Source of the DNA: a virus
Reading direction: 5' to 3' (one strand)
IMG/VR virus record: IMGVR_UViG_3300024306_000745
Span: 1 to 28,555 of that record
DNA: 28,555 nucleotides
The position numbers and the translations under genes were made by a program. Positions 1 through 28,555 of this stretch are shown here, one piece after another (position 1 is the stretch's first letter; each line of letters opens with the position of its first letter). The notes under the pieces are model-generated. The model was not told where the DNA came from and did not search any database. It saw only the letters and a list, made by a program, of their open reading frames with translations.

Positions 1-83
1 CCTAGGGACCCTAGAGCCCAAATACGTTAGGGTTGCAGCGCACTATGCGACCGCACCATGAATATATACTACCATGTTTGGTA

Positions 84-680
84 TTAGGGTTTTGCTATCT
101 TTCTAGGATTTTGGGCTTCTACTACCTGGTGTATGCTGTGCGGGGTTGAGGAGTGGTTTACGATCCATTCATCTTCTTTGCTAGTTAGGGCTTTCATGCG
201 GGACGTTGGGCCCGAATACTGACGCATGGAGGAGTGTAGTGCGTCTTCTGGAACCCAAGCCGATACGACTTTACCTCTAGGTTCCTCGTAGTAAGCCTGT
301 CGATGGGCGACATCTAACTTAGGCGTCCAGGAGGTCTGCGTTCCGTGTAGATATTGGGTACTTGATTCTTTTACGTTTTTATCAGCCTCACCGACCGACA
401 TCCCGCGATGAAGCAAAAACTCAAGCTTACCGGTGTTGGGGTTTCTGCGGTGCTCAGTTGCGGCAGTTAGTTTAGATAGTGCACGCGTCCTTGCGGGGCC
501 TTCCATTCTTGGAATCTGTGCCTTAGCTTGCCGTGCCTCTTCTGGATCGGTTACGTCAGATACCCATGCGGTTCTAGCCTGGCCTCCTGGTGAAGCCCAT
601 TCTGCCCTAGGATCGAATTTGGGTTTAGCAGATTTAACTAACTGCCATTGACCTAAAGAGTTTATTTTGATTTCTTCCAT
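84..680 (-). CDS. possible ADP-ribosyltransferase-like protein, 198 aa
   Basis: I chose the ATG at 680 because GGAG lies 6-7 nt upstream; an upstream GTG has no such site. The middle of the protein shows LLHRGM (R92), TSWTP (S117) and EDEW (E169-x-E171), in the order and spacing of the R-S-ExE signature of arginine-specific ADP-ribosyltransferases; GKVVSAWVPED (about 136-146) would be a core strand between them. Such enzymes move ADP-ribose from NAD+ to protein arginines; T4 Alt is a virion-packaged example. It is the last gene I see in the leftward virion operon, 30 nt after the endonuclease gene, so packaging with the virion is plausible. The match is by motif only; it could be a plain structural protein. 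Confidence 0.5.
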   Translation of the reverse strand: MEEIKINSLGQWQLVKSAKPKFDPRAEWASPGGQARTAWVSDVTDPEEARQAKAQIPRMEGPARTRALSKLTAATEHRRNPNTGKLEFLLHRGMSVGEADKNVKESSTQYLHGTQTSWTPKLDVAHRQAYYEEPRGKVVSAWVPEDALHSSMRQYSGPTSRMKALTSKEDEWIVNHSSTPHSIHQVVEAQNPRKIAKP

Positions 681-710
681 TCGAAACTCCGTGTTTAATC
701 TTAACACAGC

Positions 711-1889
711 TTATAGTTGCGATTTTAGCCAATCAATAACTTCAGACTGAGTGCCATTAAACTGCGGAAGTCTCATGCTCAGGGTTGCATACCGCTTGAT
801 GCGTCTTTTTACACCGTCTGTGAGCACCCCACCGCGCAACGACAAACGGTGCTTAATCGTTCCCTCGTCTTCGTTTATGATGGCCGTAAAGCACCTTATG
901 CCCTCCTGCGCCATGGTCTTAACGAATCTGGTTGCCTGCGTGTTTATTACGACCAGGCTCTTATCTTTTGCCGCTGATGCTGCTTGTAGTGCCTTATCGA
1001 ATCCAAGGATGTCTACGTCTATGATGTTGAAGTTGTTTAGCTGTTTAGATGCCCAGGTCTTGCCGGCACCAGAAGGTCCACACAAAACGTATATCAACGG
1101 GTTCTTGCTGGCCCACGCAACAAGATCTGTCGAGTAGTCGACTTCATTGCCCCAGAGCTCTAGGTATCTTAGAGCCTTGTTGTTGAAGAAATTACGCTTC
1201 CTGTTGTTGCTAGCCAAGTGTTTCTGTTGATTGTGCCAGTAGTTCCCATGCACATCCAGATATGTATCTATCTCTGGGATGTAGATATCTACCGTATAAA
1301 AGTCTTTCACCACTTGACCATGAGCAAGTGGATAGGTTTGCTTGATCTTGTTTAAGACTTCGATCTCTAACTTAGATGTCTTTTCCGATTGCATCTTAGC
1401 TAAAGCTTTAGCGTGAGCAATTTTAAACTTATCAGTTTGTCTTGCTGCATCAAGTATAGATGGAGAGATCTTATCGTGCGCCTTTTGTTTTTCCGTTCTA
1501 TTCTCTGGCTGCGCATACCAGTTCATTGAACACTTAACAGAGCAAAATTTATTATTTCCAATTAATTGCGATTCATACTTTTCAAAAGCCGTTTCACAAT
1601 TCAAGCACGCCACATCAACCAAACCGCCCTTATAGTTAGGATTATTCTGTCCTGATAGGGTTTTGACGTAGCATTTCTTGTGGAACCTGGGTGGTTCAGC
1701 TTCGCCTTTGGGGATTGGGACTTTTTCGCCGCACACTTCGCAGTTGTTTAGTGGGCGACCGTTATGGGCAAGAACGTCGGCTTTGTATTGCTCTTTTGTG
1801 TAGTCGGCGGAGCAATGTGTCTTCCAATGTCGGCTCATGAGCCCGTTGAGCTGTTTGGTTTGTAGGTCGCAGAGATGACATTTGTACAT
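711..1889 (-). CDS. homing-type nuclease (zinc fingers + Vsr-like domain) fused to a P-loop kinase domain
   Basis: 392 aa from the ATG at 1889, which has AGAGGG 7 nt upstream; an in-frame ATG at 1910 sits in a hairpin loop without a site. The N-terminus has Cys/His pairs (C4-x2-C7 with H21, H25; C50-x2-C53; C95-x2-C98 with C116-x3-C120) and the SGQNNPNYKGG element typical of DNA-binding parts of homing endonucleases. Residues 172-250 look like a Vsr/PD-(D/E)XK nuclease: E175/E177, D201 in VDIYI, then LDVHGNYWH with D212, H214 and H219. Residues 266-392 start with a Walker A, GPSGAGKT (271-278), followed by IIDVD, and resemble small nucleotide or polynucleotide kinases. It lies between the sheath and the last gene, the usual setting of a free-standing homing gene. 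The kinase fusion is unusual. Confidence 0.75.
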   Translation of the reverse strand: MYKCHLCDLQTKQLNGLMSRHWKTHCSADYTKEQYKADVLAHNGRPLNNCEVCGEKVPIPKGEAEPPRFHKKCYVKTLSGQNNPNYKGGLVDVACLNCETAFEKYESQLIGNNKFCSVKCSMNWYAQPENRTEKQKAHDKISPSILDAARQTDKFKIAHAKALAKMQSEKTSKLEIEVLNKIKQTYPLAHGQVVKDFYTVDIYIPEIDTYLDVHGNYWHNQQKHLASNNRKRNFFNNKALRYLELWGNEVDYSTDLVAWASKNPLIYVLCGPSGAGKTWASKQLNNFNIIDVDILGFDKALQAASAAKDKSLVVINTQATRFVKTMAQEGIRCFTAIINEDEGTIKHRLSLRGGVLTDGVKRRIKRYATLSMRLPQFNGTQSEVIDWLKSQL

Positions 1890-1892
1890 AGA

Positions 1893-1930
1893 AAAACCCT
1901 CTACCAACATTGTACTTGGTAGAGGGTTTT
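1893..1930 (-). terminator. perfect 15-bp hairpin between sheath and endonuclease genes, overlapping the latter's RBS
   Basis: Arms at 1893-1907 and 1916-1930 pair perfectly (15 bp) around an 8-nt loop. The arms begin and end in A4/T4, so it can act as an intrinsic terminator for the sheath transcript. On the minus strand the 3' arm contains GGTAGAGGG, the ribosome site of the endonuclease gene starting at 1889, so a read-through transcript would hide that site. Confidence 0.8.
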
Positions 1931-1950
1931 GATTTAATTACTTGATTTGA

Positions 1951-4125
1951 TTAAGCTGTTTGGCTAGCGCGTTGCAAAGTAATGTCGGCCAGGACGAAAT
2001 CGATCCCTTCTACAAGCTTGATCGTAACCGAGATGTAGATCGTGTTGCCTTCGATTCGAACGCTCAAGGACTTGAAGCCCTGCGGAGCATCTGCCGTACT
2101 GACCGTGATTCCTTGAGACAAGAACGTGGCCAGAACAGACTCAGCAGTAGATTGGACTTCAGATGCTCGCAGTGTATTTTTAACGCCGATGTAACGAAGT
2201 TCCATGGTGTTGCGGAAGTTGTAAGCGACAACGTCAGCAGCGTACATGACGTTTGCACGGTTGTATACCCAGTTATCATCGACGCCGTAGGTCGTGTTGT
2301 CTACTACAACGCGGTACCCACCGGTTCGCGGAGCTTCCAAGAAAGTGATGCCAGACTGGATTGCGTCATCATACTGCGTATCTGGATCGAAGTCAACCAC
2401 GATATCGGCTTCAGGAGTGTTCATTGGTTGTGCGGTTTGGCGGATACCAGAGCAGTTCATGAACTTGAAGGTTAAAGGAAGACCGATCGGCGATCCGCCG
2501 CGCGAGCCAGCAAGTAAGCATGCCAATGCCCATGGCTGAAACCATTTGATGGCGCCTTGTGCGTTGATTTGACGGATATCTTGGATAACCATCTGAACGC
2601 GAGCATCGGCCATATTGCCTGCTTTATCTTTACAGCTGCTGTACGAAGCTTTAGCAGACAGATATCCTTGGCGTTCACTTTTCTTCTTGGTGGTTTTCAT
2701 CAAGCTGAGATGTGTCTTAACTGCTTGATGGATACCGTCAATCGTGTAGGTGGAGGAAGGATCGGTGAGGTTGTCAGCGATGTCGGCGGTTGCGTTTCTA
2801 GAAAATAGTGGAACCACAGAGTTAACGTGGAACTTCTCAAATTTAGAGAGAGCACTTACGATATCAGATGTCAGAGTGCCACCCTTTGCGCCACCCGCCA
2901 AAAGCGTTTCGCTTAGAGCGGCAGGAAGACCCTTTGTTGCCGGGGCGACAAGGCCGGCGATATTGGACTGCTCAAAAAGATCTTGAACCTCCATAGCGTC
3001 TTTTTTAAGGCGCGCAGCTTTCACACCTGTTGCACCAAAGGCACCAACGCTCGACACGAGATCAAGTGCATCAAGACCAAGTTGGTTGTAAACTGGACTA
3101 CTAACAGCAGCACTCCAGCCTGGTTGGAGGGAGATGGACTCTGCAAGCTGCTTAATCGTAACAAATGCAGCTTTATCGAATTCAATAGTGCCAGTAGAGG
3201 CAGTAAGAGTAACTTTACTATCGCTAACAGAAACAGAGGCAGATGTTGCGCCGCCGGTGTTATCGCGACCAATCTCAAGGACAACATGTCCGCCGACGGT
3301 GTCTTCTTCAACGAGAAGATCTCGTTTTTGATTCAACGAAATCGTGCAACTAGGTTCAGCTGCTGAAACAGACACGCCGGCAATAAGACCAAGCTTGGCG
3401 AGATCGCCAGGAGTTGAGTCGACGAGTTCAAAAGAACGTCCCCATCCTTCTTGGTATTGAGAAGGGGCGGCATCCATCTCAAGCTTAACAGATGTTCCAG
3501 ATGCAGAAGCGGTTAAACCAGATGGAAGCAGACCATTTAATTCAGTAACAAGTTCTGCCAAATCATCGTGATCGGTGGAAGTAGAGCTCAATGTAACTAC
3601 GGCAGCTGTCCCACCGTTCATTCTAACGGAAAAGGAGGCACCATTTAACGCCACACTATATCCCGGCGGCGTGGTTCCCGTAACTGCTGGAGCGGTTTCT
3701 GCAGTTGCAAGGACCTTAACGGAGATCTGATTTCCACCGACGCCCCACTCTTTTGCTCGAACAGTTCCATAAGAACCAGCAAGAGCAAGACTTGCACGCA
3801 CTGAGGCGTTGGTCTTATAAACCCACACAGTTTGGGCGCCGCTTGGGATTGCGCCATCAGATGCAGGAGAAAACAAGAAGTTAAGAGCGTCGACAATTGG
3901 GCCTGATCGATATTTACCACGAGCTTCGATCAAACGATCAGCTGTAAAGAAGTTGTCGGCAATGTTGGTTTCGGATGCACCCGGTTCGCCTGCGTCAGCT
4001 TCGCCAAAGATGGCTATGAGACCAGCTGGACCCAGAGGGACGTTGCCCGATAAATCGATCGTGGTTTTCGAATAAGCACCCGGCTTGTACAGTGTGGCAC
4101 CGTTGAATGATACGTTGATTGCCAT
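1951..4125 (-). CDS. contractile tail sheath protein, 724 aa
   Basis: The protein forms the contractile sheath around the tail tube. The N-terminus (YKPGAYSKTTIDLSG, then PAGLIAIFGEADAGEPG) and the C-terminus (VVAYNFRNTMELRYIGVKN, then QGFKSLSVRI and IYISVTIKLVEGIDFV) match the conserved halves of phage sheath proteins. The C-terminal domain holds the handshake strands that link neighbouring subunits. The variable Ala/Ser/Thr-rich middle (about residues 120-370) is large, so 724 aa is long for the family and suggests inserted surface domains. The start at 4125 has AAGGAG 6 nt upstream. It is followed by a hairpin and preceded by what looks like a broken gene. Virion assembly in the host cytoplasm. 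Confidence 0.93.
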   Translation of the reverse strand: MAINVSFNGATLYKPGAYSKTTIDLSGNVPLGPAGLIAIFGEADAGEPGASETNIADNFFTADRLIEARGKYRSGPIVDALNFLFSPASDGAIPSGAQTVWVYKTNASVRASLALAGSYGTVRAKEWGVGGNQISVKVLATAETAPAVTGTTPPGYSVALNGASFSVRMNGGTAAVVTLSSTSTDHDDLAELVTELNGLLPSGLTASASGTSVKLEMDAAPSQYQEGWGRSFELVDSTPGDLAKLGLIAGVSVSAAEPSCTISLNQKRDLLVEEDTVGGHVVLEIGRDNTGGATSASVSVSDSKVTLTASTGTIEFDKAAFVTIKQLAESISLQPGWSAAVSSPVYNQLGLDALDLVSSVGAFGATGVKAARLKKDAMEVQDLFEQSNIAGLVAPATKGLPAALSETLLAGGAKGGTLTSDIVSALSKFEKFHVNSVVPLFSRNATADIADNLTDPSSTYTIDGIHQAVKTHLSLMKTTKKKSERQGYLSAKASYSSCKDKAGNMADARVQMVIQDIRQINAQGAIKWFQPWALACLLAGSRGGSPIGLPLTFKFMNCSGIRQTAQPMNTPEADIVVDFDPDTQYDDAIQSGITFLEAPRTGGYRVVVDNTTYGVDDNWVYNRANVMYAADVVAYNFRNTMELRYIGVKNTLRASEVQSTAESVLATFLSQGITVSTADAPQGFKSLSVRIEGNTIYISVTIKLVEGIDFVLADITLQRASQTA

Positions 4126-4136
4126 TGTCGCTCCTT

Positions 4137-4253
4137 TTATATAATTCCAAGCTTTTTCAAGTCTTGTTTTTGTAATAAGCTCTTCTTTACAAGAGGATAC
4201 TCACTGCAAAACATATCCCATTTTACCTTAGCATAAGGCTTGAAATGAGCCTT
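4137..4253 (-). pseudogene. 3' remnant of a leftward gene (38 codons) upstream of the sheath
   Basis: Read leftwards, 4253-4137 encodes 38 residues of protein-like sequence (KAHFKPYAKVKWDM near the start, DLKKLGII at the end) closed by TAA 11 nt before the sheath start, where the next ribosome site begins. Immediately upstream is an in-frame TAG (4254-4256); beyond it the same frame continues (FISDFLLEDAAILV) without a good start. An ATG at 4214 could give a 25-aa peptide but has only a weak ribosome site. The simplest reading is a small virion gene broken by an amber codon or a deletion. Not recognised by family. Confidence 0.4.
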
Positions 4254-4338
4254 CTACACTAAAATAGCCGCGTCTTCTAGCAAAAAATCTGATATAAAAT
4301 AATCCTTAATTATATTAATTAGGGTTTTAATAATTATA
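4254..4338. other. AT-rich gap with possible 5' part of the broken gene
   Basis: Between the small gene ending at 4339 and the remnant, the sequence is very AT-rich. The remnant's frame stays open leftwards through most of it apart from the TAG at 4254-4256, but I see no start codon with a ribosome site and no hairpin with a T-run. Confidence 0.3.
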
Positions 4339-4599
4339 TTAAATACTTAACCCAAATTGCTTAGCGGCCCAATCCCATTTTTCTGGGGAATGGGAATCGG
4401 CAAGACCGCGGCCCTTAAAATCTGCTCTAACAATTTCTTTCATATACGGGGGCTGTTTGAGGGTATTAGATTTATCAGCCCACCACTGATCAAACGTAAT
4501 GTTTTCAGAGGGCGTGATTTCCGTTTTAACTAAAGATCTTTGAGCCTTTTCGTATTCTTTTATAGATTTCATATCGATTTTTTGACTGCTCTTAGACAT
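4339..4599 (-). CDS. small protein of the virion operon, 86 aa
   Basis: The ATG at 4599 follows TAGGA by 7-8 nt, and the gene starts only 8 nt after the stop of the 215-aa gene, so it is translated from the same message. The product is charged (Lys/Glu-rich N-terminus) with no membrane segment and ends in PEKWDWAAKQFGLSI. I do not recognise the family. Its place between neck/completion-like genes and the sheath suggests a small tail or assembly protein. Confidence 0.75.
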   Translation of the reverse strand: MSKSSQKIDMKSIKEYEKAQRSLVKTEITPSENITFDQWWADKSNTLKQPPYMKEIVRADFKGRGLADSHSPEKWDWAAKQFGLSI

Positions 4600-4607
4600 G
4601 GCTTTTC

Positions 4608-5255
4608 CTATTTATTATTGGGGTCTATGTTAACATATCTGTCTAATTCGATGCTTGTTTCTATATCTGTAGCCTCAATAAAGGCATCGGCATTCCAAGT
4701 ATTAAACACAGTGCATCTCATTCTTAACCATCTTGTCCAAATGTTCTCTGGCATTTTAGATGCGTCTTTTTGCCAATCTGATGCGCTATAAGTTTGAATC
4801 TCAATGCCGAGACTTCTTGCTATTGCTTTGTACTTAAACATGATATAGGAAAGGATGTAATACATCCATAAGACCTGGTCGGCAGCTTTGCTGCCGTGTA
4901 TTCCTATGTCGACCAAGACGCTCATGGACGCGATACCGATCTCGCTATCCTCGCCATCGCCATAGAAGTCACCAATGGCTGCTTTGGATTCGTCTTCGTT
5001 TTCGTTCGACAGGTGGACGCTAAAGCAAGGAACAGTTTGCGGACTAAGAATCCAAGCTTGAACTACTCTTATTCTTTCTGTGGTAAACCATGTCCATATT
5101 TTATCAACATATTCAGCGCCATATGCCTCAGCAATAAGAGGATGCGACCTTTGATACGCAAAGATCTCATCAAATGCAGCCTTGTCGTTTCTGAGCTGAT
5201 AAATGCCATATTGAACAAGGCGTTGAACCGCAACCTCTGGCATTACCCACGCCAT
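4608..5255 (-). CDS. putative tail-completion / sheath-proximal structural protein, 215 aa
   Basis: Starts MAWVMPEVAVQRLVQYGIY and overlaps the end of the upstream gene by 13 nt, indicating translational coupling. The protein is acidic, with an aromatic helical stretch (VLWMYYILSYIMFKYKAIA, about 129-147) followed by TRWLRMRCTVFNTW. I see no catalytic motif. Gene order (connector-like, Nudix protein, two small structural genes, then sheath) is that of myovirus neck and tail-terminator genes, which is the main reason for the call. Family not identified from motifs. Confidence 0.55.
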   Translation of the reverse strand: MAWVMPEVAVQRLVQYGIYQLRNDKAAFDEIFAYQRSHPLIAEAYGAEYVDKIWTWFTTERIRVVQAWILSPQTVPCFSVHLSNENEDESKAAIGDFYGDGEDSEIGIASMSVLVDIGIHGSKAADQVLWMYYILSYIMFKYKAIARSLGIEIQTYSASDWQKDASKMPENIWTRWLRMRCTVFNTWNADAFIEATDIETSIELDRYVNIDPNNK

Positions 5256-5947
5256 TTTTTAGCCTCCGCCTCGTATTTGTTTAATATTTTCTCGCATTCG
5301 GTATCTATCTCAGATCTTATAGTAGCATTTAGTGTCATTAAGGTGCCCGTCATGTCGAGGCTTCTTGCTGGAGCAACCCATTGCCTAGTAGAATCTTGTT
5401 TGCTAGATGCAATCCTAAACTCTGGCTTTTCGGATGAAACTGGCCGCTGTCGATCTGTTATACTTGACGAAGCTCCAAGGCCAAAAGCCTCAGCCATACT
5501 CTCTGCCATGCTAGAGACTGAGGAATTTTCAGTGGACATAGCTTGAAGACCAGATGCTATATCCTTTGCTGGAGGCGTTGGTTTTGCAGTCGAAGATGCG
5601 CCACCAACCGGAATAATCCTATATCTACTGCCGTCCTTTGCAGTCTTGGATTTACTTAAAAGCCACGGCAGCATTGGGAAAGGTGGTGTACTAAAATCTG
5701 TTTTGCCAGAGTCAGTTGATATCTCTACATACCCCGAACTGGGGTCTAATTTTATCTGAGACAAGAACTCCTCTGCACCGATGGATGAACCGTAGTCCTC
5801 TGCCTCATATACGGCTTTTTCAACTATGCTAAGCGTCGCAGATCTTATCTCTTCTGCCGCCTCGTTTACTAGTGAATCTATCTGATTTGCATCTAGACCC
5901 ATAGTCTGAAGTCGATATCTAAGAGACATTAACTTTTGCGATATCAT
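5243..5947 (-). CDS. putative neck / head-tail structural protein, 234 aa
   Basis: The start ATG at 5947 overlaps the stop of the Nudix gene by 4 nt. The N-terminal 55 residues are helical and acidic (DANQIDSLVNEAAEEI). A beta-rich part follows (GYVEISTDSGKTDFSTPPFP, about 74-93, then RYRIIPVGG), then a Ser/Ala/Pro-rich linker of about 50 residues and a C-terminal helical segment ending ILNKYEAEAKKWRG. The pattern of ISTDSGKxDFS, a proline turn and YRIIPVG is one I associate with small phage head-tail connector proteins, but I have no exact family. Virion role inferred from the operon. Confidence 0.55.
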   Translation of the reverse strand: MISQKLMSLRYRLQTMGLDANQIDSLVNEAAEEIRSATLSIVEKAVYEAEDYGSSIGAEEFLSQIKLDPSSGYVEISTDSGKTDFSTPPFPMLPWLLSKSKTAKDGSRYRIIPVGGASSTAKPTPPAKDIASGLQAMSTENSSVSSMAESMAEAFGLGASSSITDRQRPVSSEKPEFRIASSKQDSTRQWVAPARSLDMTGTLMTLNATIRSEIDTECEKILNKYEAEAKKWRG

Positions 5948-7461
5948 TTCTTGCTCTTGTCGATTACCTTAGCTCGCATATCTTTTAGGAAGTTTTCGCG
6001 ATCGTCGGACATCCAGTCGGAAGCAAAGTCAATTGTTATGTGGCCGGTTGGGCTGATAATTACTTTTGGCTTAGATAGATATTCGTAATATTGAGAAAAG
6101 ACTTGACGAGGATCGGCTGGATCGGTAGAGAAAGCTTCTATTTTGGCAGGTTTCTTAGAAAGTTTGTCGATTGTGCTTTGAAGTTTTAGGAGTTTGCTCT
6201 CGATCTCGTCGATCTCGTCGCCCACCCGAGAGGCAAGAGAATTATGCTTGTCGCGGAAGATCTCCATGCGCTCTTCAAGCTTATCAAATAGGCTAACCAC
6301 TCGCTGCTCAATTTGCTGGAGATCTACTGCATTACCGTGGCGAATCTCTTCGCGGATCGATTCCATCTCATCGTATATGTCAGCGATATTGTACGAGCGG
6401 TAGTTGTTCACCAACTTCCTGATACCGTCTTCAATGGTTTGATCGTCGAGACTGGTATCGTCGTGGACCTCAAACTTAGAGTCTTTATCGTTCTCGTCGT
6501 CGTACCACTCAAAAACGCTCATCAGATCGCCGGTGAGTGTAGGAAGTGAGCGGTTGACGAACTGATGTATGGTCTTTATTCCATCGTCGATGCGACCAGA
6601 ATAAATATCGTTGGCGTGTTTTCTAACATGCAGGATATAGTTGCCGAAATGGATGTCGCGGATATCGTCGTCGCCCATGCCTTCAACGCCGCGCTTCAAG
6701 ATCCTAAAGACGCCGTTTCCAACTAGGCGAAGAGCATCGCCATGGCGGAACTCGTACACCGCATCAGCAACTTGACCAGTCCGTATGATGTTCTTTGACA
6801 GCGTTTCTAGTTGCTCAATCTTAAGCAGATCGTTGATGGATTTGCTGCTTTTCTTCAGTCTACTCTTTAAGTAGTGCATCATCGATCCAACGCAGCAATC
6901 GCGAAGTCTGTTTAAATCGATATCATCGATACTGTAAAACCCAACGTCCGTCAATTCCTTCGTGGAATGGAAGCTCGGAGTATGGTTTAATCTTGCAATA
7001 TAGACAAACTCATCATCTTCTTCTTGGAAAAGTTCGACGTCTGCTTCTTTAAGTTTAACGCCAGTTTCTTCTTCTAGCTCTCTAACTGCAGCTTGCTTGT
7101 GGGACTCGCCTTCATTTAAGTGTCCACCAGGAAAAGACCATTTATAACCGTCTTTGACCTGGCGACCCATAAGGAGTTGGCCGTTGTCGTTCACTACGAT
7201 AACCGCAGCACCGCCGTCCTTGCGACTCTTGTGTAGTTTCTTATTCTTTTTTTCAGCGTGGCGCTTGTGACCTTTTTCATCCCACTTGCCGCCACGATGC
7301 TCTTTGCCCTTTGACTCAGGCAAGTCCTTGCCATCGCCGCCGGAGTATTTTTCCGCAATAGATTTTGGTGGACCAGAATCACCACGGCTAGTCGTTCCCT
7401 TCTTGCCGTGGATAATGGCCATCATCATTCTATATTGTTTCTTGCTCACGAAAGCTGGCAT
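5944..7461 (-). CDS. Nudix hydrolase domain in a long coiled-coil protein, 505 aa
   Basis: Residues 1-40 carry SKKQYRMMMAIIHGKK and PPKSIAEKYS, a short basic motif often seen at the ends of phage head-associated proteins. After a very basic linker (50-82), residues 83-190 form a Nudix domain with a complete GX5EX7REUXEEXGU box (G113, E119, R127-E128, E131-E132, G134). The metal-binding glutamates are intact, so it should hydrolyse nucleoside diphosphate compounds such as ADP-ribose, NAD(H) or modified NTPs. The C-terminal 300 residues are helical with a long coiled coil (about 365-445) and an end domain (KVIISPTGHITIDF). It lies inside a virion operon, with a 4-nt overlap to the next gene, so it may be a structural protein carrying an enzyme. 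GAGG lies about 10 nt before the start. Confidence 0.85.
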   Translation of the reverse strand: MPAFVSKKQYRMMMAIIHGKKGTTSRGDSGPPKSIAEKYSGGDGKDLPESKGKEHRGGKWDEKGHKRHAEKKNKKLHKSRKDGGAAVIVVNDNGQLLMGRQVKDGYKWSFPGGHLNEGESHKQAAVRELEEETGVKLKEADVELFQEEDDEFVYIARLNHTPSFHSTKELTDVGFYSIDDIDLNRLRDCCVGSMMHYLKSRLKKSSKSINDLLKIEQLETLSKNIIRTGQVADAVYEFRHGDALRLVGNGVFRILKRGVEGMGDDDIRDIHFGNYILHVRKHANDIYSGRIDDGIKTIHQFVNRSLPTLTGDLMSVFEWYDDENDKDSKFEVHDDTSLDDQTIEDGIRKLVNNYRSYNIADIYDEMESIREEIRHGNAVDLQQIEQRVVSLFDKLEERMEIFRDKHNSLASRVGDEIDEIESKLLKLQSTIDKLSKKPAKIEAFSTDPADPRQVFSQYYEYLSKPKVIISPTGHITIDFASDWMSDDRENFLKDMRAKVIDKSKK

Positions 7462-7502
7462 AAACCATAACCTCTTAGGGTCATTATATAATAGACTAAA
7501 AC

Positions 7503-8321
7503 TTAACTACCGATACCTGCTACAAGTTTCTCTGGCTTATTGACCAAAAAGTCTCTCTTTATAACTAGTTGCTGCGGAAGCCGCACTGACATCTTTGTAC
7601 CATCTGGCATCATTTGTTGCGTAACTCGTAGTTCGCGCATTGGCTGTAGGACGATATATACTGGGTGTGCCCAGTAAGACACCGAGTAGGTTTGCCCCAT
7701 GTCACTAATGTGGTCGTAGTTGGGGGTTTTCCCAGCGACCCATTTGATTTGCCCGTCATCTATCGTAAAGTCGACTCCCTGAACAAACTCAACCACTTCA
7801 CTATCTGTAGCAGTAATCAAATACCCAACCTTTTCGATAGGATATCTAAGCTGTTGGAGGTTGTCGGGTCTAGGTTCATATTCCTTAAGTTCCCAAAGTC
7901 TAACAGTATAGTCTAGAACTTCTAATTTGTCGTAGAGCGTGAAATCGGCTTGTTCGCCATCGTCGTACTCAGAGGGCATCGTGACCATAGCGCTCCCAAT
8001 TTCCCAAGCCCCCTGGTATTCGAATTGCTTCTCTACTGAGTTCGACGTCATAATCCCAGTGATTTCTTTGGGTTCATAATAGATAATTCCTGAGCCGTCG
8101 CATTGTTCGCACGCTGGGTCGTGAGAGTTGTTATCCAGGACTTTGACGTTGGGGCAAGGTAGGCTCTTGTAATGTCTGAAGCGTATGCCGCGTGCAACTA
8201 GCAGTTGATCAAAGTTCTGTTTATATATTGAGGGATCGGGAAGAGCGGGCGGAAAGAACGATGGAGTAGACGTCGGTCCGGGTGTGAACACGTGGTTTGG
8301 TTTTGACATCTTCTCCGTCAT
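7503..8321 (-). CDS. putative head-tail connector / neck protein with Cys cluster, 272 aa
   Basis: First gene of the leftward virion operon, with AGGAG 7 nt before the ATG at 8321. After a proline-rich start, residues 54-82 hold CPN (C56), ACEQCDGSG (C71, C74), a knuckle like a single DnaJ-type zinc turn, then ITGIMTSN. The remainder is beta-rich (GSAMVTMPSEYDDGEQADFTLYDKLEVLDYTVR), as in head-completion and connector proteins. No catalytic motif. Its start is only about 45 bp from the first rightward gene, so this divergent gap must hold control signals for both arms. Confidence 0.55.
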   Translation of the reverse strand: MTEKMSKPNHVFTPGPTSTPSFFPPALPDPSIYKQNFDQLLVARGIRFRHYKSLPCPNVKVLDNNSHDPACEQCDGSGIIYYEPKEITGIMTSNSVEKQFEYQGAWEIGSAMVTMPSEYDDGEQADFTLYDKLEVLDYTVRLWELKEYEPRPDNLQQLRYPIEKVGYLITATDSEVVEFVQGVDFTIDDGQIKWVAGKTPNYDHISDMGQTYSVSYWAHPVYIVLQPMRELRVTQQMMPDGTKMSVRLPQQLVIKRDFLVNKPEKLVAGIGS

Positions 8322-8346
8322 ACAATACTCCTAAGGTCTCTAATAA

Positions 8347-8352
8347 ATTATA
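8347..8352 (-). promoter_or_regulatory. possible -10 element (TATAAT) of the leftward virion operon
   Basis: A perfect TATAAT on the minus strand lies 25 nt upstream of the 8321 start codon in the very short divergent gap. The best -35 candidate, near 8368-8374, is poor, so phage-specific activation would be needed if this is used. Confidence 0.35.
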
Positions 8353-8365
8353 CTGGAAGAAAGTG

Positions 8366-8644
8366 GTGATCAAAGATAAGGATTCAGTTGAGATACTTCA
8401 GAAGATTGCCGACACCGGTGAGTGTGAACTTTTAGTTACACCAAGCGATCCATGCTCTATATGCCCCCTTGCAAGACTAAAAAAGCGACCCGATGGAAAC
8501 GGATGGCTAAGTTGCTTTGAAGCCATAGCTGCTCCCGATTTTCAAGACGTAAAAAACAAGTATAAAAAAGCTGCACAATCTGTACTCATCGAGATCGCGA
8601 TAGAAAGTGCCATAAAAGATGCAAAGAAAGAAGTGGATGACTAG
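8366..8644 (+). CDS. small four-cysteine protein, unknown function, 92 aa
   Basis: I place the start at the GTG at 8366, with GGAAG 6 nt upstream; there is no ATG before the Cys region, and the GTG at 8363 is an alternative. Residues 20-50 hold C20, C30-x2-C33 (PCSICP) and C50 (WLSCFEA), a possible zinc site. The C-terminal half is a charged amphipathic helix (YKKAAQSVLIEIAIESAIKD). It is the first gene of the rightward arm. I do not recognise the family. Confidence 0.65.
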   Translation: MIKDKDSVEILQKIADTGECELLVTPSDPCSICPLARLKKRPDGNGWLSCFEAIAAPDFQDVKNKYKKAAQSVLIEIAIESAIKDAKKEVDD

Positions 8645-8649
8645 CTTGT

Positions 8650-8679
8650 ATGACATAAGCACATCAAACACGATATACT
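8650..8679 (+). promoter_or_regulatory. host-type promoter upstream of the endolysin
   Basis: ATGACA (8650-8655, five of six against TTGACA) and TATACT (8674-8679, five of six against TATAAT) are 18 nt apart. The promoter lies just after the 92-aa gene and about 70 nt before the endolysin start, with no other gene needing it. Confidence 0.5.
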
Positions 8680-8751
8680 TTATCTTTAGTCTTCATCGCA
8701 TGCGTGTTGCTACTCGAGAGGCAGCCTATGAAACAATGAGGTACGTATCTC

Positions 8752-9297
8752 ATGCAAAGACTGATCAACAACAACGGGCTAACATTAATAAAGTCTTTCG
8801 AGGGGTGCCAACTAAAGGCGTACCCTGATCCTGCTTCGCCCCTGGCCTATGAGCTAAGAAAATCGGCCAACGCTAGACGTCTTGGCTGGGAAAAGTTGTC
8901 TGGTGAGCCGTGGACCGTTGGCTGGGGATCTACTGGCTTAGACACGTTCAACTTGGATCCGCAAGGAAAGCCCACGCAGATCGGCCCCAGCACAACCTGG
9001 ACCCAGGCGCAAGCCGACCAAAGAAAATCTGAAGATTTAGCGCTCTTCTGCGACGCGGTTTCGAAGCTTCTTAAGGTAGAGGTCAACGACAACCAATTTG
9101 CTGCATTAGTTAGTTTTGCCTACAATGCTGGAGCTGGTAATCTTAAAAACTCCACCCTACTTCGATTAGTAAATCAATCTAACTTTACCAAAGCCGCAGA
9201 CGAATTTCTCAAGTGGACCAAGGCCCAGGGAAAAGAACTGCCGGGCCTCGTTCGCCGACGCGAGGCTGAGAGAAGGCTATTCCTCACCCCCGTTTGA
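8752..9297 (+). CDS. endolysin, GH24 (T4-type) lysozyme, 181 aa
   Basis: It cleaves the N-acetylmuramic acid to N-acetylglucosamine bond of peptidoglycan for lysis. The catalytic N-terminus is clear: SFEGCQLKAYPDP with E17 and D26 (E-x8-D), then WTVGWGSTG with T55, followed by FAALVSFAYNAGAGNLKNSTLL and a C-terminal GLVRRREAERRLF, the usual end of this family. An extra loop of about 20 residues (29-50) separates D26 from T55. There is no signal peptide, so release would need a holin. GAGGT lies about 9 nt before the ATG. It is monocistronic, between its own promoter and a terminator. Confidence 0.95.
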   Translation: MQRLINNNGLTLIKSFEGCQLKAYPDPASPLAYELRKSANARRLGWEKLSGEPWTVGWGSTGLDTFNLDPQGKPTQIGPSTTWTQAQADQRKSEDLALFCDAVSKLLKVEVNDNQFAALVSFAYNAGAGNLKNSTLLRLVNQSNFTKAADEFLKWTKAQGKELPGLVRRREAERRLFLTPV

Positions 9298-9310
9298 CCG
9301 CGGGGTTTTT
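9288..9310 (+). terminator. intrinsic terminator after the endolysin
   Basis: CCCCG (9288-9292) and CGGGG (9301-9305) pair around an 8-nt loop and are followed by TTTTT and, further on, more T-runs. The stop codon of the endolysin lies in the loop. Confidence 0.75.
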
Positions 9311-9356
9311 CGGTTTTTAGTTTTTATTATTAACCTAATAATTTTAAGTATTTAAA

Positions 9357-9965
9357 GTGTCACGACTTAGTTTACAAACTAAACGCCAGCTAAACTTGGT
9401 CACCCTATCCCAGTCACTCCCCTCCACTGATCCCAACCGCTACGAGATCGAGCGGCGCGACTATTCCCGCAGCAACTCTGACGAAAGACTCTACAAAACT
9501 AAATGGTGGCCGACCCTGATGCGGATCTACGACTGCCGGTGTGCTCTCTGCGGGGAAGATCGCGACGGCGTCGAGCTGGACCACTTCTGGATACCAAAGT
9601 CACACGGCGGAAACCTGGTGCTGCGCGACCGAGAGCTGGGCATGTTTATAAACAACGGGGTTCCACTGTGCACCACGTGCAACCGCCACAAGCAAGAATC
9701 CATCATGCCCCTGAACGATGTTCAGCTCGCGCGCATCGCCGATGCCAACCGAACCATGACGGCCAAGATAAACGACGTACCCGTCGTAAAGTTGCCGGCC
9801 AAAATACTCGGTTATGAAGCCGGCGATGAACGGCGAGCACTTGGCGTTCCTGGTCTTCTTCGAGAAATAGCTCTTATCTACAAATCAGATCCAAACCCTG
9901 AAACACTCGATATACTTAAAAAAGACATAGAAGAATATTTGCTTGTTAAAGTTAGGACTACTTAA
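9357..9965 (+). CDS. HNH endonuclease, 202 aa
   Basis: It is a probable DNA nickase or nuclease, possibly a homing type. Residues 60-118 form a zinc-bound HNH domain: C62-x2-C65, LDH (D75-H76), PKSHGGN (80-86), PLCTTCN (C105-x2-C108-N109). The upstream 50 residues and the C-terminal 80 residues (helical, GYEAGDERRALG) have no recognised domain. The GTG start at 9357 has no good ribosome site and sits in AT-rich DNA right after the endolysin terminator, so translation may be weak or the start may differ. The central part is more GC-rich than its flanks, in keeping with a mobile gene. Confidence 0.88.
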   Translation: MSRLSLQTKRQLNLVTLSQSLPSTDPNRYEIERRDYSRSNSDERLYKTKWWPTLMRIYDCRCALCGEDRDGVELDHFWIPKSHGGNLVLRDRELGMFINNGVPLCTTCNRHKQESIMPLNDVQLARIADANRTMTAKINDVPVVKLPAKILGYEAGDERRALGVPGLLREIALIYKSDPNPETLDILKKDIEEYLLVKVRTT

Positions 9966-9966
9966 C

Positions 9967-10179
9967 ATGATGGATGTTATTGGCGCGTGGAAGCGCATCC
10001 ATAATAAGTTTGATGATGGCACTGGACCCTTTTGGTCGCTTCGGCGCTTCATAATGGTGACACGAACCCTTCGTATCGCTAAGTTTCAACCTCACAGCGG
10101 CGCTACGATGCGCGATATGGTGGATCTCATGGACCGCATGGTGCTCGGAGAATCGAACGACGATGACTACCAACCCTAA
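9967..10179 (+). CDS. small basic protein, micro-family B, 70 aa
   Basis: The ATG follows the HNH stop by one nucleotide, with AGGA about 9 nt upstream. The core RRFIMVTRTLRIAKF (about 26-40) resembles stretches in the next three micro-genes (GFSMTLMILRIG, HRFTSTLVRVRALG, ARFVISAVRARIAG). The C-terminus is acidic (ESNDDDY). Function unknown. Confidence 0.6.
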   Translation: MMDVIGAWKRIHNKFDDGTGPFWSLRRFIMVTRTLRIAKFQPHSGATMRDMVDLMDRMVLGESNDDDYQP

Positions 10180-10330
10180 ACGAAGCAGAACATCGACCGC
10201 CATCGGCTTCAGCATGACGCTGATGATACTACGCATTGGTCCCTGGGGCACAATCAGCAACTGGAGCTCTAGCATGATCTATGCGATTAGAGCGCGTAAG
10301 AATCGGCGTCAAAAGCGCGTCCTTTATTGA
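10163..10330 (+). CDS. small basic protein, micro-family B, 55 aa
   Basis: Overlaps the previous gene by 17 nt in another frame. The ribosome site is weak (CGGAG about 13 nt upstream). The middle, IGFSMTLMILRIGPWG, matches the micro-family B core; the C-terminus is strongly basic (RARKNRRQKR). Function unknown. Confidence 0.45.
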   Translation: MTTNPKRSRTSTAIGFSMTLMILRIGPWGTISNWSSSMIYAIRARKNRRQKRVLY

Positions 10331-10347
10331 TCATGGCTGGAGAAAGC

Positions 10348-10464
10348 GTGAGAACAGATGATTACTGGTGTTTGCATAGGTTTACATCGACGTTGGTGCG
10401 GGTCCGCGCACTTGGTCGCCGTGAAAGAGCGCTTTTAACGCATGGGGTCGCCGATGTCCTTTGA
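10348..10464 (+). CDS. micro-protein, family B, 38 aa
   Basis: GTG start with GGAG 5 nt upstream. The sequence is basic, with HRFTSTLVRVRALG then RRERALL and a VADVL end. It shares its core and its end with the next gene (which ends ADVDVVL). Function unknown. Confidence 0.45.
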   Translation: MRTDDYWCLHRFTSTLVRVRALGRRERALLTHGVADVL

Positions 10465-10476
10465 TAGGAGAGATGC

Positions 10477-10605
10477 ATGAGTAAGCCTGAATCGATAGTG
10501 GCACGGTTCGTTATATCCGCGGTGAGGGCCCGGATCGCTGGCACGAAGTTTAGTCCGCGTATTAGGTGGATGAACAAATACGCGGATGTAGACGTCGTGC
10601 TATAA
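10477..10605 (+). CDS. micro-protein, family B, 42 aa
   Basis: ATG with a good AGGAG 7 nt upstream, 12 nt after the previous stop. The core ARFVISAVRARIAG is followed by a basic turn (KFSPRIRW) and an acidic end. Most convincing member of the local micro-family by ribosome site. Function unknown. Confidence 0.55.
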   Translation: MSKPESIVARFVISAVRARIAGTKFSPRIRWMNKYADVDVVL

Positions 10606-10613
10606 GCCCTTGG

Positions 10614-10627
10614 CAAGGGATCCCTTG
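10614..10627. repeat. 14-bp perfect palindrome
   Basis: CAAGGGATCCCTTG, just after the stop of the 42-aa gene. It could be a protein-binding dyad; as a hairpin the loop would be very small. Confidence 0.4.
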
Positions 10628-10655
10628 TCTATACGGGGAAGGCCAGCGGGTGGGT

Positions 10656-10805
10656 ATGGCCGTAGGGTCCTTTTATAGCATGTGTGTTGGGCGTGAGGAT
10701 TTGCGGTTTTATAAACCGCGAACCGATGTTGTGTGCCCGGGGTTTCCACTATTACAGATAGTTTGGGCAGCGTGGGAGCCCTCCGAAACTAGGGGTTCCC
10801 TATAA
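10656..10805 (+). CDS. doubtful small ORF, 49 aa
   Basis: An open frame from the ATG at 10656 with a poor ribosome site. Its end contains a box (TCCGAAACTA, 10782-10791) that elsewhere is intergenic, and it contains the 10703-10719 hairpin, so this stretch may be regulatory rather than coding. Confidence 0.25.
   Translation: MAVGSFYSMCVGREDLRFYKPRTDVVCPGFPLLQIVWAAWEPSETRGSL
10703..10719 (+). other. GCGGTTT/AAACCGC hairpin
   Basis: Seven perfect base pairs around a 3-nt loop, in the poorly coding stretch 10606-10900. No T-run follows, so it is not a classical terminator. Confidence 0.4.
10782..10791 (+). promoter_or_regulatory. TCCGAANCTA box copy
   Basis: TCCGAAACTA. The next ATG (10807) is 15 nt on and has no clear coding sequence behind it; the next convincing gene starts at 10901. 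This is the least certain exact copy. Confidence 0.3.
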
Positions 10806-10900
10806 GATGAAGCTAGCGGGTATCCTCTGGGCACCGATCCTACTAGACCCTACCTGCGAGATACGGTTGCCCAACCACCGAAACCACAAGGGAGCAAGCA

Positions 10901-10990
10901 ATGATCACCGAGATTATCCTGGTCCTGTGTACGATGGCTATCTGCAACGTTCTCCTCGGTTATGCTGGACGGTCCGAAGCTAAAAGGTAG
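10901..10990 (+). CDS. single-pass membrane micro-protein, 29 aa
   Basis: ATG with GGGAG 6 nt upstream. Residues 4-21 (EIILVLCTMAICNVLLGY) form one hydrophobic helix, followed by a basic end (GRSEAKR), so it should sit in the inner membrane with its C-terminus inside. Function unknown. A competing frame from 10807 to 10983 has no ribosome site. Confidence 0.55.
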   Translation: MITEIILVLCTMAICNVLLGYAGRSEAKR

Positions 10991-11022
10991 ATGTGATGAT
11001 TGAGATAAGTGTGAGAGTCTGA

Positions 11023-11032
11023 TCCGAAACAA
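11023..11032 (+). promoter_or_regulatory. TCCGAANCTA box (TCCGAAACAA) before the 167-aa gene
   Basis: The box ends 32 nt before the ATG at 11065. Upstream is GAGAGTCTGA, near the AGTG-NNN seen before other copies. Confidence 0.5.
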
Positions 11033-11064
11033 GTGTCCAACAACAACAAATCAGGGGGTTCCAA

Positions 11065-11568
11065 ATGAGCAAGCTAAACCAACATTCCGCAGTCGTCCAA
11101 ATCACCAAAGCCCACTTCGGCGAGCGCTTCGTCCCAGGCTCCGACATTAAAGAGTACGCGACCAAAGCCGACAAGCAAGCGATCGCCGCCAAGATTGCTG
11201 AGCTGATGCTCGAAGGTGCGGTCGAGCTGAGCGACTCTGCCAAGGCTAAGTACGGTGAGTCCGCCGAAGTCCTGACGAGCAAGTACGTGGTCGGCATGGT
11301 GACGAACTGGTTCAACAAATCTAAGGAGCTTAACGGCGGCGTCAAGTACGAGACCAAGAACCCCGGCTCACGAGCTGGAAGCGGTGACCCGCAGATCAAA
11401 GAGATGCGCACGCTCCGCAAGCACCTCGAATCGCTCGGCAACGTCGACGGTGTAGCTCGGGTCGACGAAGCCATCGCCCAGCGCCTCGCTGAGATCGGCG
11501 CCACCAAGACCTCGACCGTCGAGATCAACGCCGACAACCTCCCCGAATATCTCCGCGACCTAGCCTAA
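11065..11568 (+). CDS. conserved phage protein, 167 aa; paralogue of 15048-15566
   Basis: GGGGG lies 7 nt before the ATG. The core YVVGMVTNWFNKSKELNGG, then YETKNPGSRAGS and KEMRTLRKHLESLG (about 78-135), is about two-thirds identical to the 15048 product, and both end in DNLPEYLRDLA-like motifs. The family occurs in large phages; I know no function. The N-terminus is helical and soluble, without membrane segments. Codons are rich in C-ending triplets (CTC, GTC, ATC), unlike most neighbours, which suggests high expression. It is followed by an ANGGAN hairpin and a cassette box. Confidence 0.8.
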   Translation: MSKLNQHSAVVQITKAHFGERFVPGSDIKEYATKADKQAIAAKIAELMLEGAVELSDSAKAKYGESAEVLTSKYVVGMVTNWFNKSKELNGGVKYETKNPGSRAGSGDPQIKEMRTLRKHLESLGNVDGVARVDEAIAQRLAEIGATKTSTVEINADNLPEYLRDLA

Positions 11569-11578
11569 TCCTCCCGCC

Positions 11579-11596
11579 GAGCTCACGGATGAGCTC
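11579..11596 (+). promoter_or_regulatory. ANGGAN hexaloop hairpin 1 (ACGGAU loop)
   Basis: GAGCTC-ACGGAT-GAGCTC, 10 nt after the stop of the 167-aa gene: six base pairs with a C-G closing pair and an ACGGAU hexaloop, the geometry CsrA/RsmA proteins bind. No T-run follows. Confidence 0.55.
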
Positions 11597-11599
11597 CTC

Positions 11600-11640
11600 G
11601 GTGCACTTCCGAAGTGCACCGACACTGCTACGCCCAGGGA
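11600..11640 (+). repeat. GTGCAC dyad + CGACACTGCTACGCCC repeat, copy A
   Basis: GGTGCACTT-C-GAAGTGCACC-type dyad (10-nt arms around one C) followed by GACACTGCTACGCCCAGGGA. Its 3' 27 nt (11609-11635) are identical to copy C (14872-14898) and similar to copy B (12961-12987). All copies lie between a stop codon and a TCCGAANCTA box. Confidence 0.65.
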
Positions 11641-11643
11641 ACT

Positions 11644-11653
11644 TCCGAAACTA
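11644..11653 (+). promoter_or_regulatory. TCCGAANCTA box (TCCGAAACTA) after repeat A
   Basis: Followed by TAAATTTATA and a long AT-rich leader; the next ATG is at 11746, an unusually long spacing of 92 nt. Confidence 0.55.
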
Positions 11654-11735
11654 TAAATTTATATAATTAATTAATAATAAAAATTAATTAATTAAAATTA
11701 ATAAAAATCCAAAACTAATAATTATCAACCAACAA
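11652..11735. other. AT-rich tract, about 84 bp
   Basis: Almost only A and T, with repeated TTAATTAA units, between box 11644 and the 86-aa gene. It could ease DNA melting (promoter or origin) or form an unstructured leader. No repeats typical of an initiator-binding origin are seen. Confidence 0.5.
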
Positions 11736-11745
11736 GGAGTTCACC

Positions 11746-12006
11746 ATGAAAGTCTTGAAGGACCAAATCAAAGAGTTCCTTGACAGCCATGACTCTGCAC
11801 CTGGTGCCCATGTGTTTGTGCTGAGTGAGATCAAGGAGGTGAGTGATGCTGAGATCTCCCAAATCTATGAGGAGTCTGAGGGTGTGAATGATACTGCAAG
11901 GAACCAAATAATTGACAACATGAGCTCACTGGAACTGATGAAGCTGTCTGCCCACATCCTTGAGATTGCCAATGAGAAGCTGGCTGATCTGGAAGCATCA
12001 GCCTAA
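11746..12006 (+). CDS. small acidic protein in the CpG desert, 86 aa
   Basis: ATG with AAGGAG 7 nt upstream. The product is acidic and helical (IKEFLDSHD, EIKEVSDAEISQIYEESEG, LELMKLSAHILEIANEKLADLE) without Cys or a membrane segment. The gene has no CpG, so Arg is coded AGG and no NCG or CGN codon occurs; this differs sharply from the CpG-rich genes on both sides. Function unknown; a small cytoplasmic interactor is possible. Confidence 0.75.
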   Translation: MKVLKDQIKEFLDSHDSAPGAHVFVLSEIKEVSDAEISQIYEESEGVNDTARNQIIDNMSSLELMKLSAHILEIANEKLADLEASA

Positions 12007-12012
12007 GATAAC

Positions 12013-12032
12013 TGAGCTCATGGATGAGCTCA
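12013..12032 (+). promoter_or_regulatory. ANGGAN hexaloop hairpin 2 (AUGGAU loop)
   Basis: GAGCTC-ATGGAT-GAGCTC, 7 nt after a stop codon. The stem can extend outward by a T-A pair, and the A-T at the loop ends could also pair. Closing pair C-G. A box follows 8-9 nt later. Confidence 0.55.
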
Positions 12033-12040
12033 CCTTCCCT

Positions 12041-12050
12041 TCCAAACCTA
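12041..12050 (+). promoter_or_regulatory. CpG-less box copy (TCCAAACCTA)
   Basis: Followed by GAGACTCATG and then hairpin 12071-12089 and a second box. It may be a duplicated cassette. Confidence 0.45.
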
Positions 12051-12070
12051 GAGACTCATGTCCTCCTTTT

Positions 12071-12089
12071 GGGACTCACAGTGAGTCCC
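12071..12089 (+). other. GGGACTCAC/GTGAGTCCC hairpin
   Basis: Nine-nt complementary arms around a single A, in the same place relative to the next box (6 nt) as the ANGGAN hairpins, but without a GGA loop. Confidence 0.5.
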
Positions 12090-12095
12090 TTCTCT

Positions 12096-12105
12096 TCCAA
12101 ACCTA
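12096..12105 (+). promoter_or_regulatory. CpG-less box copy (TCCAAACCTA) before the 72-aa gene
   Basis: Ends 31 nt before the ATG at 12137. Same as the consensus box except CG to CA. Confidence 0.5.
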
Positions 12106-12136
12106 GAGGTAGTCATCAACAAACCAGGAGGTTGAT

Positions 12137-12355
12137 ATGCAGTTCAAGTCCAAGCATGAGGCAACTATCTCTTTCACTGAGGAATCCTTTGCTAAGCTGC
12201 TTGACAAAGAATGGAGTGAACTTGAGTGTGTAATGGTTGATGGCAGAATCATAGTACTCACCAGGACACAGCTCATCTTCCTCTGGGCCAAGACTAGGGA
12301 CTGGCGCAAGGTTCAGCACTCCAACACTAAGGTCAAAGTAATCAAAGTAGCCTGA
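12137..12355 (+). CDS. small protein, mostly in the CpG desert, 72 aa
   Basis: ATG with AGGAGG 6 nt upstream. Mixed alpha/beta sequence (EATISFTEESFAKLLDKEW, then MVDGRIIVLTRTQLIFLW) with a basic C-terminus (KVQHSNTKVKVIKVA). Only one CpG in the gene. It is preceded by the box at 12096 and followed, 9 nt after the stop, by an ANGGAN hairpin. Function unknown. Confidence 0.75.
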   Translation: MQFKSKHEATISFTEESFAKLLDKEWSELECVMVDGRIIVLTRTQLIFLWAKTRDWRKVQHSNTKVKVIKVA

Positions 12356-12364
12356 TTCTTAACT

Positions 12365-12382
12365 GAGCTCAAGGATGAGCTT
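12365..12382 (+). promoter_or_regulatory. ANGGAN hexaloop hairpin 3 (AAGGAU loop)
   Basis: GAGCTC-AAGGAT-GAGCTT, 9 nt after the stop of the 72-aa gene. The loop with its closing pair reads CAAGGAUG, an exact match to the CARGGAUG core selected in vitro for E. coli CsrA. Confidence 0.6.
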
Positions 12383-12392
12383 GCTCTTTCCT

Positions 12393-12402
12393 CCCGAACA
12401 TA
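12393..12402 (+). promoter_or_regulatory. box copy (CCCGAACATA) before the 78-aa gene
   Basis: Ten nt after hairpin 3 and ending 31 nt before the ATG at 12434. Confidence 0.45.
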
Positions 12403-12433
12403 GAGGTGTTTATCAACAAATCAGGAGGTTGGT

Positions 12434-12670
12434 ATGAAAGAGTTCATCAGCCAAGATCTTGGTGATCACACGCTAAGAGTTAGCCAAGTGTTTAACTACG
12501 AAACAGATAGCAGCAATCTGCTGGTTTTAACCGACGACCGCGCTGATGGTCTAGTCCATGTCTATTACGGCCCTTCGCTGCACGAAGCAAAGCAAGCAAT
12601 ACGTGAGGCCCTAGGCGACGATGCGGATCAGGTCATATCTGACCTAGTAAACCACATGACACAATACTAG
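12434..12670 (+). CDS. small acidic protein, unknown, 78 aa
   Basis: ATG with AGGAGG about 6 nt upstream. The product starts with beta-like segments (LRVSQVFNYE, NLLVLTDD) and ends in an acidic helix (EAKQAIREALGDDADQVISDLVNHM). No known motif. Normal CpG content returns here. Confidence 0.75.
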   Translation: MKEFISQDLGDHTLRVSQVFNYETDSSNLLVLTDDRADGLVHVYYGPSLHEAKQAIREALGDDADQVISDLVNHMTQY

Positions 12671-12708
12671 ATCATGCAGTTCAATAAGACAAACAACAGG
12701 AGGTTCGT

Positions 12709-12945
12709 ATGATAACCAAGCAAGAGATCATCAAGATGGCGATGCTACACCACGACTCGATGGCGACCAACGTGTACGACCTTGGCTACTACAGAAACCG
12801 CGTCAAGTTCCTCGACGACTATGTTCCCTCTAAACCCGTGTTCCGCAGCAAGCAGAATGTTCAACCAGGCAAGAAGTTCAAGACCGACAAGGAGCGCGTT
12901 GCTGATATCCAGCGCCAAAACAATAACTACCGAGACAAGAAGTGA
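12709..12945 (+). CDS. small basic protein, unknown, 78 aa
   Basis: ATG with AGGAGG 6 nt upstream, in the same transcription unit as the previous gene (38-nt gap, no hairpin or box). Helical N-terminus, then a strongly basic, probably disordered tail (QPGKKFKTDKERVADIQ, then YRDKK), which could bind nucleic acid. Function unknown. Confidence 0.7.
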   Translation: MITKQEIIKMAMLHHDSMATNVYDLGYYRNRVKFLDDYVPSKPVFRSKQNVQPGKKFKTDKERVADIQRQNNNYRDKK

Positions 12946-12952
12946 TCGATGC

Positions 12953-12993
12953 GGTGCACTCCCGAAGCGTACCGACACTGTCCCGCCCAGGGA
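12953..12993 (+). repeat. GTGCAC dyad + CGACACTG repeat, copy B (diverged)
   Basis: GGTGCACTCCCGAAGCGTACC then GACACTGTCCCGCCCAGGGA in two consecutive parts. The arms are changed from copy A but still mostly pair (one wobble, one mismatch). It lies 7 nt after a stop and 13 nt before a box. Confidence 0.55.
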
Positions 12994-13005
12994 TGTTTAG
13001 TGAGA

Positions 13006-13015
13006 TCCGAACCTA
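13006..13015 (+). promoter_or_regulatory. TCCGAANCTA box (TCCGAACCTA), first of a pair
   Basis: Preceded by AGTGAGA and followed by TAAATA, so CTATAAATA also resembles a T4-type late -10. A second box follows at 13053. Confidence 0.55.
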
Positions 13016-13052
13016 TAAATAGGTGTAAGTTGATGATGATCTGAAAGTGAGA

Positions 13053-13062
13053 TCCGAAACTA
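13053..13062 (+). promoter_or_regulatory. TCCGAANCTA box (TCCGAAACTA) before the 110-aa gene
   Basis: Preceded by the same AGTGAGA as box 13006. Ends 26 nt before the ATG at 13089. Confidence 0.55.
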
Positions 13063-13088
13063 AAGATAATCAACAACGGAGGTCAACC

Positions 13089-13421
13089 ATGAGCGATCTA
13101 AAAGGCGTCACAACCAAGTTAAACCAACTGATAAACCGCTATCCAGAGCACGGCAGCATCGAAGCGCTCGACCCACTCAACCAAGACTATGGCTTTGATG
13201 TTCAGGTCAAACCTGACGACATAGTTATCTTCTGTGATTTTAACGATGACGCTATCGATGCCGAAGATGGCCGCAATGAACTAGCCGAGTGGTACTACGA
13301 CGTGGTTCACCAGAACATCGACAAGCAGATGAGGATTCTTGGTTATCAAGCCATCGCTGATAACGATGGTTCTGGTGGTGGACTGTACTACGGTGCTACA
13401 CTCTTCCGCTTAACTAAATAA
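13089..13421 (+). CDS. acidic conserved-looking protein, 110 aa
   Basis: ATG with GGAGG 6 nt upstream. Contains DIVIFCDFNDDAIDAEDGRN (about 43-62) and a Gly-rich end (DNDGSGGGLYYGATLFRL); acidic overall, no membrane part. No catalytic motif recognised; an Asp-rich ion-binding loop is possible. It is followed by a cassette (hairpin 13443, box 13471). Confidence 0.75.
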   Translation: MSDLKGVTTKLNQLINRYPEHGSIEALDPLNQDYGFDVQVKPDDIVIFCDFNDDAIDAEDGRNELAEWYYDVVHQNIDKQMRILGYQAIADNDGSGGGLYYGATLFRLTK

Positions 13422-13442
13422 CGACCTTCGGAGGGCGCTCAG

Positions 13443-13462
13443 GGGACTCATGGACGAGTCCC
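13443..13462 (+). promoter_or_regulatory. ANGGAN hexaloop hairpin 4 (AUGGAC loop)
   Basis: GGGACTC-ATGGAC-GAGTCCC, 21 nt after a stop. The stem differs from hairpins 1-3 (GACTC against GAGCTC) while the loop keeps ANGGAN with a C-G closing pair, as expected if the loop is under selection. Confidence 0.55.
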
Positions 13463-13470
13463 ACACTTCT

Positions 13471-13480
13471 CCCGAATCTA
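13471..13480 (+). promoter_or_regulatory. box copy (CCCGAATCTA)
   Basis: Eight nt after hairpin 4; ends 26 nt before the ATG at 13507. Confidence 0.5.
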
Positions 13481-13506
13481 ATAGAGGGTATAAACGGGAG
13501 GTTAAT

Positions 13507-13674
13507 ATGTCAAACCACATCAATATCAAGTCTCTCGAAGAGATACTCGAGCTACTCAACGGCATTGAGTACGTTGAAGATGCAGATGCGTTTGAGTATC
13601 TAAGCGGAATACGCGACCAAGCTGCACGCATCATGCGCGATACGATCCAGTGGGTCGAGGAGGATGTGGTATGA
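13507..13674 (+). CDS. small acidic helical protein, 55 aa
   Basis: ATG with GGGAGG 6 nt upstream. Acidic and helical (SLEEILELLNGIEYVEDADAF). Its stop overlaps the next ATG by 4 nt, so the pair is coupled. Function unknown. Confidence 0.7.
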   Translation: MSNHINIKSLEEILELLNGIEYVEDADAFEYLSGIRDQAARIMRDTIQWVEEDVV

Positions 13675-13817
13675 AAGTTGTTTTCACCGATGAAGAGCTC
13701 ATGCTGCTTGCTGAACTTGTTGAGTCAGCCATAAAGCAAGATCCAAGCAGGGAAGATCTTCGTCAACTGTTCTCGCGGTTGGCGTACCTGACCAAAACCT
13801 CTTGGGAGGAATTTTAG
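13671..13817 (+). CDS. small acidic helical protein, 48 aa
   Basis: Starts in a 4-nt overlap with the previous gene, with GAGGAGG about 6 nt upstream. The helical core (DEELMLLAELVESAIKQD) and RQLFSRLAYL are loosely like the micro-family cores further on. Function unknown. Confidence 0.65.
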   Translation: MKVVFTDEELMLLAELVESAIKQDPSREDLRQLFSRLAYLTKTSWEEF

Positions 13818-13818
13818 C

Positions 13819-14004
13819 GTGGACCCAAAAGAAGAAAAGAAGCTGCTGCTTGATGGTATAGCAAAGCTTAAAAACCAACTGATCTATACCCGGGGCACCA
13901 GATGCCTAGACGTGCTTAAAAGACTTGACACGCTTAGGTTGTGTCTCGAAGATCTTGTCCGAAACGAGATTAAAGATAAGAAAAAGTACGAAAAAGCTAT
14001 TTAG
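13819..14004 (+). CDS. coiled-coil-like protein, 61 aa
   Basis: GTG start one nt after the previous stop, with GGAGG 9 nt upstream. Lys/Glu/Leu-rich heptads (KKLLLDGIAKLKNQL, VLKRLDTLRLCLEDLV) suggest a helical hairpin or coiled coil. Function unknown. Confidence 0.65.
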   Translation: MDPKEEKKLLLDGIAKLKNQLIYTRGTRCLDVLKRLDTLRLCLEDLVRNEIKDKKKYEKAI

Positions 14005-14012
14005 GAGGTTGT

Positions 14013-14132
14013 GTGGTCATCAACAATGATCCTTTTAAGCTTAAAGCTTGGCGCATCAAGAACTACAAAAAACCTCGCAAAAATGTTTGGGATGTATTGC
14101 TTACTGAGCCAAAGATCAAGAAAGAAGGTTGA
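14013..14132 (+). CDS. small basic protein, 39 aa
   Basis: GTG start with AGGAGG 6 nt upstream. Basic (FKLKAWRIKNYKKPRKNVWD). A longer frame from the GTG at 14011 runs through to the membrane gene below, but two separate genes with their own ribosome sites look more natural. Confidence 0.5.
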   Translation: MVINNDPFKLKAWRIKNYKKPRKNVWDVLLTEPKIKKEG

Positions 14133-14133
14133 C

Positions 14134-14232
14134 ATGTTTGCCATGGAGATTATTCGCGTGTTCGCGATCATAGCGGTGTTTCTCAGCACATTTGCCACGG
14201 GCTACATTCTCTACCGTGTTTTCCGATCCTAA
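14134..14232 (+). CDS. single-pass membrane micro-protein, 32 aa
   Basis: ATG one nt after the previous stop, GAAGG 6 nt upstream. One hydrophobic helix (IIRVFAIIAVFLSTFATGYI) with a basic end (YRVFRS). Function unknown. The box TCCGATCCTA overlaps its last codons. Confidence 0.55.
   Translation: MFAMEIIRVFAIIAVFLSTFATGYILYRVFRS
14222..14231 (+). promoter_or_regulatory. box copy (TCCGATCCTA)
   Basis: A weak hairpin (CACGG 14196-14200, CCGTG 14214-14218) ends 3 nt upstream; the box ends 25 nt before the ATG at 14257. Confidence 0.5.
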
Positions 14233-14256
14233 GATGTATAAACAATAGGAGGTCAT

Positions 14257-14490
14257 ATGTCATACTCTTTGATGCACAACAAAGATACGTCACTTATGTA
14301 CTCTGTTTACCTAAACGATGAGCTCATCGTTAAGAACGTTGCCTCTCACCATGTTGAGTCCGTGATCCACTCTCTTGAATCTGAAGGTTTCAACGTGACC
14401 GATGAAGTGTGGGACGACGAGAAGATGCGGGTTGACATCATCTCCACCTCTTTCCTCGACGAAGAAACCGACGACGACTACATCGACTAA
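14257..14490 (+). CDS. small acidic protein, 77 aa
   Basis: ATG with AGGAGG 5-6 nt upstream. Predicted alpha/beta fold (MYSVYLNDELIVKNV, then HHVESVIHSLESEGFNV, then RVDIISTSF) with an acidic tail (DEETDDDYID). Function unknown. Confidence 0.72.
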   Translation: MSYSLMHNKDTSLMYSVYLNDELIVKNVASHHVESVIHSLESEGFNVTDEVWDDEKMRVDIISTSFLDEETDDDYID

Positions 14491-14502
14491 AAGGAGTTAA
14501 CA

Positions 14503-14823
14503 ATGCGATACTTACCTCTGCTGATCGCGCTCACTGGATGCGCCACGACGCCTGAGCTGAATCAAGTAAGATTTGAGCTGAATCAAGTAAGATTTGATTT
14601 GATTCAAGCCAGCAAGAAGCTTGATGCTTCCGTGTACCACCTGCAAGCGCAAACCTGCAAGACAGACGTCCTGATCTGCGGCCTTAACTCAGCTGTAAGA
14701 AAGACGGGCGAAGAAGCGTGCATGGAAAACTACAAGTTGTGCTTGACCACGGCGCTTGACCAGTACCGCGCGGTCCGCGGCCACGAACCACCAGACCTAT
14801 TCGAACCCAAGCGTGCTCGCTAG
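14503..14823 (+). CDS. lipoprotein, 106 aa
   Basis: AAGGAG lies 6 nt before the ATG. The first 13 residues form a short signal with the lipobox LTGC (C13), so the mature protein should be lipid-anchored. Two exact copies of the heptad ELNQVRF follow (21-bp direct repeat), then a helical part with four Cys that could form disulfides (C51, C58, C72, C79). It ends the transcription unit, just before a strong terminator. A spanin-like role is possible but it lacks the proline richness of typical outer spanins. Confidence 0.75.
   Translation: MRYLPLLIALTGCATTPELNQVRFELNQVRFDLIQASKKLDASVYHLQAQTCKTDVLICGLNSAVRKTGEEACMENYKLCLTTALDQYRAVRGHEPPDLFEPKRAR
14554..14595 (+). repeat. 21-bp tandem duplication inside the lipoprotein gene
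   Basis: Two adjacent exact 21-nt copies (14554-14574 and 14575-14595), in frame, each coding ELNQVRF; the following codons (DLIQ) look like a diverged start of a further unit. Confidence 0.9.
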
Positions 14824-14839
14824 GGCGACCTCCTGTTGC

Positions 14840-14869
14840 GGCCCCGAGGCACTACCCTCGGGGCCTTTT
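14840..14869 (+). terminator. strong intrinsic terminator
   Basis: GGCCCCGAGG (14840-14849) pairs perfectly with CCTCGGGGCC (14856-14865) around CACTAC and is followed by TTTT. Confidence 0.92.
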
Positions 14870-14870
14870 A

Positions 14871-14900
14871 TCCGAAGTGCACCGACACTGCTACGCCCCT
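14871..14900 (+). repeat. CGACACTGCTACGCCC repeat, copy C
   Basis: Identical over 27 nt to the 3' part of copy A but lacking the 5' dyad arm. It begins directly after the terminator T-run, so it belongs to the next unit's control region. Confidence 0.65.
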
Positions 14901-14916
14901 GAGCCCCATAGTGTTA

Positions 14917-14926
14917 TCCGAACCTA
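14917..14926 (+). promoter_or_regulatory. TCCGAANCTA box (TCCGAACCTA), first of a pair
   Basis: Preceded by AGTGTTA and followed by TAAG. Lies 47 nt after the terminator. Confidence 0.6.
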
Positions 14927-14980
14927 TAAGTAAGCATGATTGATGCGAGCGCAACTCGCTACCGACGACAGTGCCTGATA

Positions 14981-14990
14981 TCCGAACCTA
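14981..14990 (+). promoter_or_regulatory. TCCGAANCTA box (TCCGAACCTA) before the 172-aa gene
   Basis: A GCGAG/CTCGC hairpin (14945-14959) lies upstream, then a partial echo of the repeat (CCGACGACAGTG). Distance to the ATG at 15048 is 57 nt, with a further GGGAAC/GTTCCC hairpin in the leader. Confidence 0.55.
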
Positions 14991-15047
14991 CACCATCTCA
15001 TACGGGAACGATGTTTTAGTTCCCAACTAACCGAAGGAGTGTTATCC

Positions 15048-15566
15048 ATGGCTATGAAGCAACGTGAAGCAGTCTACTTGTCCACCACCGAAGTCCTCGC
15101 CCACAAAGGCATCGAGTTCATGCCCAGCGTGACCGACGTCCGCGACGTGGTGAACACCGAGATCCGCAAGGAGATCGCTGACCGAGTCGTCAACCTCTTC
15201 AAGTCTGGCGGAGTCGAGTTCAAAGGTACCGACGCGAACCAAGCTAAGCTGAGCGACGAGAAGCTCCTCCGCAACTACGTCACCGGTCTCATCACCAACT
15301 GGTTCAACAAGGACCCGCAGCTCAACGGCGGCTCCAAGTACCAAGCTAAGAACCCTGGTTCCCGCGCTGGCTCTTCCGATGCGCAGCTGAAAGAGATGCG
15401 CCTGCTCAAGAAGCACCTCGAGACCATTGGCAACACCGAAGGCATCGCGCGCGTCGAAGAAGCTATCCAGGCTCGCATCGCAGAGCTAAGAACCGAAAAA
15501 GCGCCCACTCTACCCGAAGTGTCCACCGACAACCTCCCTGATTTCTTGAAGGACCTTGCTGTCTAA
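15048..15566 (+). CDS. conserved phage protein, 172 aa; paralogue of 11065-11568
   Basis: AAGGAG lies 8 nt before the ATG. Core YVTGLITNWFNKDPQLNGG, YQAKNPGSRAGS and KEMRLLKKHLETIG; C-terminus DNLPDFLKDLAV. About two-thirds identical to the 11065 product over the central 70 residues. Codon choice is again rich in C-ending codons, and it has its own terminator, repeat, two boxes and a strong ribosome site, all pointing to high, separately controlled expression. Function unknown; soluble, helical. Confidence 0.8.
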   Translation: MAMKQREAVYLSTTEVLAHKGIEFMPSVTDVRDVVNTEIRKEIADRVVNLFKSGGVEFKGTDANQAKLSDEKLLRNYVTGLITNWFNKDPQLNGGSKYQAKNPGSRAGSSDAQLKEMRLLKKHLETIGNTEGIARVEEAIQARIAELRTEKAPTLPEVSTDNLPDFLKDLAV

Positions 15567-15574
15567 CCCTCCTA

Positions 15575-15610
15575 GGGAGGGAGACCACAACTCTCCCTCC
15601 CCTTTCTTCT
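15575..15610 (+). terminator. intrinsic terminator after the 172-aa gene
   Basis: GGGAGGGAGA (15575-15584) pairs perfectly with TCTCCCTCCC (15592-15601) around CCACAAC, then CTTTCTTCT. The 5' arm can instead pair with CCCTCC just upstream, an alternative fold. Confidence 0.8.
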
Positions 15611-15625
15611 AAAGATAAGGACTCC

Positions 15626-15799
15626 GTGAAACCGCACCTTTACGATAAAGAACTAGTCGGCCACACCAGAGAGCAGAAAGTCTACCTCCTAAGGCCAATA
15701 CTAGAAGCCAAGCTGTTCCTCTTCATGCTCCACAAACTGAAGGTGGAGCGAAGGTCCGCTTGGTCCCACCTAGACTATGAAGACCGCAAGGGGTTCTAG
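15626..15799 (+). CDS. micro-family A protein, 57 aa
   Basis: GTG start after the terminator; the ribosome site is weak (AAGGA about 6 nt upstream). The core AKLFLFMLHKLKVERRSAW (about 29-47) is the clearest example of the shared pattern: a hydrophobic helix, Leu-x-x-Leu-Lys-Val, then a charged/aromatic turn. First of four genes coupled by TAGATG or TGATG junctions. Function unknown. Confidence 0.65.
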   Translation: MKPHLYDKELVGHTREQKVYLLRPILEAKLFLFMLHKLKVERRSAWSHLDYEDRKGF

Positions 15800-15955
15800 A
15801 TGAACCTATACGACCACGAATACAGCAAGATCCACAACGTCCACCTAGCCGCCCCAGTAGAGGAAGCTAAGAGGTTCCTCATCACCCTATATTCCCTTAG
15901 GCTAGAGAAGAGTAGGACCTACTGGGCTAAGATCGTAGGGTTCGGGAGGAAGTGA
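15800..15955 (+). CDS. micro-family A protein, 51 aa
   Basis: ATG directly after the previous TAG, GGGG-type site about 5 nt upstream. Starts NLYDHEYSK, as the previous one has HLYDKEL, and has the core AKRFLITLYSLRLEKSRTYW. Clear sibling of the 57-aa protein. Function unknown. Confidence 0.65.
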   Translation: MNLYDHEYSKIHNVHLAAPVEEAKRFLITLYSLRLEKSRTYWAKIVGFGRK

Positions 15956-16059
15956 TGGCTACCTACGATGAAGAAGTGTTTAAGCTGAGGTTCTTCTTGT
16001 ATCTCCTCGAGAAGCTGAAGGTTTCCAAGGAAAAGCCCTACTCCCAGGAAGTGAGCTAG
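15955..16059 (+). CDS. micro-family A protein, 34 aa
   Basis: TGATG overlap with the previous gene, GGGAGGAAG upstream. A reduced sibling: ATYDEEVFKLRFFLYLLEKLKVSKEKPY in two runs (start like YDHEY, core FFLYLLEKLKV). Function unknown. Confidence 0.6.
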   Translation: MATYDEEVFKLRFFLYLLEKLKVSKEKPYSQEVS

Positions 16060-16203
16060 ATGGAGAACCTCCCCGTACCTAGAGAAGAGATAGACCGAAC
16101 CGATATGCTTAAGAAAATGTCGCGGGAGATAAGCTATCTGGCCCACGTGAAGATGATCTTCTTTACGCTGTCTCGCCTAGGTTTGGACTCAGTGAGGTAC
16201 TGA
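16060..16203 (+). CDS. micro-family A protein, 47 aa
   Basis: ATG directly after TAG; CAGGAAG is about 8 nt upstream. The C-terminal core HVKMIFFTLSRLGLDSVRY matches the family helix; the N-terminal half (REEIDRTDMLKKMSREISY) is charged. Last of the four coupled genes. Function unknown. Confidence 0.6.
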   Translation: MENLPVPREEIDRTDMLKKMSREISYLAHVKMIFFTLSRLGLDSVRY

Positions 16204-16291
16204 GTGTTTCACTTAGTGGAAGTCGTGTGTCGGTGGGCGTCGCTACACCCCCTCCCCTTTCCACTCGAAACTACCTCCCCCTACTGATGGA

Positions 16292-16307
16292 ATAGGTTTA
16301 AACCTAT
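16292..16307. repeat. 16-bp perfect palindrome ATAGGTTTAAACCTAT
   Basis: Perfect dyad with the central PmeI-type GTTTAAAC, in a noncoding stretch. Possible binding site of a dimeric regulator. Confidence 0.5.
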
Positions 16308-16335
16308 CGCTTACTGAAACACCAAGAGAGAAGCA

Positions 16336-16413
16336 ATGGAATGCCCCTTTCCACTACACAGCCATCGGCACCGTTTGAACCTAGATGAACTTTCTTCCCC
16401 TAAGATAGGGTGA
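16336..16413 (+). CDS. doubtful micro-ORF, 25 aa
   Basis: ATG with AGAGAG upstream; His-rich (PLHSHRHRLNLDELS). It contains one of the TTTCCACT repeats, so it may be chance. Confidence 0.25.
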   Translation: MECPFPLHSHRHRLNLDELSSPKIG

Positions 16414-16496
16414 ATAGCTTGGCTACTTTTCCACTCGATACCATATCTTCCTCCTAGTAGATAGTGTGCCTAAACCCTCTGAGGGAGAAAAGTGAT

Positions 16497-16679
16497 ATGC
16501 CCAGATGCCTGAACGAAAGATGCCCTGTCTCTATATTGGAACTTGAAAGTTCTTTTGCCCACGTATCTCCCCAGTTTGGGAGCGTGAGGTGTTTGTGCTG
16601 TATCTCTGATAAGGAGACTTGGCGAGCTGCCCTTGAGGCTACGCTGGCCTATCGCTACCGCTTTCTTCTTGACATATAG
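16497..16679 (+). CDS. Cys-rich small protein, 60 aa
   Basis: ATG with GAGGGAG about 10 nt upstream. Cys at 4, 9, 18-residue spacing later RCLCC (C43-x-C45-C46 by rough count) could bind zinc in a knuckle; the C-terminus is helical (WRAALEATLAYRYRFLL). It vaguely recalls small phage Com-type zinc proteins, but the spacing is not right for a firm call. Function unknown. Confidence 0.5.
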   Translation: MPRCLNERCPVSILELESSFAHVSPQFGSVRCLCCISDKETWRAALEATLAYRYRFLLDI

Positions 16680-16758
16680 GATATTGTTGGGTTTAGTCTT
16701 ATCCCGATCCAAATAAAAGCCATGGGAATACTTTCCAGGTCAAACGACGAGGATGTCT

Positions 16759-16995
16759 ATGAACTATCAACTCCAGATGCTTGAGCTTATTAAAGCAATT
16801 ACCCTTCTTTGCCAGACTGAGCTTGGTGCACTCTCCTCAGGTAAAGCTCTTGAAGAGAGAAAGCTGTCGTGTATGTCTCGCTACATAACTTGCACCTGTT
16901 CGACTTCACCTTCCGGTAGTTTGTCTTGTGATCCCAGTATGTTTGAGAGGTTGGCTGCTTGTGTCGTGGAAAGACCTTCGGTGAAAGGTAGGTGA
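16759..16995 (+). CDS. small protein, odd C-terminus, 78 aa
   Basis: The ATG at 16759 has GAGG 6 nt upstream (another in-frame ATG lies at 16753). The N-terminus (QLQMLELIKAITLLCQTELG) fits the helix pattern of micro-family A. The rest is Ser/Cys-rich (CMSRYITCTCSTSPSGSLSC) and looks unlike a natural fold, so part of the frame may be chance, though I found no better frame by shifting. Overlaps the next GTG by 4 nt. Confidence 0.45.
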   Translation: MNYQLQMLELIKAITLLCQTELGALSSGKALEERKLSCMSRYITCTCSTSPSGSLSCDPSMFERLAACVVERPSVKGR

Positions 16996-17120
16996 AGTCC
17001 GAGATGGATACCGCTTTATCCAGTAGGGAAAGAGAGCTCTTAGTTAAGATGACTGGTCTTTTATGGAAGATCAAGGTGGTTGATGCGGACGCTTTCTTTG
17101 ACGCGATCGTTTCTCGCTAG
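16992..17120 (+). CDS. micro-family A protein, 42 aa
   Basis: GTG in a GTGA overlap with the previous stop; an internal ATG at 17004 is an alternative start. Core LLVKMTGLLWKIKVVDADAFF matches the family pattern (in two parts: LLVKMTGLLWKIKV and VDADAFF). Function unknown. Confidence 0.55.
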   Translation: MKSEMDTALSSRERELLVKMTGLLWKIKVVDADAFFDAIVSR

Positions 17121-17156
17121 TTAGGTTTAACCATTTAGTCATGGTGGTGTGGTTTT

Positions 17157-17375
17157 ATGCCGCTGATACTTACGCTTTATTTTGCCGCTTCTACTCCGGG
17201 TTGCCATAGGGTTCCGGTGATGTACTTCAAGGGCACGTTCTACCAGAACTACGACGTTACATTTCTCAGGAAGAACGAGAAGGAATGCGCGGAAGCTTAT
17301 CCCAAATCACCTTGCGTCAACTACATGGTCAAGATCGCCCACCTCACCTACCGCGTTTCCTGCGGCGGTAAGTAG
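17157..17375 (+). CDS. small exported Cys protein, 72 aa
   Basis: Hydrophobic N-terminus (MPLILTLYFAAST) then PGC, like a signal with a poor lipobox. The C-terminal part has a Cys, then SPC, then LTYRVSCGGK, the same ending pattern as 26694-26960 (LSYQVTCKREK). This suggests a small periplasmic or secreted disulfide protein. The ribosome site is weak (GGTGGT). Function unknown. Confidence 0.55.
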   Translation: MPLILTLYFAASTPGCHRVPVMYFKGTFYQNYDVTFLRKNEKECAEAYPKSPCVNYMVKIAHLTYRVSCGGK

Positions 17376-17405
17376 TTAAAACAAATACCATTACGGAGGT
17401 GCCTT

Positions 17406-17588
17406 ATGCATTTTGATGACCCGGACCTCTTGGAGAAGAAGATGGCGGCCGAGATCTATTTGGAACTTCTAGTTAAGTCTGGCAGATCGAGTGGAACCGA
17501 CGTTGATTGGTTGGTTGATTGCCATCGCCTGAGAGATAGGGAACGTGAGGCAGCTAAGGCTTACTACGAGGACCTGAAAGGTGAGTGA
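17406..17588 (+). CDS. small acidic helical protein, 60 aa
   Basis: ATG with a strong GGAGGT 6 nt upstream. EKKMAAEIYLELLVKSGRSS is loosely similar to the micro-family A core; the rest is charged helix (CHRLRDREREAAKAYYEDL). Overlaps the next gene by 8 nt. Function unknown. Confidence 0.65.
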   Translation: MHFDDPDLLEKKMAAEIYLELLVKSGRSSGTDVDWLVDCHRLRDREREAAKAYYEDLKGE

Positions 17589-17754
17589 CCTCATGGAGAG
17601 GATGCGACATCCGGTTACGGGGCACCCCAGATACGCTGCGTTCATGGAGTTCGCCTATACTCTTAAATATTTAGAATTAATTAGCGTGAGAGAAGCTGTC
17701 CGCTTGACGGGCGGCGTCTTTGGCGTGGTGGAAGATGACGGTTACTCTAAATAA
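17581..17754 (+). CDS. micro-family A protein, 57 aa
   Basis: GTG start inside the previous gene's end with GAGG about 10 nt upstream; ATG 17593 is an alternative. Core FMEFAYTLKYLELISVREAV shows the family pattern, then a Gly/Val-rich tail (LTGGVFGVVEDD). Function unknown. Confidence 0.55.
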   Translation: MSDLMERMRHPVTGHPRYAAFMEFAYTLKYLELISVREAVRLTGGVFGVVEDDGYSK

Positions 17755-17778
17755 GTAGCATCACTACTCAGGGTGAGT

Positions 17779-17919
17779 ATGACCTACTCAGAAGAGTCTT
17801 TAGATCAGCTTAGGAAACGCGAGTCGTTTATTGAGTTGATCTATTTGCTGCTGAATATCAAGGTCATACGCAGAGAACACATCAACAAACTGTGGTTCAT
17901 CTATAACAAAGTTGAGTAA
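17779..17919 (+). CDS. micro-family A protein, 46 aa
   Basis: ATG with AGGGTGAG upstream. Core RESFIELIYLLLNIKVIRRE (about 14-33) is a strong match to the family: LIYLLLNIKV against LYLLEKLKV. Starts TYSEESLDQ, like YDEE in a sibling. Function unknown. Confidence 0.65.
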   Translation: MTYSEESLDQLRKRESFIELIYLLLNIKVIRREHINKLWFIYNKVE

Positions 17920-17934
17920 ATTAAGGATAACCCT

Positions 17935-18102
17935 ATGGGACGAGAAATGGAGGCTCGCAAGAAGGATCTTAGTCCGCACTCCCTCCATATCGGAGGTCTT
18001 CTCCTCGCTCTAGTTCACCTAGAACTATGCCGAAAAGGCTGGCGCAGATACTACTTGAAACACATCATGCCAAAAGAGTGGGGTGGAGAGCTTAAGCCTT
18101 GA
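17935..18102 (+). CDS. micro-family A protein, 55 aa
   Basis: ATG with AAGGA 7 nt upstream. Core GGLLLALVHLELCRKGWRRYY (split as GGLLLALVHLEL and CRKGWRRYY) fits the pattern; basic C-terminus. Last gene before the cassette at 18103-18124. Function unknown. Confidence 0.6.
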   Translation: MGREMEARKKDLSPHSLHIGGLLLALVHLELCRKGWRRYYLKHIMPKEWGGELKP

Positions 18103-18114
18103 TTCGGAGTGTTG

Positions 18115-18124
18115 TCCGAACCTA
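18115..18124 (+). promoter_or_regulatory. TCCGAANCTA box (TCCGAACCTA) in a hairpin
   Basis: TTCGGA (18103-18108) pairs with TCCGAA (18115-18120) around GTGTTG, so the box forms the 3' arm. Preceded by AGTGTTG. An ATTTGTT/AACAAAT hairpin follows in the leader; the box ends 37 nt before the ATG at 18162. Confidence 0.55.
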
Positions 18125-18161
18125 TTTGTTTACATGAACAAATAAAAACGAGAGGTTATCC

Positions 18162-18431
18162 ATGAGCGAGCTGCCATATCAAGTTTTAGCGTGGATAAAG
18201 AAAGATCAAGAAGAGCGCGAAGTTCACCACGAAAAGATCGTGCTCAAGCGCATGCGCGAGGACAGTGAGTTTGTCAAGTATATTAAAGCGTTGGCGCCAA
18301 AATGGAAGAACCTCTCAGTACGCGAGAAGCTGTTGGTGCAAGGCATTGCCGAGCATAGGAAACTGGGTCGAAACCTGACCGACGCGCAACGCAGCGCAAT
18401 CGTAGCACTCTACCTAAAACACGCCTCTTGA
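18162..18431 (+). CDS. small charged helical protein, 89 aa
   Basis: ATG with AGAGG 7 nt upstream. Helical and charged (WIKKDQEEREVHHEKIVLKR), then a region like a small helical bundle (LSVREKLLVQGIAEHRKLG, LTDAQRSAIVALYLKH). No known motif. Starts a new unit after the micro-array. Confidence 0.72.
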   Translation: MSELPYQVLAWIKKDQEEREVHHEKIVLKRMREDSEFVKYIKALAPKWKNLSVREKLLVQGIAEHRKLGRNLTDAQRSAIVALYLKHAS

Positions 18432-18444
18432 TAAAGGAGTTTAT

Positions 18445-18672
18445 ATGTCGTTCGACGTTAAGTTCGCTTCTAAAACAGAAGCACTTCAAGCAGTTAGGTC
18501 ACTTATTACCTATGTTGACGAAAACTTCTCTGACGCAAATCAGTCCACATACGTTCGTCAGCAGTTGTATGCACTTCATACGTTGCTGTTCCATGTGCCA
18601 GAAACACCGCGAGCCTTTGAAGAACTTTCGCTTGCAATGGAAGACCACGACTTCGTAGAAGTTCCTTTTTGA
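18445..18672 (+). CDS. small helical protein, 75 aa
   Basis: ATG with AAAGGAG 6 nt upstream, 13 nt after the previous stop. All-helical (EALQAVRSLITYVDENFSD, VRQQLYALHTLLFHV) with an acidic end. Function unknown. Confidence 0.7.
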   Translation: MSFDVKFASKTEALQAVRSLITYVDENFSDANQSTYVRQQLYALHTLLFHVPETPRAFEELSLAMEDHDFVEVPF

Positions 18673-18701
18673 AGCACAGTGACTTTTATTAAGAGGTTAA
18701 A

Positions 18702-18896
18702 ATGGATATTTACTTAGAATCAAGTCAAGACCTTAAATCAGGTGACCATTTCGTTATGGACGGCCAGATGTACCGTGTCGTTTACGGCGTTGGAGACGGT
18801 ATAGTCTGTCAAGGCATTGACTGGAATAGCAATATTGATACGGTAGAACTAAAGTACGGTTCTATCAAACGATTAATGACCTCTGAGGACTTTTGA
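18702..18896 (+). CDS. small beta-rich protein, 64 aa
   Basis: ATG with AGAGG about 6 nt upstream. Beta-strand-like sequence (SGDHFVMDGQMYRVVYGVGDGIVCQG) resembling a small barrel. Function unknown. Confidence 0.7.
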   Translation: MDIYLESSQDLKSGDHFVMDGQMYRVVYGVGDGIVCQGIDWNSNIDTVELKYGSIKRLMTSEDF

Positions 18897-18910
18897 GGTC
18901 TGAGGGCAAG

Positions 18911-19063
18911 ATGGAAGCAGCAACAATCATCACAATTGCGGCGGTAGCGATACCAGTAACTTTAGGAATTTGGCTGTTTTTTACTGTGATATCAAATGCG
19001 CCACGCCAACCTAAGCGTCGATGCTCTGGGTGCGAAGAGTGCGAATGTCGCGATCAAGACTGA
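18911..19063 (+). CDS. membrane micro-protein with Cys cluster, 50 aa
   Basis: ATG with AGGGCAAG-type site. One membrane helix (about 5-27), then a cytosolic tail with CSGCEECEC, five Cys-type ligands that could bind a metal or form disulfides. The following gene begins one frame away after this stop. Function unknown. Confidence 0.6.
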   Translation: MEAATIITIAAVAIPVTLGIWLFFTVISNAPRQPKRRCSGCEECECRDQD

Positions 19064-19178
19064 TATGCTCTATAAAAGAATAGCTATTACCAGGTTCGTA
19101 AGCGCTCTTTGTCGCTATAAGATAGCCAAAAGAGCAACATATGCTAACTCAATAAAAAAAAAGATTTCCGAGGTTTAC

Positions 19179-19535
19179 ATGAGATCCATTGACAAGGGAA
19201 TGTTGGCGTGGATGATCTGGGCATCGAGTATTGCTGCCGTAGTGAGCGTGATACTCGCATATTCAGATGTTAAGCAATCTACGATCGATGTAAAGCGTGG
19301 AGATACTGTCCATTTTAGTTGGACAGCGGACAATAAATTCTATAGTAGCAATTGCACTAATTACGGCACAGCCATAGATCAGGTTGGCAATAAGGTGTTT
19401 AAAGTAATGATACTTTGTACGCCGATTGGCGGAAGTAATTCATTTGTTCCGCTGATGATCCATTGGTATGAAATCACAAAGGTGGACCAGACGATGGTCC
19501 TGTCTAAACCCGCAGACACAGATGACGAAGAGTGA
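19179..19535 (+). CDS. membrane-anchored small Cys-pair protein, 118 aa
   Basis: I chose the ATG at 19179 (GAGG 5 nt upstream); an in-frame ATG at 19064 would add 38 basic residues but has no site. One N-terminal membrane helix (MLAWMIWASSIAAVVSVILA), then an exported domain with SNC...VFKVMILC, a two-Cys beta pattern also seen in the 19680, 26694 and 17157 products. Acidic tail. Function unknown. Confidence 0.65.
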   Translation: MRSIDKGMLAWMIWASSIAAVVSVILAYSDVKQSTIDVKRGDTVHFSWTADNKFYSSNCTNYGTAIDQVGNKVFKVMILCTPIGGSNSFVPLMIHWYEITKVDQTMVLSKPADTDDEE

Positions 19536-19675
19536 AAATTAATAAGCACAAAAGAGATACCGTATTGTACGTACCTACACACCGCGGAAGGTTGGTATAT
19601 ACCCTAAGTAATTTAGGACTTTGTGGTGCTCTTAGCCTACTTGATTGGATGAATAAGTCTTTGAAGACAAGGTGA
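19532..19675 (+). CDS. small basic protein, 47 aa
   Basis: GTG in a GTGA overlap with the previous stop; weak ribosome site. Basic N-terminus, then LVYTLSNLGLCGALSLLDW, a semi-hydrophobic helix. Function unknown. Confidence 0.45.
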   Translation: MKINKHKRDTVLYVPTHRGRLVYTLSNLGLCGALSLLDWMNKSLKTR

Positions 19676-19679
19676 TGGT

Positions 19680-20060
19680 ATGTTCAAGGTTTTCCTTTTA
19701 GCATTCTTAATGGCCTTTAATTTAGATGTAGCGGAAGCTAAATCGTTTAAGCGCGTTAACCCAAGGTTGAAACCTCATACCAAAGAATCTGGCTCTTACT
19801 CGCGCAAGAGACCGAAAAACATCCCAATCAAAAAACCTAAACCACTTAGATTGTTAAGTGTTATATACTTTACGTGGCCAGCAGGTCTAGAGATGTTTGG
19901 CGAAGAGTGCCCCAACAAAGGCTTCGTAGAAGAAGTCTATGGGAAGGCCCCAGACTATCTTTATGAAGTTCGCGTCGTGTGCAAGGGTAACATTGAGCGT
20001 TATGAGCATTTCTTTCTCATTAAGCAGTCGCAGGTGATAAAGATTGAAAAACCCAAGTGA
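19680..20060 (+). CDS. exported small Cys-pair protein, 126 aa
   Basis: ATG with AAGGTGA 5 nt upstream. A Sec signal (FKVFLLAFLMAFNLDVAEA, cleavage after AEA at about 20) is followed by a basic linker (SRKRPKNIPIKKPKP) and a beta-rich domain with SVIYFTW, EEC and LYEVRVVC, the same two-Cys pattern as the 19179 protein (HFSW, SNC, VFKVMILC). The two are probably related. Likely periplasmic. Function unknown. Confidence 0.7.
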   Translation: MFKVFLLAFLMAFNLDVAEAKSFKRVNPRLKPHTKESGSYSRKRPKNIPIKKPKPLRLLSVIYFTWPAGLEMFGEECPNKGFVEEVYGKAPDYLYEVRVVCKGNIERYEHFFLIKQSQVIKIEKPK

Positions 20061-20199
20061 TCTCGATAAGATGCGTTCTGATTTTGTGCATAAAACTACC
20101 ATGGCAATTCTTGCATCAGACATTTTGATCTCTGGAACAATGCATAAAACCATTGTTCAGGTTGTCAATTTGCTATTTAGATTGAAGATAATGAGCTGA
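20044..20199 (+). CDS. micro-family A protein with TTG start, 51 aa
   Basis: TTG start 17 nt inside the previous gene with AGGTGA 7 nt upstream, giving KNPSDLDK; the ATG at 20071 is an alternative. The C-terminus HKTIVQVVNLLFRLKIMS fits the family A core (NLLFRLKI against YLLEKLKV). Function unknown. Confidence 0.5.
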   Translation: MKNPSDLDKMRSDFVHKTTMAILASDILISGTMHKTIVQVVNLLFRLKIMS

Positions 20200-20241
20200 T
20201 GGGTGGTTCGCCATTGGTCTAGCCGCTCTAATCAGTTCTTG

Positions 20242-20261
20242 CTCGGTTTCTGAAAACCGAG
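20242..20261 (+). other. CTCGGTTT/AAACCGAG hairpin of a cassette
   Basis: Eight perfect pairs around CTGA, 7 nt before the box at 20269. No T-run. Confidence 0.6.
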
Positions 20262-20268
20262 AGTTATA

Positions 20269-20278
20269 TCCGATCCTA
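20269..20278 (+). promoter_or_regulatory. box copy (TCCGATCCTA)
   Basis: Preceded by GAGTTATA and a hairpin; ends 27 nt before the ATG at 20306. Confidence 0.5.
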
Positions 20279-20305
20279 ATGATCCGTATCTTCAGGAGGA
20301 TATGT

Positions 20306-20725
20306 ATGCTTATTGCAAGCAACGCTGCGATAAAAACTTCTCGCTTAGTTACGCTAACCTTAAATCTCCTCTTAAAGGAAGATGTTCAGCGTTTTCTTGA
20401 TGAAGTTTTGCTTGATTTCCACGAAACATTAAAAAAGAAATCTGCAACTGGCAGAAAGCGAGATAAGCATTACAGAACATTCAGCAAATCGTATGTAATA
20501 CGAAATTGCCCATCTGCACCTAAAAATATCAAGCTTAAGTTAACTGGTTTTGTTCGCTTCGGCGAGTGGAGCACGTCTGGTTTTGTGGATTCAATCCCAA
20601 CGCTTATGGGTATGAATATGGCCTTAACTCCCTATTCTGGTTCTGAGTTTGAGTTTATTGCACCCAAAGTAGACGAAGCAGTCAATAAAACTATTGAGAG
20701 AGAAATTCTTACGCGAGGAGCGTGA
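20306..20725 (+). CDS. unknown protein, 139 aa
   Basis: The ATG at 20306 has AGGAGG 7 nt upstream, better than an in-frame ATG at 20279 inside the box region. Helical N-terminal half (LVTLTLNLLLKEDVQRFLDEV), basic linker (KKKSATGRKRDKHYR), then a beta-rich part (NIKLKLTGFVRFGEW). No known motif. Confidence 0.7.
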   Translation: MLIASNAAIKTSRLVTLTLNLLLKEDVQRFLDEVLLDFHETLKKKSATGRKRDKHYRTFSKSYVIRNCPSAPKNIKLKLTGFVRFGEWSTSGFVDSIPTLMGMNMALTPYSGSEFEFIAPKVDEAVNKTIEREILTRGA

Positions 20726-20726
20726 T

Positions 20727-20792
20727 ATGTATTGGTACGGCTTTGTGATTTTGTATGTCATATTCGCACTTTGCATAATATTTGCACCATGA
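20727..20792 (+). CDS. membrane micro-protein, 21 aa
   Basis: Begins one nt after the previous stop with GAGGAG 7 nt upstream. The whole peptide is one membrane helix (YWYGFVILYVIFALCIIF). One of several phage membrane mini-proteins here. Function unknown. Confidence 0.55.
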   Translation: MYWYGFVILYVIFALCIIFAP

Positions 20793-20800
20793 GGTTATAG

Positions 20801-20992
20801 ATGAGCTTAAAAATTGGAGATACCGTTTCATACCAGGATTTGACGGGTGAGATCGTCAATATATTTGTTTCACCATCCGGCAAGATCATCGAAGTCAAGT
20901 GTCCTGCTAACAAAGTCAATGAACTAGATGTTATGCTCTGGATCCCAGAGTCGGAGATACTTAATAATTCTGTTACATCTATTGGCAAATAA
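20801..20992 (+). CDS. small beta-barrel-like protein, 63 aa
   Basis: ATG with GAGG about 7 nt upstream. IGDTVSYQDLTGEIVNIF then GKIIEVKC looks like an SH3-like or KOW-type small barrel. Overlaps the next ATG by one nt. Function unknown. Confidence 0.65.
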   Translation: MSLKIGDTVSYQDLTGEIVNIFVSPSGKIIEVKCPANKVNELDVMLWIPESEILNNSVTSIGK

Positions 20993-21141
20993 TGAACTAC
21001 AATTATTTAATGTTGATGGCTTGGATATTTGTGCTTTTGATGATGCCGGGTCTTATCATGGTTGAGGTCTTTAGCGCCCAGACCGCATCCGTAATCAGTC
21101 TCGTTTCCTCTTATCTCGTGCTCATATTCTGGAAATCATAA
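20992..21141 (+). CDS. two-helix membrane protein, 49 aa
   Basis: TAATG overlap with the previous gene. Two hydrophobic helices (MLMAWIFVLLMMPGLIMV and SVISLVSSYLVLIFW) with a short polar turn. Small size and topology would allow a holin or inner-membrane effector, but nothing proves it. Confidence 0.6.
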   Translation: MNYNYLMLMAWIFVLLMMPGLIMVEVFSAQTASVISLVSSYLVLIFWKS

Positions 21142-21156
21142 CAACTTGGAGTTATT

Positions 21157-21426
21157 ATGCTTTGTCGGGATTGCGGGTTCGAAATGCAACGTCCTAAAAA
21201 GTGGGGATATGCAGTACTATGCGATGCGTGCGACGTATCGAAATACGAAGCCAAACATGTTGGTGTTATGATCGCCGAGGGTAAAACAGACTATGGCATT
21301 CAGTTGGTGAGAAACCCAACCCAAGCGCAAGCTGAAAAGATCAGAAGTCTCGGTTTAGCCCATGACCCAAGAACACAACTCAGGTTCACAGGAAAAGGTC
21401 GCCACAACGACGGCGAAAAAGAATAA
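21157..21426 (+). CDS. zinc-ribbon protein, 89 aa
   Basis: ATG with GGAG 6 nt upstream. Zinc ribbon C3-x2-C6 ... C22-x2-C25 (LCRDCG, LCDACD), a linker, then VGVMIAEGKTDYGIQLVRNPTQAQAEKIRSLG in two parts, with a basic C-terminal tail. Short zinc-ribbon proteins of this layout occur in large phages; function unknown, nucleic acid binding possible. Confidence 0.75.
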   Translation: MLCRDCGFEMQRPKKWGYAVLCDACDVSKYEAKHVGVMIAEGKTDYGIQLVRNPTQAQAEKIRSLGLAHDPRTQLRFTGKGRHNDGEKE

Positions 21427-21601
21427 CCTTGATCCCTCCATTTACCTGAGACTTTTATTCGTGGAGTTCCCATGGATTCTCTTTTCTCTTAAGATCTTGA
21501 ACAACGACGGTTACTGGTCTATTTCTAATAAGGCTAGAAGTATCCCCTGGAGTGGGGATCCGAGTTCAGCTATTGGTGAAATATTAAGCAAAATCAAGTA
21601 A
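21362..21601 (+). CDS. small protein overlapping the zinc-ribbon gene, 79 aa
   Basis: Overlaps the previous gene by 65 nt from an ATG without a clear ribosome site; a GTG at 21462 is a shorter option. The C-terminal half (LRLLFVEFPWILFSLKIL, then ISNKARSIPWSGDPS) looks coding. Ends before a strong terminator. Function unknown. Confidence 0.5.
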   Translation: MTQEHNSGSQEKVATTTAKKNNLDPSIYLRLLFVEFPWILFSLKILNNDGYWSISNKARSIPWSGDPSSAIGEILSKIK

Positions 21602-21648
21602 AATCCACTCAAATTAAGTCTAGTAATTTCAAATACTTTGAACTTAGA

Positions 21649-21708
21649 ACTATTGATGTTTTCCATGTAAAAAGTGGAAGTAAAAACATCAATAGTTTTA
21701 ATATTTTA
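21649..21708 (+). terminator. intrinsic terminator before the PhoH unit
   Basis: ACTATTGATGTTTT (21649-21662) pairs perfectly with AAAACATCAATAGT (21683-21696); inner TCCA/TGGA can also pair. Followed by TTTAATATTTT. Confidence 0.88.
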
Positions 21709-21747
21709 TAGAGTTGACATTTTTACTGCACTCATGACCGCAAAAGA

Positions 21748-21756
21748 TGTTAAAAT
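21748..21756 (+). promoter_or_regulatory. extended -10 promoter of the PhoH gene
   Basis: TG-T-TAAAAT (five of six against TATAAT with the TGn extension), 39 nt before the start codon and just after the terminator. A perfect TTGACA at 21714 is 31 nt upstream, too far to be its -35. This looks like host sigma-70 recognition, unlike the TCCGAANCTA units. Confidence 0.6.
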
Positions 21757-21795
21757 ATAGATCAGGTGCCAGCAACTCCCTAGTTGGAGGGTCAG

Positions 21796-22617
21796 ATGAT
21801 AAAGCATATTGCGGTGGTCGAGAACTTTGAGAACTGGAATCAGTGGTACGCGGAGGGTAGAGTTGAACTGGCAAGTTTAAGTAGTGAGACGCCATTCCAT
21901 CCCAATCAGGGCGTGGTGCTAAAAGGCCAAGGCGCCAAAGATCACGGCCTAGTTAAGGGCGATTACGTAGTCAAGGCCGCCAAGTACTTTCCATCCGGCG
22001 TGTCGCCAAGAAACACTGAGCAGACCATTGCTTTGAGCCTACTTGGAGATACAACTGTACCGCTTACCATATTGAGCGGCGTTGCGGGCTCTGGAAAAAC
22101 TATGCTCGCGTGCGCTCACGCTCTTGAGCGTCTTGAGCGCAGGAACGACAACATCACTAAGATTGTCATCGCTAAGAGCATGACACCAGTTGGTCGCGAG
22201 ATCGGTTTCTTACCGGGCGACATGCAGGAGAAAGTTCTCCCATGGCTCGGCCCATTTTCTGACAACTTTCTCAACTGCGGCTACGAGCCATACCGTATTG
22301 AAAAGATGATCGAAGACGGCGTGTTAGAGATCACACCAGTGACCTTCATCCAAGGCCGCTCCATCACCAATGCAGTGATTCTCATTGATGAGGTTCAAAA
22401 CCTAGACATCAACGTCATCAAGCAGATCGTTACACGCGCCGCAGCTGGTACACAAATTATTTTGCTCGGTGACCAAACCCAGGTCTTTGAAAGGCTTGGC
22501 GGCAGGTCCATCGACTATCTTTTACAAAAAAGTAAGTCATCTCCGCTAGTTGGCTCCATCCACCTCGAGAAGACTTTAAGGTCGCCGATTGCCGATTGGG
22601 CCGTTAAGCATTTATAG
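21796..22617 (+). CDS. phoH: PhoH-like P-loop ATPase, 273 aa
   Basis: ATG with GGAGGG 5 nt upstream; an in-frame TTG 12 nt earlier covers the ribosome site and is not used. The N-terminal 70 residues are specific. The PhoH ATPase domain follows: Walker A GVAGSGKT (95-102), the PhoH signature MTPVGREIGFLPGD (129-142), Walker B VILIDE (194-199), the LLGDQTQ sensor (about 224-230) and a final TLRSP. It belongs to the helicase-like PhoH family common in large phages; ATPase and possibly RNA-directed activity is known in relatives, the phage role is not. A short stem (CAACT/AGTTG) in front of the site may adjust translation. Confidence 0.93.
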   Translation: MIKHIAVVENFENWNQWYAEGRVELASLSSETPFHPNQGVVLKGQGAKDHGLVKGDYVVKAAKYFPSGVSPRNTEQTIALSLLGDTTVPLTILSGVAGSGKTMLACAHALERLERRNDNITKIVIAKSMTPVGREIGFLPGDMQEKVLPWLGPFSDNFLNCGYEPYRIEKMIEDGVLEITPVTFIQGRSITNAVILIDEVQNLDINVIKQIVTRAAAGTQIILLGDQTQVFERLGGRSIDYLLQKSKSSPLVGSIHLEKTLRSPIADWAVKHL

Positions 22618-22631
22618 CTTGGACAATGTTC

Positions 22632-22650
22632 GCGGGCGCACTGCGCTCGC
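22632..22650 (+). other. GC-rich hairpin after the PhoH gene
   Basis: GCGGGCG pairs with CGCTCGC (one wobble) around CACTG. No T-run; it may protect the 3' end or slow transcription before the fibre-like gene. Confidence 0.45.
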
Positions 22651-22698
22651 CATGCAGTCGCCGATCGTGTCTGATAAAATTGTCTGGGGGATTTACCT

Positions 22699-23784
22699 AT
22701 GACACTTTTAAGCGATAAATTAAAGCGTCGAATCGTTATCGCCGTAACTAGCGAAAAATACGGCAAAGAATTAATAGACGCCATTGAAGGCATATCTGAG
22801 GCTGTTGACACGGTGTTCGAAGAAATCGAGCAACCAGTGGGATTAAAGTCGCCTAGCAGTGTCGGTTTGTCGATCAGCGACGCAACACGCACACTCACGG
22901 TGACCCCATTGACGGGATCGTACACTTACTATGTGGCGGGTAAAGAAATAGTGATTTCTACGCCACTTAGCGCTACGTGGTCAACCGCGCACGGGCCAAA
23001 TTATTTCTATCTAGACGAAAACGGTGAACTAAAGGTTGTCCAATCGTTCTCGGAAGACATCATCACCAAGTACGCTTTTGTATCCATAGTCTACTGGGAT
23101 CCAACTGCTGGAAAGCATATTTACTTCGCAAACGAACGTCACGGTATACATATGGGTGACTATACTCATTTGTATCTCCATAGAACTCGAGGCGCTGCGT
23201 TTGATTTTGGATGCAAATTAGTTAATTTTGTCGTAGACGGATCTGGGGGATTAGCAACTGAAGCTCAGTTCACCTCTCAAGCTGGTCAAATATGGGACGA
23301 AGACATTAAGATCCCAGTTGCGGCGCAGACAACGTTCCCAATATTTTATAGATCTGGCGCGACAAACTGGAAACGCAAAGACGCAGATGCATATCCAGTC
23401 ATATACACTGGAACAGCTGGGTATGTTGGCACTACGTTGCCATATAACAGCTTCGATGGAACCAACTGGAACCTAACCGCAGTCGACTCAAATAAGTTTG
23501 TATTGGTCCACATCTTTGCGACAAACGACATCGAATATCCTTTTGTTGGAATACAAGGTCAAGCGCAATATTTAACCAAAGCAGAAGCCCGCGATGGAGC
23601 TATTGCTGAAATAAAAGGCTTGTCAGGACTTCCGATCGCTGAGTTTTGCCCAGTTGGGTCCGTAATATTCCAGACATCAGGCGCCTACACGAACGTACCA
23701 AAAGCAAAAGTCGTATCGACTTCAACTGGCGCGAACTACGAAGATCACCGTGCAACTCTTTTGAGACCGGGATCATTAGCGTAA
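22699..23784 (+). CDS. fibre-like virion protein, 361 aa
   Basis: ATG with GGGGGA about 7 nt upstream. A helical N-terminus (1-48) is followed by a beta-rich body: NYFYLDENGELKVV, VSIVYWDPTAGKHIYF, ERHGIHMGDYTHLYLHRTRG (about 150-169), then WKRKDADAYPVIY, FVLVHIFATNDIEYPFVGIQ, LPIAEFCPVGSVIFQT and VVSTSTGANYEDHR. This order is typical of a class of putative tail-fibre or other adsorption-related proteins in large phages. It lies with early-type genes rather than the leftward virion module. Exact virion position is inferred. Confidence 0.75.
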   Translation: MTLLSDKLKRRIVIAVTSEKYGKELIDAIEGISEAVDTVFEEIEQPVGLKSPSSVGLSISDATRTLTVTPLTGSYTYYVAGKEIVISTPLSATWSTAHGPNYFYLDENGELKVVQSFSEDIITKYAFVSIVYWDPTAGKHIYFANERHGIHMGDYTHLYLHRTRGAAFDFGCKLVNFVVDGSGGLATEAQFTSQAGQIWDEDIKIPVAAQTTFPIFYRSGATNWKRKDADAYPVIYTGTAGYVGTTLPYNSFDGTNWNLTAVDSNKFVLVHIFATNDIEYPFVGIQGQAQYLTKAEARDGAIAEIKGLSGLPIAEFCPVGSVIFQTSGAYTNVPKAKVVSTSTGANYEDHRATLLRPGSLA

Positions 23785-23790
23785 TGATCC
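23770..23790 (+). other. GGATCATTA/TAATGATCC hairpin over the fibre gene stop
   Basis: Nine perfect pairs around GCG; the TAA stop is in the 3' arm and the arm runs into the box at 23788. Confidence 0.65.
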
Positions 23791-23797
23791 GAATCTA
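23788..23797 (+). promoter_or_regulatory. TCCGAANCTA box (TCCGAATCTA)
   Basis: Begins in the 3' arm of hairpin 23770-23790 and ends 26 nt before the ATG at 23824. Confidence 0.55.
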
Positions 23798-23822
23798 ATC
23801 CCTCCTGTAACAGGGAGGGATT
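23797..23822 (+). promoter_or_regulatory. leader hairpin hiding the RBS of the 131-aa gene
   Basis: AATCCCTCC (23797-23805) pairs perfectly with GGAGGGATT (23814-23822). The 3' arm is the ribosome site of the gene starting at 23824, so translation should need this stem to open. Confidence 0.6.
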
Positions 23823-23823
23823 T

Positions 23824-24219
23824 ATGGACGGTGTTAACAATATCATTTTGAATGAGATATGCTGGATCGTCCAAAGACGCAACGAATGGGCGAAACGTCG
23901 TCAACATTATCGTAATAAAATTTACCGCAGCAAATGCGTATCGCGATCTAAGTTGTCGCAGGAAGAACTCGCAACTCTTGCTGCAAAATTTAAGCAAGTA
24001 AACGACGAGCGCCTAAATCTTAACGTGCATACGAGGCGTTTAAGAACTCTGCTTAAAAAAATAGATGGTACGTTAAATTCAGATAAAAGTGCTGGATATG
24101 AGGCCATCGTGACCGGCGAACTCTTGAATTTCAAGATAATACGACGAGATGAGATCACTGCTCGCGCAAAAGAGCACGAAATCGATCGGTATATGGCTTC
24201 AATGTTCAATGCGATCTGA
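23824..24219 (+). CDS. basic helical protein, 131 aa
   Basis: ATG directly after the hairpin that contains its GGAGG. Arg/Lys-rich helices (VQRRNEWAKRRQHYRNKIYR, LRTLLKKIDG) with heptad spacing between about 45 and 82 suggest a coiled coil; nucleic acid binding is possible. No known family. Confidence 0.7.
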   Translation: MDGVNNIILNEICWIVQRRNEWAKRRQHYRNKIYRSKCVSRSKLSQEELATLAAKFKQVNDERLNLNVHTRRLRTLLKKIDGTLNSDKSAGYEAIVTGELLNFKIIRRDEITARAKEHEIDRYMASMFNAI

Positions 24220-24227
24220 ATATTCAG
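24216..24227 (+). other. CTGAATATTCAG dyad before a box
   Basis: Perfect 12-bp dyad over the stop codon of the 131-aa gene, 5 nt before the box at 24233. Confidence 0.5.
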
Positions 24228-24232
24228 TGCAA

Positions 24233-24242
24233 TCCGAATCTA
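24233..24242 (+). promoter_or_regulatory. TCCGAANCTA box (TCCGAATCTA)
   Basis: Preceded by CAGTGCAA; ends 25 nt before the ATG at 24268. Confidence 0.55.
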
Positions 24243-24267
24243 CGAGATCCTCGACGGGAGGTTTCAG

Positions 24268-24885
24268 ATGAAATTAAATAACGCAATTTTATTTGGTGCA
24301 GTTTTAGTGTCTGCTAACAGTTATGCCTACGACGACCACGCCAGCTGGTCATCAAGTAGGGGTAATTATTACGGTTCATATCAGTACATTACTGAAACAG
24401 AAGGTTGGCAATCAACAGCAACTCTTCTCTCTAAAGACCAATTTGGTCGAGAGACTCAAACAACGACCCCGTACAAAGGTCTTGGGTTTCGCGCTGGATT
24501 GGGGGTTGAGTTGGCAAAATTTGTAAGATTTTCTGCATACTCTGCATCGCGCGATTTGACGAACTCTACTTCAGACTCCCTTCGCTCGTACCAGCTTGGT
24601 GGAGAAACAGCTGTTTCATTTTATGGCCCAGTGTTAAATATCCAGTTTGGCATTGGGCTTTTTGCTAGTAGGCAACTACAACAAAAACCAAACGATGGAA
24701 GAACTTATTTAGGTTCTGGTTTCACAGGGTCAGTTGGTTTTGAGAGGTTCATATCCCAAAAGGCATCAATGATATTTAGCATTCGCTCGCAGCAAGAGTC
24801 TTTGCGGCCCGATGACAAAGATTCAAAAGACAAGCTGTTGATCAACTCTACTGGTGCATCATTGGCTCTATCACTCTGGATGTGA
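24268..24885 (+). CDS. outer-membrane beta-barrel-like protein, 205 aa
   Basis: ATG with GGGAGG 7 nt upstream. A clear Sec signal (residues 1-20, ending SANSYA before YDDHAS). The mature part has alternating strands with Gly and aromatics (LGFRAGLGVELAKFVRFSAY, YGPVLNIQFGIGLFAS, LGSGFTGSVGFERFI) and ends in a strand GASLALSLWM, like the C-terminal signal of barrel proteins. This suggests an eight-stranded outer-membrane protein. Phage-encoded examples (lambda Lom) alter the host surface; receptor masking or superinfection exclusion is an inference. Confidence 0.7.
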   Translation: MKLNNAILFGAVLVSANSYAYDDHASWSSSRGNYYGSYQYITETEGWQSTATLLSKDQFGRETQTTTPYKGLGFRAGLGVELAKFVRFSAYSASRDLTNSTSDSLRSYQLGGETAVSFYGPVLNIQFGIGLFASRQLQQKPNDGRTYLGSGFTGSVGFERFISQKASMIFSIRSQQESLRPDDKDSKDKLLINSTGASLALSLWM

Positions 24886-24892
24886 GGTTGAT

Positions 24893-25342
24893 ATGTCACT
24901 TAAATGGATCAAATCTAGAAAAAGATTTGAAAAGCAAAATCTGACCTTTGATCCGGAGACTTTTGAAGGCAGATCGTATAAGTGGTACTTGATCTCCGCT
25001 AAGATCGGAGGCAAGATCGTGGTCAACAAATACCCATATTCCCGTACAACGATGCGCCATTATGGTGAAATAATGGGAATGCTTAGATCCCTCGGCGTGG
25101 CGGAGATATACTCAATCTCCGCCCCAAGCGGATTAAGAAATCAAACTCAGACAATTAACTACTATAAAAACGAGATCTCGAAGTACGAAGACCAGATAGC
25201 CAAACCACGCTCACGCGCTTCTACTAACGCCGCGAGGCGCGAACACATAAACCGTCTTAAAAAAGAGTTAGATTTATACTTAAATCTAACTTCATCAGAA
25301 GAGTTTGATCAACATATGACTAATCTCCTATCAGGAGCGTAA
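24893..25342 (+). CDS. unknown basic protein, 149 aa
   Basis: ATG with GAGG 6 nt upstream, 7 nt after the barrel gene. An N-terminal alpha/beta part (SYKWYLISAKIGGKIVVNKY, HYGEIMGMLRSLGVAEIYSI) is followed by a coiled-coil-like end (INYYKNEISKYEDQIAKP, HINRLKKELDLYLNL). No known motif; no export signal. Confidence 0.68.
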   Translation: MSLKWIKSRKRFEKQNLTFDPETFEGRSYKWYLISAKIGGKIVVNKYPYSRTTMRHYGEIMGMLRSLGVAEIYSISAPSGLRNQTQTINYYKNEISKYEDQIAKPRSRASTNAARREHINRLKKELDLYLNLTSSEEFDQHMTNLLSGA

Positions 25343-25343
25343 A

Positions 25344-25427
25344 ATGGATTATCTTACAGCCGTTTATATCGCCACCTTTTGCGCAGCGCCGTTGATCGTG
25401 TCGTTCCTTTTTCTAACAAAAGGATAA
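25344..25427 (+). CDS. membrane micro-protein, 27 aa
   Basis: ATG with AGGAG 7 nt upstream. One membrane helix (LTAVYIATFCAAPLIVSFLF). The stop codon is followed within 2 nt by the box at 25429. Function unknown. Confidence 0.55.
   Translation: MDYLTAVYIATFCAAPLIVSFLFLTKG
25406..25423 (+). other. CCTTTT/AAAAGG hairpin before a box
   Basis: Six perfect pairs around TCTAAC at the end of the 27-aa gene, 5 nt before the box. Confidence 0.45.
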
Positions 25428-25428
25428 A

Positions 25429-25438
25429 TCCGAACCAA
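25429..25438 (+). promoter_or_regulatory. box copy (TCCGAACCAA)
   Basis: Ends 25 nt before the ATG at 25464; the last two positions differ from CTA. Confidence 0.45.
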
Positions 25439-25463
25439 CATCTTCCTAAACAAAGGAGACATT

Positions 25464-25685
25464 ATGAGCATCGTCTATAAAGTTTGGTCAGATAATTTTA
25501 ATGGAGATCTTCTGTCGGTTGAGGCATATAATGAACCACGATTCAAAATGTCCACTGGTGATTTTTGCGTTCACAGATCTAAAGCTGTTCATATTAAAGA
25601 TATAAACTCAAGCGCAGACATTATTTGTTTCAATCCAGAATACAATGTCTGGCACAAAGTTCCCGCATCTCACCTCTATCCTTAA
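25464..25685 (+). CDS. small protein, 73 aa
   Basis: ATG with AAAGGAG 6 nt upstream. Beta-rich (VYKVWSDNFNGDLLSVEAY, SADIICFNPEYNVWHKV). No motif recognised. Confidence 0.7.
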   Translation: MSIVYKVWSDNFNGDLLSVEAYNEPRFKMSTGDFCVHRSKAVHIKDINSSADIICFNPEYNVWHKVPASHLYP

Positions 25686-25697
25686 ATTGAGGGCAAT

Positions 25698-25952
25698 ATG
25701 AAGAAAGAAGCTGTATCTTTGGCAACTACAACTAAGTTAGGTTCCTTTACCGAGCATGGATATACATATCATTTTTATAGTGCACCTATACAGAAAGGTT
25801 TTTCGTCTTCAGACATTTCAGCTTGTTTGACTCAAAGGTACAAAAAGTACGGTGAAGTTGTTTTTGAGAAAAGAACACAAGCATCTTCTGATCTAGAAGA
25901 GGTATTATTTACAGTAATCGAACCTGTTGTCGGAAATGCTCATCTAAACTGA
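25698..25952 (+). CDS. small protein, 84 aa
   Basis: ATG with GAGGG 5 nt upstream, 12 nt after the previous stop. Mixed alpha/beta (TEHGYTYHFYSAPIQKG, DISACLTQRYKKYG, EEVLFTVIEPV). Function unknown. Confidence 0.7.
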   Translation: MKKEAVSLATTTKLGSFTEHGYTYHFYSAPIQKGFSSSDISACLTQRYKKYGEVVFEKRTQASSDLEEVLFTVIEPVVGNAHLN

Positions 25953-25973
25953 TTTTAAATAAGTGAGGAAGAT

Positions 25974-26174
25974 GTGGCAAAAATCCTTTCGTTTGAAGAT
26001 TTTAAGCAGAAAAAAGTAAATTCTAAAGAGTTTAAGGTGCAACTTTCAAAAGAAAGTATGCGAAAACTTCAAGAATCTCTTAGAAAAATCAATGAGTTAA
26101 TGAGAGAAACTAAGGAATTGGCTTCTAAAAACTATAAAAGTCTTGATGAGGAGATAAAGAAAAATGAAAAGTAA
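25974..26174 (+). CDS. coiled-coil protein, 66 aa
   Basis: GTG start with GAGGAAG about 5 nt upstream. Lys/Glu-rich with heptads over most of its length (MRKLQESLRKINELMRETKE). It overlaps the next gene by 11 nt. Function unknown. Confidence 0.65.
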   Translation: MAKILSFEDFKQKKVNSKEFKVQLSKESMRKLQESLRKINELMRETKELASKNYKSLDEEIKKNEK

Positions 26175-26343
26175 ATTTGCTATTGGGCTATTTATAACCA
26201 GCGCAGCGGTTTTTATTGCGTCATTTTTACTCTTTAAAAAAGTAGCCGACTCTGTAATCGGTGTATCTCCTCAAGATACAGTTGAGTGCCAAAAAATCTA
26301 CACAAAAGCCAAACAATGTATCGACGCTGAGTTTAATAAATAG
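26164..26343 (+). CDS. membrane-anchored Cys-pair protein, 59 aa
   Basis: ATG inside the end of the previous gene, with GAGG about 10 nt upstream. One membrane helix or signal (AIGLFITSAAVFIASFLLF), then an exported tail with C42 and C52 (VECQKIYTKAKQC). Function unknown. Confidence 0.6.
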   Translation: MKSKFAIGLFITSAAVFIASFLLFKKVADSVIGVSPQDTVECQKIYTKAKQCIDAEFNK

Positions 26344-26349
26344 CAGAAG

Positions 26350-26375
26350 TGTATAATCTTACCACCAATTGGTGG
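26350..26375 (+). promoter_or_regulatory. TATAAT element and CCACCAATTGGTGG dyad
   Basis: A perfect TATAAT (26352-26357) directly after TG, without a good -35. Next is a 14-bp palindrome (26362-26375) whose 3' half GGTGGG is the likely ribosome site of the gene at 26383, so both start and translation may be controlled here. Confidence 0.45.
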
Positions 26376-26382
26376 GATTCTC

Positions 26383-26694
26383 ATGTCGGTATCTAAGATA
26401 CTATTATATCTGGTGTTTACGGACTATACCGTAACTATGATCCAGCTATTAATAGGGAAGATACTTCCTATTCTTTATTATAAAGAAGTCCCTGTCTATT
26501 GTCGTTGGATACCTGGTTTAGGGTTCGTTTATTCCATAAACGGACCGTTCGACATCAATGAAAATCCAATGTATTACTTCACTATCGCTTCTGCGAAGCG
26601 TGCAATTGATATGCAGTGTTATAGTGAAACCGCGTCACAGTATCGCGTGCTGATCAATATTGCGTATAAATTAAAAATCACAAAGAGACTGTGA
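26383..26694 (+). CDS. membrane-associated protein, 103 aa
   Basis: ATG with GGTGGG 6 nt upstream. A hydrophobic N-terminal third (ILLYLVFTDYTVTMIQLLIG) likely spans the membrane; the rest is mixed (VYCRWIPGLGFVYSINGPFD) and ends INIAYKLKITKRL. Overlaps the next ATG by one nt. Function unknown. Confidence 0.65.
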   Translation: MSVSKILLYLVFTDYTVTMIQLLIGKILPILYYKEVPVYCRWIPGLGFVYSINGPFDINENPMYYFTIASAKRAIDMQCYSETASQYRVLINIAYKLKITKRL

Positions 26695-26960
26695 TGAAAA
26701 ACGTATTGACATTGATTGCGATAACAATCATTTCTTGTGCAAAAGATAACCAAGTCCCTAGCATTGAAAATGCGCAGCAAAACTGCATACGCCCTGAAAT
26801 ACTTACAGCCCCAGACCAGAGCTGGTTAAAAGAAGACGAAGACAGAATCCCTGTATTTGTTGCTGGATGCAAAAGACACTACACTAGATATCACTGCCCA
26901 AGTAAGGTTTTGAAGACTAAAAACTTATCATACCAAGTAACCTGTAAAAGAGAAAAATAA
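26694..26960 (+). CDS. lipoprotein of the Cys-pair type, 88 aa
   Basis: TGATG overlap with the previous gene. Signal MKNVLTLIAITIISC with lipobox IISC (C15). The C-terminal end has GCKRHYTRYHC and LSYQVTCKREK, the same ending as the 17157 protein. Likely lipid-anchored and disulfide-stabilised in the envelope. Function unknown. Confidence 0.7.
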   Translation: MKNVLTLIAITIISCAKDNQVPSIENAQQNCIRPEILTAPDQSWLKEDEDRIPVFVAGCKRHYTRYHCPSKVLKTKNLSYQVTCKREK

Positions 26961-27184
26961 TGCTTGCAGATTTCATGCATAATTCTTCCATAGTTGAAAA
27001 GATGAGATTTTTTGCATGGTTAATATTTGCTGTATATTTTGCAATTGATCTCGCTAATACGACAGCGGTGTTCCGAAACAACGATCTATCAGAAACAAAA
27101 GCCTGCGAAAACGCAGGCGGCAAGCAAACACAGATGTTTGCTGTTTTAGAAGGAAAGGTCGTCCACATATGTTTAAAAAACTAA
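26960..27184 (+). CDS. membrane-anchored Cys-pair protein, 74 aa
   Basis: TAATG overlap with the previous gene. One membrane helix (MRFFAWLIFAVYFAIDLA), then an exported tail with KACENAGG and VVHICLKN, a shortened version of the two-Cys pattern. Overlaps the next gene by 16 nt. Function unknown. Confidence 0.6.
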   Translation: MLADFMHNSSIVEKMRFFAWLIFAVYFAIDLANTTAVFRNNDLSETKACENAGGKQTQMFAVLEGKVVHICLKN

Positions 27185-27705
27185 TACCAATCGCGCTCAT
27201 GTATGCCTGCGGAACAGAGCCGACGCGAAAAGTAGCTCCTGTCTCTTTTTCTGAATATTTAAACATGAATGTGCCGTCGGTTGTTCGTCCGCATTTTGCT
27301 GAATTTATTGAACATTGCAAAAATTCGTCCGTCGAAAATCAACAAAAATGTCAAGAAAATATAAAGTTGCTTTCTAGCGTCGAATTAAAAAACGGGCCAA
27401 TAGAAGCCAATCAACCGGGGGTTGTGGGTCTTTGTGAGCTCAGCTTAAATCGAAAAATTATTTTGCGAGCCGACGTGTTTAATTTTAATTCTCTTACATT
27501 TAAAGCTCTTGTTTGGCATGAACTGGGGCATTGTTTGTTGGATTTAGATCACACATCTGAGAACGACTATTCCCATATAATGAATGCATACCTGCCTAAC
27601 GAGCGCGAACTCGGTAAAAAATGGTCATTTTACACCGACGACCTGTTTAACTCTGATGCGAGAATGCATCTTGCTGAATCGATAATTTACGACTGGAAAC
27701 AATAA
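27169..27705 (+). CDS. metzincin-like zinc metalloprotease, probable lipoprotein, 178 aa
   Basis: ATG with AAGGTCG-type site within the previous gene. The N-terminus MFKKLIPIALMYAC is a short export signal with a near-lipobox (C14). The domain carries VWHELGHCLLDLDHT: zinc ligands H117, H121 and probably H128, with catalytic E118, one residue longer than the standard HExxHxxGxxH. It is followed by IMNAY (M138), the metzincin Met-turn. It should therefore cleave proteins in the periplasm or at the outer membrane. Targets unknown; an envelope-acting phage protease among other exported small proteins. Confidence 0.78.
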   Translation: MFKKLIPIALMYACGTEPTRKVAPVSFSEYLNMNVPSVVRPHFAEFIEHCKNSSVENQQKCQENIKLLSSVELKNGPIEANQPGVVGLCELSLNRKIILRADVFNFNSLTFKALVWHELGHCLLDLDHTSENDYSHIMNAYLPNERELGKKWSFYTDDLFNSDARMHLAESIIYDWKQ

Positions 27706-27706
27706 A

Positions 27707-28009
27707 ATGTCACAAGAATTTGTTTCAGATTTAAAATCTGACCGCAGATCAAGGGCAATAGATCACTTAGCGAAAAGATTTGGATTCACAGTGGCGATGA
27801 CGATTTTGATTGCTGTTCTGAACAAAGAGTCTTTAGACAAAGACCCCAATTCACTAAAATGGTTATTAGTTACAGTATGGGTTGATGTTTTTGCATATCT
27901 CATGGGATTCTTAAGAGGCTATGCGGCGGGAGCTAAAGCTGTTGCGTTTAGACTTTTAAACGCAGAAGATGATATAATTGGCGGTAAGGGAGACCGCCAT
28001 GAAGAGTAA
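27707..28009 (+). CDS. two-helix membrane protein, 100 aa
   Basis: ATG one nt after the protease stop. Two hydrophobic stretches (FGFTVAMTILIAVL, and WLLVTVWVDVFAYLMGFLRGYAAG in two runs) separated by a charged turn, with a charged C-terminus. Size and layout allow a holin-like function, unproven. Confidence 0.62.
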   Translation: MSQEFVSDLKSDRRSRAIDHLAKRFGFTVAMTILIAVLNKESLDKDPNSLKWLLVTVWVDVFAYLMGFLRGYAAGAKAVAFRLLNAEDDIIGGKGDRHEE

Positions 28010-28220
28010 GCTATCATTTATACTTACGTTTATTTCTGTAATGGGTATATTTTTATTAGCTTGGTATAGAAATATTAACATAGAAGTGTTACTGCCTTCA
28101 GTTTTAGGTATTTATATTTTAGGCAGAACAACAACGAACGTTTCTACAGCATGGGCAGCATCCCGCGATCCTAGCGCAGACACAATAAAAGCCTGCGAAA
28201 TGATTGATAAAAAAGATTAA
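27999..28220 (+). CDS. two-helix membrane protein, 73 aa
   Basis: ATG at 27999 with GGGAG 6 nt upstream, overlapping the previous gene by 11 nt. Two helices (LSFILTFISVMGIFLLAW and VLLPSVLGIYILG), then TTTNVSTAWAASRD and a polar tail with one Cys. Probable partner of the preceding membrane protein. Function unknown. Confidence 0.62.
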   Translation: MKSKLSFILTFISVMGIFLLAWYRNINIEVLLPSVLGIYILGRTTTNVSTAWAASRDPSADTIKACEMIDKKD

Positions 28221-28274
28221 CTTTAGCACAAAGCAAGTCTAATAACTTGGCCATTACTGACCGAGGTAGTATTC

Positions 28275-28555
28275 ATGTATCAAATTAGGTATTTGGATCC
28301 AATCACAGGCACAGTTTTAGAGGCACAATCTCATGTGCTTGAGGAAGCAATTTCTTCAATAAAAAAGGCAAAAGACACCCTTTATTTTAAAGGGTATCCG
28401 TCGTCGACGCCAGATACCGCTGACCCGACAAAGAAGTCGGATCTGGTTCCAGAACCAGTGATCGAGTCGGCTCCCGCAGCTGAATCAGAAACCGAGTACG
28501 AAACAGAAACACCTTCAATTGAAGACGAAGATTATTGGTATCCACATGGGGTTGC
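28275..28555 (+). CDS. acidic protein, cut by the window end
   Basis: ATG with GAGGTAG 5 nt upstream; 93 codons are visible and the frame is open at the edge. N-terminus MYQIRYLDPITGTVLEAQSH is beta-like; a Pro/Glu/Thr-rich, probably disordered acidic segment follows (PEPVIESAPAAESETEYETE). Function unknown. Confidence 0.65.
   Translation, partial: MYQIRYLDPITGTVLEAQSHVLEEAISSIKKAKDTLYFKGYPSSTPDTADPTKKSDLVPEPVIESAPAAESETEYETETPSIEDEDYWYPHGV

Follow-up and report, generated by a model that had tools for sequence, protein, structure and literature searches.

Sharp-edged CG-free cassettes recur at promoter-like elements in a phage family

How does a phage genome full of CG come to carry several hundred base pairs without a single one? 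This question is raised by the window analysed here, a stretch of 28,555 bp that represents one entire IMG/VR record, itself a fragment. Over the whole window, 1513 CG are found, i.e. one per 19 bp, with an observed/expected ratio (o/e) of 1.02, and it contains a CG desert that a first-pass annotation had singled out.

The CG-free stretch

The 657-bp desert proposed at 11648–12304 is exact: no CG occurs between those at 11646 and 12305, and both coding and noncoding DNA are covered, as had been claimed. After 12305 the following CG is at 12395, which gives a depleted unit of approximately 11648–12394 with one CG in 747 bp (o/e 0.03 at 42% G+C). The CG richness claimed for the neighbours is equally borne out, with 57 CG in the 504-bp upstream gene and 13 and 17 in the two downstream genes. 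Similar CpG-free stretches, which would have made the desert commonplace, are absent elsewhere in the window, the runner-up being only 215 bp long. In 200 first-order Markov sequences with the dinucleotide composition of the window, the longest CG gap averaged 142 bp and reached 211 bp at most, and in unrelated IMG/VR loci of comparable G+C and CpG (295 kb in all) every gap stayed below 250 bp. The first approximately 70 bp of the desert are AT-rich, and few CG are expected there regardless. Its dinucleotide profile is unusual also for CA/TG, CT/AG and TA.

Two further compositional features were observed nearby. A second, milder CpG-poor block (15501–17000, o/e 0.53–0.61) spans tiny genes with their own signals, and milder CpG-poor stretches likewise occur in the small-gene region of three related contigs (G002, G003 and G004). 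Positions 11331–11607, spanning the latter half of the CG-rich gene that precedes the desert, form 277 bp without TT, which fits the strong preference of that gene for C-ending codons.

Organization of the locus

The depleted unit starts at the box TCCGAAACTATAAATT, right behind the conserved element ACACTGCTACGCCC, and runs up to the next gene's box (table 1). The hairpin upstream of this element is probably a terminator, and hairpins of this kind sit ahead of most copies of the promoter-like element. The two CG-less boxes of the first-pass annotation are in fact three, all reading CCAAA in place of CCGAA, and the hairpin loops of the desert likewise lack the CG present in other copies.

Table 1. 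Parts of the depleted unit and its borders (positions in the window).
Feature	Positions	Strand	Remark	Basis
Hairpin (ggtgcac ttccgaa gtgcacc)	11600..11620	+	closes the CG-rich upstream unit	sequence
Conserved promoter-like element ACACTGCTACGCCC	11622..11635	+	CG retained even in the CG-free region of G006	
Box TCCGAAACTA continuing into TATAAATT	11644..11658	+	final CG (C11646-G11647) is the left edge of the desert	
CG-less box TCCAAAACTA	11708..11717	+	point where G001 homology resumes	
Gene 1, 86 aa, 0 CG	11746..12006	+	no Pfam/PHROG match	
Intergenic hairpin GAGCTCATGGATGAGCTC	12014..12031	+	loop ATGG versus ACGG in CG-rich copies	
CG-less box TCCAAACCTA	12041..12050	+		
Intergenic hairpin gggactcacagtgagtccc	12071..12089	+		sequence
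CG-less box TCCAAACCTA	12096..12105	+	upstream of gene 2	
Gene 2, 72 aa, 1 CG	12137..12355	+	no Pfam/PHROG match	
Intergenic hairpin gagctcaaggatgagct	12365..12381	+	3' of gene 2	sequence
Box CCCGAACATA, CG back	12393..12402	+	right edge of the depleted unit	

Family-wide, a hairpin with ACACTGCTACGCC, then a CCGAAnCTATAAATA-like sequence, is seen ahead of many small genes. Copies of the element occur in the window at 11622–11635 and 14885–14898 and also in the G001–G044 loci, and they keep their CG within CG-free regions.

Affiliation of the phage and relatives of the two genes

Judged from its predicted proteins, the window belongs to a family of contractile-tailed SPO1/Mx1-like myophages, distant from both Mx1 and SPO1. 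Its sheath protein matches the PHROG tail sheath (9.3e-38) and the sheath of Myxococcus phage Mx1 (31% over 95%), its virion protein is related to gp6.4 of Bacillus phage SPO1, and a PhoH-like protein is encoded as well. Searching with both desert genes and the promoter-like element gathered over 30 related contigs; the majority have the gene family of 11065–11568, as well as the sheath and virion proteins where that region is covered. The desert itself sits among many small genes adjoining the structural block. One of these contigs (G030; L388, L389 and L393) carries 23 tRNA genes, among them one called tRNA-Pyl, whose anticodon CTA makes an amber-suppressor tRNA possible.

Outside the family, the two genes appear isolated. 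Besides the negative Pfam and PHROGs searches of table 1 (the latter also negative for the neighbouring genes), no match was found in named phages by blastn with 4 kb around the locus, none by tblastn of both genes against 50,697 phage records of named phages, and profile scans with both genes were negative for all 84,980 prokaryote genomes searched. The box string TTCCAAACCTAGAG was dropped as a query for collection scans, being too unspecific, and so was the hairpin string.

Within the family, homologues range from CG-free to CG-rich. In G001, gene 1 has no CG and gene 2 has two, with an additional gene in between; the CG-free gap there is 416 bp, and gene 1 and the CG-less boxes are common to the window and G001. 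Gene 2 of G002 has three CG. The homologues of G003 and G004 contain 15–16 CG (gene 1) and 21–22 CG (gene 2), a remote gene 1 homologue in G038 (30% identity) has one CG in 309 bp, and further gene 1 homologues in G026, G033 and G008 lie between o/e 0.34 and 1.13. The comparison with homologous genes proposed by the first-pass annotation thus gives a divided answer, CG-free or nearly so in G001 and CG-rich in G003 and G004. Since both kinds exist, the window is not the only bearer of the CG-free state, nor is that state fixed in the gene family, and the idea that gene 1 is CG-free by function is ruled out. In gene 2 of the window, one CG that all four relatives retain has been lost (TCGA to TTGA). 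A rearranged copy was also observed: at L010, approximately 3924–4066, gene 2 ends abruptly after codon 36 and is fused to a hairpin and promoter that otherwise adjoin gene 1 of G004, which on the face of the sequence is a product of recombination at a hairpin-like sequence.

Cassette movement

The cassette, whole or in part, occurs in three phages. The clearest comparison is offered by G002 and G004, whose identity is 99.85% in the 12.8 kb left of the locus and 99.83% in the 4.2 kb right of it; an insert comprising gene 2 and a homologue of the gene at 12709 is present in the former and replaced in the latter. This insert is 89–91% identical to the window, against 67–80% for the other longer matches between the window and G002. 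At the level of sequence comparison, the difference between the two contigs shows a visible cassette swap in which gene 2 moved by recombination. The cassette borders coincide with conserved intergenic signals, on the left 23 bp past the element and on the right at the next box. G001 and the window have different leaders ahead of gene 1 and different genes behind gene 2 (the downstream proteins are 43% identical), which also points to recombination at the repeated signals. Adjoining the swapped cassette, approximately 87 bp are inverted between G002 (53698–53784; L148) and G004 (17071–17157; L153), with 98.9% identity on opposite strands.

A recent transfer had been among the causes first proposed. 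Its mobile part holds, with three phages and one visible swap, but neither a recent nor a foreign origin does, the copies being approximately 15% diverged and following the codon preferences of the family. A recent one-off transfer is unlikely, given this family-like codon use and only two CG differences per 91 substitutions.

Recurrence of CG-free units

The window is not alone in its family. CG-free stretches of 352–659 bp were found in CG-rich or moderately CG-rich genomes, namely in the window, in G001, twice in G008 (571 and 370 bp), in G038 (640 bp) and in G039 (352 bp), and the CG-free genes of G008 and G039 are the sole relatives of each other. In otherwise CG-rich phages, such units usually begin 11–26 bp past the element ACACTGCTACGCC, as all those just listed do. 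Among the 27 gaps tested (at least 300 bp, G+C at least 0.36), five start within 60 bp of the element versus 0.65 expected by random placement (maximum 4 in 2000 placements), a figure to be read with caution since the promoter-like element itself has a CG, which biases gap starts toward it. For the window and G039, the left edges are real, because the upstream unit is CG-rich there.

CG-poor DNA also occurs on a larger scale. A small-gene region of approximately 7.5 kb in G006 stands at o/e ~0.1 although the element keeps its CG; at least one lineage, then, has its whole small-gene region CG-free. Long CG-poor blocks are also present in G007 and G021, and in G030 (176 kb, o/e 1.10) putative tail-fibre genes lie in a CG-poor block of 5 kb. 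Tail-fibre modules are known to be exchanged among phages. A 904-aa protein of this block has no match in named phages. That the small-gene region is always CG-poor was ruled out, the structural genes being poorer in G013 and G017.

Several local observations complete this survey. Within the G030 block (170838–175076; L393), several genes stand at o/e 0.0–0.2. Several kilobases of G007 (1600–4000; L228) are CG-free, with purine/pyrimidine-rich repeats (cctataggaggagg...) and little coding appearance, and small genes on the reverse strand of L281 (approx. 2816–2996) and L188 (approx. 1–157) contain alanine-rich simple repeats. In G038 (L298, 2519–2999), a paralogue of the gene at 11065 has a CG-poor middle and CG-richer ends matching a CG-rich neighbouring paralogue, which looks like gene conversion.

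Loss of CG and persistence of the CG-free state

In two-fold codons of the two desert genes, the ratio of C to T is 0 : 16 before G and 26 : 2 before other bases, versus 299 : 55 and 462 : 57, respectively, in CG-rich C-preferring genes of the family. The codon preference is therefore unchanged, and only C before G turned into T. A model that changes C to T ahead of G, and NCG to NCA, outperforms proportional synonymous use by 3.0 and 1.3 log units. The change from CG to CA or TG proposed by the first-pass annotation is accordingly favoured by a likelihood of approximately 77 : 1 over proportional synonymous redistribution, even though about half of the aligned sites changed otherwise: against G003 and G004, TG or CA stands at ~17 of the 35–36 lost CG sites, the direction there being unpolarized. 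We infer the direction of loss from the CG-rich genome average rather than from an outgroup. Deamination and selection combined with transition-biased mutation are both compatible with this pattern. Deamination of the non-template strand alone is ruled out, as NCG codons are missing too. Searches of 18 and 21 phage records, most of them partial, yielded no cytosine-C5 methyltransferase (PF00145).

The CG-free state outlasts sequence divergence. The cassette copies of the window and G001 are ~15% diverged and both still CG-free; CG-changing sites account for two of the 108 differing sites in the desert versus 344 of 1292 in the flanks. When 91 substitutions were simulated on the desert, ~12.6 new CG arose on average, and two or fewer had a probability of about 0.001 or less. 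This deficit of new CG during divergence indicates that the CG-free state was maintained, either in place or in a CG-free pool sampled separately by the phages of the window and of G001.

Origin of the CG-free cassettes

Cassette sharing, recombination of gene 2 and the recurrence of sharp-edged CG-free cassettes at promoter-like elements are demonstrated by the comparisons above. We favour, with a probability of about 0.5, the explanation that these cassettes come from CG-depleting lineages of the same family and are exchanged between phages. The desert would be an exchangeable cassette made up of box and leader, gene 1, hairpin, boxes and gene 2. Some of the family's lineages would be under a pressure that strips CG, mainly by change to TG or CA; candidates are selection against CG, or methylation of CpG with deamination in particular hosts. 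Cassettes shaped there may then recombine into CG-rich phages through the repeated hairpin and promoter sequences, and would stand out as islands in phages such as that of the window. Repeated import from a diverged pool would explain how the copies of the window and G001 can differ by 15% and both be without CG. Several points speak against import. The cassette lies in the same place behind the same upstream gene in the window and G001, which suggests one inheritance with CG excluded in situ; G003 and G004 carry CG-rich copies of both genes, and the changes at their CG sites are in about half of the cases neither TG nor CA. A CG-free donor with both gene 1 and gene 2 was not found.

The main rival is a tentative possibility, namely ongoing in-place selection against CG on particular transcription units. 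For instance, their mRNA might have to evade a factor from host or phage that cuts or binds CG, by analogy with messages without ACA, which escape MazF, so that coding and untranslated parts are cleared while promoters and neighbouring units are spared. Such selection would agree with CG-free units that begin just past promoter-like elements and take in leaders, spacers and hairpins, with the scarcity of CG differences between the window and G001 relative to their flanks, with the gene 2 CG lost in the window and kept by four relatives, and with CG-free gene 1 homologues in phages as distantly related as those of the window and G038. Yet the CG-rich homologues of G003, G004, G033 and G008 imply that the genes can work without a CG-free message, the two genes just beyond the end of the depleted unit probably share its transcript, CG is also scarce in the putative late tail-fibre block of G030, and no candidate factor was identified. 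Evasion of a CpG-containing restriction target, as first proposed, is unlikely in that form, the rest of the genome being full of CG; a CG-specific pressure on the message or DNA of single units, with CG neutral elsewhere in the genome, is rather doubtful.

Deamination of methylated CpG limited to the desert segment, in the present or an earlier host, is improbable: it would account for the lean to TG and CA on both strands and for the CG-to-CA change of the boxes, but there is no known reason why methylation or deamination should stop at cassette borders, the desert frequently has NCC or NCT where CG-rich copies have NCG codons, CG to AG is also seen in hairpin loops, and the methyltransferase search (in mostly partial records of phages only) was negative. 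Still less probable, and already largely excluded, is that the two genes came from a cell or an unrelated virus with a CG-poor genome. The unusual CA/TG, CT/AG and TA frequencies would fit a foreign source; however, the prokaryote genomes and phage records searched hold no homologue, relatives are confined to this phage family, and codon preferences other than for C before G match those of its CG-rich C-preferring genes. A chance fluctuation or an assembly artefact, for which the shortness of the stretch and its AT-rich start might plead, is hardly credible against the simulated gap maximum and an independent contig, G001, with the same feature.

Comparison with known systems and significance

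Phage compositional mosaics are usually taken as imports from hosts differing in G+C. The desert resembles them as a sharp-edged segment of different composition that recombines between related phages, and it behaves similarly to mosaic tail-fibre modules. Unlike such mosaics, it differs clearly only in CG and its consequences, its codon preferences being family-like, and unrelated cassettes of this region show the trait again. Near-zero CpG with raised TG and CA is also reminiscent of the depletion by methylation and deamination seen in vertebrates and some DNA viruses, whereas here only ~750 bp of a genome otherwise at o/e 1.02 are affected, no C5-methyltransferase was found in the phages searched, and nearly half of the changes are of another kind. 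A parallel with the host-takeover module of SPO1-like phages can be drawn from the structural proteins, distantly related to those of SPO1 and Mx1, and from the numerous small genes beside them, which have individual signals, but the desert genes have no detectable relation to genes of named phages. Searches of the open-licence literature on CpG depletion in phages turned up no account of local CG-free phage cassettes.

What emerges is the loss of a single dinucleotide, cassette by cassette, across a phage family, in a state that lasts through divergence. The cassettes would testify either to genes passing between phages whose CpG regimes differ or to a pressure directed at CG in selected genes. 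If true, such a unit-specific pressure would point to a prokaryotic defence, regulator or nuclease specific for CG that has not been described so far.
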